64,000 nucleotides of DNA, taken from the NCBI RefSeq assembly GCF_029633865.1, contig NC_079214.1, positions 20,850,450-20,914,449 on the forward strand. The letters are read 5' to 3'. Positions 1 through 64,000 of the stretch are shown piece after piece; position 1 is the first letter of the stretch; every line of letters starts with the position of its first letter. The notes beneath the pieces were generated by a model. It was not told the origin of the DNA. It ran no database searches and saw only the letters and a list, made by a program, of their open reading frames with translations. The position numbers and the translations under genes were made by a program. Origin of the DNA: Lampris incognitus (taxonomy: Eukaryota; Chordata; Actinopteri; Lampriformes; Lampridae).

Positions 1-640
1 TAGCTAAGATCAGCTATGCCTAATGCTCTTAATATACATCTAAACAAATGGTGCCCGTTATTTAAAAAGGCTCTCTCATTACGTATCAGATAATGTTTTG
101 TGTTTGGACTACATCACTGCCAACACAGTAAAAAAATTTTAAAAAAATCTTATTTTCACATAATTTAATCGAGTAGAACAACCTCTGAATGACTAAAGTG
201 TAACCTGAAATTCCTTATTTAGCTGGAGGCAACAGGGTGCAGACAATCTCGTGTCGCACCTTGAGAAACCGTTTGAGGACAATACCGCTAAGGCAAGGGT
301 TAGCAAGCAACTGCTGCAGTCAGAAAAATAAATAACGTTTAGTACCTGCATTTCTCGTCTCATAGGATAGGCCCAATCCTATAACATGGGAAATAAAATT
401 AGGGTGCACAGCTCATACTATATAAACTGTTTGTTCTCTGTGATGATCATTCATGTTCCCTGCCTGAGTCGCCAAGGGAGTTGACGACTGCCGGCTCTAG
501 GACGTGGCTAACGTTATAAAAAAAGAAGCTAGGGTAGTCACAGCTAGCACGTTCAACGCCGATAAAACGGCACAGCGAGATGTCAACACTGCCTTACTTT
601 AAAGATGCCGGATACTAGTCCACATATCTGCAATGCAAGA
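1..640. other. no gene seen
   Basis: AT-rich sequence without a convincing reading frame, RNA or recognisable repeat. It could be intron of a gene starting at 914 on the minus strand. Confidence 0.5.
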
Positions 641-773
641 GTTATGACAGAGACAATGACTTTTCCCACCCAATTATCCACGGGCAAGCAATAACGCTAT
701 ACGATTGGCGACAGCTAGCTACCATTAGCAGGACACACATAACACAAACGAACAAGCCGCTGTTCACACGCAC

Positions 774-914
774 CAAGAGATCCTCTTTAGACGAAGGCAG
801 GGATGGAAACTGAAGTTTATTCTCCTCGTCCATATTACAAATGTATTCGGGCGTCGGTGTTTCAAGCAGCTGGTTAACTGAAGAATTGATGCGGTCTGTT
901 ATGAAGCTCCACAT
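774..914 (-). CDS. possible first coding exon, gene not recognised
   Basis: An ATG at 914 opens a 47-codon frame that reaches a plausible splice donor (GTGCGT at 773-768) in phase 0. The peptide starts MWSFITDRINSSVNQLL, then has a short acidic stretch (NMDEENK) and ends at SSKEDLL. Composition looks coding rather than repeat-derived, and the flanking 915-1070 is richer in GC and CpG than its surroundings, as near a transcription start. A second upstream ATG in another frame closes after about 16 codons. I recognise no protein family. Any following exons would lie left of the window, so the gene cannot be completed here. Confidence 0.3.
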
Positions 915-1080
915 GCATGTCCGCCATGCTGCTCCATGACAGGTGTGTCAGGTGACCACCGCGGTAGACAGAAGTATGACGGGAACCTGAGGGCGCAGGA
1001 AATGAACAATAGCGACATCTTGCGGTCTCCTCTGGAGACGCGGAGAATCGCCATCAGAAATTCTTTCATCGCCGTGTGCA

Positions 1081-1156
<76 letters not shown>
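1081..1156. repeat. (TA)n microsatellite
   Basis: About 76 bases of uninterrupted TA dinucleotides. The apparent IY-repeat reading frame through it is an artefact. Confidence 0.95.
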
Positions 1157-1158
<2 letters not shown>

Positions 1159-1297
1159 GTATATATGCACTAGGAATTTAGCTTGGCGTTGTTGGTACAA
1201 TTACGAGTGAAAAAATATAAATAAAAATGAAGCACTCAATGAAAGGGAAAGTGCTCAACAAATAAGGAGCACAATAATCCAGTGATTCAAGTAAATT

Positions 1298-1480
1298 CTT
1301 TAATAATAATAAACTTTATTTGTATAGCACCTTTCATACATAAAATGCAGCTCAAAGTGCTTTACATTAAAAACAAGAGAAACAATAAAACTCAACAGCA
1401 ATACAGATAAAATCAGTTAAAGTAATAAAACACAGACCTAGGCAAAAAACATAAAACAAGGCAAGAAATAAAACCACAGT
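1298..1480 (-). repeat. LINE/SINE 3' tail (L2-like)
   Basis: The stretch with TTATTTGTATAGCACC followed by CAAAGTGCTTTACA is the reverse complement of the tail shared by many fish L2-type LINEs and their SINEs. A related copy is at 2262-2480. A CA run follows at 1578-1601. Family name not certain. Confidence 0.55.
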
Positions 1481-1774
1481 ACAAGATTAAAAAAATAAGA
1501 GTAAAAGAAATAAAATTGAATTAATTAATGGACAGTACAAGCCTGTTTCATGCCATAAGTAATCATCAGCTGTCAATAAACACACACACACACACACACA
1601 CTGGGGTGCACATAACCTTTTTGGTCTGGTTCTCAAGGGAGCACCTGGAGATGTTGCTCGGTACTCAGTCTTTACGCGACACGTTTATCTTACAAGCTGT
1701 CGTCATCACTACCCTCCCGACTGCTCTCCTCACTGTCTTCCTCTCTTCCAAACATGGCAGATGAAGATGTAGGC

Positions 1775-2179
1775 CTACTTCTTTCTACCTGGTCGAGTCT
1801 GTGAGTTAGCTGTTTGCATCCATAAGTGAACAGCTGGGTTCGGGTCAAAAGTCTCTGTTGTCATCTTAGACAAGTGGATGTGCATCAAGGATGAGAGGTG
1901 AGAGTCTGACAGGCGGGATCTGTACTTGCTTTTTATTATATTAAGATGTGAAAATCCTCTCTCACATGCAGCACTGCTCAAGGGCAGTGTAAGGGACAAC
2001 AGAAGGACTTTATGAATGTTGGAGTAACTATCTGGATTACTTATCTTCACTGTGTTGACCAAGTCATACACAGAGGAGGCTGCTATACGTTTTCCTGCTT
2101 GCTTTAAAGGCATCCACTCTCTTACAATGGAGTCTCTGTCAACAGAGAAGCTGGCCTCATATTTCTGGAGGATGTTACT

Positions 2180-2188
<9 letters not shown>
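1775..2188 (-). pseudogene. hAT transposase C-terminal (dimerisation) fragment
   Basis: This 137-codon frame ends in the hAT dimerisation signature: LPLSSAACERGFSHLNIIK followed by K-x-R-S-R-L. That is the C-terminal part of hAT and ZNF862/ZMYM-type transposase-derived proteins. Together with the fragment at 3230-3706 on the same strand it appears to be one decayed transposase. The pieces are separated by an L2-like tail with a tetranucleotide array (2178-2480) and a tRNA-SINE (2778-3200). No BED finger, start codon or terminal inverted repeats were found, so it is a relic. Confidence 0.7.
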
Positions 2189-2218
<30 letters not shown>

Positions 2219-2480
2219 CATCAATCAATCCATCAATCAATCCATCAATCAACCAGACTATTTGTATAGCACTTTTCATACAAACAAATGTAACACAAGG
2301 TGCTTCACACAATAAAACAATAAAATCCCCCCTCACAAAAAAAGTACAGACAATTTTTATAAAAGTACAGACAAGTATAAAACTGAGTTGGTAAAATAAA
2401 TAAAAGTGCCATAAACACCGATCAATTAAAAGTAACAACAATCAGAGCAGACTATATAAAATAGCAAAATATATAAAACA
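2178..2480. repeat. (CAAT)n array plus L2-like tail
   Basis: About 70 bases of TCAA/CAAT tetranucleotide repeat run into a tail beginning TATTTGTATAGCACTTTTC, the same family as 1298-1480. The array probably grew from the 3' end of the retroposon. It lies between the two hAT fragments. Confidence 0.65.
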
Positions 2481-2777
2481 CACTCACAAGTGTGTTTTGT
2501 AAGTGTCGTGTTACCAAAACTGTGGAGGTCTTGCACTTCTTGAGACCAAGTTCATTCATTCATTTCAAGATGAAGGAGCAAAACTTAAAAATAGATCACA
2601 TGACTTTTGGGATTCATATCTGCTTTCAAACTCTCAACACAGCAGCCTTGTTCCTGTCAGCATCAGCATTTCAAACAACCTCTTTACTGCACTTGCCTTC
2701 ATAGGCAAGCAATAGCGTCAGCTGTCCGGATTCCAGCAGCTACCATGAGCTCGTCTTTGCATTCACCAATTGTCAAT

Positions 2778-3200
2778 ATACCCCCCCCCTTTTCTCCCCA
2801 ATTGTTCCTGGCCAATCACCCCGCTCTCCGAGCCGCCCCGGTCGCTGCTCCACCCCCTCTGCCCATCCGCGGAGGGCTGCAGACCACCACATGCCTTCTC
2901 CGATACATGTGGAGTCGCCACCCGCTTCTTTTCACCTGAGTTTCACCAGGGGGACGTAGCACGTGGGAGGATCACGCTATTTCCCCCAGTCCCCCCCTGA
3001 ACAGGCGCCCCGAACGACCAGAGGAGGCGCTAGTGCAGCGACCAGGACACATACCCACGTCCGGCTTACCACCCGCAGACACGGCTGTTGTGTCTGTAGG
3101 GGTGCCCGACCAAGCCGGAGGCAACACGGGGCTTCGAAAAAAGGGATCCTCGTGTTTTTAGGCAACAGATTAGACCACTACACTACCCGGACGCCCCTTA
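2778..3200 (-). repeat. tRNA-derived SINE, family A, about 420 bp
   Basis: This is the reverse complement of the element at 33530-33962. In sense it starts with a tRNA-like head ending in a B-box-like GGTTCGAATCC (degenerate here), followed by a long body holding GTGTCTGCGGGTGG and a poly-A-like end, seen here as a C/T-rich run at 2780-2800. Other copies: 4816-5040, 33530-33962, 63703-64000, and two heads at 23579-23770. It interrupts the hAT relic. Confidence 0.75.
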
Positions 3201-3229
3201 ACAATAACAGCCTCCATATTTTCAACAGT

Positions 3230-3706
3230 CTATTGCCTCCGTGCAGACCATCTGATGTTGTGAAACTTTCCTAGTTTCACAAAGGCAATGCCATTCTCAT
3301 CACGTATCTTCTGTAGCTGTTCTGTTCTTTTTGCGCCCCCTCTCTGTAAATAAAAGCTCAGCAACTTGACAACGGGGCGATGAAATGTCTCACAGTATGG
3401 TACCATGCGATCACCCGACTTTGTACGGTTTTCGAGGGTGTGGGCAGTACACACCATATGCACAAGGGGATCCTCGATCGCCACCATCTGACGCGATTTG
3501 GGAACGACCCCCTTGTAAACTCCAACGTTGACTGCTGCTCCGTCTGTACACACCGAGACCAACTTCGTCTTCCGCTGACCCCCTAAACCACAAGCATGGG
3601 AGAGCTGCTCCAGCCCATTCGCTATGTCCTGTGCCGCTCCGCTCACACCCAAATTAATGAATCCGAGGAAATCTGAGGTAGCTAGACACAGACACGACGT
3701 ACACAA
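3230..3706 (-). pseudogene. hAT transposase catalytic-region fragment
   Basis: A 158-codon frame contains VCTDGAAVNVG, the RNase H-like block with a catalytic Asp in hAT transposases of the ZNF862-like group. It is followed by an H-x-V-C-T-A-H-T-L-E segment and ends at HNIRWSARR. No ATG with context begins it, and the expected middle of the protein is missing before the dimerisation fragment at 1775-2188. The order on the minus strand (catalytic part upstream of the dimerisation part) is correct for a single decayed gene. Confidence 0.65.
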
Positions 3707-3709
3707 TTC

Positions 3710-4815
3710 CCTGCTCCACTTGTGTCATGCGATCCATCAAAGGGCACGCCCCAAAATTCCGTGCCTTCAATTCAGGTAGGGTTCCCCGAGTGCTGTACGA
3801 CTGAGAACACTCTGTTTAAACCATTAATATCACTGTCTGTGTTACATCCTTGTGTAGCATGCCTGTTCCAAGTGTGACTATGTGCAGGATGGAACCATTT
3901 TTGTAAATTTAATGTTGAAAAGATGTTTTTGCTTATCGCTAATTGTGTGGAATGGGCGAGCTAGCTTAACCGGGCATCGCTAGAAAGGCTAAATTATGCT
4001 GTGGCTGGCTAATCAGTAACTTCTTGAAAGAGGCAGCTGAAGTTTATTTTAACTTTCACTCATGAGCCAATAAGTGCTTTGGAAACTTCTTGTTCTGTGT
4101 TTTTAAGCCAATAACGGAGAGTAGTCTGCACTGCCTCGACCGCTACTTGGAGTCCTGCTCCGTTTGTCTTCCCGGCTCTGGTGCACTGGATCTAACCCAA
4201 CACAGAGACCTGACTGGGGCTCACCGCCTGGAAGACAGGGTTACACACACGATGGAGAGACCATAGAAACTGAATGAGAACAGAACGGACACCGACCTGC
4301 TTGCCATGGTCATTTGAGTGCTTCAAAACGGCCGTGGTAAATTGTTGCACCACCTCCAAAGACATGTCGGACTGAACCTGTACATAAGAAAACGCGTGTT
4401 CGCGGGAAAGTGGCTACAGGAAGTAGCCTGACTCCAAACAGATGACGACCGCACAGAGACGTGGTGCAAAATACGCCGTGAAAATACCAATATCGTGGCT
4501 CAAAGCAGCGCCTTATATATAGGGACAAACTTGTTCCAGTCATCCAGCTTTTGAAAAGCACAAGAGTAAAGAGCACACGAACCTAGTGCAAACTGTCGCC
4601 CTGTTGACAAGTGGCAGGACAAACTGAGTGAAGAACAGCGTCAAGCACTGTGTAATATTTTTCTGTTGGCCTTTCACAAAACGAAACATGCATGCCCGAT
4701 GAGGAGGATATTGCGCTTTTCAAGAGGCTTGGAGTTAATTTCCGGGGTGCATATCATTCACGAGAAGGGAGGACCCGCATCACGCAGAGCAACGCACAAT
4801 CGGTTTAGAATTGAG
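3710..4815. other. no gene seen
   Basis: Mixed-composition sequence, possibly including further decayed hAT on the minus strand near 3700-3780. No other recognisable feature. Confidence 0.4.
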
Positions 4816-5040
4816 TGTTATGCTTCCTCCGATACACGTGGAGTCGCCGGCCGCTTCTTTTAACCTGACAGTGAGGAGTTTCGCCAGGGGGACGTGGCGC
4901 GTGGGAGGATCACGCTATTCCAGCTCCGTGTCCCCCAGTCCCCCCCTCCCCAACATGCGCTCCGACCGACCAGTGGAGGCGCTTGTGCAGCGACCAGAAC
5001 ATCCACATCTGGCTCCCCACCCGCAGACACGGCCAACCGG
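4816..5040 (-). repeat. tRNA-SINE family A, partial copy
   Basis: It matches the body of the 2778-3200 element, for example CGATACACGTGGAGTCGCC, a GTGGGAGGATCACGCTATT segment and GCAGACACGG. It lacks the tRNA-like head and the A-rich end. Confidence 0.75.
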
Positions 5041-5256
5041 CTCTGTGCATAACTGTAGTCCACTGACTTCCGGTTTCTACTGCAAGCGGTCATACCAGTT
5101 TCCTGTTTGTTGGTGCGTGCTATTGACAATGGCATATTTTCGCGATGCCTGCAAGATTTGCCATGGATAAATGTCAATATCAAGTTACGTCCACAATTGT
5201 GAGGATGAGTCCAGATGGATGGACGGACCCTCATAATAGCGGACATTACAGAATAT

Positions 5257-5391
5257 TGTGGCGAATTCGGGGGGCAGTCCGGGAGACCGTCGCCAAAGCC
5301 GGGACGCGACCCCGTGTCTCCCACTCCGCAAGCGACGTTAACCAGTCGACTAAAGGGTCCGACCCGTGTCTACTTATCCATGCACGTTACA
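5257..5391 (-). repeat. short tRNA-like SINE, family B
   Basis: About 135 bp running from GCGAATTCGGGGGGCAG to CACGTTACA. The reverse complement has a tRNA-like promoter: a CCCTTTAGTCGACTGG-type A-box region and a degenerate GGTTCG-type B box. Other copies: 5581-5697 (opposite orientation), 35739-35800, 55328-55460 and 55556-55706. Confidence 0.6.
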
Positions 5392-5580
5392 ATATATTTG
5401 AATCACTGGATTTTTTATTTATGTGTATATATATTTGTGTGTGCATATTTTCTGTTTTTTTCCTTTTCCCATTCATTCCTGCCCTTTCTTTGCTACCACT
5501 TCTGCATCATGAGGTGAAGCAAGTGATGTATGCAAAACACAGGGCTATAACTTTGATAATACTGTAAACTACTAATAAAA

Positions 5581-5697
5581 CACGTTAGTCCCTAGCTAAT
5601 GGGTCTGACCCTTTAGCCGAGCGGTTAGTGATGTCGCCATGTGGTGCAGTACACCTCGTATCGAATCCCGCACCGGGCAAGAAAATAACCGGTTACA
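5581..5697 (+). repeat. short tRNA-like SINE, family B
   Basis: The clearest view of the tRNA-like head: TAGCCGAGCGGTTAG (A box) and TATCGAATCCCG (B box), followed by ATAACCGGTTACA. It lies 190 bp from an oppositely oriented copy, so the two could fold together. It is not a functional tRNA: no acceptor stem or anticodon arm is apparent. Confidence 0.6.
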
Positions 5698-5699
5698 AT

Positions 5700-6140
5700 A
5701 CAAAAAAAGCAAAGGGGCCAAACATTGTCCCATGACAGCCCCTTATTATTATTTATACACACGTTTTTAAATGTTTCATGTTTGTCATTTTTCAATAACA
5801 CTCACTAGTTTGAGATTTGTAATTTTTCATTACCATTAAGAATGTTGAAAACAGCCATTTTTAAAGATTACAAATAAAAGAATAATTTGGGATGATCTGC
5901 ATTATTATATTCATCAGAATATGTTTCAATTGCCAAGTAAATTTGTACAAGGAACTCGACTCTGGGAAATACAAGATATGGTAGAGTACCTAAGATTAGA
6001 AGTCAAGTAAAGACATTTTTGGCATTATACAAAAAGCAACAACGAGAAAAAAAAGTATTCACTCAGAATAGTGCACTGATAAGAATTATATTAACAGGAC
6101 TGCGTATAGTGTAATGTTTAGCTATAATAATTTTGTTAAC
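5700..6140. other. no gene seen
   Basis: AT-rich stretch up to the decayed Tc1. No left inverted repeat matching the right end at 7850-7882 was found here. Confidence 0.45.
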
Positions 6141-6146
6141 TAGAAA

Positions 6147-6983
6147 GTGAAATTAAAGAACAGGGATCGATCAAAGTCTGATCTTCACAACACATGTTTG
6201 TGGAAGTGTATCACGGCAAGAACAAAGGAGATTTCTGAGGACCTCAGAAAAAGCGTTGTTGATGTTCATCAGGCTGGAAAAGGTTACAAAACCATCTCTA
6301 AAGAGTTTGGGCTCCACCAATCCACAGTCAGACAGACTGTGTACAAATGGAGGAAATTCAAGACCATTGTTACCCTCCCCAGGAGTGGCCGACCATCAAA
6401 AATCACTCCAAGAACAAGGCATGTAGTAGTTGGCCAGGTCACAAAGGAACCCAGGGTAACTTCTAAGCAACTAAAGGCCTCTCTCACATTGGCTAGTGTT
6501 AATGTTCATGAGTCCACCATCAGGAGAACACTGAATAACAGTGGTGTGCATGGCAGGGCTGCAAGGAGAAAGCCACTGCTCTCCAAAAAGAACATTGCTG
6601 CCCATCTGCAGTTTGCTAAAGATCACATGGACAAGCCAGAAGACTATTGAAAAAATGTTTCGTGGACAGATGAGACCAAAATAGAACTTTTTGGTTTAAA
6701 TGAGAAGCCTTATGTTTCAAGAAAGGAAAACACTGCCTTCCAGCATAAGAACCTTATCCCATCTGTGAAACATGGTGGTGGTAGTATCATGGTTTGGGCC
6801 TGTTTTGCTGCATCTGGGCCAGAATGGCTTGCCATCATTGATGGAACAATGAATTCTGAGTTATACCCGCAAATTCTTAAGGAAAATGTCAGGACATCTG
6901 TCCGTGAACTGAATCTCAAGAGAACATGGGTCATGCAGCAAGACAACGACCCTAAGCACACAAGTCGTTCTACCAAAGAATAG
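6147..6983 (+). pseudogene. Tc1 transposase remnant
   Basis: Codons from about 6212 encode the paired-type helix-turn-helix of Tc1 transposase (KGYKTISKEFGLHQSTVRQ), then the GRPSKI linker and the second HTH (TIRRTLNNSGVHGR). At 6648-6650 a TGA stands where the family has Trp. The frame resumes with WTDETK (first catalytic Asp), [13 protein letters not shown] and QQDNDPKHTS (second Asp), and ends at TAG 6981-6983. The third catalytic Glu region is lost at the LINE insertion. Inactive. Confidence 0.85.
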
Positions 6984-7051
6984 TTAAAAAATAATAAAGT
7001 TAATGTTTTGGAATGGCCAGGTCAAGTCCTGACCTTAATCCAATCGAAATG

Positions 7052-7480
7052 CTAGACTTAGACTGCTTTTATTTGTCATTGCCTTATATGCATGTCTCAT
7101 ACATACAAGGGAATGAAATTATGTTTCACAAGGACCTCAGTGCCACATAAAAACAAATAACACACAATAAGATATTAAAAACAAAAAGTGCATTAAAAAC
7201 GAATTACTTCACAGACCTAAACATCACAAGCACACCTGACACGGACAGTGAGTAAGACAGTCAAAAAGTCATTTTATGGAGGTCTAAGTGTTTAGGCTGT
7301 TGAGGAAACAGCCTGAGGAATGAAACTGTTGCATAGTCTGGTGGAGGCAGCACAGATTCCCCGGTACCTCCTGCCAGAGGGTAGGAGGGTGAAGTGGATG
7401 TGGGAATGGTGGGTGGAGTCCTTCACAATGCTAAGAGCCTTCCGGGTACACCGTGCATCAAAGATGGCCTGGATGGATGG
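7052..7480 (-). repeat. LINE 3'-end fragment inserted in Tc1
   Basis: The stretch has the fish non-LTR end signature TTTATTTGTCATTG at one edge, and a conserved body including CCTGCCAGAGGGTAGGAGGG and a GTGGGTGGAGTCCTTCACAATG-like block. The peptide LLHSLVEAAQIPRYLLPEGRR read from it is an artefact of the repeat. It divides the Tc1 transposase: text typical of the Tc1 3' part resumes at about 7485. Confidence 0.6.
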
Positions 7481-8063
7481 GAGAGCAGTTAAGGAAGGAC
7501 CTGAAGCGAGCAGTTCATGTGAGGAAACCCACCAACATCCCAGAGTTGAAGCTGTTCTGTATGGAGGAATGGGCTAAAGTTCCTCCAAGCCGATGTGCAG
7601 AAACATTTCGTTGCAGTTATTGCTGCACAAGATGGAGGGGGGGGGGTCACACCAGATACTGAAAGCAAATGTTCACATACTTTTGCCACTCACAGATATG
7701 TAATATTGGATCATTTTCCTCAATAAATAAATGACCAAGTATAATATTTTGTCTCATTTGTTTAATTGGGTTCTCTTTATCTACTGTTAGGACTTGTGTG
7801 AAAATCTGATGATGTTTTAGGTAATATTTATGCAGAAAAATAGAAAATTCTAAAGGGTTCACAAACTTTCAAGCACCACGGTATCTCTTAAGACAGGTCC
7901 CAGGTACCTGAACTGTCGCAAAACTTTGAATGGCATGAAAGGTGTCTCTAGTTTGAAAACGCCGATTTCTTGAGTCAGCGCCACCCACAGATGTTAAGTC
8001 AACAACGTATAGCTGCAGGGCAGACATTAACCAGCAAGCCACAGCCAAAAATGCTGCCAGTGG

Positions 8064-8339
8064 TTACTTTTCACAGAGCACGTCGCAGCGCATGTCCATA
8101 GCCATCCTCGGAGCCTGGCCTTGCTCCTCTTGGGTTTGTAGGATAGGGTGCTCGGCCGGATTCTCTTCCAGAGAGAAGCTGCCTTCCTCTTCTTCCTCGA
8201 TAACACCACATTGTGTGCAGCGTAGGCGGGGCACCCGTTGTAGATCCCTGCAGATACAAGCAAAGGCAAAAGGCCGGGGAAACTTCTCCATTACCAGCGG
8301 CAAGAGATGGGCAGGGAGTGTGTCGATGCTGGTTGCCAT
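8064..8339 (-). CDS. short TATA-promoter gene, unrecognised, 91 aa
   Basis: The ATG at 8339 has a near-perfect Kozak context (TTTACCATGG) and opens 91 codons to TAA at 8066-8064. The protein starts MATSIDTLPAHLLPLVMEKF, continues with FAFACICRDLQ and a short Cys pair (RCTQCG), then has an acidic low-complexity run EEEEE and a Pro/Glu/Gln-rich end. There is no signal peptide or clear membrane segment. A TATA box lies about 425 bp upstream on the same strand (8765-8772), fitting a single-exon gene with a 5' UTR of about 390 bp. An overlapping frame (8027-8269) is strongly basic (SRKKRKAASLW, YKPKRSKARLRGW) and also looks coding, so the C-terminal half could be read there if a base is missing. 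In human, ALKBH3 and C11orf96 follow HSD17B12. I could not confirm that this is the counterpart of either. Confidence 0.5.
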   Translation of the reverse strand: MATSIDTLPAHLLPLVMEKFPRPFAFACICRDLQRVPRLRCTQCGVIEEEEEGSFSLEENPAEHPILQTQEEQGQAPRMAMDMRCDVLCEK

Positions 8340-8764
8340 GGTAAACACGGGCTGCAATTCGAGGAAAGGCTGTTATGGATCCTTAAAATCTAACTGGAAC
8401 GGTAGGATGTGGGTAAAAGGGCCCCAGTGGGAAATCCAGATGAATCTAATCAACAATCCTCGGTTTTGCGGCAGTTGATAGACAAAGTAAAAAGATGGTC
8501 TCGTAGGGATACTTAACACTCAACACTTCAAAACAGCACAGATGATTTCCTCCCGCATAGATCACCGATGCCTGAAGATGTCTGAGATTATTTCCAATGG
8601 GTAGAGGTTGATAAAGATAAATTCAGCTGTCCTTACGTTTCTTTTCCCAGCTGTGTCCACAGCGTTCTGCTTTTCGCTCTGAAACTCTTCTCCTGTACCA
8701 GAATAATAGTAGGTTCAGCCAGAAACGAAGTGTGGAGATAGGTCTGGCTATGCGAGACCAGTGT

Positions 8765-8772
8765 TTATATAG
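8765..8772 (-). promoter_or_regulatory. TATA box of the 8.1 kb gene
   Basis: CTATATAAA on the minus strand, in a GC-moderate region. The predicted start is near 8735, followed by an ATG-poor leader to the coding start at 8339. Confidence 0.5.
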
Positions 8773-9059
8773 CTTTGCCACCCACATTCAGTCTCGGCAG
8801 ACACACACACGGGTTCTTCTTTCCCATGTCCGCAATGACGATACGTTTCCGGTAGCTTCCATACCAGTGCACCGGAAACATCTCCCAAGAACAGTTGGCA
8901 TGGAAACCGAATGGAAGTGGTGGGAAGGAAGGGATATGAACACAAAAGGAAACAAATTTAGGTTGATTAAAGCTAAATTCTTTGATTTCCCTTATCTGTC
9001 TCCCTCGCGTCAAGAGGGGGGTGCAGCAGCCATTGTCGCTTGTGTGCTGTCAGCTCAGT

Positions 9060-10525
9060 AATGAATGGTTCCCACCCTTGTAAAAATGGCTTGCTCAGAC
9101 CAAAGCTAACACAGGCAATCTAATGCATTACGAACTACATCAAACTATCTAGGAACAATGGAATATTGACTAGAATTGGTAGATTTTCATCACATTTCAA
9201 TCCCTTTCCCCTGATTGAGTAGGAACATGTTTATTGCTGCAACAAGTGTTCATCCTACACCGTCAACACTTTCAAGGTGTCTTTGGAGCATCTCCAACCC
9301 TGGTTGAGATGCTAGTTATATAACCTGACTCATTGATCCAGATGGATAGAATAACTATTTATTACTGGAGAACAATCCCAGACATCTGCTTTAAATGCAA
9401 GGATAGGCCAGTGAAGTGAATCATATTTTTCTCACATGGGTTTCTGAACGAGCTTCCATTAGCTCCAAAGCAGATTTTGGGATAGATGAGATACAACAAT
9501 GTTACACTGTAACATTGTAAGATGACATCTTGAGTCTAAAAACCTGATTAGATGGTTGGAATGTCTGGCTTTTATGCAAAGTGGGTTCAAATTACAAATT
9601 AACTGGACAATGCCACAAATCAGTTTCACAGTTATGCATAAATATGCTATGGATTAAAGCAGGCCTGGAAAGGTGAAGATTTGTGTTCCTTTCTAGAATG
9701 AAGAGAGCGAGTCTGTTGCTCTGGTGGAAGATGAGAGTTCATTCCATCATTTTGGCACCAGGTGACAAACTCTGGACCTTATGAAATGGGCATAGGCTGC
9801 AGACTTCCAAAAGTAGAACGAAGTTGGCAAGCAGGGGTGTATTGTATTTAGAAATCACGTCAGGACACAGCGCTGTCGCTCGACACAACCTCTCCGTTGC
9901 ATTCTTTATTTAGACTAACGCAGCATCACAGGCAGACCCGATCAAACAACACAGAGCCCGCAAGCATCACCAATCGATCCCAGCACAATAGAACAGCACC
10001 AAATCAAATGCAGCACTGTCGATGTGTGCAGACATAACAGGGTGCACATGTTAATATGGGTTCGCATGTAAATCGGTGCAGACCCTTGAACTGCATTGTT
10101 CTCGTTTGAACACAGGAATTAGCACAGGAATTTACAGAGTCAATATGATGATAAAATAAATGCATGAATACATTTTCATGCTGGAAAAGGGTACAACTGA
10201 CTAGTATCTAAAATATCTAGTTTTTTTTTTACTGATTGACTTTGAGACTGAAGGAGAGACCACTTTATGACAAGCATTTCTCTATTTATTTTGTCTGAAT
10301 TTTCAACAGACACTCATTTGTGACATCCTCAGAGCTTGTGATGTTTCAGATGCAGTCTAAATGTTACCATCTGAAGCAGTGGGTGCAACAGATTTAAAAA
10401 GCAGCATCTCTCACACACATGTGGGCACACACACAGAGACTCGTGCAACCAAGTGCGTAGGTTTAATTTGAAAAGCCGCAGAGACAGTTAGATTCATAGA
10501 GAAAAGATAATTATCTCCAAAGCAA
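9060..10525. other. no gene seen
   Basis: Intergenic sequence. The part at 9840-10090 is GC-richer and may be an unrecognised repeat. No reading frame or RNA is supported. Confidence 0.4.
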
Positions 10526-10528
10526 ACA

Positions 10529-11712
10529 CACACTACATGGCCAAAAGTATGTGGACACCCAAACATCCCACATCCATATGTGCTTGTTGAACATCCCATT
10601 CCAAAACCATGGACATTGATATTGTGCTGGTCCCCCTTTTGCTGCTATAACAACCGTGTGGGACACACCCCTGGGGAGCCTTTCCACTAGACTTTGGAAC
10701 ATGGCTGCAAGGATTCGCTCCCATTAAACCAGAAGAGCATTGGTGAGGTCAGACACTGATATTGGGGAGAAGGCCTGGCTCAGTCAGGCATTCCAATTCA
10801 AAGGTGTTGGATGGGGGTGAGGTCAGGACTCTGTGCAGGCCTGTCAAGTTCTACTATATCAAACGCTGCAAACCATGTCTTTATGGACCTCGCTTTGTGC
10901 ATGGGGCATTGTCATGCTGAAACAGGGGGAGGGCCTTCCAAAAACGGTTGCCACAAAGTTGGAAGCACACAATTATCTTGAATGTCATTTTATGTAGTAG
11001 CGTTAAGATGTCCATTCACTTGAACTATGGGGGCCTAGCCCAAACCATGAAAAATAGCCCCAGACCATTATTCCTCCTCCACCAAACTTCACAGTTGGTA
11101 CTGTGTATTTGGACAGGTAGCGTGCTCCTGTTATCCACCAAACCCAGATTGGTCCATCAGATTGCCAGACCAGCATGATTCATTACTCCACAGAATGCTT
11201 GCCACTGCTCCAGAGTCCAATGGTGATGTCCTTTACATCATTCCAGCTGATACTTGGCATTGCACGTGGTGACTTTAGGCTTGTGTGCAGCTGCTCAGCG
11301 ATAGAAGCTGAATTCCTAAAACTCCTGGCGAACAGTTCTTATGCTGATGTTGCTTCCAGAGGCAGTTTGGAACTCTGTAGTGAGTGTTGCAACCAAGGAC
11401 AAACGATTTTTACATGCTGCACTTCAGCGCTGGGTGGTCCCATCCATGGTCTTGTGTGGCCTACAACTTCACGGCGGAGCTGTTGTTGCTCCTCAACATT
11501 TCCGCTTCACAATATCAGCACTTAGTTGACCGGGGCAGATCTAGCAGGGCAGAAATTTGATGTACTGACTTGGTGGAAAGGTGGCATCCTATGACAATGC
11601 CACCAAGCTCTTCACTACTACCCATTTTACTGCCAGTGTTTGTCTATGGAGACTGCATGGCTGTATGCTTGATTTTATGCAGCTACCAGCAAAGGATGTG
11701 GCTGAAATTAGT
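10529..11712 (-). mobile_element. decayed Tc1-like transposon, right end missing
   Basis: The left terminal repeat begins CACTACATGGCCAAAAGTAT with GTGGACACCC. The interior matches, base for base over long stretches, the element at 28014-29006, and carries a minus-strand transposase now full of stops. Similarity stops near 11712 (GATGTGGCTGAAAT), so the right inverted repeat has been replaced. Confidence 0.75.
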
Positions 11713-11714
11713 CC

Positions 11715-12560
11715 ATGGGCCAGACGATATTTCGGTACATTCAAGGTGGCAAAACTTACTTATAATTTTTGAAAGGATCCATGTCTGTAGATGATATTTT
11801 GGTATGATAACCATTCCTGAGTGGCAGCTGTATCACAGTTATCAGCTCATGAAGTTAACCACCCCCTAAAGTAAATTGCATTTTAGACGCTGGTGCATAT
11901 CCTGGTTTAGCCTCATGGTCAGGACATTTTTCAATGTTCTATAATATTGTCTTTGGTATCATTTTAAAGGGGACCTTCTTAGCTTTCATTCAAGCCCTGT
12001 TGTGGATATTTCTCACAAATATAGAGGTCACTTGAGCTCTTCAACCCGTCAATAACACACATCTTTCTGCAATTTTCGCCTAAACTATATACTTTCTTTT
12101 AGCCCTGTGGCATCTAGGAATATCAGGGACACAAAACACAAAAACTGGAATACTCACAGGACTGTAAAGATTCAGGAAATGTATAATATACCCATACTAT
12201 TTAATTGTGTGAGGTGATTGTGAGCCTTAAATGAGAACTAGACCAAAGCCAGTTAGGTCACAAACTGGTCTCTATACATTTATTTAAATACACAATCAAA
12301 ATACATGATAAAAAGGAATACCATAGTGAGGTAATGAACTATTTTAATATTTTAAACAACATTGACATTTACATATACTTAGTCAATGATACATGTAATC
12401 CCATATCATTAGTGGGTATATGTAATGGTAATGGGTAGGGTAATGGGTATATGTGAATATGGTTACATTATTGTTATCAAGCTCTGGGTAACCAAGTCCA
12501 GAATCAACATCCTGTGCATCAATAGACTACTACCACAGTAATACCATCAGAATCATCACA
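11715..12560. other. no gene seen; 3' flank of the large frame
   Basis: AT-rich. It probably includes the 3' untranslated part of the large minus-strand gene. No terminal inverted repeat bounding that gene was found. Confidence 0.4.
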
Positions 12561-12563
12561 CTG

Positions 12564-12857
12564 TCATTCATCAAACTGCTTGTTTCTCTCATCATCTGAC
12601 TCCCCAAGTTCAAAGTCCAGTTCTGGACCATCCTGCTGTTTTTGGTTACTGCAGGTCTGTAACCTGCACATGTCTGTGCATGGAAGTCCATTTGACAGGC
12701 ACATGCAGCTTGGCATTTTGCATGAATGCACACACTTGCATGTTAGCATTTCCAAGACCACATCTGGTGCAGGTGGGGAGCGCATCCAGTAAATGGCCAG
12801 CTTGCCTTCATCGTCTGTCCATCCATACTCAGTAGGGCTTGGCACCACAGGGTTAGC
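12564..12857 (-). CDS. Cys-rich C-terminal tail after the TAG
   Basis: Directly after the TAG the same frame continues A-N-P-V-V-P-S-P-T-E-Y-G-W for about 98 codons to a stop at 12564. It holds eight Cys in LTCKCVHSCKMPSCMC and GLPCTDMCRLQTC, a C-x-C / C-x3-C pattern like the CXC (tesmin/TSO1) metal-binding fold, followed by an acidic end (GESDDERN). Such tails follow the same nuclease-like region in other members as I remember them, so the TAG looks like a C-to-T change of CAG rather than the natural end. Confidence 0.65.
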   Translation of the reverse strand, partial: ANPVVPSPTEYGWTDDEGKLAIYWMRSPPAPDVVLEMLTCKCVHSCKMPSCMCLSNGLPCTDMCRLQTCSNQKQQDGPELDFELGESDDERNKQFDE

Positions 12858-15800
12858 CTAAAGACAGCACTTCCATATTGCTGCCTGATAGTTGGCTCGT
12901 TGAACATGCATAAAGAGACAGTCTCTACATGGTGGCAGCTGGCTGGACTCAACCTCTCCCCTTTTGGTGCAGAAGAGCTGGTAACGCAGTTTGTTCACCT
13001 CAGCAGTGCTGCTATTAGCAACATACATCCGACAGGTGAACTGCTCAATTTTCTGGAACAGCTCATCACTCACATTCCATGTCTGTCCCAGTTGACTAAA
13101 AGTCTCTTGGCAGGAAGTATGCTTTCTCACTATCTTCAGGGCATTCAGCTTCCCTCGACCAGCGAATGCACTGAAAGTGTCGCAGCCTGTGAAGGCATGT
13201 AAGCCAATTAGGCTGTCACAGATGCTGTCTCCAAGTGAACTTGCCAGTTTGGTGATGTCGACAAACCGTGTGCGGTTCTGAGTCCCACACTTCTGGTAGA
13301 TGGGACAGGTGATGTCCTTCTGGAAGCCAAGACAAAGCACCATGACATCAGTGTCCTCAGCTGTGATGATAACTGACTTTGAGCCCGCATTTGCTGCATG
13401 CAATGCATGCAGGAGCAGACGGGTGTCAGCTTCTTCATGTGTGGAGTGCAGTTCTGCTGCTTCCTCACACCCATCTTCTGTCAACTTGTAGCAGGTTTCC
13501 TCACAGGTCATGTACAACACCTTGCCATGCAGCATAGCTCTGTATTGTGGGAGTATCCACTCTTCCACCAGAAACTTGATGAGACTGGTCTTGTTGGAGG
13601 AACTGCACAGAAATTTTCTCCACTGCTGGACGTGGTGTCCCCCCGCAAGATTCTTGTACTGGAGAGTGATGTCTCCACCCCGGTTCAGTCGTTCAGCATC
13701 TTTGATCGAAGTCTGGTGATAGACATCAAAAACAACATCAATCCTCCCACTCTGTGCTCCCTCATGGAGGACCTGGGTCAAGGCTGACTCTGCCACCTGT
13801 GCAAAGGTTTTGTTGTTGCCATTCATTTTTTGGACCAGGCTCATCCCATCAATGATGGAAGTAGATGGGATTGGGATGTCTTCTGCAGGAGATACATTCT
13901 TTTCAAGCTCTCTGGCAAGTGCAGCCTTGTTTGTTTTTCGTAAGGACCCATCAGCATTTGCCAGTGCCCATGGTAGTGGGCCCAATGGGTAGGCAAGGAC
14001 ATCCTTCAGATTCACCTTCCTGTTTTCAGCCACCAGGATCATGTGACTGAAAAGGTTTCTATCTGCCTTCAGAACCACATCCTGTGCTTTCTTTCCATGA
14101 GCTTGTTTTGTGCTGACATTGGAGAATGTTTTCAGACTTTGCTTGGTCATCTTGTCGTGGAATTTCACAGGTGGTGGGTCTGCATCTAACCTTGTTTGCT
14201 GGAATGCTTGGTAGGCCTCTTCTCCTTTCTCAAGAGCTCTCAAGAGATCTATGGTCACATCAGGTGGAGCCATGTTGCCAGTGGAGAGGCTAACCAAATC
14301 AATCTCACCAGGGGACATAGGATTGAGCCAGTTATTCTCCATAAGGTCCATGAGAGACTGGACATCTGCTTCATCTCTCTTGATCCTTGGACTCTGTAGA
14401 TCTGGATGAGACCATTTGCACCTGCCTTGACCTGTCAGGTCTCTCAGCTGTCTGAGGTACATGCTTCTATACTCAGCTGTGAGATAATATTTGGTCACAG
14501 ATCCTGGCTTCAAGCTGAATCCCTTTGTCCCTCCAGCTGTTTGGGTGTCTTTGTTCACCGTTTCTTCTATAGCTTGGTCAACAGGGATTCGGCCAAAGGG
14601 ATTGGTGGAGCCCAGTTGGACTGAGAAGCCTCCTTCCATGAATTCTGTGTACACATCTGGGTGTGTGATGGGCAGCTCAGACATCTGGGCGTAGTAGTAG
14701 GGGAGGTAGCATGCATAATTCATCCTGTCATAAGCAAAGCACCATGGGATCATTGCTCGAATGCTAGCCAAGTGTAGCATCCAGTCTCCCTCTCTGGATG
14801 CTCGGATGAGCCCCAACAAGATTTCAACCATGTCCAAATAGGACATCCAGAAGTTCGAGAGGCTGCCGTTTCCACCTCTAAGGAACTCACGGTAGACTTC
14901 AAATAGATCCATGATGCGTGTACAAGAGCTGTTCTCGAGGACCTCCTTCAAAGCATGTTGTGAGACTTCTTTCCCAAGGCTGTCAATGGTCTTCAGTGTC
15001 TCATTCAGGTGAACCATGTCATTCCTGTGAGTTTCTTCCAACCGGGACAGGAAACCATTCAAGGTCAGTCGCATGAGAGCCTCATACAGGAGCTTGTGTA
15101 GTCGCACTGCCCTGTTGTACTTGCAGCCATCCATAACACCAGCAATTGAGCCTTCTGCAATCATGCCAGACTCAATGCAGAGGTCTTTGAGTCCAGCATC
15201 TTGGAAACGCTTTCCTATTATTGCCAGCAGTGTGCAGATGGTGTGGAATACCCCAAGCCTAACGATGATATCATGGAACTTGTCATGGTGTTTCCATGTG
15301 ATCTCGACAGCCTTCGCATACAGGGCTTGGTCAAAGACACAGACAATCTTCCTCAGGCCTAAGCACTGCATGATGCTCAGTGACTGGTTAAGCACCTCGT
15401 TGACAGTAGACATTTGTGTCGCTGGAGCATTGATGGTAGGCAGATAGCCTATATTGTCGGGGATGACCGTCATCTCTCCTCGAGTCAGGATGTTGAAGCC
15501 TGTCCAGCTGCTGACTGACTGTTCTTCTTGTTGTGACATGCGTGCTAGGACCCAAAGAAGGTTTTTCTCTCTGGCAAGCTTAGTATTGGCTGCAGTATCG
15601 GCATCTGACTTTTTGCTTTGTGGTGGCCCTACCCGTTGTCCAGCATTGTAAGTTGGTAACATTGGTGGGGGTCCATCAATGCTTCTCTTCTTTGTTTTGG
15701 GAACAGTGGGCATGGGTTGGACAGGAAGTGGGTTGACTGGCTTTGCTTGCACAGCAATCCCATTGACTCTGTGAGATGTTCCCTCACCACTGACAGTTTC

Positions 15801-16340
15801 TTCAAGACGGTCGATATTGTCCCAGGCTAAAGTTGTGAATATGCCAGGATGGATGTTAGCTGGAAGGGCAATGCCACTCCCTGATGATGAGAGTTTCTGG
15901 AGACACAGGGCAGTGTTGATCTCTTCCATCTGTGAATAGGACACACTGTGACCAAGTCGGTTGAGGATGTTTATCAACTCTACATTTCCTGTCAACGATT
16001 TGACACTGAATGGCAGAACAATGTGCTTGGAAGGCTTGGTATTTCCACATGTCACTGCATATACTATGTCATTGCCAAATGACTGCAGAAGGCACTGCAC
16101 TTTCTGGGATGCATGATCAGGATCATTTGAGCCTGTGAGTAGAGAGTACAGGAAGATAATGAGCGACTCTGGAATGGTAGAACATTCTGCTTCTGGTTTG
16201 ACTTCAGGCGGCCAGGTTTGAGGAACATCTTGACTTTTAATGTCTGCTCTCAATTTGATGGCTGCTTTGGCTATAACATCTTGTGCACTGACACTTTTCA
16301 GGGTCTGCAGCTCCCTTTTGAGACTGATTTTCTTTGGCAA
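12858..16340 (-). CDS. central and PIN/FEN-like part of the large protein, 1160 codons
   Basis: Open from 16340 (TTG, not a real start) to TAG at 12860-12858. Residues 8-40 form a coiled segment. Residues 200-250 are a Pro/Lys-rich linker. Residues 260-560 are a conserved block with FWMSYLDMVEILLGLIRA and IPWCFAYDRMNYACYLPYYY. Residues 580-625 include NPFGRIPVDQAIEETVNKDT. The C-terminal part carries spaced acidic motifs: VVFDVY (D872), THEEADTRLLLH (E970, D972), TAEDTDVMVL (D996, D998) and FTGCDTFSAF (D1054). Their order and surroundings match the FEN/XPG-like PIN nuclease pattern (FDG, EAE, DSD, GSD). This assignment is my inference. Codon use is even and stops are absent over 3.4 kb, so disruption is recent or the protein is still under constraint elsewhere. 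Confidence 0.75.
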   Translation of the reverse strand: MPKKISLKRELQTLKSVSAQDVIAKAAIKLRADIKSQDVPQTWPPEVKPEAECSTIPESLIIFLYSLLTGSNDPDHASQKVQCLLQSFGNDIVYAVTCGNTKPSKHIVLPFSVKSLTGNVELINILNRLGHSVSYSQMEEINTALCLQKLSSSGSGIALPANIHPGIFTTLAWDNIDRLEETVSGEGTSHRVNGIAVQAKPVNPLPVQPMPTVPKTKKRSIDGPPPMLPTYNAGQRVGPPQSKKSDADTAANTKLAREKNLLWVLARMSQQEEQSVSSWTGFNILTRGEMTVIPDNIGYLPTINAPATQMSTVNEVLNQSLSIMQCLGLRKIVCVFDQALYAKAVEITWKHHDKFHDIIVRLGVFHTICTLLAIIGKRFQDAGLKDLCIESGMIAEGSIAGVMDGCKYNRAVRLHKLLYEALMRLTLNGFLSRLEETHRNDMVHLNETLKTIDSLGKEVSQHALKEVLENSSCTRIMDLFEVYREFLRGGNGSLSNFWMSYLDMVEILLGLIRASREGDWMLHLASIRAMIPWCFAYDRMNYACYLPYYYAQMSELPITHPDVYTEFMEGGFSVQLGSTNPFGRIPVDQAIEETVNKDTQTAGGTKGFSLKPGSVTKYYLTAEYRSMYLRQLRDLTGQGRCKWSHPDLQSPRIKRDEADVQSLMDLMENNWLNPMSPGEIDLVSLSTGNMAPPDVTIDLLRALEKGEEAYQAFQQTRLDADPPPVKFHDKMTKQSLKTFSNVSTKQAHGKKAQDVVLKADRNLFSHMILVAENRKVNLKDVLAYPLGPLPWALANADGSLRKTNKAALARELEKNVSPAEDIPIPSTSIIDGMSLVQKMNGNNKTFAQVAESALTQVLHEGAQSGRIDVVFDVYHQTSIKDAERLNRGGDITLQYKNLAGGHHVQQWRKFLCSSSNKTSLIKFLVEEWILPQYRAMLHGKVLYMTCEETCYKLTEDGCEEAAELHSTHEEADTRLLLHALHAANAGSKSVIITAEDTDVMVLCLGFQKDITCPIYQKCGTQNRTRFVDITKLASSLGDSICDSLIGLHAFTGCDTFSAFAGRGKLNALKIVRKHTSCQETFSQLGQTWNVSDELFQKIEQFTCRMYVANSSTAEVNKLRYQLFCTKRGEVESSQLPPCRDCLFMHVQRANYQAAIWKCCL

Positions 16341-16830
16341 GTTCCCTCATGGACAAGTTATCGGGATAGAGGAGGAATTTTCCTTTCTCATCAGGGAATA
16401 TCTGCAAGGCTCCAGCAAACTCACTCTCCAGGTTTCGCCTTATGTGCTTCTTGGTTGATTCCTTGACTTGGGCAATGCCTTGGGAGTTCATTGAAGCTAC
16501 CAGTCTAGAAGAGAGATCAGTCATTGTCATCACTTGAGGATTGCCAAAAAGCTCCATCCTGATGAAGAGGAACAGCTCATTGTATGCCTTATTCACAGCA
16601 GCTTCATACTGGGCTGCAGCATCATCATCTTCATTGCTGGCAACCTCTCCTTTGGAAACCTCTTCTTTGGTGTAAAGTCTATAGCATGACCTGTGGTAGT
16701 GCCCTTCAGCTGCTACAAGGTCTCTACTCACAATGGCAAGGATTCTGCTGTCCCTTTTCTTTGTGGCTTTGTGACTCCAAATCCACTCATTAAAAGGGGT
16801 GTCAACATACTTCTGGCTTTGCTTGCACAC
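16237..16830 (-). CDS. N-terminal segment of the large protein
   Basis: A 197-codon frame. It has VCKQSQ at its start, then R-D-S-R-I-L-A followed by LVAAEGHYHRSCYRLYT, a His/Cys cluster that could bind a metal. The remaining part is mostly helical (YEAAVNKAYNELFLFIRMEL) and ends near LLYPDNLSMRELAKEN, where the frame is lost to a one-base shift into the next segment. No clean ATG begins it. About 28 further open codons lie upstream in another frame (about 16845-16930), so an additional frameshift or an upstream exon is likely. Confidence 0.6.
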   Translation of the reverse strand: MCKQSQKYVDTPFNEWIWSHKATKKRDSRILAIVSRDLVAAEGHYHRSCYRLYTKEEVSKGEVASNEDDDAAAQYEAAVNKAYNELFLFIRMELFGNPQVMTMTDLSSRLVASMNSQGIAQVKESTKKHIRRNLESEFAGALQIFPDEKGKFLLYPDNLSMRELAKENQSQKGAADPEKCQCTRCYSQSSHQIESRH

Positions 16831-17183
16831 AGATCTCAGAACTTTCTCAACTCAAGTTTCAGATTTCTATTTACCTGAATGTAGATTTCCACTTGATCAT
16901 TTGACAGATCAATGGCCTCATTGATAGAAAATATTCCAATTTGCCTATTGTACAACATGGAAATGAAACAGCATTGTGCAGTTAATAAAACTGTGAATTA
17001 CGCTCTGTGAGATTCAGCAAAGAAACCCCCTGGTGCCCCAACATATTAGATAATAACATTTTTTTTTGTTTTTTGGAACATATACCATGGCCTGTCGAAA
17101 CACCCGAATAAGTACATCTGATATGGAATGGAGCTTTGACTTTTAATTGTTTTAGTTTACATACAGGTGTGCTTTTTATAATC

Positions 17184-17480
17184 AAGTCAAGTCAATTTGA
17201 TTTGTATAACCTGATATCACAAATTACATATTTGCCTCGGTGGGCTTTACAGCAACACAACATCCTGCCCTTGGACCCTCGCATCGGATAAGGAATAACT
17301 CCCTAAAAAAAAAAAACCTTTAACAGGGAGGAAAAAAACAGGAAGAAACCTCAGGGAGAGCCACAGAGGAGGGATCGCTCCCCCAAGATGGACAGACATG
17401 CAATGGATGTTGTGTTTACACAATTTACAGAATACAACAGTGAAAGAGGATAACAGAATTATAATGGAATTATTAGATGA
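17184..17480 (-). repeat. fish retroposon, family E
   Basis: The reverse complement of the elements at 29221-29510 and 34033-34325. Shared parts include ACAGGATGTTGTGTTGC, GGCAAATTTGTAATTTGTG and the 3' end GGGCTATACAAATAAAATTG. Full-length copies are about 295 bp, with a T-run in the centre. A tail-only copy is at 59280-59320. Confidence 0.8.
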
Positions 17481-17599
17481 AGAATATGATGAGGAGGATG
17501 CCAAGCACTGTCCAGATGCCACTGGAACAGCCCAGGACCCAAGCCACATGACAACCATCACCGTGGAGACCTGAGAGGAGGACAGACTATACATGCACA

Positions 17600-19015
17600 C
17601 AGGGGAGACTCACGTCACACCATTCACATACACGGGAGAACAGAAAAGAGAAGACATCATTCAGAGAGAGAGAGAAAAGACACGAGAAAGAAGAGAACAG
17701 TTTGCAATAGTCAATAATCTACACTCTCATCGGCAGAACAGTGCTTGGTAAATTCACTGAGACAGAAACCGACCTGCCATGCAGTACAGGTTGTGAAGCA
17801 CTCAATACACGGAGGAGCTACAAAATATGCTACTCACCCTAAATTTTGCAACTAAACAACCACCCCATTCCTGAATGGTAGCTCAGTTTTATGGACGGGT
17901 CATCTGGAATCAGTTTTTCATCTCTGAAAATTCACCGTGCATGCTCACAGGAAGATGGTTGGTTATTCTGAAAGGTAACTCATTTTCGTTAGAACACCGG
18001 CCCTGGACCCATATGGTACTTTATTACAATAAATATATTAGGCTTGCGTTTTAGCAATGCCAAACACCAAAATTAATCTGGAATGACTAACAAATCCGAG
18101 ATCCACAGAAATTTGAATGAACGTATTTAAAAATCACATTTATTAACGGTCAGCATGACACAGACTCTGGAGTGTCATTATCACGCAGTTAGAGAAGCCT
18201 AAACACAATGTCAACTTTGATAACTCAGATAGTATGAGTGAAAAATGATTATACTACCACCATATATTCAGAAAAATAGAAGCTCCACAAATTTGAAATA
18301 CATTTAGTCAGGTATAAACAAGACAAAACCCAAATTCTATTTGGAAAAAGAAAACGACACAAGAGGGAATATTTGAATCTCAAAACCCAATACAGTTTGT
18401 TCCCTAAACATAAGTATTTCACAATTACTTTAACACTGGATCATATAACTTTGGATCAACCCAAAAGCCATGTGTTCTCTTTGCATTTGGTTGTTATAAT
18501 TTGAAGTAGCTCAAATAAACAAAATTCAGTTTAAACTTTGCTGACATCTTTGTACCCTCATTAAAGCATGATGCAGAATATAGGTCGCTCATTACTATAG
18601 TTAGTGGCTTGCCAGGCCTCTAAACAGTTGCATCAGGTTGACCTCCAAAGCTGCTCCCTGCTTGCTAACCTCCTACAAACAAACACATACCCCAAATAAC
18701 TACATGTTAGTCGAATAACCCGTTTCTAATTCTAAGCATTTGTTTCACCCATCATAGAATAAAAGACACATTTGCCTCATAGGATGTTGTTCGAAAGTTT
18801 AGTCAACTAGTCAGTTTAGTATGCTTCTTCAACAAAGAGTCATTTGGAAATTAAAGCTGACCTGGGTGCAAAGCACAAAAACGGCAAAAGAAAAAGGTCC
18901 ACACAAGATTCCCCATCTATACTGAGCGTTTACCTACACAGTGTTTCGTGAACAGATTTCTGCAGATTAAATCCAAGCGTTTACTATTCTGTCCCTACTA
19001 CACACACACTCTCAC
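17600..19015. other. no gene seen
   Basis: AT-rich intergenic sequence between the large frame and the hsd17b12 3' side. GA-rich at 17640-17700. Nothing else recognised. Confidence 0.45.
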
Positions 19016-19019
19016 GTTG

Positions 19020-19580
19020 TAGTCTTCCAGTATGGAGTCGGTCTGTCAGTCTCGAGTCCACATCATGAAGGTCTGTCTCGTCTCGGAGGTCACAGCATGA
19101 CTTCGACTTGACTCGGTCTTGGAAAGTGCAAACTCCTGACAACTTTAATATTTCAAGATCGCAACTTTATTTTTGAAATGATTATCTAACTTCCCCTGTG
19201 GAGATCAATTGAATCCGATATAATGTTTCTCCAATTACTTTAACTTATGAAGCCTCTGAAACATTGGAAAACTGGAAGCTGAAACATTCCTTCCTTGACA
19301 GAGGGGGAAAAAGCCTAAATAAATATTAGAGCAACGGATTCAACTTTCTGCGATTACAGCGCAGTGACATTTTGGCTTTTGCTACGATGGTAGACTACCA
19401 CAGTTACAGTCATGGTGCTTAATCGGACTTGCACTGTTCTGGTGACGGTCTTTACTCACGTTTTGGACCCCATTAGTCTTGAGTTGGACTCTCCACCTTG
19501 GACTTGACTCCGACTCCATAAGCTTCAGTCTCAGACTTGACTCACCCCCCCCCCCCAAAAAAAGACCTGGCCTTGACCAC
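19020..19580. repeat. GACTTGACTC-rich degenerate repeat
   Basis: Scattered variants of GACTTGACTC and GTCTCGAGTC occur on both sides of an AT-rich core (for example 19086-19125 and 19480-19545), ending in a C-run at 19548. It looks like a degenerate minisatellite or a palindromic MITE. Confidence 0.45.
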
Positions 19581-19924
19581 AAGGCTCACACACATGCATG
19601 CACACACATTCATTCATAAATTGTGTTCTTAATGAGAACTCAATCAAAAAGCTGTAAAAATACAAGTACCTTGCCACTTCAGAGATGATAACTCAAAGAG
19701 ACAAGACGTTGAAACGGTGCCTTGTGCCTCAAGAGAAGCTACATGACCTTTTGACAAACAAAATACATTTTAGCCTTTTACATCTTTTTAAAAACACAAC
19801 TGCTTTGAAAATAAATACAGGATGTTCAGCTGGGAAACAAATGTTCAGTTCCCATTGTTGACGGTCTGTATTTTTACACAAGGCTAACCTCTACCACCAG
19901 TGGGCACTGGCCTCTGATCTCAGG

Positions 19925-20262
19925 CTATGTCTTAACTGAATGCCACGCGAGCGAGCGTCAGCGACAAAAATCAGTTCGATTGCTTCATTTTCTATTGGAA
20001 TGTCCTAACTGACCGCGAGTGACGCTGCGCAGCTCGACACGGCGCACCGTTTTGAGCTGAACTTTTGTCAGATGCCCTGTTTCTATTTACTTCCTGTCGC
20101 TTGCGCTGAAAGCGCTGTGTCGTGGATGAGGAATGTCTCCAGTCTGATCTGGAGCACACAGCTTGATAGGTATGTGTTTTGTTTAAATGACAGTTTCAGT
20201 GTGGACAGACAATGTCCGATGTGACGCGACAGTCGAACACTCGCGTCAGTTAGGACACGGTG
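19925..20262. mobile_element. MITE-like element with GTCCTAACTGACGCGAG termini
   Basis: The left end reads TGTCTTAACTGAATGCCACG. The right end, reverse-complemented, reads GTGTCCTAACTGACGCGAGT. A third related copy (GTCCTAACTGACCGCGAG) is internal at about 20002. No reading frame. The superfamily is not determined. Confidence 0.5.
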
Positions 20263-20647
20263 TAACACCAACCCAATGGCCCTATGCCCTACCTGCTAAT
20301 ATGGATTTAGTAACTGTGACAATATGGAGGTGGATGACATCCACTTTATGTATATAGTGAAAGCAGAATGTCTGCTGCTTCTGTTACTGTTAAATGTTAA
20401 ATTTTAATTTTAAGATATTAAAAAAAAATCCTGGCCTGTAAATACTCTTAAATTTTAGATTCCAGATTTTGGATTTAAGTTTGACTTTAAATTGAAATGT
20501 TATACTTGTAAGTTTAAGTTTTTACGTTTAAATTCAAGCCCGATGCCTAAGCATTTCATTGCCAGCAAAGTCTGCCACTGCTGGATTTGACAAATAAGCT
20601 TGAAATGAACTTGAAACTTCTGCTTAAATATGAATTTGACATCTTTA

Positions 20648-20785
20648 ATCGGGCCTTGTGATGGTCTGGCGGCCTGTCCAGGGTGTCTCCCCACCTGCCA
20701 CCCAGTGACTGCTGGAATAGGCTCCAGCATCCCCGTGACCCTGAGAGCAGGATAGGCGGTTCAGATAATGGATGGATGGACATCT
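20648..20785 (+). repeat. LINE/SINE 3' tail (GGATGGATGG end)
   Basis: The fish tail with GGCGGCCTGTCCAGGGTGTC, CCTGAGAGCAGGATAGGCGG and a final ATGGATGGATGG. Related copies: 35495-35620 and 35803-35880. It lies about 300 bp past the hsd17b12 stop, so possibly within its 3' UTR. Confidence 0.75.
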
Positions 20786-21094
20786 TTCACCATGTTTTAC
20801 AAATCATGGCTAGTGGACAGCACTGGTTTTAGTTGACAGGTTAGTAATTCACTCCATAAAACTGATACTCCTCACTCTTATCCAATTAGAATCAACACGT
20901 TAAATACGACCAGCAACCATGACTAGATGATGCTTTAGAGCTACTGCAAATAGGACCAAAAACAGGTTCATTTAGATGGAAAACTGAAAGGTATGTCAAT
21001 GCCCCCCCCCCCAAATTCTTTCTAACTTGACAATTTGCATGTGATGTTGGTGCCCTCTCGCCACTCTCTGAGCCACTGCATGGTCTAGTAGCGT

Positions 21095-21202
21095 CTATCC
21101 TTGTTTCTGCTTCTTTAGGTAACGCGCACGCTGGGACAGGCCCATTCCCATGACAACACTTCTGAGGATCCTGGTGGGGAGCAGAGCCGTGGTCACCCAA
21201 CC
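21095..21202 (-). CDS. hsd17b12: hsd17b12 exon 11 (C-terminus)
   Basis: Acceptor TTCTTTAG. Encodes [20 protein letters not shown] and ends [13 protein letters not shown] with TAG at 21097-21095. Confidence 0.94.
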   Translation of the reverse strand, partial: GWVTTALLPTRILRSVVMGMGLSQRARYLKKQKQG

Positions 21203-24200
21203 CTAAAGAAGGAACAGTACACCATCAGCGGGCAGCATATACAGTTTAACAGACTGATGTTAATGGGAAAAGTTTAGTTTGTGGGGTTTTTACTTGCACT
21301 CTCTTTGCATAGAGTCAGACAAATGCGTGGATATCTTTTTTATGTCGGTGCATGCAATTTGAAGGTATGCTGAACAGCGAGTTTAGCATAGCTTAGCTCA
21401 ATTGCTGAATATTCATCAGGATCACTAGCAGCTGCTCCCAAAAGAAAGGAAATACACATTCTCTGAAGTAATACTTTTTAATTGTTAGCCTAGTGGTGAT
21501 TTTTCTTAACCAATGTTTTCACAAGTACATGCAGGGGCGTGCGCACGAATTGGAAATAAACCTCTTATTGGGGGTGTGTGTGTGTGTGTATGTGTGCAAA
21601 CAAACTATGTTAAACCATGGCATATTTAACGTTTGTTTAGTAAGTACTCACATTGTAAACGAAAGGCATTGTAGTACATTAGTATATTATAGCATTATTA
21701 ATAGAATTTGTATACTAGCGCCATCTGCTGGGTGGGTTAGATAGAGACTGCCTAGAACCTGGCTATTTGTTGGGAATGTTGTGTGAGTTAGGCCCATTTT
21801 GTATTATGATAATGCATCAGATTACATTGCGTATAAAAATATTTTTTATACATTTTATACATTTAAAGCCCCCCATTGCCACAATGAGTGCACGCCCCTG
21901 AGTACATGCAAAATCTTAAAAATTAGATATCTGTCCCTTTCTGCCATAGAAATAGTAACTCCTTCCACCATAGAAGAAGACATATTTGTACTATGGAGAA
22001 ATAGTTCAAATTTATAACGTAATTTTTTTAGATTTTTGCATGTACTTGTGAAAACGTTGGTTATGAAAACATTTTAATGCCAGGATAATGAGTGATAAGT
22101 AATAACGATCACCTTTGGAGGAAATGTATCCATCCCTCTTCTTTTGAGAGGAGCTGCTAATGATCTTGGTAGACATACAGCAATTGAGCAAAGCTAGTCC
22201 AAACTCACCTTCAAACTTCCCGCACAGATATAAAGAAAGGTGGTGCCGCCTCCACGGCCAAATGGTTACAGCGCATATCACATAGCTGCAACTGCTGCCG
22301 GTTCCAGCCAGCAACCTTTGCTGCATGTCACCCCCCCTCCCCCATTTCCTGTCTGCCTCGTCACTGTCACTATCTAATAAAAAAAAATGCCAAAACAAAG
22401 TCAAACAAAAAAAGATATCCACGAATTTGTCTTACTATGTAAATAGGACAGGGTAAAAACCACGGAAACTGATCTATTCCTTTAATGGTCAACAAGCCTT
22501 GGCTCACAACATGCAACTGTAGTTCACTTCAATCCCATAACAACTCTCACTCACCATGATGGCATGGGGTAGGTAGCCATTGGTCTGACTCTGCAGTCCC
22601 ACAGTGTTTATTTCTGCTGCCACGTAACGCTCTGGACTGGGTTTGTCTAGCGTAGCCCGTCGGATTTTACTCAGTTTGGTGGCCACAAAAAATGGTAGAA
22701 CACTCTGCAAGAACAGAAAAAAATAATGAAACCTTTCAATACCGAGGGCTGAAGATTTACCAAATTCATGATTAGGTGATGCATCAGCACAGAATCCTAT
22801 AAACATTATTCCCATAAGTGCTACTGATGTTCTAAATAATTCGATAGACCCTTTGACAGACAGGCTTCATCAGCATTGAAATATCAACTATCTGCTTGCC
22901 TGCTGGATGTAGTCTTTGGATTCTCCCTCGGAACCAAAATACTTTTCCCAGTATGATGCCATGCTATTGCTAAGGAATGGCAGGTTACCAGTCTTACCTG
23001 GATGATAATCCCTTTGCTCTTGTACTCAGCTTCAAGACCACGCGAGAAGTAGTCCACAAATGCCTATGATAAGACAGACGAATGATTAAGGCCCAAGTAG
23101 GGATTCAAAAAGAGTATGTTCCCTTCATAACACGATAATAGACTTTTATTTCCCAAATTCAAATCAAAAAATGATTAACAATATGCAAAAGCCAAACATG
23201 AGATTTTTTTAATGGCTTTTCAATGTGTTCCAATTTTAAATATGTATCGAAAGCAGTTTTATTTTGCCATATTCAGGCAAACCTAAGATATAGCCTTTTA
23301 TGTACATCACTGGGATAGTTGCAGTTACTTCTAAAATACACAACTTTGACACAATGGAGAGTATACAGAATTTTTTTATGTTGAACCTAAGTGTCCAAGC
23401 CCTGGGGAAGTGTACCAGGAATACTTTTGCATCCCAACATTATTTCTCAACAAAAAGAATCACTTAACCAGTTAAGTTCTTTCAACTTACAGTAGTTTTG
23501 CTGTTGAATTCTGCAGGGAATGCAGCACAACGGTTCAGACAGTGTTTTAGCAGTGAGCAAACTGGGTTTCGGTGGTAACACAGGGATTCGAACTGGCGAT
23601 CTCCATGTTGCTAGGCAACGGAATAGACCACTACACTACCCGGACACTAGTATGTACTGTTGACGAATGAGACCACTTTTCCACTGTGATCTTTGCTACA
23701 GGGATTCGAACTGGCGATCCCCATGTTGCTAGGCAAATGGAATACACCACTACACTACCCGGACACTAGTAAGTACTGTTGACGAATGAGACCACTTTTC
23801 CACTCTGATCTTTGCTGGATACATCAAAACCATCAAAAAGGTAATTTCACCACACATCAGCTTTTTCCAAACAGGCAGACCGGTGCCACTCAGCAGACAG
23901 ACTTCAATCTTGATTGTCTGCTGTACTTCTATTTTTCTATATGCTGTATTAACATTTTTTATCCTTTTCTAAAATAGTTTATTGATTTTAAATTTTATGG
24001 GCAATAACTGTTTATAGATTAGCATCCTGGCACTGATTCAATTTAATGGAAATTCATAACTGATTCTTTTACCTGTGTCGTTTAACCTTTTTATGATATT
24101 GTTGCAGACTACCTGTAAATGTTTTTGTTTTTCACACCACAATTGGGGTGTGACTAATCATAATTTGCCATCTCTTTATAAATAGTGTGGTTTTTCAGCT

Positions 24201-27200
24201 CATGAGCTGTAGAAAAGATTGCTTGATGGAATAGACATTGGTTAATGACGTGCCCTGCCCACCTTTCCTTCCCTCCTTGGTTTGCTGATTAGGGGAGCTA
24301 TATATCAACACCATGACCACTGTCCATTTTTGACTTTGATGAAGATGCAGCAACATTGAAACCTTAGTCCTGCCAAACCCAAATTAATTAAAAAGGCAGA
24401 ATTAGACCGTGTTGCTCCAGTGACCTTTCTCCTGTACATGAAAACTTCTGTCATGGCTGTGGACACACAGCTTCCATGAAGGTGTTAGTTTTAAGGGCCA
24501 TACCACCACAAGTAGGTTTTATTTCATTTCATAGTTTATTGAAGACTTTAAGATGCTAAGATTTTCACTGGGAGTGACGAAGAAGGACAGGATTAGGAAT
24601 GATTATATTAGAGGGACCGCTCAAGTTGGACGGTTTGGAGACAAAGGAAGAGAGGCAAGATTGAGATGGCTTGGACATGTGTGGAGGAGAGATGCTGGGT
24701 ATATTGGGAGAAGGATGCTGAATATGGAGCTGCCAGGGAAGGGGAAAGCCAAAGAGGAGGTTTATGGATGTGGTGAGGGAAGACATGTAGGTGGCTGGTG
24801 TGACAGAGTAAGATGCAGAGGGCAGGAAGAAATGGAAAGGGATGATCAGCTGTGGCGACCCCTAACGAGAGCAGCCAAAAGTAGTAGTAGTAGTAGTAGT
24901 AGTAGATAGTTTATTGAAGACTTTCAGTCTACCCTTCAACTCCACACAGAAACTAACTTTATTTAGTTCCATGCATGGCCTCAGTAGAAATTGAGCTGAA
25001 ATTGATTTATCTAAGAGCTTGCAATGCCTCTAAACTGAAAATACAGTGTGCTCCAGAGAGGTAGATTTTTCATTTTGAAATGAATCATTCTGACATTTCC
25101 ATGACTGGTGGGAAGAATATTACCTTGGAATTTCTTACAAAACACGTAAGCCTGAAAAGCCTCAACAACACCCCCCCCCCCCCAAAAAAATCGAAGTGAC
25201 ACTTTTGTCTAGATTCTTATGCAGAATGATTCTTTGCACTCGGTACCATTGCCTTCCTGTTTCACCTGTATATAGCCATTCCTTGTATATAGTCAAGATT
25301 GTTGTGTTGTTGTTCTATACAAGTACATTGAGAGCCACTAAACGGGATTAAAATTCCATGTATGTTTGCACATACATGGCCAAATAAAGACAATTCTGAT
25401 TCTTAGACGTGCACAAAATTAGGATGATCCAAAGACAACCTTAATTGTGGCAAGGTCACCGCTTCCCCTATATACAAAGTTTTTATGCTACATATTATTA
25501 GTTAAAATTTTGTTTTGAATTGAGACTTAATTTGATAGATTTGAAAAAACTGAAGACAGCAAACAAAAAAGACTCTTGCTGATGATGAAGATTAAGATGC
25601 CAAGCCCTGCAGGCAAAGCAAGGCAGGAAAATCACCTTCATAAAATGTTGAAGCATCTTAGAAAAATCACAAACATACTGAGACATGTCGAAGTTCCTGA
25701 TGGTTACTCGCTCAGGACCAGATTTAGTCATGAGTTCTTCATGTACTTCACAGTGCACTGCAGAATGGTATTGCATATATTAACTAGTAAACATCTAATT
25801 TACACTGGATATAAAAAGTCTACACACAAAAGAAGATCAACATTTTGGAATGGCCCAACCAGAGCCCAGACCTAGTAAATCCAATAGAAAACTTGTGGGG
25901 TGACCTGATGAGGGCTGTGCACAGGCGATTCCCTTGCAATTTGACATATGTAGATTGTTTTTGCAAAGAGAAAATGTTGTGCCAAGCTGACACACTCACC
26001 TGAAAAATGCTGTAATAAAATGAAAAGGTGCTTCAACAAAGTTAGTTTAAACAAGAGCCACTTTGTCGTTGTACAGTTGTTTTGGTTATAATGAAATTTG
26101 TTCTCTGCATTTAACTTGTATAGGAGCAGTGGGCAGCTGCAGTGCCCGGGGACCAACTCCAGTTCTTTCTATTCCCTTGGTCAGGGGCACAAGGCAGGAG
26201 TGTTGCATGCATGTCTTTTTTTTCTCCACCTTTTATTGGACAGTGACAGTAGAGAGAGACAGGAAAGGCAGGGGGATGACATGCAGCAAAGGGCCTGGAC
26301 CGGGTGTGAACCCAGGCCGCTGCAGTAACAACAGTCTTATGTGGTACGCGCTCTTCCAGGTGAGCCACTGGGATGCCCCATGCATGTCTTTTTGATAGTG
26401 GGAGGCTACGGCAGGAAACCCACGCAGACACAGGGAGAACATGCAAACTCCACACACAGGGCCTGGGGTTCGAACCCAGGACCTTCTTGCTGTGAGGCAA
26501 CAGTGTTAACCACTGGGCCACCGTGCCCAAGAGTGTGTATACTTATGCAACCACGGTTTTTTTTTCTAAAATGTTTATTTGTTTTTATTTATTTTTTCTC
26601 TTAGTTGGTCTTACTTTTTTTTCCTTGTCCAGTTTTATTTTTGTAAAGCACTTTGTAACTTTGTTTTAGAAAAGCGCTATATAAATTTATTATTAAAATG
26701 TTTGTTTGTTTTTTGCTTTCATAGGTTGTATTTTCAAAAATCACAAATGCATCACAAAACCTGCCATTTTAACAGGGGTGTGTGGACTTTCTATATCCAC
26801 TGTAGATGCACTGAGACAAGGGACAACTTCTGAACATGGCAAAGCATGTGACAAGTTCTTAAAAAAAATATTGTAGGCAAGGGTTTAGGAGGCTGAATTG
26901 GCCATGTATTATTTAACTTAAAGTTATTTTGTCCAAGGAACTAAATTGGAAATAAAAAAGAGTCCCCTACCCAACTCCACTTACACATTTAATAAATGTT
27001 TGTCAACAGTAATCAAAAGACAGCATTTTCTTATCATACTAAACAGACAGCTAAAAAGGAACGGTGTCTCACTCCTGTTCAAAAGCTTTCAACATACACT
27101 AAGTTGTCCCTGCAAATTTTAGGATATAGAGATAATAAACCACACTTCAGTAAACAGTTTGTCAAGACAAGCTCAACCAGGTTTTTGAAATCTTTTGACT

Positions 27201-29875
27201 TGCCTTGGAGGCGGAGTAGACGGTAAGGAGAGGAACCGGGTACATCCCACTGGCAGACGAAATGTTGAGGATGGCTCCCTTCTTCCTGAAAACAAGGAAA
27301 TTGTGTTTATGTGAATCGTTTCTGTGTAGAGTATATTTGCACTGAAGACGTGGAAAACAAAAGCAAGCCTTATATCAGACAATCCAAGATGCCCTGCTTA
27401 TTGTAAAATATGGTTGAAAATGGGCTTTGGTTCAGTTTATAGCACATCTAGTGGCAATTTCAGCAATCTTGCACTCGGTTTAAGAAAATTTTATAATTAA
27501 TTTCCATTAGTCCTTATGCGTAAAAGAAACACCTCTCCTTCAATGTCAGTATTGTCTTTCCCCATCAAGCTGTCATACAAAGTATTTTTAGTGCCAGGTT
27601 TGGGGGCCCCTGACTGAAAATATTGTGTAAAATTCAACCAAGCCTTCCAAATAGATTCCCAATCTTTATGGTCATTCGGTCAACTTATCTGGACTTGTTC
27701 CAGTAACTCTACATCCAGCTATCTTTTATGTGTTGCATTGTGCATTTGTTGACCTAATTCATAAACCTACCAAAAAAAACTTCCTCTATGCAGAAAAACC
27801 TACCTCTCCACCATTCGGGGCAGAACAAGACGCGTCATCTAAGAGGATGAAAAGAAACGGTAAGAAAGAGGAATAATAAAAATGGAATGAAAGTGACAGA
27901 GAAATGTCAAGAGCCAAAATAGGTACGCGTGTGTTTAGGAGATGAGGAGGGAAGACAAAAGGCAAAAAGGAGGGACAGGTAGTACATAACAGAGGGCTCA
28001 GTTCAGACAAATAACACTACATGGCCAAAATTATGTGGACACCTGACCATCACACCCATATATGCTTGTTGAACATCTCATTCCAAAACCATGGGCATTA
28101 ATATGGAGCTGGTCCCATCTTTTCTGCCATAATAGCCTCAGCTCTTCTGGGAAGGCTTTCCACTAGATTTTGGACATTGGCTGCAGAATTTTTTCTCCTA
28201 TTCAGCCACAGGAGCATTAGTGAGGTCGGGCACTGATGTTGGGGAGAAGGCCTGACTTGCAGTCGGTGTTCCAATTCATCCCAAAGGTGGTCAGGGCTCT
28301 GTGCAGGCCAGTCAATTTCTTCCACACCAAAATAAGCCACCCATCTATTTATGGTCCTTGCTTTGTGCACAGGGGCATTTTTATGTTGAAACAGGAAAGG
28401 ACCTTCCCCAAACTGTTGCCACAGAGTTGGAAGGACACAATTCTCTAGAATGTCACTGTATGCTGTAGCATTAAGATTTCTCTTCATTTGAACCAAGGGG
28501 CCTAACCAAAACCATGAAAAACAGCCCCAGACCATTATTCCTCCTCCACCAAACTTTACAGTTGGCCCTATGTATTCAGACAGGTATCATTCTCTTGGAA
28601 TCAACCAAACCCAGATTGGTCAATCACACTGCCAGATAGTCTGAGCGTGATTCATCCCTCCAGAGAATGTGTTTCCCACTGCTCCAGAGGTTAATGGCGG
28701 TGTGCTTTACACCACTCTGGTGTCTTGTTGCTCCAAGACGTTTCCACTTCACAATAACAGACTTACAGTTGACCGGGGCAGATCAAGCAGGGCAGAAATT
28801 TGACCATCTGACTTGTTGGAAAGATGGCATCCTATGACAGTGACATGTTAAGAGTCACTGAGCTCTCGAGTATTCCACTCCACATGTTTGTCAATGCAGA
28901 CTGCATGGCTGTGTAATTGATTTTATGCATCTACCAGCAATGGATGTGGCAGAAATGGCCAAATCCACTTGTTAGGTGTGTCCACATACTTTTGGCCATA
29001 AAGTGCATGTAATGAAACAAAGCAGGGGGAGGCGTGAGAAGACTTTTAACTGTTTCTCTGGGAACAGCAGAACATGCAGCTTAATGGGGGATGCATCTGC
29101 CAGTGTTTTATGTCATTGTGTAGGCATGTGCATGTCTGTTGACTTGTCAATGTTTCTGTCAGCTGTTCTCACACCCTTTTGGTCTTGAAAATCTTACTGT
29201 GAACACCAAACTTATTCAAAATGGCAATTCCATTATAATTCTGTTATCCTCTTTCAATGTTGAATTCTGTAAATTGTGTAAACGCAACATCCATTGCACG
29301 TTGTCCATCTTGGAAGAGAGATCCCTCCTCTGTTGCTCTTCCTGAGGTTACTTCCTGTTTGTTTTCCTACCTGTTAAAGGTTTTTTTTTAGGGAGTTGCT
29401 CCTTATCTGATGCGAGGGTCTAAGGACAGGATGTTGTGTTGCTATAAGGCCCCTTGAGGCAAATTTGTAATTTGTGATATTGGGCTATACAACTAAAATT
29501 GACTTGACTCCAGACATGCCTTTAGGACAACCCACTCCTTATGGCATTCAGACACTTGCTGTGGACCTCTAATATTTCATTACATACATTGACATAAAAA
29601 ACACATTTGTAAATGCAAATGATTTTGCTTTCACTGACAGTATAATAATTCTTGGGTCACCGTTTTAAAATGTCCTTATAAAAGATATTACATTCACGCC
29701 ACAGGTGCAACCTTTGAAGAGTACTCACCTGGCATACTGATGTGATGTTAATATTGACCATAGTGTCGATGAACTGAAAGGGAAAAAATAGGTAAATAAG
29801 ACAGGACTTACCGCTTACCTGTGAGTCCTGTATTATTCAGTTCATCATTTGGGTTCGCTCAATAATACTTAACTC

Positions 29876-29923
<48 letters not shown>

Positions 29924-32900
29924 CGCATGGGCACATGCACAAGAGTAACTTAACTGAGAAGAGCCTCAGTCCAAGCCCATGAAAATAGAAATTTTAGTAT
30001 TTTTAGTCTTAAAATTTTGATTTACAAATGTTATGAGTTAGGCTCTTACAGTTACTGCTTGTGGCTAAATGTCATTGTAAAATTTATTATCAAATTGTAC
30101 TCCTGTCTTCTATTATTTTTGTTGTTGCCATTTTGTGTTTTTGTTTGCAAAAAAACAAAACAAAACATTGTACAGCATCTAAAAAGGTCACAGTGTAATA
30201 TGAGCCATATATCAAACATCTGAGTATAAAAACTGTATTTAACAAGTTTTTGTTTTCAAATGCTTTATAGACATTAATTCATACATGACATAGGAAGTAA
30301 TATGGACTTTCAAACTCACACTGTCCAGGTTGGGGATATTGAGGAAGAATTCAGGATAAGAATATGAGATTCCAACATTGTTCACTGTTGAAACAGAGAA
30401 ATAAAACACCATTAAAATCAATTAAAAGGCATAGCATCTTTATTTCAGTGTACAATGTTATTCTGCTTTCCAATCTTAAGAGGGCAGCAAATCTCAAAAC
30501 TAGCTAGAATAAAATGAAAGCCATTTGAGATTATATACTGTATTTCCGGATGTAAAATATAGCAAATATTGGTCATGCTGTATGTAAATGATGAAAGACA
30601 GTCTTAATTAAATGATCAAGTTTAATGATAAACTACACCTTTTAATACAGTGATTCACCAATTAAAGCAGCAGTAGACAACTTTTTTGCTTTAACTTATC
30701 ATTATGAAGTAAATGTTGATTGCACAGTGTAATAGCAATAGAATAACAACACCATTGGCTTTTAGATTGGTTCCCTATAAGTCTTGCTTTTGTCTACCAC
30801 CGGGTATGATCTCACAGGGAAATGAAGTCTCGATTTATGTCACAAAGGTAGTGCATCAACCATGGTGCAACCAAAATAGGAAGAGGATAGCGCTTTTATT
30901 TTCCCCAGTAGCCATGGGTTGCTATTCCCAGTAACGGAAATCGCGGATGGTGGAACAGCTGAAGTGACAGTGGAAACTACCCAGCAAGAGAAAAAGAATC
31001 CTGTTGATGGAGGAGGCAAAGAAGACGAAGAGTGACAGAAACTTAGGTAAAACAAAAGTGAACCTCAGATGGGCATTCACTCGATCAAGTAAGCTCCGGT
31101 GTTGGATCGAACTGTTTCCCCGTCGAGATCTGTTTCCCCCTTGCCAGACAAAAGTGTTCACATGGATTAGCTATTGGTTACAATTAGGTTATGGTAAGTG
31201 TTAGGTTAAGCTTAGTGTTAGGTTAAGTTGAGGTTAAGCAAGCGTTGCGGTGTTGTATCGAACTCTGGCGAGGGGGAAACAGATCTCAATGGGGAAACAG
31301 AGTTTGATACAACACCCGGGACTAGAGAGGGTTCCAAACCAACACTAAGTTGGCATTCTTTCTACTGGGTCAGTAAGTAACACAACCTACCTACTTATTA
31401 ATACTACCGGATGTTTTACTCTGCCTTTATCCCACTTTATAGCACTGAAATCAGGGTTTCTAGTTCAAACTGGGATTCTTACGGCTGTTTCTTGCTTGGA
31501 GAGTAGCCAGGCTGCTAGTAAACGGAAAGTGATCCGGTTGTCTTTGCGACAGAGGTGCAAACAATAAAAACACTTAGAAATGCTGTGTGTGTGTGTGTGT
31601 GTGTATGAAAAGTTGTCTACAGCCTCTTTAAGTTTTACAATGAGCAATATGGCTGAGTAACAACAAATGGCAGTCTTACCCAGTACTCCAATCTCCAGTC
31701 CTGAAAGTCCGTCTTCGATCTTAGGATAAATATTTCCGGCACTAAAGTCTACCGCAATGGTTTTGGTTTCCACCCCACATTTGCTCTCTGAAAATAGCCA
31801 AAAATACAATAAAGTATTGAATTTGTAACAAACATACACATCTTAAGCATTTAAGAGACGAACTTATTAAAGAGTCACTGAGCAAATGTATGTGGTTGAA
31901 AATGAAAGCAGAAAACAGGGGAGAAAAAGAAGAGAAGATAAGACAAAAAAAAAAAATCCTCCTGATCTCTAAGGCAAACACACACCAACAGTTCTACAAC
32001 TTTCAAGTGGGGGCAACTGTTGCATCAGTGATTTCATAGCAAAATATCTGACTAGTGACATGATCCAAGAATACAGCCCAGCCACATACTCACCAATGGA
32101 CTTTGATACCTCATCAAGTTTCTCCTGAGTACGACTGATGAGCACAATGGCAAAGCCTCTGCGAGCAAGCTGCAAAACCAACAAATATGTCAGTGCAGGA
32201 CACATGCATGCTGTCAAAAGGTGCACATGTGCCAAATTCACAGGACTTGGGAGTTGAACTATGAGATGGTGTGAGAGTAGCCTGATTCAAAGAGAGAGAG
32301 TGAGCACTGTGTGAATGCTGTTTGGAATTTCACCATGCAAAGGTCTTTCCTTACATTGACCTTTTTATGTGCATGCATGCGAGCAGGCGTGTCAGGAATC
32401 TCACCTCCTCGGCATAGGCTTTCCCAATTCCATCCGTGGCGCCCGTCACAACTAGATGACACAAAAAGAGGAGATAAGCGGTTGTGGCAGCCTAAGGAAA
32501 TGCACATGCCTCTTAGACAAAGTTAGAGGGGAGGTCTTGGTGGCTCGACCAAATCAGCGCACGCCATTAGGAAACAGGCCCACGAGCAGCACCTTGAGCT
32601 CTAGTCCGGCTCAAGAACGGGGCTGCATGGCCTTTCCCCTAGTTTCACCAAATACTTCGTCACTGTCTCCTTCTACATTCCCATCCAAATTAAGTTAAAT
32701 TGGTGACTCAGAATTGTGTAAAAGACAAAAGTGCTCTTACTGTAAAGTCAAAGCTGCATGTCTTGTCCCGTCTCCCAGAATCTGCTAGGAACCCACCGAT
32801 TATACTGCTAGGAACCTGGGTTCCTAGGAATCCGGGTTCCTAGGAACCCGGGTTCCTAGCAGTATAATGGGTGTGGATCCTATCCATTTAAACCTCCAAA

Positions 32901-35900
32901 TGATCCATCAAAGATGACCCGAGTCAGGTCAGTCCAAGGAGGTCAGTCCAAGGGGCATCCACATGGTGCATCAAATATCACTAGGCCTACATGCTTTTAT
33001 GAGGTAACACGGGCTGGTCAAGGTCTACGAGGCTCGGGGGGGGGGGGGGGCTAGCGAAATGCACTAAAGACAGTGCTGTGTCAATGAAAAGAGAGAGGCG
33101 ATGGGAAGAGCAGGGGAGGTGTATAAGAACGACTGAGTTAAAAGTTAGCAGGAGAGCCTCTTTACCTTTGTTGCCACCCTGCACAGAGGCATACGAGTGG
33201 ATGGATGCCCTGGCATTGCCCAGCAAACAGCAGCAGGGGGGTTATTTTTAGTGATGCCCATCTGTTAGCCAGAACGATTCAGTACACCTCTGGCTAAATA
33301 TAGCATGAAGGAGGATGGGACACGGGTCGAAGAGTGTGACTGCTTAACAGCGTTTGTTATTGGATGACCTCTGATGAACTGCCCTCATCAATTCCTTGTG
33401 GTAAGTGTTACTTTAACACACTTGTGGACGTGCTTTCATGTAATGTTTTCTCATCCTTTTTTATTTTTCCCCATGTAATTTTTGCTCGATTGTAACATGC
33501 AAGGAGCACAATTGTTAAAATGTGTCCTATGGGCGTCCGGGTAGCGTGGCGGTCTATTCTGTTGCCTACCAAGACAGGGATCACTGGTTCGAATCCCAGA
33601 GTTACCTCCATCTTGGTCGGGCATCCTTACAGACACAATTGGCCGTGTCTGCGGGTGGGAAACCGGATGTGGGTATGTGTCCTGGTCGCTGCACTAGCAT
33701 CTCCTCTGGTCGGTCAGGGCACCTGTTTGGGGGGGGGGGGACTGGGGGGAATAGCGTGATCCTCTCACGCGCTACACCCCCCTGGCAAAGCTCCTCACTG
33801 TCAGGTAAAAAGAAGTGGCTGGTGACTCCACATGCATGGAGAAGGCATGTGGTAGTCTGCAGCCCTCCCCAGATCAGTGAGGGGGGGGGGGGTAGCAGTG
33901 ACTGGGATGGCTCGGAAAAGTGGGGTAGTTGGCCGGATACAATTGGGGAAAAAAAAAAGGGGGGGGATGCATCCTATATTTAAAGATTAGGCCTATGTGT
34001 CAACAACATTTTTATTTGCCATGAGAATTTTATAAGTCCATTATAATTCTGTTATCCTCTTTCAATGTTGTATTGTGTAAATTGCGTAAACACAACTTCT
34101 ATTGCATGCTGCCCGTCTTGGGAGAGAGATCCCTGCTCTGTTGCTCTCTCTGAGGTTTCTCCCTATTTTTTCTCCCTGTTAAAGGGTTTTTTTTTAGGGG
34201 AGTTGTTCCTTATCCGATGAGAGGGTCTAAGGACAGGATGTTGTGTTGCTGTTAAGCCCACTGAGGCAAATTTGTAATTTGTGATATTGGGCTATACAAA
34301 TAAAATTGCTTTATTTGATTTGACTTTTATTTTAGAACTAATAGTGATTGATAACTGGTACCAGAGACAAAGTTTTATCTTTATCAGATATAATAGTAAC
34401 CCATCTATATTGCTAGTATTCATTCATTGTTATACCCAGCTCCTCCTGGTGTGACCTTCATGACTACAGATGCGGCTGAGGTGCTCGGGCATCCACAGGC
34501 CATACGTAGGCTGAACAGAACGCAGAAGGGAAGGACAGGCAGAGGGGAAATAGAGAGGATGACAAACGTGAATATATGGGGGGATGGGGCGGTGGTGGAG
34601 GGATCCTTGGGGGAAACTAAAAATAGAACCGGGGGGGAGGGGGGCAAGAAGAGTGTGTACACAACAACGAGGGAGATATTGGCCGGGTTATTTTTAGATG
34701 TTTTAAGAATGAACTGTTTAGAAATGGGAGGACAAAAAAAAAAAAGAGAGACGAGGTCTAAAAAGGTTTTACGGCTGAAGGCATGTTCCCTTCACTCAAT
34801 TAAAACAAGGTCTATATTAAGAACCGCTGCCTTCTGCAAATGTAGGTTAGACAGGCGAGGTGTTTGTGCTAATGCGGGTGCTATTACGGGCTGCCATTTG
34901 AGCAGAGAGAGGCCAGTATATAAAACTTAAATTTCTTATCGTGTCCAAGGAGATCAGCGATACACCTCCGAGTCACATTCCTGGTATGTTGAAACTTGGA
35001 TAATAAAATGTGTTTTAAGTGACCATCCAAGCCATCCCATATCTGGCACTGATGTCAAGGCAGGGGTTGACCCTGTGACTCAAGTTCTGACTAATTACAT
35101 ATTTTTTTTGATTGACACACGGTTTCCTCCCCTCAACTATGAGGTAGCCTGCCATGCAGGTTACATCATCACATCTATTCACAAAAGCCTGTCATCTTCT
35201 TTGTATCTATTCACGCTTAGTAGGCGGCAAATAAATTCATCTATGACAACTTATTTTTTAATGGGAATGAATCCGTGAAAGAAAGAAGATCCTGGGTTTG
35301 AGCCCCGGGGTAGTCCAACCTTGGGGGTTGTCCCGGGTCGTCCTCTGTGTGGAGTTTGCATGTTCTCCCCGTGTCTGCGTGGGTTTCCTCCGGGTGCTCC
35401 CGTTTCCTCCCACAGTCCAAAGACATGTAGGTCAGGTGAATCAGCCGTACTAAAGTGTCCCTAGGTGTGTATGTGTCTGTGTGTGTGTCGGCCCTGTGAT
35501 GGCTTGGCGGCCTGTCCAGGGTGTCTCCCCGCCTGCCACCCAATGAATGCTGGGACAGGCTCCAGCATCCCCGCGGCGATCCTGAGTAAGGATAAGCGGT
35601 TTGGATAATGGATGAATGAATGTGTGGCTGAATGTTTCGGCAGGAAATGGAATGAACATTTTCAAAAGTAAAGAAATATTCATTTTGTAACAATTTGTTT
35701 GATTTTCACTTTTAAATTTCATTTGTTGTCCTTGGTATTGTAGCGAATTCAGGGGGCAGCCGGGATGTGAACCCGGGTCTCCTGCACCACGGGCGACTAC
35801 ATATGCCTGCTGGGATAGGCTCCAGCATCCCCGCCACCCTGAGAGCAGGATAAGTGGTTCGGACAATGGATGGATGGATTTGTTGTTTTTGTGATATAAC

Positions 35901-36117
35901 ATGGCATAGTTTTATCTGATAGTTTTATCTACTGCTTCACAGAGTACAATTTAGTGTTTGAATCTTGGCGAACAAACCTTAATAAAGTTATTTTCCACGG
36001 ATATGTAAAATCATCTACGAAACTCATGCAGAGATGAGTATTTGTGATAGAGGCGAGGTTACAATTGAGGCAATGGGACTGTCGTTTTGCATACAATAGT
36101 GGTCTGTCTCTCACTGC

Positions 36118-36193
<76 letters not shown>

Positions 36194-39100
36194 CTGCTGT
36201 TACTGCTGCTGAATATTCAAGGAAGAAAAAAAAAACCCCTGCTGATTTAAAATAGCAGCAGGCTCTGCAGCCACGTCTAGCGCACTCATTGCACAGAATA
36301 CCAACAAGCTGCTGCTCCCAGCACTCCTCCTCTCGCTGCCTCTTACACGCAGAAAAAGATACACAAGCAGCACATTTAAAAAATGGGTACAGAGACACAC
36401 TTCCACCTCCATATCGACACGTGCATGCATGCCTTGCCCTCATGAGGCAATTCTCCCCATGTCCTCCCTTCCCACATCCTTCATCATCAAACAAGGCTCA
36501 TCCCGTCTTGTTTTTGAACCATCTCAAAATGATTGGTTTACTCGTGACAGCATCTTATCAACGATGCAAACGTCTCCTCCGTTTGCCTGCCTTTGGGCTG
36601 CTCCTCTGTTTTTTTTTTGTTTTTTTTTTTACCTCAGCTTCCTTGACATCATCATCTCCGGGATTGGTCAGTGTCAGCTGGGACCACCTATTTCACTATC
36701 AGACACACCCTCTTCAGCAGCGTGGGTTGCCACGTGAGTTTTGCAAGCGAAGCGAGGCCCATTTTGCTTTGAATTCAGCATATGCTATATTTGTGACAGT
36801 AATGCAAAGGTGCAGGTTCTCTAAGTGTAGAAAAATACATAATAATAGATTAAATTCATAAAAATGAATTATTCATATTACTTGGAATGAAAGATTTTTC
36901 AGTTTAAGGTTGTAAGTGGTCACTTGGGCATATCACCAGCAAGCCACAGGATTTTTTTCCTGCCTGAATAAAATGATTTTGATAAGACAAGTGCAGCTTC
37001 ATAGCGTGCAGTACTTACAATGATCTGACACTGCAAGTCTAACCGATTGTGAGCAAGTCAAACCGATTGTGAGGCTACAACCAAACTACAGTGAAAAATG
37101 CTGCCGTCCACTGAAAAGACCTCTGAGGCATCTAAGAACAGAAAAATGTGATCAACATGAATAAATAAGCTGAAATTGATGCAGAAGCAGGTAAGGGTAA
37201 CTGGTAACCATGTTAAAGATATCAACAGCAGTAAAAGGTGCTTTTTTTCTTACCATTTCAATGTATTCAACTGTTCATTTGGTTAATAGCCTTAAGTATA
37301 CATCATTTGACCATGTCAAGCAAATGTTCTCTACATAATTTTAACTACACTACTTTCTGACAACCATATGAATATCTTTAACCTATCATCCAGTATGTGC
37401 TGGCCTCTGAGCCTGTTCTACAAATAGGCCTCTCTGATTTGCGAATTCAACTAATAAACTGAACAGTTATGGGATCTATAAAATTACCTGGGAACAGCTA
37501 TCCCTTGAGACAGAAACTGGCTGGGGTTGCAGCAATATTGAGGTTGGTAAAAACTACAGCAGTAAAAGGTAAAGTGGTTGGGTGGGGGAGGGACATTTTT
37601 TGCATCAACTTTGCATCAACTGCAGGGATGACCAGAGCTAGAACAGCATGACATGGCTGAGAGGGTGTCCTCATCACTCAGCACAAAGCATGGCAAACAC
37701 ACACACACACACATAGCTGTAGCCGTTGATCTTGAGTCTAAGTTATGAATGACTCTAGTACTGTTACATAATCAGGCCATGCTCTCAAGGCTCAAGTTTG
37801 CGTCGGTAAGAAAAACTTTGTGAATGAAACATGGAGAGGGAAGCAGATCAGTCTCATTTTGCCTGGTTGTACATACTGAAATGTTCTGAAATGCATGCGA
37901 AAACCATGAGAAATATCTTGTATGCTATGAAAAAACAGAAGCAATGTCTGATAAATTTCTATTTTATTTGTTTATGCAACGAAGAAGTAAAAAAACAACA
38001 ACATATCAGCCTAAAGAATGAAGACTCCCTAATGAGCCAGTGAACTAATTTGCCTTCTTCGCTCACTCTGCACCTACTCTGAACTAGGGCTGGGCAATGT
38101 ATCGATATTATATCATGATATGAGACTACACATCGTCTGGAATTTTGGATATCGTAATATCGTGACATGGCACAAGTGTCTTTTTCCTGGTTTTAAAGGC
38201 TGCATTACAGTAAAGTGATGTAATTTTCTGAACTTAGCAGACCTTTCTAGCTGTTCTGTTATTTGCCTTTACCCACTTAGTTATTATATACAGTGCATCT
38301 GGAAAGTATTCACACCCCTTCACTTTCCCCACATTTTGTTATGTTACAGCCTTATTTCAAAATGGATTAAATTCCTTTTTTCCCTCATCAATCTACATAC
38401 AATACCCCATAATGACAAAGTGAAAAAGGTTTTGTAGAAATTTTTGCTAATTTATTAAAAATAAAAAACTCAAATATTGCATGTACATAAGTATTCACAC
38501 CCTTTGCCATGACACTCAAAATTGAGCTCAGGTTCATCCTGTTTCCACTGATCATCCTTGAGATGTTTCTACATCTTGATTGGAGTCCACCTCTAGTAAA
38601 TGCAATTGATCAGACATGATTTGGAAAGGCACACACCTGTCTATATAAGGTCCCACTGTTGACAGTGCATGTCAGAGCAGAAACCAAGTCATGAAGTCAA
38701 AGGAATTGTCTGTGGACCTCCGAGACAGGATTGTATCGAGGCACAGATCTGGGGAAGGGTACAAAAAAATTTCTACAGCTTTGAAGGTCCCGAAGAGCAC
38801 AGTGGTCTCCATCATTCGTAAATGGAAGAAGTTTGGATCCACCAGGACTCTTCCTAGAGCTGGCCGCCCAGCCAAACTGAGCAATCGGGGGAGAAGGGCC
38901 TTGGTCAGGGAGGTGACCAAGAACCCGATGGTCACTCTGACAGAGCTCCAGCGTTCCTCTGTGGAGATGGGAGAACCTTCCAGAAGGACAACCATCTCTG
39001 CAGCACTCCACCAATCAGGCCTTTATGGTAGAGTGGCCAGACGGAAGCCTCTGCTCAGTAAAAGGCACATGACAGCCCGCTTGGAGTTTGCCAGAAAGCA

Positions 39101-41428
39101 CCTAAAGGACTCTCAGACCATGAGAAACAAGATTCTCTGGTCTGATGAAACCAAGATTGAACTCTCTGGCCTGAATGCCAAACGTCACGTCTGGAGGAAA
39201 CCAGGCACCTCTCATCACCTTGCTAATACCATCCCTACAGTGAAGCATGGTGGTGGCAGCATCATGCTGTGGGGATGTTCTTCAGCGGCAGGAACTGGGA
39301 GACTAGTCAGGATCGAGGGAAAGATGAATGGAGCAAAGTACAGAGAGAGATCCTTGATGAAAACCTGCTCCAGAGCGCTCAGGACCTCAGACTGGGGCGA
39401 AGGTTTACCTTTCAACACGACAACGACACTAAGCACACAGCCGAGACAACGAAGGAGTGGCTTCGGGACAAGTCTGTGAATGTCCTTGAGTGGCCCAGCC
39501 AGAGCCCAGACTTGAACCCCATTGAACATCTCTGGAAAGACCTGAAAATAGCTGTGCAGCGACGCTCCCCATCTAACCTTACAGAGCTTGAGAGGATCTG
39601 CAGAGAAGAATGGGAGAAATACCCCAAATATAGGTGTGCCAAGCTTGTAGCTTCATACCCAAGAAGACTTGAGGCTGCAATCGCTGTCAAGGGTGCCTCA
39701 ACCAAGTACTGAGTAAAGGGTGTGAATGCTTATATACATGCAATATTTCAGTTTTTATTTTTAATAAATTTGCAAAAACTTCTATAAAACCTTTTTCAAT
39801 TTGTCATTATTGGGTATTGTATATAGATTGATGAGAAAAAAAAGGAATTTAATCCATTTTGGAATAAGGCTGTAACATAACAAAATGTGGGGAAAGTGAA
39901 GGGGTGTGAATACTTTCCGGATGCTCTGTAGGCAATACAGATGATTGGCAAAAATCTGATTGTGTAAATGTTTTGTGAAACATCTTTCATACTGTGGCCT
40001 TATGTAAATAAATACACGAGCCAATCAGTTAATATTTCTAGAAAATGTTGCAGCTGTTTGTGATTGACCAATTCTTTCCAACCCCAGTTATGTTTATGCG
40101 TGTTTAGACATTAACTTGACATGCAAACAGTCAATTCCAACGTTCCTCACTGAGCCAATAAGCAGGTTGGGCAGGTGGACAGTATTAAAACTGATTTTGG
40201 TAATCCCTTCCACTTGTAATCCAATCCCAAGATTAAAGAGTTTGTACCGAATGCCACAGGCCAGCATGATCATCACCCATATACTCTCTTTCGAGTCAAA
40301 ATAACATTTCTCAAAAGCAACCTTGTCTTCTGTCATCTCTGAACACAAATACAACAACAGCATAGCATGAGCTGAAGAAACATGAGGAAACTTGTTCCTT
40401 TATCACCAACTGGAGCCAAGAAACAGCCCACTCTTGTGCAAGAAAGACACAGCAGAGCACACTGGGTGCTCTGTGGTGACTGGGTCAAAGTACACAATGC
40501 AACCCAGAGTCTGATATTAACAGTTTTTCAGCATAATGTAACAAACGTGCCTTATCGACCCAAATGTAGTTTTACTTTTCTAGATCTGTAAAATGTAATG
40601 GACTGCAAAATATAAGAAACAGGATTAAAAAAAAAAGGAAAGCACAGACCAAGTAACGTAGATATTGTAATAGGGGTCTCATATTTCTGCCCAATTAGCA
40701 AAGAATGCCATGCATTTCAATAGTTCAACTGAACAATTGGTGGACAGTCCCCATTAGCATAAAGGCTACTTCAACTTTACTGGTGATTAGTCGTGCATCA
40801 GAAGCATAGCAAAAAAAAAAAATATATAATAAAATAAAAACATCTATATTAGAAAGTGAAGGGATTTAGAACGACAAAACATGTATGACAGTGTTTAACT
40901 TGAGGTGAACGCAGTCAAATTCAAGCTAGAGAAGAAGAGTCCTTTCCAACTGTTATGTTAGTATTTAGCACTAGCCGACCTTTTCTTTTTAACTACCCGT
41001 TTTAAGAAAATGGGTTTAACTTGACAATTTATTAAACAATGACCATTTGAATAAATTGTTGTTTTCTACACTGGGCTGAAGTAGAGAACAAACGGTCGAG
41101 TTGAGTCGGATGGAGAGTATTGTGCAACTGACGGGAGCGGAGACAACAGTGCGGGCTATAGTGCGCTAACACATGCGATGTGTTTTGCGTGCTCTGCCTT
41201 TTCTTTTCAGGAACAAGATGAAGTGATAGTAACATATACGATTAGCTCACCTGCCCATCTTCCAAGTCGTGCCGGTGACACCAACCGTCCATTCCCTAGC
41301 ACCCACACCCTCAGTCCGGAGAGCAGCCGGTAAACGGAGCACACAGACACCCAGGCCGCGGTCAGAGCACCGATCCAAAAAAGTGGTGCTTCTACCGCAC
41401 GTAATAGCGCTTCTCCACTCGTCGACAT
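21095..41428 (-). CDS. hsd17b12: hsd17b12, very-long-chain 3-oxoacyl-CoA reductase (complete, 11 exons)
   Basis: The ER enzyme that reduces 3-ketoacyl-CoA to 3-hydroxyacyl-CoA with NADPH in fatty-acid elongation; it is also a 17-beta-hydroxysteroid dehydrogenase. Coding exons: 41428-41251, 32451-32405, 32169-32094, 31787-31680, 30384-30320, 29773-29729, 27838-27804, 27285-27204, 23063-22998, 22704-22555, 21202-21095. These total 960 bases, 319 residues and a TAG stop, with phases that agree at every junction. Visible features: N-terminal hydrophobic segment (about 14-36), cofactor motif TGATDGIG (62-69), NNVG (138-141), catalytic Ser195, Tyr208 and Lys212 (YSASK), and a KxKxx-type ER-retrieval end (KQKQG). 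Human HSD17B12 has 312 residues and the same 11-exon plan. I could not decide between fish paralogues a and b. Intron 8 has a GC donor. Introns are loaded with repeats, most of all the 8.8 kb intron 1. Confidence 0.96.
21532..21900. mobile_element. hAT-type MITE, 369 bp, with 8-bp target duplication
   Basis: Terminal inverted repeats start CAGGGGCGTGCGCAC and end GTGCACGCCCCTG. Direct repeats AGTACATG flank both sides (21524-21531 and 21901-21908), the 8-bp duplication expected of hAT elements. No transposase. It lies in hsd17b12 intron 10. Confidence 0.85.
22245..22385 (-). repeat. tRNA-derived SINE, family C
   Basis: Contains GGCCAAATGGTTACAGCGC and a Pro/Cys-like B-box region CCGGTTCCAGCC, then GCTGCATGTCACCCCCC and a CACTGTCACTATCTAATAAA end. 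The same family as the insertion at 26221-26378, in opposite orientation. Confidence 0.6.
22555..22704 (-). CDS. hsd17b12: hsd17b12 exon 10
   Basis: Between CTTGCAG and GTGAGT. Encodes [20 protein letters not shown], then [12 protein letters not shown] and [10 protein letters not shown]. 150 bases. Confidence 0.95.
22998..23063 (-). CDS. hsd17b12: hsd17b12 exon 9
   Basis: Between ATCATAG and GTAAGA. Encodes [20 protein letters not shown] and IQ. 66 bases, phase 0. Confidence 0.95.
23579..23818 (-). repeat. tandemly duplicated SINE-A head plus flank
   Basis: Two direct copies of about 119 bp, starting at 23579 and 23698. Each carries a reversed SINE-A head (GGGATTCGAACTGGCGATC then TACACTACCCGGAC) followed by the same unique flank (GTACTGTTGACGAATGAGAC). 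The duplication happened after the SINE inserted. Confidence 0.8.
24555..24906 (+). mobile_element. RTE-clade LINE 3' fragment
   Basis: A 5'-truncated copy of the element at 53200-54335: GGACAGGATTAGGAATGATT near its start, then a [11 protein letters not shown]-type C-terminal coding remnant with frameshifts, GTGGCGACCCCTAACGAGAG, and a (TAG)n tail at 24880-24906. It lies in hsd17b12 intron 8. Confidence 0.85.
26095..26527 (-). repeat. fish retroposon, family D, split by SINE C
   Basis: It contains GGAGCAGTGGGCAGCTGCAG, ACCCACGCAGACACAGGG, AACATGCAAACTCC and GGGTTCGAACCCAGGACC, a tRNA-like B box in reverse. The unbroken relative at 52612-52912 is nearly identical. The interrupting insert is 26221-26378. 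Confidence 0.8.
26221..26378 (-). repeat. SINE family C insertion with 15-bp target duplication
   Basis: Flanked by perfect direct repeats CATGCATGTCTTTTT at 26206-26220 and 26379-26393. The interior (CAGTGACAGTAGAGAGAGAC, ATGACATGCAGCAAAGGGCC, GTGTGAACCCAGGC) matches 22245-22385. Target-primed retroposition is clear. Confidence 0.9.
27204..27285 (-). CDS. hsd17b12: hsd17b12 exon 8 (catalytic Ser/Tyr/Lys)
   Basis: Acceptor TTTTCAG. Encodes [20 protein letters not shown] then TVYSASK, with catalytic Ser, Tyr and Lys. The donor is AAG/GCAAGT, a GC instead of GT, and otherwise matches the consensus. Any GT-using alternative would break the join to exon 9. Confidence 0.93.
27804..27838 (-). CDS. 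hsd17b12: hsd17b12 exon 7
   Basis: Between CCTCTTAG and GTAGGT. Encodes [11 protein letters not shown] plus two bases. 35 bases. Confidence 0.94.
28014..29006 (-). mobile_element. Tc1-like transposon, inactive, both ends present
   Basis: Left terminus CACTACATGGCCAAAA and right terminus (reverse complement) CACTTTATGGCCAAAA. The transposase is on the minus strand. The same family as 10529-11712. It lies in hsd17b12 intron 6. Confidence 0.85.
28098..28535 (-). pseudogene. Tc1 transposase C-terminal remnant, catalytic residues lost
   Basis: The longest open piece reads [15 protein letters not shown], then [11 protein letters not shown], where Lys replaces the second catalytic Asp, then [14 protein letters not shown], where the residues between SPD and HLW (including the catalytic Glu) are deleted. 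The N-terminal HTH domains upstream are unreadable. Inactive. Confidence 0.85.
29221..29510 (+). repeat. fish retroposon, family E, full copy
   Basis: Starts near CATTATAATTCTGTTATCC. The centre has CCTGTTAAAGG and a T-run. It ends GGGCTATACAACTAAAATTG then ACTTGACT. Direct comparison with 34033-34325 shows collinearity along the whole length. Confidence 0.85.
29729..29773 (-). CDS. hsd17b12: hsd17b12 exon 6
   Basis: Between CTTTCAG and GTGAGT. Encodes [15 protein letters not shown], with the conserved Asn of the SDR N-S-Y-K tetrad region. 45 bases. Confidence 0.95.
29880..29928. repeat. (GT)n-(GC)n microsatellite
   Basis: GT run followed by a short alternating CG run, in hsd17b12 intron 5. 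Alternating purine-pyrimidine DNA able to adopt Z-form. Confidence 0.95.
30320..30384 (-). CDS. hsd17b12: hsd17b12 exon 5
   Basis: Between CAACAG and GTGAGT. Encodes the NNVG motif and [16 protein letters not shown]. 65 bases. Confidence 0.95.
31096..31320. mobile_element. fold-back element with about 53-bp inverted arms
   Basis: The left arm (31096-31148) includes GATCGAACTGTTTCCCC and GAGATCTGTTTCCCCC. The right arm (31264-31320) is its near-perfect reverse complement. The spacer has GTTAGGTTAAG repeats and a direct partial copy of the arm start at 31248-31263. No coding. In hsd17b12 intron 4. Confidence 0.75.
31680..31787 (-). CDS. hsd17b12: hsd17b12 exon 4
   Basis: Between TTTTCAG and GTAAGA. 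Encodes [20 protein letters not shown] and on to LEIGVL. 108 bases, phase 1 to phase 1. Confidence 0.95.
32094..32169 (-). CDS. hsd17b12: hsd17b12 exon 3
   Basis: Between TTTGCAG and GTGAGT. Encodes [20 protein letters not shown] and on to SKSI plus one base. The Arg after ILIS-type strand beta2 fits NADPH preference. Confidence 0.95.
32405..32451 (-). CDS. hsd17b12: hsd17b12 exon 2
   Basis: Between ATCTAG and GTGAGA. Encodes [16 protein letters not shown], the Rossmann cofactor-binding turn. 47 bases. Confidence 0.95.
32799..32868. repeat. 70-bp near-perfect palindrome
   Basis: Arms of about 31 bases (starting ATTATACTGCTAGGAACC and ending GGTTCCTAGCAGTATAAT) differ at about one base. They are built from GGTTCCTAGGAA units. 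Weaker symmetry extends outward on both sides. In hsd17b12 intron 1, 350 bp upstream of exon 2. Confidence 0.9.
33530..33962 (+). repeat. tRNA-derived SINE, family A, reference copy
   Basis: The head GTCCGGGTAGCGTGGCGGTC (A box) and CACTGGTTCGAATCCC (B box) is tRNA-like. It is followed by GACACAATTGGCCGTGTCTG, a body with poly-G runs at 33731-33742 and 33882-33892, and an A-run at 33949-33958. About 430 bp, in intron 1. Confidence 0.85.
34033..34325 (+). repeat. fish retroposon, family E, full copy
   Basis: Collinear with 29221-29510 and, inverted, with 17184-17480. Ends GGGCTATACAAATAAAATTG. Confidence 0.85.
34330..35280. other. no gene seen (hsd17b12 intron 1)
   Basis: Several short frames on both strands without recognisable content. 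G- and GA-rich at 34540-34670. Confidence 0.45.
35283..35620 (+). repeat. family D retroposon with LINE-type tail
   Basis: Starts with a B-box-like GGGTTTGAGCCCCGGGG, then GAGTTTGCATGTTCTCCC, GTGTCTGCGTGGGTTTCC, GTCCAAAGACATGTAGG, and the tail GGCGGCCTGTCCAGGGTGTC to ATGGATGAATG. The forward version of 26095-26527 and 52612-52912. Confidence 0.8.
35739..35880. repeat. partial SINE-B fused to LINE tail
   Basis: 35739-35800 matches SINE family B up to GGGCGACTAC. 35803-35880 is the GGCTCCAGCATCCCCGC to ATGGATGGATGG tail. The direct fusion suggests template switching or a later deletion. Confidence 0.6.
36119..36190. repeat. (CA)n microsatellite
   Basis: About 36 uninterrupted CA units. The CV and HT poly-dipeptide frames across it are artefacts. 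Confidence 0.97.
36880..38085. other. no gene seen (hsd17b12 intron 1)
   Basis: AT-rich intronic sequence with a short CA run at 37697-37712. Nothing else supported. Confidence 0.5.
38291..39928 (+). mobile_element. nearly intact Tc1-like transposon (IR/DR type), 1638 bp
   Basis: Flanked by TA at 38289-38290 and 39929-39930. The termini CAGTGCATCTGGAAAG and (reverse complement) CAGAGCATCCGGAAAG belong to inverted repeats of about 220 bp. Each repeat carries an outer and an inner binding repeat: AAGTATTCACACCCC at about 38304 and AAGTATTCACACCC at about 38489, mirrored at 39712 and 39899. The transposase between them has a single frameshift. Confidence 0.93.
38691..39712 (+). pseudogene. Tc1 transposase, one 2-base frameshift from intact
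   Basis: Frame 1 (38691-39352 useful part) starts [20 protein letters not shown], with two HTH motifs ([30 protein letters not shown]), the GRPAKL linker, WSDETKIE (first Asp) and [12 protein letters not shown]. Around 39343-39352 an AG-repeat run moves reading into the frame that continues [26 protein letters not shown] (second Asp), [11 protein letters not shown] (Glu, DD34E spacing) and ends STKY TGA at 39712. All three catalytic acids survive. The run looks two bases too long, a slippage change. About 340 residues in total, the usual Tc1 size. Confidence 0.9.
40000..41200. other. no gene seen (hsd17b12 intron 1, 5' part)
   Basis: AT-rich intron with no recognisable repeat or RNA. Short frames at 40094-40591 have no recognisable content. 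Confidence 0.5.
41251..41428 (-). CDS. hsd17b12: hsd17b12 exon 1 (coding)
   Basis: The ATG at 41428 begins [18 protein letters not shown], with a hydrophobic anchor and then [10 protein letters not shown]. The exon ends at RLGRWA plus one base before donor GTGAGC. 59 codons plus 1. Confidence 0.93.
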
Positions 41429-41640
41429 AGCTGTTTGAATATACACGCAACTATGAATCCGTTCGACAGTAATTAAACAGCCTTCGACCTTACTTTCTAC
41501 TGTAAATATTGCTTACAGCACAAGTCATGACTGCATGGTTAAATCTGTAGGCTCTCTCACTTCCGTGTCGAGCACTTCCGCATCGGCCCCATGTTGCACC
41601 GTGATTGGTTTAAATGTAAGTCAGTTAATAGGCGCGCTTC
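41429..41640 (-). promoter_or_regulatory. hsd17b12: hsd17b12 promoter region, TATA-less
   Basis: Upstream of the ATG on the minus strand are two ETS-type sites CGGAAGTG (41565-41558 and 41580-41573) and a CCAAT box (41608-41604). No TATA box. This is the usual layout of a broadly expressed gene, consistent with a lipid-elongation enzyme. The exact transcription start is not visible. Confidence 0.55.
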
Positions 41641-41649
41641 GTGAATGGT

Positions 41650-42480
41650 TAAAATCGTACCTGCGCAACCTCCGGATGGAAAAGCTCAATTTCAAAGCGT
41701 GCCTGTAATGTAACGTTCGCAACATTGGCTCTCTTTCAACTTTATAATCCCATCTCAGGACGCACCTTTTCAAACTGGCACATTCAGTCTGATCCGCGCT
41801 TCACTGAGTTTTATACTTATCTGTTGTATTAACTTTTTTTGTTGTCTACCCTTCTTTGTTTTGATTTTGTGCTGTCTGGTACAGTGCTGCTTGCTTCTTT
41901 CCCCCCCAGTTGTGTTATGTAAGGAGTCATTGAGCGCTCTGATCAAAGGCGCCCTCAAATAAAATTTAATGCTATTATTATTATTATCATTATTATTGTT
42001 ATTATTATTATTATTATTTATTTGCTTTTATGTTTTTTTCTCCTTTGATTTTGTTTCTATGTCACCTGCTTTGGACCAAAACAGCTGCAATACAATTGAT
42101 CCCAATCGTCTTAAATAGTAATTCTAATATACAGCATGACACCAGCTTCCCTTGTCAGGCTACAATGTCAGGCTTCAAACAAAGACAAAAATAAGACGTT
42201 TTCCTTGCATTCATTCAGCTCTACTAGTTTAGGTTATGATGCTAGTAACATGCTTATAAAACCTTTTTACCTTCCATAGATTTCTTTTTTGCAAGCTGAA
42301 ATTGTCCTTGGGGAAATAGCAGCCATTAATTAAAGATAAAATCATCTAAAACAGGTTAAGCAGCTGTAGTTTAATAGTAGTCTGTGGCATGAATTCTTCA
42401 CTATGCTTTTGCCTGTCTTTGTAAATTCCTAAACATGTGAAGACAGAACTCACTCATTTCGAGATCAGATTAATCTAAAA
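41650..42480. other. no gene seen
   Basis: Intergenic AT-rich sequence with an ATT trinucleotide run near 41970-42020. Confidence 0.5.
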
Positions 42481-42582
<102 letters not shown>

Positions 42583-43230
42583 GAATTCGCTACAATATAT
42601 TTTTTCAGATCTGTATGGTGGTTGCATTCATAGAAACTGCTCAACTACTGCTAGTTCAAGTATTTTAATACACTGGCCATTCAACACGGAAAGATATAAA
42701 GGTCTCAGATAGCGGAATGTAGAGAATAAACAAATACACTCCAACACAGCCACATGTAGGCAATGAGAAAAACCGTGGATGGCCTTCCACAAAATCTCCT
42801 GAATATTTCCACTTTAGTCTATTTTGCCCCACATTTTAGGCATATTTTCTTCTGACGATTACAAATATATACATATTTGATGGGTGTTTTCTTACTTTGG
42901 CTAATATTTTTCATTGTTTTTAATTCTGTTTATGAACAAAAAGAGAAAAAGTCAGGTCATAATTTCACCCAATTTAGTATACACACAGAGTACACAATCT
43001 GGCCAAGTGCAGCAGACAGCAGCGGTCCATAATGTGAGACTGAATGTTATGTAAGTCATTGCAGCTAAAAATAGAAATGCAGCAATGGTAAACACAAGTC
43101 TAAATTCTAAATTCTTGACTCCGAGCTTTCAAATGAACCTTAAAGAAGCGTCAACTAACTGTCATTTTGGCAGTGACAGGTTGCTGACCATGCTCACCTG
43201 ATGCTGCAGGATGTTCAGTATGCCTGATAT

Positions 43231-43232
43231 TG

Positions 43233-43263
<31 letters not shown>

Positions 43264-43601
43264 CTTGATAGTTAGATTTTGTGCTGAAAGAGAGAAAGTA
43301 CAGTAAATTATTGATTTTCACGAGGAACACGATAACCATCTAGAGTCTCGTGACTTAACCCAAATATGCAGCCTTTAATTCCCAAAGTGCAATTATGAGA
43401 GGGAGCTTCGTGGATTTTATATCCACAAGCACACAGACAGTTTTCCTAACACCACCAAATACCTGCCCAAGAGTTTAAGTTAAATATTTCAGCACTACGT
43501 GTCGAGGGACAGCTCCTCGGTCACATTAACTCCTCACTATTTTGTTCATTAGAGATTTTGAAAGATTGAGAAGTGTCTTTAGTAATAACGATCTCTCTGT
43601 A

Positions 43602-43663
<62 letters not shown>
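43231..43663. repeat. (GT)n at 43231-43260 and (CA)n at 43609-43663
   Basis: Two opposite-orientation dinucleotide arrays 350 bp apart, part of a run of arrays to 46.1 kb. No gene between them. Confidence 0.95.
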
Positions 43664-43666
<3 letters not shown>

Positions 43667-44222
43667 AGACGAAGAAGAGAGGTGCCTAACGCGTGTGTGG
43701 ATAACCCTCCTACATCAAATAACGTCACACCAAATACAAGAATAACGTCGTCTTTAAGACTTTCTCAACCAAGACATTTACTTCAAAATTATGTTGGGCA
43801 AATGTAATTTCATTCATCCGTGACTCTTAAAAGAACAACCACTGCACAGCCACCACACGTCAATTACACATTTATTAAGACCATCAAGCTGAAGCTGAGT
43901 CTGTATTTCAGAGAGAGTGTGGTGATCTGAAACAAACACATATGAGCAACTAGGACGAAGATCTGTATTGAGATTCTTTTATTTCACGTCACATTTTACA
44001 GATTGTTGAAAAATAAAAAAAGAAGCTGATTGAACATCTTTAAGGAAAACACGTCACGTGTAAGAAACCGTACGGCGTGCTAGAACTCTTTATGCAAATT
44101 TAGTTATTGGTAGCACGAGACTTGATTAGATGTAATAATATACAGTGTGTCAGGAAACAAAGTTATTGCAGACGTCACAATATAACTGCGTGATGAGCTG
44201 CTGGACTAACTAAAGACTTCAG

Positions 44223-44272
<50 letters not shown>

Positions 44273-44727
44273 GCGTCTTCACAACGTTAGTCCCCTCTTC
44301 TCCACTTTCAAATGAAGATTTAAATTTGCTTCATGGATAATATGAAAATAGAAAACAGTAAAAACAGAAACAAGTGAATAACATGAAGACAAGAAAAAAG
44401 GAAAATGTAAAGCATTACTATTTTTGAAATACGTTTTCAAATACAAACCTTCTTCTTCTTCTTTTACAACCATTCCAAGTAACCGTTCTTCTTCTCTCTC
44501 ACACTCTTCCTCTTTGTCAGGCTCATTCACACGTTTATCCCTCTTTCACTAGGACTCACACTCGTATGTGCAACCAAGAAGACGCAGGTCTACAAATTGT
44601 TAATGTAAACAAATACACCCCCACAAACCTGTTATAGAAATTAACCCTCCCCCCACACACACACATTTTACACACTCTGTTTCACGGTCACGAATGGCAA
44701 GGGAAAAGACAAGGAAGGACATACACG

Positions 44728-44771
<44 letters not shown>
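44223..44771. repeat. (TC)n(CA)n at 44223-44272 and (CA)n at 44729-44771
   Basis: Polypyrimidine and CA arrays. The sequence between is AT-rich and shows no gene. Confidence 0.95.
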
Positions 44772-44772
<1 letters not shown>

Positions 44773-45537
44773 TGCTGGTCAAGTGTCTGTGTGTAAACTT
44801 TACGTTTCCTGACGCAGACATTTTGATTTGATCAATTTAGATAAATCCATGAGAAAGAAACAGGGATCACGCCTGGTCACTTTTTGTTTTTGTTTTTTTG
44901 TGTTTCATTTGAGGCCGACTGATCACGTTCTGCTTTACTCCAGTTACTCTCCTCCGGGCTCCAGACCTTACATCTTTTCCCTTTCCCATAATGTTTGATT
45001 CCCCTCTTTCTTGACCCTGGCTGAAGTCACCATTGCCCCCAGTAGGACCTCTGCGGGACTACATCCCAGCTCGACCACGCTCGCTGCTTTGCCTCACGCC
45101 CATCTTGCATCTCTCTCAGACAGGAGCTCAGACTTGTTACCGTGATGACATTTCCATCGTCATCAGGACAACCACATCCCGTATGTGAGAAGCAGGAATG
45201 CCTCCAGTTGATCTGATGCTGCTGCCAGCAGCTCACATGCTAAACCCCATGCTTAATTCTCTCTCCCGGTGACACCTGCAAACCACCTGTGTGAGCTCCT
45301 GCAGACCGATGGGCACATTGTGTAGTCCCTACACCTGACTACACCCCCACCCCATCCTCAATGATGACAACTGTACAACCAGGACACTAGGTATCTAACC
45401 TCAACAAGGGTCATGGCGATTCACTCATCCACTGACCAGGTTTTTTGTTTGTTTTTGAAAGTTGACTGCAAATAGTTTTTTTTCCCTTTACAGCTGCGGA
45501 CCTGGGGGGTAAGGAAGGTAACTCTCTCACTCTCTCC

Positions 45538-45607
<70 letters not shown>

Positions 45608-45739
45608 CACACTACTGTGGCTGGTAGCTGACTACTGCAGCTGGCCTTGTAGGTTCACCAAAAGGAAACTTGGTGACGGGCATTGTGTTAGAGGTTTTTG
45701 TAGGAGGTTGGACCAATTCCGGTTCACCCCCAGTCACTG

Positions 45740-45803
<64 letters not shown>

Positions 45804-46089
45804 ACTTCTACAGTTGTGAGGAGGCCTCCTTGACTACCTTGATTCCCCAGCCCTATCAGAACTACACATGTAACCTCAACCTTAACCTTAACCTAATCCT
45901 AATTCTAATCTAATCCTAAACCCAATTCTTAACCCTGAAATAACCTCCTATAGAAGTGGTGGCCACCAGAATGTCCTCACCAACCAAACCTGCCCTGACG
46001 AGAAAGGTGGGCTGTCAAAGGTCATACCTCAGAACTAGTATAGCAATATGTGCATGCACACACACGCACGCACGCACGCATGCACGCAT

Positions 46090-46141
<52 letters not shown>
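45538..46141. repeat. three (CA)n arrays around a CCTTAACC-rich fish repeat
   Basis: CA arrays at 45553-45602, 45740-45797 and 46090-46139. The last is preceded by CGCA/TGCA units. Between the second and third is a repeat with TTGTGAGGAGGCCTCC, a run of degenerate AACCTTAACCTAATCCT units and AGAATGTCCTCACCAACC, likely one interspersed element whose ends seed CA arrays. Confidence 0.7.
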
Positions 46142-46142
<1 letters not shown>

Positions 46143-46149
46143 GCTTTCT

Positions 46150-47610
46150 GTGAATTCCAACGACCTTTGTCCCCCAGTCTGCCTCTGTGCTCTCCATCCT
46201 CCAGTATTTAGCGTTGGTCCAAGTGAGAAAAACCTGTGAGACAAACAAAAACAAAGTGTAGACAGAAATGAAACACTACCACGTAGCACCGAGCCGGCAA
46301 ACCCCAAACATCACCAGAGAGGTTTGCTTCCTCTTCCTTTGGTTTTCCTGAGCAGAGGACAACTTCACTGCGTATCGGTATACATTTCTACATGACACAT
46401 ACTGGACATGAGGGACATACGTGGACCTGATACCGTGTGCGAGACAGTCAGAGAGACGGCTAAAAGACACAGGAAAAACAAAACACTGAGTACATCCACA
46501 CATCTGGTTTATTCAAAGTAAAAAACAAACCATTTTTTTGCAGTTTAAATTGCCACAATAAATATTCAACAGTCAACAACAACAGCAACAACATAAACAA
46601 CTGCATCTGCATAGCCCTCTCCTGGGTTTAGCCTGCCTGTGGGCACCGAGAGCCCTTTGAGACCTGGACTGTGACTGAGGGCAATGCCAGAACCCACATG
46701 ACGAGGAAGAGGAAGCTGAGTGACTTGAAACTGGCATGCAAAGAAAATCACAATAAGCAAACTCGAGTTCATGTAACACTTCCAACATCTGCAGTGCACA
46801 CTTGGCCTCCGGCTCATGCAAGGTTTGCTCAGCTTAACGTGTAACTGGGAGTGGTTTCCTTCTCAACCGGCCCAGGACACCTTTTCTCTCAGGGGTGCAC
46901 TTTTGGTCTCAGAACAGAAAAAAAGACCATTCTTCTTTTAGACACACGTAGACTTAAGGGTAGGACAAGGGGGGGGCAACACAAAGTTTAAAAGTGACAT
47001 TCTGAATATCACGATATTATAACGCTTCTCATATGAACTCTATGACGTCATTGCAAAGAGTCGATGTCTCGGTTTGCATGATAACCGGTTGGCCGAACGC
47101 TGGAAAGCGGACAGCAGTCTACCAGACACTCAGAGGTCTGCGGGGATGCTCAGTCCAGGTTGTTTAGCCCACATTGTGAGATTTAACGGAGGGAGGAAAG
47201 AAAAAAAAAAGAGTTGCAAACGCATGTGTGTTTGGTATCATAGTTGTGGTGTTGGTGTTATCCCACATGGTGATGAAAAAGAAAAGCCACATCTCTCCCA
47301 AATGCGTTTATTTGCAGAAACAAGGTGCACGTTCATACAGGGGCAACACCCGCTCACCAAATGAGGAAACTTTGACTGAGTGAGGTGGAGGATGCGGTGT
47401 CTGTTCAGCGCCGTTAACAACGGTGTGAATGTCGTTCTTCTCCTCTTCCTGAGCCACCCCGTCTGTCCTATCAGCTCTCGTGTCATCACAGCTACAGGAC
47501 TCGGGCACATGACGGGGTTTCTAGATCCACATCACAGCGGTGCTGTTCCAGCATCACCGGGCATGCTGTCATCGTTTCCAGCGAGGAAAGTGTGTCACGT
47601 GTTGAAGGAG
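46150..47610. other. no gene seen
   Basis: Intergenic sequence of mixed composition. Short frames on both strands, none recognisable. A GT/GC array follows at 47619-47667. Confidence 0.45.
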
Positions 47611-47777
47611 TTTGTTGGTGCGTGTGTGTGTGTGTGTGCATGCGTGCGTGCGTGCGTGCGTGCGTGTGTTTACAGGGTGGGCCACATGTACCTACAGGAT
47701 TTGTCTCAAGAGCTTGACCCTGTGTGGAGCCACGGCAGCAACTTAGCTCTTACATTTATCCTTGTTCGGCGTCTGAA

Positions 47778-47861
47778 TCCTCCACAAATGCTTTTTGGGG
47801 TAAGGGCTTCCCAGATTGATGAATGCACAGCAAGCCCAGACCGCAAAAAGATTCGTGACGG
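47778..47861 (-). ncRNA. mir129-2: mir129-2 microRNA hairpin
   Basis: On the minus strand 47850-47830 reads CTTTTTGCGGTCTGGGCTTG and C, the miR-129-5p sequence. 47809-47788 reads AAGCCCTTACCCCAAAAAGC then AT, the miR-129-2-3p sequence. They are separated by a 20-base loop and extended by pairing flanks (CACGAAT against ATTTGTG). The arm order on this strand is correct for a precursor. In human MIR129-2 lies between TTC17 and HSD17B12, exactly as here, and in the same direction. The mature miRNA acts in neurons and represses many targets. The paralogue 129-1 has a different 3p arm, so assignment to 129-2 is firm. Confidence 0.97.
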
Positions 47862-47889
47862 ACAATTGCTACAGCCCTAAAATCCATAT

Positions 47890-48890
47890 CCACTCTAGTC
47901 TACACCAGCTAGACCGTCGCGGCCACGACTCCTTGGTGGTCTCACATTTGGACCTCTCAGTTTAATCAGGGTGTGCGGAATTGTTTTCTCTCTCTTCTTC
48001 TTCTTCTTTTCGCGTGAATCGGTCGCTCGTGTTGGCATTGCTGCGTGAAAAGAACCCCCCCCCCAAAAAAAAACAGTAAAAGGCGAGACGCTCAAGGGCC
48101 AGGGAAGTGATGTTGCTTTGGCAGAAACACGCACATCCTCCTCGTTCAAACCAGCGGCGATGGAGACGGGCGATACTCCGACGCCGTGAGCAACGCACTT
48201 GGCTCCTCCGACCCACGGCGGAGGGACAGGCGGGTTTTGATTGGACGGGACGACTCCGTCATCTGCCAATCGCAGTCCATCCCACACCCTGGGACCTGCC
48301 CTCCGAAGAGGGCACCTCGGCGGAATGCCCTTTACGCGTGGACATGGATTACAGGTGAAAGTCGGTAAAACGAGCGATATACCGGGGGGGGGGGGCGAGA
48401 AAAGAAGAAAAGAAAAGAAAGAAGGTGCATTGGTCACGCTCTCGTCTTTCCATCAATGTGCCTCGTACATTCGGTTAGATTCGGTTAGATTCGGTACCAA
48501 TTCTGCCAACTTTTGTTTCCCCCGTTTTGGGGTTCGCAAGAAAAAGAGAAAGAAAAAAGAAAGAAGAAGATTGATTCGTCTCTAAAACCTTCGGCTTTCC
48601 AAAGTGTACGGCCCCACCCTCGCTCGCTTTCCATTGGCCGACGCGGCCTCTCGGTCGCGGACGCGTCTCCGGTCGGTCACGATTTCGCCATCTGTCTCGA
48701 GCGCACGGAGCCAGACGCCACTGACGCAGCACGCGCGTCAGTGTATCTACTTTTTGTGTGTGTGTGGGGGGGAGGGGAGGGGAGGGGAGGGGAGGGGAGA
48801 GGAGGGGGGGCAGTCACGATTTGAGAAAGCGGCGCTCCGTCCTGTCAAACACCCGAAAACAAGAATCCCATTTGTAAAACTATCTATCTA
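47890..48890. promoter_or_regulatory. CpG-rich region upstream of mir129-2
   Basis: GC- and CpG-rich stretch immediately upstream (on the minus strand) of the miRNA, with ATTGG/CCAAT elements near 48239 and 48632, tandem TTCGGTTAGA units (48470-48495) and a GGGGA array at 48769-48808. It may be a CpG island serving the pri-miRNA. No coding frame is convincing. Confidence 0.45.
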
Positions 48891-49796
48891 AATATATAAA
48901 TATATATATTTAAAAACCCAAACTATCGGAATCTGGGAGGCGACGCGTCCTTCCGCTGCTTCCAGCGGCGCGGAAAACAGCTGCCTTGGCTTGGGGACAC
49001 TTGCCTTTCTAGTTAGCATGAAAATAGTAGCGTGAGCTCCCCCCCCCCCCTCCCAAAATGATCACGATACGATTTGGGTCTCGAAAGAAGAGATGAAAAT
49101 CCAGTCGGCAATAACACGTCTTAGACCTCTGACACCACAACAGCAGGTAAGCATTCACTGTAAAACAAATAAATAAATAGAATAAAATAAACATAACCTA
49201 CAAGTTTACGTACGTTTCCGGAGGGTTACTGGAGTCAAAAACACCCCGATAGTCCACGATGGAAGCGTTCCCGTGCCACAAGGCAGCGCGCGCTGCCATT
49301 TCAGCACCACAACTGTGGACAGCTCCCATTCAGCCCGCCGAGCGCCCTGCAACTCCATTTCTCTCTTTCTTAAACTCCTGTCATGATCCTGTGCAACGAC
49401 TCAGGCCTCGGCTCCTTCCCTGGAGAAGGAAGACGCGTTTATCTCGCAGGAACTGTAACGCAAACGGAAACGGTTTCACTAACCTCGACAGCCGACTCAC
49501 CGTCCCCGTTTGATTCATACGTAAACAAGGGTGATTCCCCTACATAGCTGCGAAGAAACGCTGGACCGACGTGCCTTAAGCGCGATGCGTTAGTGGCAAA
49601 CACACAAAAATCCGCCAAAACGCTGATTCACCGTTTCGCCCGGTTCATTGTTTCATCCCGCGGTCATCGGGGCTTCAGACAAGAACCCACGAGCACGTTT
49701 GCTTGTAGCATAGCGGTGTTGTGCAATGGTAGAGTTGAGAGAGAAACGCGAGCCTGAACACACAGGTGCAGCCGGAGCAGCTTTATCACAACTCAC

Positions 49797-50025
49797 CGTT
49801 GGAGCGCGGCCGGAGTCCCTCGTTAAAATCACAAAAAGAATAAAAAATAAAAAATGTAATGAAAAAGAGGCTGCATGCAAGCCCGTCCCGCACAAAATAT
49901 GCACCGGCTTTTTGGCTCCTTAAAAACTGTGTGTGCACACTGTACTCTTGAATGGTGTGGCTTTTATACGAGTGATGCCCCCTATCTATTTCTGGATCAC
50001 GATCCAACCCCGTTTCTATTTTTAG
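49797..50025 (-). promoter_or_regulatory. candidate pri-mir-129-2 promoter and first exon
   Basis: On the minus strand a MEF2-type site (CTAAAAATAG, 50025-50016) is followed 47 bp later by a TATA box (TATAAAAG, 49969-49962). About 130 bp beyond the expected start comes a strong splice donor ACG/GTGAGT (donor at 49796). This arrangement fits a first exon of a spliced transcript running toward mir129-2, about 2 kb downstream. Inference from motifs only. Confidence 0.4.
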
Positions 50026-50199
50026 CTCGTGCGTGATGAAAAAAAAAAAGAGAAAACCTCGCAGAGGTTCCTCGGAGGAATTTCGAGCGTACAGGCGGAG
50101 AAGCGCCGCGTATTTCCGCTTTCTCTGCACGGCGCCGGCGAACCGTCGCCTCTTAATCCGCGCACGCCGTGGAAGCGGACCTGCCTTACATCGGGTTTC

Positions 50200-51800
50200 T
50201 ATTCGTGTATGAAACAAAAAAATAAAAATTAAATAAGTCTCCTAGGCTATATCAATTCACGATAGGGCATTTCTGTTGCAGATGCACTATGGCAGGCCTA
50301 CCCCGCCCCCATCCTCTATTATGAAAATTTGAGTGGAAAAAGCTGACTGCACGCACACGCACGCACGCACGCACACGCACACGTATAGAGAACACAAAGC
50401 CTCTCCTTTCCGAAGGTGTGATTCTTTTGCAGATCAACCCACAAAACTCTGTCAGCCGCTCCGCGTGAGGACATTAATATTGAAGACTTCCTGCTCCCGC
50501 GGGCTGCGTCAGTTACTATGCATTGACATCACGTGAAGAATCTCCCACTTGAGAAGGTGGTGGCTGCTGACAGACTCTCCATTGCTCCACGTGTGCACGC
50601 TGAGCGGGGCCGGCTAAATGCTGCCCGACAACGTAAAACGAGATGTAAAACCAAAACCGAACCCCTGGTTTAGGTCGTGTACACTATCTATAGCCAGGAC
50701 TTATGTTTCGTTAGCACTCATGTCCCCTCCCGTGTAACCTTTTTGTTTTCATCGAGACCGGAGACAAATAGACTCGTGCACCAAGTATAGCTCGCACGCA
50801 CGCACGCGCACGCACAGAAACCTCGAAAAGGTGCCAGGCTCATCACGGTCTTTAGTCCTCGGTCTCTCAGATTCCCCCTGCACAGGGGCAGAATGCTGAA
50901 ACGCGTAGTAACGGAGAGGCGTGTGGCCGACCGATGATGCTATTTTTAACTCCCATCCTCAACGTGCCTGCTGCTGCGGGTTTCTCCTCCGAACATATCT
51001 TACTACTGTACAAAGAAGAGAAGGAAAAAAACCACCAGAGCCGTACAAACAGAGGACAGTTGACAATAAAGCCGAGACGCGCTTCCTTATCCGCACAGAC
51101 AAGACGCGGGCCTGATGCGACACAACACGTCCCGTCAGTTCATTAAATACCACCGTCAGGGCTGATTTAACGTCAATTTGCTTGTGAAATTGATTTGCGT
51201 TCGTGACGTCGCCCATTTGTGGAGTCGCCTCGGGCCTGATCGTATGAAGCCACCGACAAGCCTCACAGCAGCAGCATGTGTGCTTCGCTGTCCGTCGGTA
51301 GGTCTCATGGCGCGAACTGAGCCCAGGCAAACTGATGCTAGCCAGTCCCCTCATGAGGTCAAGTGGACGCCCTTTACCCGGAGCCTCATCTGCTGGCCGA
51401 GCTCTTTGGTTGATAGCGAAGCTGTCTTGGTTATGAAGTGTGCTTCCTTGAGGTTTTCCCCAACTCCCCCTGTCCTCTACAAAGCAATGCAAACACACGT
51501 GTCGCCTCGCTCACCAGATGCGTGGCGGGCTCGCTCGTCCCAGCTTCCGTTAGAGTCTCTTTGTTATCGGGAGGAAACGTACAGTGAGGGACTCGCACAC
51601 ACGCAATGCGAAGGGCTGGCAGCTACACTTGACTCTACTTGCGACTCGGCTCATGTTATTGGGACTTGGGTATTGTTTAAAAAATGTCTCATTGCATATT
51701 ATAACTCGTGTAAGCATGACTAGACCAGCCTCTGCGCACTTCATCCCACATGATGGATGGACACGTGGCTAACCAGCGGATAAGCACGGCTGTGGTATCA
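50200..51800. other. no gene assigned; CpG-containing intergenic
   Basis: Moderate GC with CACG/GCAC arrays (50350-50382, 50790-50815). Long opposing frames at 50959-51498 (minus) and 51178-51723 (plus) overlap, share no recognisable motif and are not supported as genes. Confidence 0.4.
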
Positions 51801-51824
51801 GAACTATGTGAGGTGAACCCAGAG

Positions 51825-52310
51825 AGCTGGATCAGCTCATCTGAACACAACGTTTCATCACTCTTCTAACTGACTTCGTCGGTTCATATGCACATTGCCG
51901 TGACCATTAATTAGAGCTCACATATAGATGGCCTCTTTGACTCCCCTGTCCAGACCAGCGCCCCTCCCTGTCAAGGACGCGCACATCCTCATCCTCGAAA
52001 GAGTGGCCACTGGCCCGTGGATGGGTGGAGACTGCGGAGTGGCCTGTGCATCTGTCGCCATCTTCCAATGCTGTGATTGCAACTATCCTCCAATCCTCTG
52101 TGAATAGTACACACGGCCATGGTAACTGTAATCATGGTAATTTAATAAAATAAAAACCCATCTTTGTTTTCGGTCGTCATGCCGTTGTGTTGTTTATAAG
52201 GGTGGGGACGCCTGCAGTCAGGTGAGAGTGAAGAGGTCACTTAGATGGGTGATGAAACGTTTCTCTCAATAAACGCTGTGTCCAGATGAACTGATCCACC
52301 TTTCTGGGGT
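51825..52310 (+). repeat. retroelement-derived repeat with inverted ends
   Basis: The right end has GTGAAGAGGTCACTTAGATG, TGATGAAACGTTTCTC and TGTCCAGATGAACTGATCC. The left end (51830-51865) has the inverse, GATCAGCTCATCTGAACAC then AACGTTTCATCACTC. Such inverted flanks and this tail are typical of a widespread fish retroelement, possibly Penelope-like. The family is uncertain. Confidence 0.5.
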
Positions 52311-52611
52311 TGCTACACCCGGATTCTTGAGCATGCATCACGAGACGTGTGGTGTGAGCTCGCTGTGTGTTAGGCCTATAAGAGATGGGTTAAATATTTG
52401 AGACGACATAGTCACTGAGTTTTGCAATGTTTCCAAGCATTCTCCATCACATTATGCAGCAACCCTGAGTATCATGAAATATCCAGTGCGTATGATGGAA
52501 ACATGACATTATTATTTCAGGGGCTAAAAGGGGACATAGTGTGCAACATCAACACAGGGCATAGTAGATGATGGAGACATGAAAGTCACTTTATTCAACA
52601 CTATTCTTACA

Positions 52612-52912
52612 ACGAATTGTAATTTGTTTTCTGCATTTAACCCCATCCTATGGTACAGGAGCAGTGGGCAGCTGCAGCGGCCGGGGACCAACTCCGGTTC
52701 TTTTTTTCCCCATTGCCTTGCTCAGGGGCACAGACAGGAGTATTAACCCTGACATGCATGTCTTCTTGATGGTGGCAGGAAACTGGAGCACCCGGAGGAA
52801 ACCCACGCAGACACGGGGAGAACATGCAAACTCCACACAGTAAGGACCTGGGACAGCCTGGGGTTTGAACCCAGGGCCTTCTTGCTGTGAGGCAACAGCG
52901 CTAGCCAAGTGA
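52612..52912 (-). repeat. fish retroposon, family D
   Basis: The uninterrupted relative of 26095-26527: GGAGCAGTGGGCAGCTGCAG, ACCCACGCAGACACGGGG, AACATGCAAACTCC and GGGTTTGAACCCAGGGCC. Confidence 0.85.
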
Positions 52913-53199
52913 CATGCTAAGCAGTGGTGACCAGGTGCATCACAGATTTAGCGCTACCCAAGAGTGCTTTGTTACGTGATGAAGAAATAAAAATAAAATC
53001 AGTACTGTGTGGAAATTGCAGGAAAGTAGAGACGGACAATTTCTCTCGTTGACTACACGAACGTGTGTATCATTTATTCTTCCATACAAAATAACCATCA
53101 TCAACAACATGGCGCTGCTCCAACCATCCTCCTCCTAGCTCCACCCTGTAAACCTGTAAACCCTTTCTTAAAGGGCCCATGTCTGCCTACCCCAGAACG

Positions 53200-54335
53200 T
53201 CTACTATCACTACTACTACTACTACTACTGCCACTACTACTACTACTACTACTACTACTTTCGGCTGCTCCCGTTAGGGGTCGCCACAGCGGATCATCTG
53301 TTTCCATTTCTTCCTGTCCAGTGCGTCTTCCTCTGTCACACCAGCCACCTGCATGTCTTCCCTCAGCACATCCATAAACTTCCTCTTTGGCCTTCCTCTT
53401 TTCCTCTTCCCTGGCAGCTCCATATTCAGCATCCTTCTGCCAACATCTCTCCTCCACACATGTCCAAGCCATCTCAATCTTGCCTCTCTTGCTTTGTCTC
53501 CAAATGGTCCAACCTGAGCGGTCCCTCTAATATAATTGTTCCTAATCCTGTCCTTCTTCATCACTCCCAGTGAAACTCTTAGCATCTTCAACTCTGCAAC
53601 CTCCAGCTCCACCTCCTGTCTTTTCGTCAGTGCCACTGTCTCCAAACCATATAACATAGCTGGTCTCACAACCATCTTGTAAACCTTCCCTTTAACTCTT
53701 GCTGGTACCCTTCTGTCGCAAATCTCTCTTGACACTCTTCTCCACCCACTCCACCCTGCCTGCACTCTCCTCTTCACCTCTCTACTGCACTCCCCATTAC
53801 TTTGGACAGTTGATCCCAAGTATTTAAACTCATATGCTTTCGTCACCTCCACTCCTTGCATCCTGACCATTCCACTGTCCTCCCTCTCATTCACGCATAG
53901 GTATTCCATCTTGCTCCTTCTGACTTTCATTCCTCTTCTCTCCAGTGCATACCTCCACCTGTCCAGGCTCTCCTCAACCTGCACCTTACTTTCACTACAG
54001 ATCACAATGTCATCCGCGAACATCATCGTCCATGGAGACTCCTGCCTGATCTTGTCCGTCAACCTGTCCATCACCATTGCAAACAAGAAAGGGCTCAGAG
54101 CTGATCCTTGATGTAATCCCACCTCCACCTTGAACCCATCTGTCATTCCAACCACACACCTTACCATTGTCACACTTCCCTCATACATATCCTGCACCAC
54201 TGCTACATACTTCTCTGCAACTCCCGACTTCCTCATACAATACCACACCTCCTCTCTCGGCACCCTATCGTATGCTTTCTCTAAATGTACAAAGACACAA
54301 TGTAACTCCTTCTGGCCTTCTCTATACTTCTCAAT
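53200..54335 (-). mobile_element. RTE-clade LINE inserted in the Gypsy LTR, 5'-truncated
   Basis: Flanked by the 7-bp duplication CAGAACG (53193-53199 and 54336-54342). The uninterrupted sequence can be seen in the other LTR at about 56066. The 3' end is a (AGT)n tail (53200-53262), preceded by GTGGCGACCCCTAACGGGAG in sense. 5'-truncated within the reverse transcriptase. Confidence 0.92.
53274..54263 (-). pseudogene. RTE reverse transcriptase, C-terminal half
   Basis: A 329-codon frame lacking its N-terminus. GLHQGSALSPFLFAMVMD and MMFADDIVICSE (the F-A-D-D catalytic box) mark the palm. Then come thumb and C-terminal segments ([46 protein letters not shown]), ending at the stop within 53274-53276. 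The frame is uninterrupted, so the copy is young, but without endonuclease and the first RT motifs it cannot move itself. The open frame extends upstream to the truncation point. Confidence 0.9.
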
Positions 54336-54545
54336 CAGAACGCCAACTGATTATGGTGAACTCTGCCCATATAGACCGCTACATACGTCCCCCCAGATTC
54401 ACCATAATAAAAAAAGTCAACGTGGAGGGGGGCGGATGGGCCGGCCGCAACGGCTTCGCCGAACAGGTGCAGAGGCTGGGGTGCCTACAGGAGAGGCCTT
54501 AAGGACTCTGCAGCAGCGTGGGAGTAGGGCAGGGGGTGGAGGAAC

Positions 54546-55154
54546 CTAAGGGGTCTTGTTGGGGGGGGGCAGGGTAGGAGGGTGCCCCCACCGTGGGGGC
54601 TGGGCAAGTCCAGCAGGTTGGTCCAAGTCCAGGTGAGCTGGTTTGAGGCAATCAACCGAAATGCGCTCATGCTTGTCGCCGACTTCCATGACAAACTGCT
54701 TGTTCCTGGTCTCCAGGATGCAGAACGGCCTGTCGTAGGGAGGCTGCAGCAGTCCACAGTGGGCGTCGTGGTGGATGAGTATGTATTCTGCTGACTGCAG
54801 ACTTGTGGAGATGTGAGACTGTGAGGGGCCATGTTGCGAAGTGGGGACTGGTGCGAAAGCTCTGGCGTTATCCAGGAGCGTGGTCCGTTGATGGGCTGCA
54901 GACCAGGGAGCTATGGTGTTGGGAACGAAATCCCCTGGGAACCGCAGCAGCTGTTTGTAAACCAGTTCAGCGGACGAGGACTGGAGGTCCTCCTTAGGGG
55001 CAGTCCTGAGGCCTAGCATGACCCACAGGAGCCTGTGGACCCAGCTACTATCCTTCAGGCTGGCCCGAAGAGCGGCCTTCATAGAGCGATGAAACCACTC
55101 GCACAACCCATTGGCCTGTGGTAGGTACGCGGTGGTGTGGTGGAGCTTCACCAC
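54546..55154 (-). pseudogene. Gypsy integrase C-terminal part
   Basis: Begins at HHTTAYLPQANGLCEWFHRS, containing the third catalytic acid (Glu after ANGL). Continues WVHRLLWVMLGLRTAPKED and SAELVYKQLLRFPGDFVP, then a chromodomain-less tail around RISVDCLKPAHLDLD. Upstream (55255-55160) a scrap reads TWVALFGTPSDLSS of the same integrase core, out of frame. Non-functional without the rest of pol. Confidence 0.85.
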
Positions 55155-55257
55155 TATGCGTTCAAGAGCTCAGATGCAAACTGTGAGCCCGGTTCGAGGA
55201 GAGGTCAGATGGGGTGCCAAACAGGGCGACCCAGGTCCCCACGGCAAGGTGAGCCTT

Positions 55258-55835
55258 GAGTGTCTTGTATTTATCCTGCTGCGGAGGATTTTTGAGGAGG
55301 CTCACCACTCTGGTTGCTGTTGAACTGTGTAACGAATTCGGGGGGCAGCCCGGGAACCGCCGCGAACCCGTGTCTCCCGCACCACGGGCGACTACGTTAC
55401 CGAGTCGACTAAAGGGTCCAACCCATTAGCTAGCGAGTCTAGTTATTCGTGGTCGTTACACTACCCCCCTCCTTCACGCTCCAGCATATCAGCTCCCTCA
55501 CGCCGCTGGGCGCACGCGCTTCCGACGGCCTCACGGTCTCACCATCCGACACCAATGCAGCGAATTCGGGAGGCAGCACCGGAACCCCCGCAGCCGGGAC
55601 GCGAACCTGGATCTCCGGCACCACGGGCGACAACGTTAACCAGTCGACTAAAGGGTCTGACCCGTTAGCCAAGGGCCACCGAGCCTATTGATCCGTGCAC
55701 GTTACAGTATTTTGTGGCGTCCGCGGTGATTTCCCGCAATGCGAACTGCGCTTCCGTCTGGGCGAACCAAGCCGAGGCTGACGACTCCCACAACTCCGGC
55801 AGCTTGAGAGAAACCGCATTAGTCATCATGTTCAT
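55258..55835 (-). pseudogene. Gypsy gag remnant, interrupted by SINE-B pair
   Basis: From 55835 the frame reads MNMMTNAVSLKLPELWESSA, then AWFAQTEAQFALREITAD, a gag capsid start. At 55707 it runs into SINE-B material (55328-55706). Gag text resumes with SSTATRVVSLLKNPPQQDKY before joining integrase sequence near 55256, where most of gag-pol has been deleted. Confidence 0.8.
55328..55706 (-). repeat. two SINE-B copies in the same orientation, inside gag
   Basis: Copies at 55328-55460 (TGTAACGAATTC ... TCGTTACA) and 55556-55706 (GCGAATTCGGGAGG ... CACGTTACAG) are separated by about 95 bp of other sequence. The first copy has perfect 8-base inverted ends TGTAACGA/TCGTTACA. Confidence 0.7.
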
Positions 55836-56129
55836 AAAGAGTTGTCTCTGGAAATGTCCAGCAGACCAACGCCGGGGTCACCAATGTGGAAACTGCAGGA
55901 AAATAGAGACGGACAATTTCTCTCATTGACCACACGAACGCGTGTATCATTCATTCCGTACAAAATCACCATCATCAACAACATGGCGCTGCTCCAACCA
56001 TCCTCCTCCCAGCTCCACCCTGTCAGCCCGGAAACCCCTTCTTAAAGGGCCTGTGTTACCCAACCCAGAACGCCAACCGATTATGGTGAACTCTGCCCTT
56101 GAAGTCCGCTACAACCGTCCCTTACGGAA

Positions 56130-59100
56130 GGAAATGACAAATGTTTTGTTTGTCAAAGTGCCTCCAATCTTAGGATTGCTAATGATAAATTCTTAAAAAA
56201 AATAAAAATAATGATAAATATGAGTTCTTAGATGATTGTGGAAAAACGTGAATTATGTTTTATTAAAGGTTTCTATATTACCAATTTCATTTGTTGAGAC
56301 TGGGAAAAAAATGACAAAATACTTTGTAGTTTTGATAAGATACTTTGTTTATGTACTTTTTTCTCGTTTGTTCTAAAATGCATTAGTATGTGTTGTCTTA
56401 TAAGTTACAACCAATCAATCAGTCAATCAATCAATCGATCAATCAGCCAATGAACCAATGAATGAATGAATGAATCAATCAATCAGCTAGTCATTCAATC
56501 AACCAATCAATTCTCTTTAGAGGATGCTACTGAGGTGATGGGAGGTCTAGCAGTCTTTAATAAGAGTAAGTTTGAGGGTGTTGGTGATGGCAGTATAGAA
56601 ATAGATGGACTTAGCCCATATCTGGCTATTGATGAACAAGCAGGATCCTGGTGAAGTAATCCTAATCTTTCTATAGTTTGGAATCCATTCAGTCCCAGAA
56701 TATTAGTGGCAGACCATACTGTACACCCGTTCATCTTGCTCCTGTACAGCACACCAACTCACCGTCATTGGTAAGGAGATCCACCAGGATTAGTTTGGCT
56801 CCAGAAACCCAAGCTGTTTGATTTAAGAGTGTTTGCAGCAGATTCAGTCGATGCTGTACATTTGAAATCAAAGGTGTAGCTCAGGAGTTGTGCTTGACAC
56901 ATGGTTCAGTAGTATCACTAGGAGTAACACATGCGTTTACCCATCATAACTCAATATATTATTATTATTATTGTTATTGTTATAACCAGTACAACAACTG
57001 GCTAAAGCTCACATAGGCTTGAGTATATCCATTTCCTTAGAAGCGGGCCTGTAAACTATCTACCTTGATCACCACATCCATGCAGTATGCAATGAATACC
57101 TGCAGAATCTAACAGCAGCAATGAAGTGAAAGTACTGCATTTAGCTTGTATTTTACCTTTTGAAGCAGAACAAGAAATTCTATCACAAAAGTGGACAAGA
57201 CTTTAACTTTGATGGTTGTCTGTTGAGGAGAATTTTCAAATGGTTGGCATGCTAAAGAAATGCTGTAGCGGCTAACAAGGCCAAAGTCAAGACTAGGAAC
57301 AGAGCAGGTTGAGTCTTTTAAAGGCTGCAGCATTTAAGTTAATTCATCAAATACAATAGGATTACACTCCCATTACATTACTTCAGCGTATAGTCTGTTA
57401 TGATGAAAGGAGAAAGTACAATCACCCTTTTGCAATTTTTTTTCCCCCAAAATGTGCATTTGATTGGCAAATAGTTTATTTACATGCGAAAAAGGAGGGG
57501 GGCAACAGGACACCTGCTTAAGTAAATGCTACAGCCATCATTAATGAACGCATCTGACCTTCCTTTAAAAAACAGAGTCTAAAAGAAAGTAAAGCAGCGA
57601 GAAAGGTCAGAGGGGAATTGTGGTGTTAATGACAATACAAATACACAGAGGTGCCATTAATTATTTTTTTAAAAATTGAACCGGGGAGAAAAAGCCTGCA
57701 AAATGCTTTGTGGCTGCAGCCAAGATTAACATGATGTGCACTTTATGATTTTCTATGTCCTTGTACAGAATCTGGAAAAGTTTTGGCAAGAATTTTAACT
57801 TGGAAACTGGGATTAGAATCAATCAGTGCCATGAACCTTGTTTTCCCCCTGCTATTCTGCAGTAAATGTTCTCTCTTTATCCTTAAAAAACCCCAAACAA
57901 AACAAAAACAAAAACAAAAATTAAAATAGGTTGCCTAGTTGCTGTGTCCTTATTTTTTCCAAGTTAGTGCTTTAGGATCTTTGAGATGAGGAGGTAACCC
58001 AATAGGACGATGGCACACCTTTGATCATAGCAGTAATACATGTGGCAGTTTTGGTTTTATATTTGTTTTCTATGGAGGCTACGAAGAAGTGTTTTCTGCA
58101 GGCATACATATCGGCATGCTGCCACAACTTACACACATTTGTTGACTACATTGTGTTAGATCTAAGGTGTGTCTTAAGGCATAGCCTACTGTATTGGCTT
58201 AGGAACTATAATTACATGTTGCTCTTGTACCAACATCTACTCTGTGTCATTATATAGCAGTGATGGGCAAAATACTATGTGATATGTTGCTAGTACAAAT
58301 TTCACCATGAAACTGGATGGATATGACTTAGTATTGAAGCCCTCCCAAAAAATGGAACCTTCCTTTCCTTGATCTATTTCTCGAAGTCCAAACTGGACTT
58401 TTTTAGCTCCAGGTTTTTAGCGGTACACCAACCCGGTTGAAAACAAAGATCTGAATATGTCACCTCTCGAAGTCCTAGACCAATAATACTCCCCTTAGCA
58501 GTCCCAGTTCCCACTGGTAATAAAAAAATTGAGGTGAATAAAGGTCAACTGAGGTTGTTTTCATTGGAGACATGACATTAGCAAAGAGAAGAGTAGATCA
58601 GGAGGACGAAAACGGGTACAGAGAGGTGAGGTACAGATGAAGGGAAGGGATGTTTAACAAATTGTTTAAAGCCAGTTTAACAATTTCATCTCAAATTTAG
58701 TCTTGAGATAATCTTAGACTTTTATCAAATATATTTCGTGGGCCCAAAAGAATCTGGTTATCTTATCTCTCAATCTCTCCTTTTCCTTATTTTTGGACAA
58801 AAGCAAAAGAAAGCAGCATATTATTAAATGGCAATTTAAGACAAACTTGCCTGGTTTAGGTGTACTCGCCGTTTTTAGGCCTGTGGTCTACTTCATATTT
58901 GAAAAAATGCAAAAAGCAGGGTAGAGAGTAAAAAGGAGGGTGTGATGGATCGGCAAACATTCTCAGTGGCTCCATCACTTGTTTAACGTGCACTATGGAG
59001 AGTCACAGCACTTTCTCTACAGAGGGGTCACTTGAGGTCGGAGACTTCTCTTCTCCAGAATCTCTCATTCTGATATTGAACCGGAGGACATATAGGTTGG

Positions 59101-59280
59101 GAGCTGTATCAGCTGGAACTACTATTTCTGCCGGCATCAGCTTTAAACCCATGGGATAGTAGCCAGGCCTTTAAGGGCAGAGCATATGGACATACATCAC
59201 AGAACGGGAGATGCATAGACATGGTCGAACACTGTGGTGAATAGTTTTGGCAAAGTCTTAACTCGAGTAGAAAATAATCT
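56130..59280. other. no gene seen; (CAAT)n at 56410-56515
   Basis: Intergenic between ttc17 and mir129-2. A degenerate tetranucleotide array lies at 56410-56515. The stretch 57480-57760 is non-repetitive, with several homeobox-type TTAAT/ATTA sites, and is a possible conserved element, but nothing can be shown here. Confidence 0.4.
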
Positions 59281-59320
59281 TAAACATATTGGGCTACACA
59301 AATAAAATTGACTTGACTTG
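59280..59320 (+). repeat. family E tail only
   Basis: GGGCTACACAAATAAAATTG then ACTTGACTTG matches the 3' end of the copies at 29.2 and 34.0 kb: an extremely 5'-truncated insertion. Confidence 0.7.
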
Positions 59321-59324
59321 CCTA

Positions 59325-62300
59325 CAATTTATACCACAATTAGTGACTCACTAACAGAATCCAAATATTGGTTGGGTTGGTGAATAACAAGATTACAAAT
59401 GTGATGCGACTTTTTGTTATTTTGCAAGCTACCATAGAAGCACAACTTCTTGCTCACTTTTCTTTGTTTGATTCTAGTTGGGGATGACAACACATTTCTT
59501 CTCAGATCAGACGTCTATCCACTGAGCAAAGGAGTACCTTCAGACCTTCTGAGTTGCATCATATATAGGAACAGAACCAGAAGTATGAGATGACAATTTT
59601 GTTATTGTTTGAATCTATGTCACACATTGGCAAGTTTTACTGCACGGAAACATACATATTGGAACAATATGGAAAAATAAAAATAAAATAAAATAAATAA
59701 AATGAAAAAATGAAGAAAAAATATATATGGAAAAAAAAAACATGAAAAAAAAATATTAGGGTCAACTTCGTTGTAAGCAAGTGATTTTTAGCCACCCGTG
59801 GAATGATATTCTTTGACAAAAATATTTCTCCATGCATTTGTAAAATGCAATTGACAAACACAGAATAACCCCATTCACATACAAGTCTATGGTTGCCATA
59901 TTTTGTTCTCATCCACAAAAATAAAACCATTCAGTTCTATGGAAGCTATGAGTTCATATCAGTGTGGACAAGAAACAGTGTGCCTGACTAAAACGATGTG
60001 AAAGGCTTACTTTTGCATCGGTAACAATATGTATTTCTAAATCCAGCATAATGAGCGTGGACTTATAAATCAACACAACCATGCATGCAATAAAGTGCAT
60101 TATTAAGGCTTGTCCTTTTTTTGCAGGCTTATGAAAAGTGCATGTAAATTTGGGTTTAATCAGTGCATAAACAACCTTAATTGCCTCAGCTGCACTAGGC
60201 TTGATAAATGACTCCCACTGAGTATACTCTCAAAAACCACTCAATGGATACAGAACCTCTCACACACCCATTCAATGCAATGTCTCTGTGGTGTGCTCAC
60301 TCACATGCCTATTACATAACAGGGCTCTCACCCCCAGGCCTAACGCCCCTGACAAATCCATGCACGCTTAGCTGCACATGAGCTATATATATACTGTGCC
60401 CAAGACAGGCTGGTCAAAAATACCACTCCAGTCAATTATTCATTGAGAAACATTCCAAAACAGAACGAACAGCGGGTTGGGTGGGACAGGAATAGGCTGA
60501 GGGGCTAACAATAATAATTGCCATTAGCAATGTAGCTCTTAGTGGTACTGATGTTCTGAGTGGCACTGAACCTGAAATGAGGGTGTGGGGTGTGAGGGTG
60601 TATTGAGTAGGTGGGTGGGGTGGGGGCGCATGCAATTGTGCAAATTTACCTTCTCATGTGTTGCAATGGCATCTATAGGAGTCTGTGCATGCATGCCAAG
60701 CTTCTCTGCGACCGTCTTGTTCCCGTACAGGATTCTAAAAATAGCAAGCGGCTCTGTGTTTGTACCAATTTTAGCATTTGTGAAAAAAAAGGCTCTCTGA
60801 TTTTTTTATGTGAATGGACACGCTGTTCCATCTTTTTTAATTTCACTTTTCTGATGAAACATGCTATGTTGCATTAGCAACAACCGCTCATTCAAATCAA
60901 TGGCTGAGCACTGCTAGTTCCTTGTCTATGTAGGCATTTATTGCATATCCTATTGACTCCCTCATTTAGTTGTCTGTGAAACACTTGTTTTGAATGTTCC
61001 CATATCAATAACCATTTCTTTCTTGGGTTTCATGTCTCCAGGATTGTCAAACTATATTGTACACACATATTCAATTATTGTAAAGGAACGATCAATGAAA
61101 TGGCATGCATATTTGAGTTGCTAGGTAAATAAGTTCCATTAAAACAGTGTCCTGAGCAGCCTTGTAAATATAATTTGAGAGGTCTCACATCCGTTAGGAC
61201 AGAAAATGATAATGCAGCAAAATTTATTAAAGCCCCCTTACAGTGATTGCTGTTTAGTGTCCACTTGAAATATCAGCTGAAACAACTGCTTCATGAACAG
61301 TGATTTTGTGCAAGATATTTTTTTTTCCAATTTGTCTTTGAATATGAATCCACACTATTTGTATCTCTAGCCTGCAAAAAGTGGTGATATTCGGTTTACT
61401 GTGGAGTGTGGTGAAAGAATTGTTTTAGCTTTAGGTGGATAAGGTTTTGTACTTATTTTACACTTCAAAAGGTGTCATGTGTAATTCAACCTGAATCCTG
61501 ACCTCTATTGTTCAGTGCTGCAAACAAATCAAGGCAAGGCAAGACAAACAAATTCAGAGAGAAAGGTAGTGGATACACAGCACATTGCCCAGCATCTGCT
61601 ATTTTTGAACACCCTCAGTAGACAATGCTCCCTGCCATCGAGTCAGTTTGCAGAGTACAGTGAGTATGAGTCTTTTGGGTGGCAGAGGACCAAACAACTA
61701 AAACAACTCACTCAGCTTGGCTTCTTGTTCTTGATGAAAGAATTGGGTGGTGGTGGAGGTGGTGGTGGTGTGTGTGTGTGTGTGTGGGGGGGGTTATTGA
61801 TACCCTGCCCTGCTCATGTCAACTAGTGAGATTATCATCCACAAAATATTACACATAACACCTTTACTTGTGCTGGTTGGTAGTGGCTTATAAGTAGGCA
61901 TAATAAGTCCGCTATTTTCCCCTAAGACCCCGGTGTGGATTTTTTCCCCAACATTTACATTTTAATAATCATATAATAAAATAGTACAGCATTACAGTTG
62001 GTCATAAAATAATCGCTCTCATAGGAGGCTGGTTGGGCTGTTCTTTATGTTGTTTAAATAAAAACTGTACTTTAAATGTGGACTGTAGGAACTCCTGAAA
62101 TTTGTGGAAGCCATATTTCCTTCAATAGCTTTTTTAAAAAGGTGAGATACTGCCACCCCAGACCTTATTTTTGGTGATAGGTGAGCCTTCTTTACATTTG
62201 GATGACATTATTTATGACATTATCCAGTTTTTAATTAGAGGATGTGTCCAACAAGTTTTCAGACTCCCCATCTTTAGGCTTAGTTTTGAAATTTTTTTCC

Positions 62301-63295
62301 ATCATTTCAGCCTGTGTGCATAATGTTCAGCTGCAGATTTTTTGAAAGTTGCATAAGTCATTCACTGAGTGTAGAGAATCAATAAAAAAAAAGTCATACA
62401 GTACAACAGGTCAAGGTCAACATAAGCTTCAAGGAGATGGGACACCTTGAGTTTATTTCCCAAAGAGACAATGAATGGATGCATTGGAAAATATGTACTG
62501 ATGGAGTTATATTCACACACTGCCATTACACTGTACAATTATTAATACAGATCTCAAGTTTTGAGTTTTTTTTTTTAAAGATGGCCAATGGCGAATCTTT
62601 TCTGCCAGGTGACTTTTATAAATTAAAAAGCAAATGAAGCATATTTCATTTCAACATTTTTGAAAGGTACTATTTGCTTGCAGCAAAATTAAATATCTTA
62701 TAGGTCCCACATAAATAGGAATGATCTAAAAAGTGCAAAAACTGAAAATTTCAATTCCTTGTATGAAACAGACACAAAAGTGGCATTTAGGCCATCATTC
62801 AAATCAACCTCTTTTAACCCTTGAATAAAGAAGCAACATCTGTTACCATCTCAGCAAGACTTCGTGAGAAAAAAAACCCTCTCTGCATTAAAACGTCAAA
62901 TTAAGTTAAAATATGGCGCCATCTTGAGGCCACAACTCACATACATGAAGTAAACAATAGCTGTATTGCCTTGGAAGAGTTGTGCAACATCATATACCAG
63001 TATTCCCTTTGGTTAGGATGTCACTTCCTTTTGTAAAAACATTAAAATATCTACTGTCTTTATGGACACTTGTATGACAAAAGTTCTTCCATACAACTGA
63101 AATGATGTGGGGCAAAATTATCTACAGTTTTACTTAGTAGCTTTTCAAGCCTATTTTCAACGGGTTTTGACTTTTCATAAACATGTTAATAAATCCAAAA
63201 AAAAAAAAAATTCCCGATTTCATTGGACATCAAACACCAATGCACTAGAAATAAGTACCCTGTTTCTTGTGCGTAAATAAGTTGCAGTCTACTAA
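59325..63295. other. no gene seen; includes ttc17 3' UTR
   Basis: AT-rich. The part next to 63380 should be the ttc17 3' UTR. A possible polyadenylation signal AATAAA (minus) lies near 62452-62460. A GGT/GT run is at 61745-61795. Nothing else recognised. Confidence 0.4.
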
Positions 63296-63300
63296 CATGT

Positions 63301-63302
63301 GC

Positions 63303-63348
<46 letters not shown>
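63301..63348. repeat. (GT)n microsatellite
   Basis: About 23 GT units just downstream of the ttc17 stop codon, thus in the expected 3' UTR. Confidence 0.95.
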
Positions 63349-63349
<1 letters not shown>

Positions 63350-63379
63350 CTACTCCTGGGATCAAAACGGTTTAGTGGT

Positions 63380-63511
63380 TCAGGGCTGGCGGCGTTCCCT
63401 CTTGGTGAGCAGGTAACACTGAATAGTTCTTAGGCGGTCTTTGGCGGGGGCGAACTCTGGCTGCAGCTTCAGAGTGGACTCATACCAGTGCATGGCCTTC
63501 TCGAACTCCTC
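63380..63511 (-). CDS. ttc17: ttc17 last coding exon
   Basis: The acceptor TGATGGCAG precedes 63511. 43 codons read EEFEKAMHWYESTLKLQPEF, then APAKDRLRTIQCYLLTKRER and RQP, then TGA at 63382-63380. This is a C-terminal TPR helix pair with the basic end of TTC17, a large tetratricopeptide protein involved in actin assembly and ciliogenesis. The identification rests on the remembered TTC17 C-terminus and on position: TTC17 is the upstream neighbour of MIR129-2 and HSD17B12 in human, transcribed the same way. Earlier exons lie to the right of the window. Confidence 0.85.
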   Translation of the reverse strand, partial: EEFEKAMHWYESTLKLQPEFAPAKDRLRTIQCYLLTKRERRQP

Positions 63512-63702
63512 CTGCCATCAGGAACCAAAAGAACCATGTCACCCAGCCAGCCACATTGTTTTCACTTTGATTTGACATCCATCTTAACGTCCTTTACTGT
63601 TAAACCATCAGTAGATGTTTAGCAATCGATGAAAAGCAAGTTCTCAATCTACCACTGTAAATCTGAGCAATTAGTTTTCTGTCCTCTTTTCTTTTTAATT
63701 TC

Positions 63703-64000
63703 CCCCCCTTTTCTCCCAAATTGTACCTGATCAATCACCCCACTCTTCTGAGCCTTCCCGGTCACTGCTCCACCCCCTCTGTGATCTGGGGAGGGCTGCA
63801 GACTACCACATGCCTCCTCCGATACATGTAGAGTCGCCAGCCTCTTCTTTTCACCTGACAGTGGAGTTTCACCAGGGGGATGTAGCGCGTGGGAGGATCA
63901 CGTTATTCCCCCCCAGTTCCCCCGTCCCCTCCAAACAGGCTCTCTGACCAACCAGAGGAGGCGCTAGTGCAGCGACAAGGACACATACCTACATCCAGCT
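63703..64000 (-). repeat. tRNA-SINE family A, cut by window end
   Basis: Matches 2778-3200 in the same orientation: CCCCCTTTTCTCCCAAATTG, CGATACATGTAGAGTCGCC, GTGGGAGGATCACG and GAGGAGGCGCTAGTGCAGCG. The tRNA-like head would lie beyond 64000. In the last ttc17 intron. Confidence 0.85.

Follow-up and report, generated by a model that had tools for sequence, protein, structure and literature searches.

The window analysed here, a 64,000-nucleotide stretch of the Lampris incognitus genome, contains a damaged transposon copy on the minus strand at 11709..16768; all features of this copy are given on that strand. A blastn comparison with another copy of the element, L003, showed 99.35% identity over 5066 columns and ended at 16768, with the left end of the window copy missing (5'-truncated). 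The right terminus, which reads TAGTCCATGGGCCAGA on the plus strand, occupies 11709..11724 and matches that of other copies, with single changes in a few. Next to it, at 11728..12237, lies the right inverted-repeat arm of about 510 bp, of which the left arm of L003 is the inverted counterpart, at 98.4% identity. An uninterrupted frame of 1160 aa at 12858..16340 corresponds to residues ~303-1462 of the 1560-codon frame of the intact element. Within this frame are a FEN/XPG-like PIN core at 13107..13859 (D831, D872, E969/E970/D972, D996/D998 and D1054, then GxGKxxA) and, at 14565..15821, a probable DDE core with DN[IF]D (D174/D177), VFDxxxxxKA (D337) and D..xE[QE]T (E592).

The original prediction had taken 12858..16340 for a complete protein, which it is not. 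An in-frame stop at 12858-12860 severs from the frame a CXC-like Cys-rich tail (12567..12857; family HMM positions 1467-1563, with conserved Cys) that continues in the same frame. Near 16340, a frameshift moves the N-terminal part of the copy (16240..16768; family HMM positions 159-314), including the end of a second CxxC...YHxxC module (HYHRSCY), into another frame. Most of the His/Cys N-terminus is absent because the copy ends at 16768, and the frameshift places it outside the 1160-aa frame. The predicted His/Cys start and CXC tail therefore do exist in the family, but both lie beyond the frame to which they had been attributed. The window copy is dead, being truncated and doubly broken.

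The genome holds many copies of the same element. A 31-mer from the right end had 598+574 = 1172 exact matches in the 1.48-Gb genome (control, 0), and a coding 32-mer with one two-fold position had 1181 (controls, 0). The protein had been called an orphan; this description was wrong, as the genome holds over a thousand exact element matches as well as many divergent relatives. The 40 copies scored were 98-100% identical, and in 24 of these best-scoring 40 no stop interrupted the frame for 1559 codons or more (~1560). An intact element of 6.79 kb was common to all six copies that were extended, which were 99.3-99.5% identical (~99.4% among the copies compared) and had different flanks at both ends. 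Each of the six possessed inverted repeats of 510-544 bp, with arms 95.4-98.6% alike within a copy. The termini read TAGTCC...GGACTA, with the terminal TAGTCCATGGGCCAGA at both ends. Exact 3-bp target duplications flanked 15 of the 18 copies with both ends and were missing in the other three; mispaired flanks of the same 18 copies predicted 0.4/18 by chance. Copy number and flanks, both of which the original prediction had proposed to examine, thus bear out its suggestion of an element-borne protein. The transposon family is very abundant and was recently active and amplified in this genome.

The intact element encodes a single intronless frame of ~1560 codons. The protein would run from two CxxC...YHxxC modules through a DDE-like core interrupted by a large insertion to the FEN/XPG-like PIN domain, which has a GxGxxxA (helix-hairpin-helix-like) motif downstream, and on to the CXC tail. 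The motifs DN[IF]D, FDxxxxxKA and D..xE[QE]T occur in the expected DDE order and are conserved across relatives, with ~255 residues between the second D and the E. These motifs point to a probable DDE transposase core in mid-protein, assigned by their order alone. Given this core, the nuclease would most likely be one of two catalytic domains. The core had not been part of the original prediction, nor had the IIDG motif upstream of the nuclease residues. The tail Cys are conserved in 15/16 to 17/17 rows of an HMM alignment of relatives. Against the Tesmin/TSO1-like Pfam model TCR (PF03638), the tail scored 14.9 bits (E=0.034), below the cut-off of 23.5, and the 1560-aa frame gave E=0.84. No helicase was among the Pfam matches to the 1560-aa frame at E<=10.

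Terminal inverted repeats are a feature of Academ transposons, and the nuclease of the AcademX lineage is of the XPG type. AcademX elements are described as having a nuclease and target duplications of 3 or 4 bp, while AcademH has a helicase in place of the nuclease (Kojima 2020, cited in PMC10045372). Compared by description only, the 3-bp duplications of the present element fit AcademX, terminal inverted repeats are present as in Academ, and the FEN/XPG-like domain suggested by profile comparison would correspond to the AcademX nuclease. Academ is listed with a DDD/E transposase (PMC9587614), to be set beside the DDE core that motif order makes probable here. The length of 6.8 kb is inside the range published for Academ, which averages 5565 bp in bivalves (PMC10294476). 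Very probably, the frame is a decayed transposase copy from a cut-and-paste-type transposon that amplified recently and whose most likely lineage is AcademX. It is unlikely, though worth weighing, that the element belongs to another or unnamed superfamily of DNA transposons and gained a FEN-like nuclease independently of AcademX. Such an origin would be in keeping with the CXC tail and double CxxC...YHxxC start, which are not among the Academ features in the published descriptions cited here, and with the 3-bp duplications also made by Zator (PMC10045372). However, AcademX has been described in print by just this combination, a nuclease and duplications of 3-4 bp, and Academ elements are likewise long.

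The identity of the nuclease domain was assessed from its motifs, their conservation and profile comparison. VFDVY (D872), EEAD (D972), EDTD (D996/D998) and GCD (D1054) were present in the predicted order, preceded by a further FEN-type motif, IIDG (D831). A 27-row alignment that included fragments showed no conserved column, and residue counts were therefore taken from the HMM alignment, in which relatives were mostly 25-67% identical and several rows came from one family. As the original prediction required of a nuclease family, the named Asp residues were mostly kept across divergent relatives: D872 in 16/16 rows, D972 in 11/12 (Glu in the remaining one), D996 in 15/17 and D998 in 15/16. 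D1054 was found in 19/19 rows, a count that is biased because the relatives were retrieved with the D1054 motif. The first Asp of IIDG was Asp in only 13/16 rows. Among near-identical copies, the catalytic positions of the PIN domain were retained in 20 of 20.

Alignment of the domain profile to a FEN1/EXO1 profile gave hhalign scores of 32.4-33.4, with the acidic motifs in order. None of 200 column-shuffled FEN profiles reached 33.4 (top shuffle, 23.2); a reversed FEN profile scored 16.1, and three other regions of the protein scored 14.9-17.4 against FEN. When the halves of the domain were aligned separately, each fell on the corresponding part of FEN1. The C half was not equalled by any of 150 shuffles and the N half was equalled by one of 150, while for the N half of the L055-type family no shuffle of 150 scored as high. 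The order IIDG, VFD, EEAD, DTD, GCD and GxGxxxA is the same as in FEN1, EXO1 and XPG, and the EAD and GCD of the transposon are the EXO1 versions. The domain differs from these enzymes in the stretch that lies between the second Asp and EEAD and contains an invariant Lys (K1219 of L003, 16/16 rows), in its setting within a 1560-residue transposon protein, and in not being recognised by XPG_N or XPG_I. XPG_N (PF00752) matched at the expected place in two of seven sequences, both of one family (E=0.051 and 0.18), with a best score of 14.5 bits against a cut-off of 22. Genome-wide, XPG_I (PF00867) matched just 7 times; this model therefore misses the thousand-odd copies of the family.

These results support, at the level of sequence, a C-terminal PIN nuclease of FEN/XPG type, as originally predicted. 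Chance resemblance to the acidic motifs of some other Rossmann-like or RNase H-like domain appears improbable. In its favor, no Pfam model exceeded its cut-off on the domain, PDB searches with a single sequence and with a profile found no nuclease of PIN/FEN fold, and the database-style hhalign probability was only 18-22%, with a FEN/EXO1 profile of just 6 sequences. Against it, the score topped every shuffle, each half alone aligned with its FEN1 counterpart, the alignment extended to the GxGxxxA that follows GCD, and EXO1 itself has EAD, EDSD and GCD. Other weak matches were set aside: SLX1 in the PDB (E=0.08) falls outside the acidic core, SRP in the PDB profile search (E=1.2-1.3) spans only a short stretch around the second Asp, and Polysacc_deac_1, AAA-ATPase_like and other Pfam matches (E 0.02-0.3) were scattered.

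Between families, synonymous sites were near saturation (pS 0.62-0.89, compared with pN 0.22-0.51). Selection within two divergent families looks weak, as among decaying copies (dN/dS ~0.65-0.69), and changes private to single copies in nine intact frames look neutral (42/28/40 by codon position). The long intact frame and the purifying selection between families would suit a host gene or domesticated nuclease, but for the main family this reading is highly improbable and was ruled out by more than a thousand exact hits to the terminus and to the coding 32-mer, by the inverted repeats and by the target duplications, in addition to the neutral-looking private changes and the truncated, twice-broken window copy. 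A viral or prokaryotic origin was unsupported: pattern searches returned one stretch in each of two IMG/VR searches and five in GTDB contigs, none of them a relative, and tblastn against phages and plasmids found no match to the transposon protein.

For the AcademX-like transposon, a division of labor can be proposed in which the Zn modules, the CXC tail or both would bind the inverted repeats and the DDE core would cut and join the 3' ends. The FEN-like domain may then trim the non-transferred 5' strand, or else flaps or hairpins that excision leaves behind; alternatively, it could process gaps at the new insertion site. A tentative proposal goes further: the element would still be live, or have been so until very recently, and its transposase would use two nucleases, a DDE core for end joining being fused to a FEN/EXO1-type nuclease that would itself be needed to process the ends of the transposon, whether as 5' strand, flap or hairpin. 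KolobokP and other Kolobok lineages with accessory nucleases are DNA transposons in which a second nuclease accompanies a DDD/E transposase (PMC9587614). As described there, the Kolobok nucleases differ in being His-Me finger, lambda-exonuclease-like or DnaQ enzymes, and KolobokP has terminal direct repeats, whereas the present element has inverted repeats and one fused protein.

The transposon reading explains a large protein that was uncharacterised and unrecognised by Pfam. The family is also relevant to the question of why some transposons carry a second, repair-type nuclease. It supplies many stop-free, near-identical copies together with divergent relatives that retain the nuclease residues, and the role of the FEN-like domain in transposition is therefore directly testable. 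If the two-nuclease proposal is true, a vertebrate cut-and-paste transposase would have a flap-endonuclease domain as an integral part of its catalytic machinery, and intact copies are at hand for testing it.

The 1160-aa frame at 12858-16340 was present on the minus strand, which the original prediction had missed, and matched zero Pfam families at E<=1. A profile of the ~1560-codon transposon protein (the family HMM) aligned with three collinear pieces, all on the minus strand: 16240-16851 (HMM positions 159-314), 12861-16346 (312-1465) and 12567-12857 (1467-1563). A frameshift near 16340 forms the first junction, and an in-frame stop at 12858-12860 forms the second. Similarity to other copies ends at 16768, so the window copy lacks the element's left part. 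Frameshift, stop and absent left part together mean that the window copy is dead, a state overlooked at first; stop-free copies are present elsewhere in the genome. Zinc and CXC parts had been placed inside the frame. The CXC tail lies beyond the stop, at 12567-12857, and the short frame immediately downstream of the 1160-aa frame gave a weak match, below cut-off, to TCR, the CXC model of Pfam (E=0.034). Also seen in the window were Tc1/mariner (Sleeping Beauty-type) transposase remains at 6147-6650 (+) and 38691-39479 (+) (Pfam HTH_SB, HTH_Tnp_Tc3_2), an RVT_1 reverse transcriptase frame at 53274-54263 (-) and, in the next frame at 54546-55154 (-), a weak, below cut-off integrase trace.

A first pass through the window's own genome (1.48 Gb) gave 3853 candidate copies, and every one of the best 40 scored was 98-100% identical. 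Frames of at least 1559 codons without internal stop were found in 24 of these 40, a share of the best-scoring copies that does not represent all copies; nine of the 24 lay within 20 re-read loci and measured 1560 codons each on re-reading. Six copies extended 3 kb upstream had 6.79 kb in common (identity 99.3-99.5%), and in all six the left and right ends formed an inverted repeat of 510-544 bp with arms 95.4-98.6% alike. The terminus was TAGTCCATGGGCCAGA; a few copies departed from it by single changes. Both ends could be read in 18 of 22 tabulated copies. An exact 3-bp target duplication flanked 15 of these 18; the copies L003, L006 and C15 lacked one. Flanks mispaired across different copies agreed in 2.3% of pairs (0.4/18 expected). 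Copies L011, L013, L014 and L020 lacked one end and so fell outside the 18. The truncated window copy was likewise unused, and copy L015 was excluded beforehand because of an inverted duplicate of its own right-end region on its left side (1-475, frame sense), perhaps an aberrant or nested insertion.

Exact occurrences in the genome numbered 1172 for the right-terminal 31-mer and 1181 for a coding 32-mer from inside the element (one two-fold position); each control gave 0. On the sequence evidence, the original prediction of a mobile, element-borne protein was upheld; its high copy number had gone unnoticed. The near-equality of the two counts suggests that short copies with internal deletions are not dominant. 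Private changes in the nine intact frames (72 non-synonymous, 38 synonymous) were nearly even across codon positions 1/2/3 (42/28/40), the distribution that neutral change following insertion would give.

Conservation of the putative nuclease domain was assessed in L003 numbering (window-frame residue + 302), in rows that are not independent, several being from one family. G1134, D1174 and K1219 were kept in 16/16 rows, D1133 was Asp in 13/16, and E1271 (11/12), E1272 (11/11), D1274 (11/12), D1298 (15/17), D1300 (15/16) and K1366 (17/18) were also retained; D1356 was kept in 19/19, a count biased by the search pattern. The motif Asp residues originally named (D1174, D1274, D1298, D1300, D1356) are among those kept across relatives. 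All nine tested positions were kept in 20/20 main-family copies, bar position 1274 of the EEAD motif, where L003, otherwise stop-free, has Glu for Asp. Archaeal FEN1 has Glu at this position and EXO1 has Asp.

Against a FEN1/EXO1 profile built from six sequences, the nuclease-region profile scored 32.4 (P=0.0013; hhalign), or 33.4 without inserts. None of 200 column shuffles of the FEN profile reached 33.4 (best 23.2), and the reversed FEN profile scored 16.1. Three other regions of the protein scored 14.9-17.4 against FEN and 10.8-19.7 against reversed FEN. The default alignment covered 88 columns in the C half, and relaxed posterior limits extended it to 217, pairing IIDG with AIDG, VFD with VFDG, EDTD with QDYD, TGCD with MGTD and GRGKLNALKIVRKH with GIGFKRAYEIVRSG, the last being the helix-hairpin-helix region of FEN1; EEAE fell near SEGEA. 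EXO1 itself carries EAD, EDSD and GCD. Run separately, each half fell on the corresponding half of FEN1, the score being equalled by 0/150 shuffles for the C half, 1/150 for the N half and 0/150 for the N half of the divergent L055-type family. XPG_N matched in the right place in 2/7 tested sequences, both of one family (E=0.051 and 0.18, below cut-off), and in 1/27 rows of an alignment including fragments (E=0.088). On the other side, the hhalign probability was only 18-22%, PDB searches by sequence and by profile found no nuclease of FEN/XPG fold, and XPG_I gave only 7 places in the whole genome. As far as sequence comparison reaches, the proposed nuclease-like core was borne out.

The 1560-codon frame of L003, with ATG as its third codon, runs from two CxxC...YHxxC modules through a middle region to the PIN-like domain and, last, the CXC tail. 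The modules stand in tandem at residues ~20-190 and look like an internal duplication. In the middle region D476 and D479 of DN[IF]D were invariant in the five family groups with data, D639 of FDxxxxxKA in six and D890 of D..xE[QE]T in eight; E894 was Glu in 11/13 rows. This D-D-E order, in which ~255 residues precede the E, suggests on motif grounds that the region is an RNase H-like transposase containing an insertion; the original prediction did not include this probable DDE core.

Relatives were sought with a degenerate DNA pattern for HA.TGCD, using a codon absent from most main-family copies. It hit 191 genomic places (control, 2), and 12 of 13 fetched stretches matched the window frame by tblastn at E<=0.01, L048 being without such a match. 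Identities were mostly 25-67%; L049 had one long stretch at 19%, and L039 matched over only 28 residues. Further searches of the genome added relatives. Almost all were broken, and their open pieces were aligned to the HMM without repair. No relatives turned up in the viral, phage, plasmid and prokaryote collections searched. Five L055-type copies lay inside ~1.4 Mb of C6 (61.2-62.6 Mb), which may reflect local or segmental duplication. Between families pS was 0.62-0.89, near saturation, and pN 0.22-0.51, a contrast similar in the PIN and DDE regions where data suffice; it argues for selection on the protein over the long term. Inside two of the divergent families dN/dS was only 0.65-0.69, a value in keeping with decay of the copies.

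The nuclease of AcademX, a lineage of Academ DNA transposons, is XPG-like. Among the titles listed on Academ/AcademX, or on an XPG/FEN1/PIN-like nuclease and transposon, none announced a protein like the present one, and the texts may hold more. In the published descriptions, Academ elements are long (PMC10294476) and counted among DDD/E superfamilies (PMC9587614); duplications are 3 or 4 bp in AcademX and 9 or 10 bp in AcademH, a difference linked to the encoded nuclease and helicase, respectively (PMC10045372). The element is most likely a new member of the nuclease-encoding group within Academ, amplified very recently.
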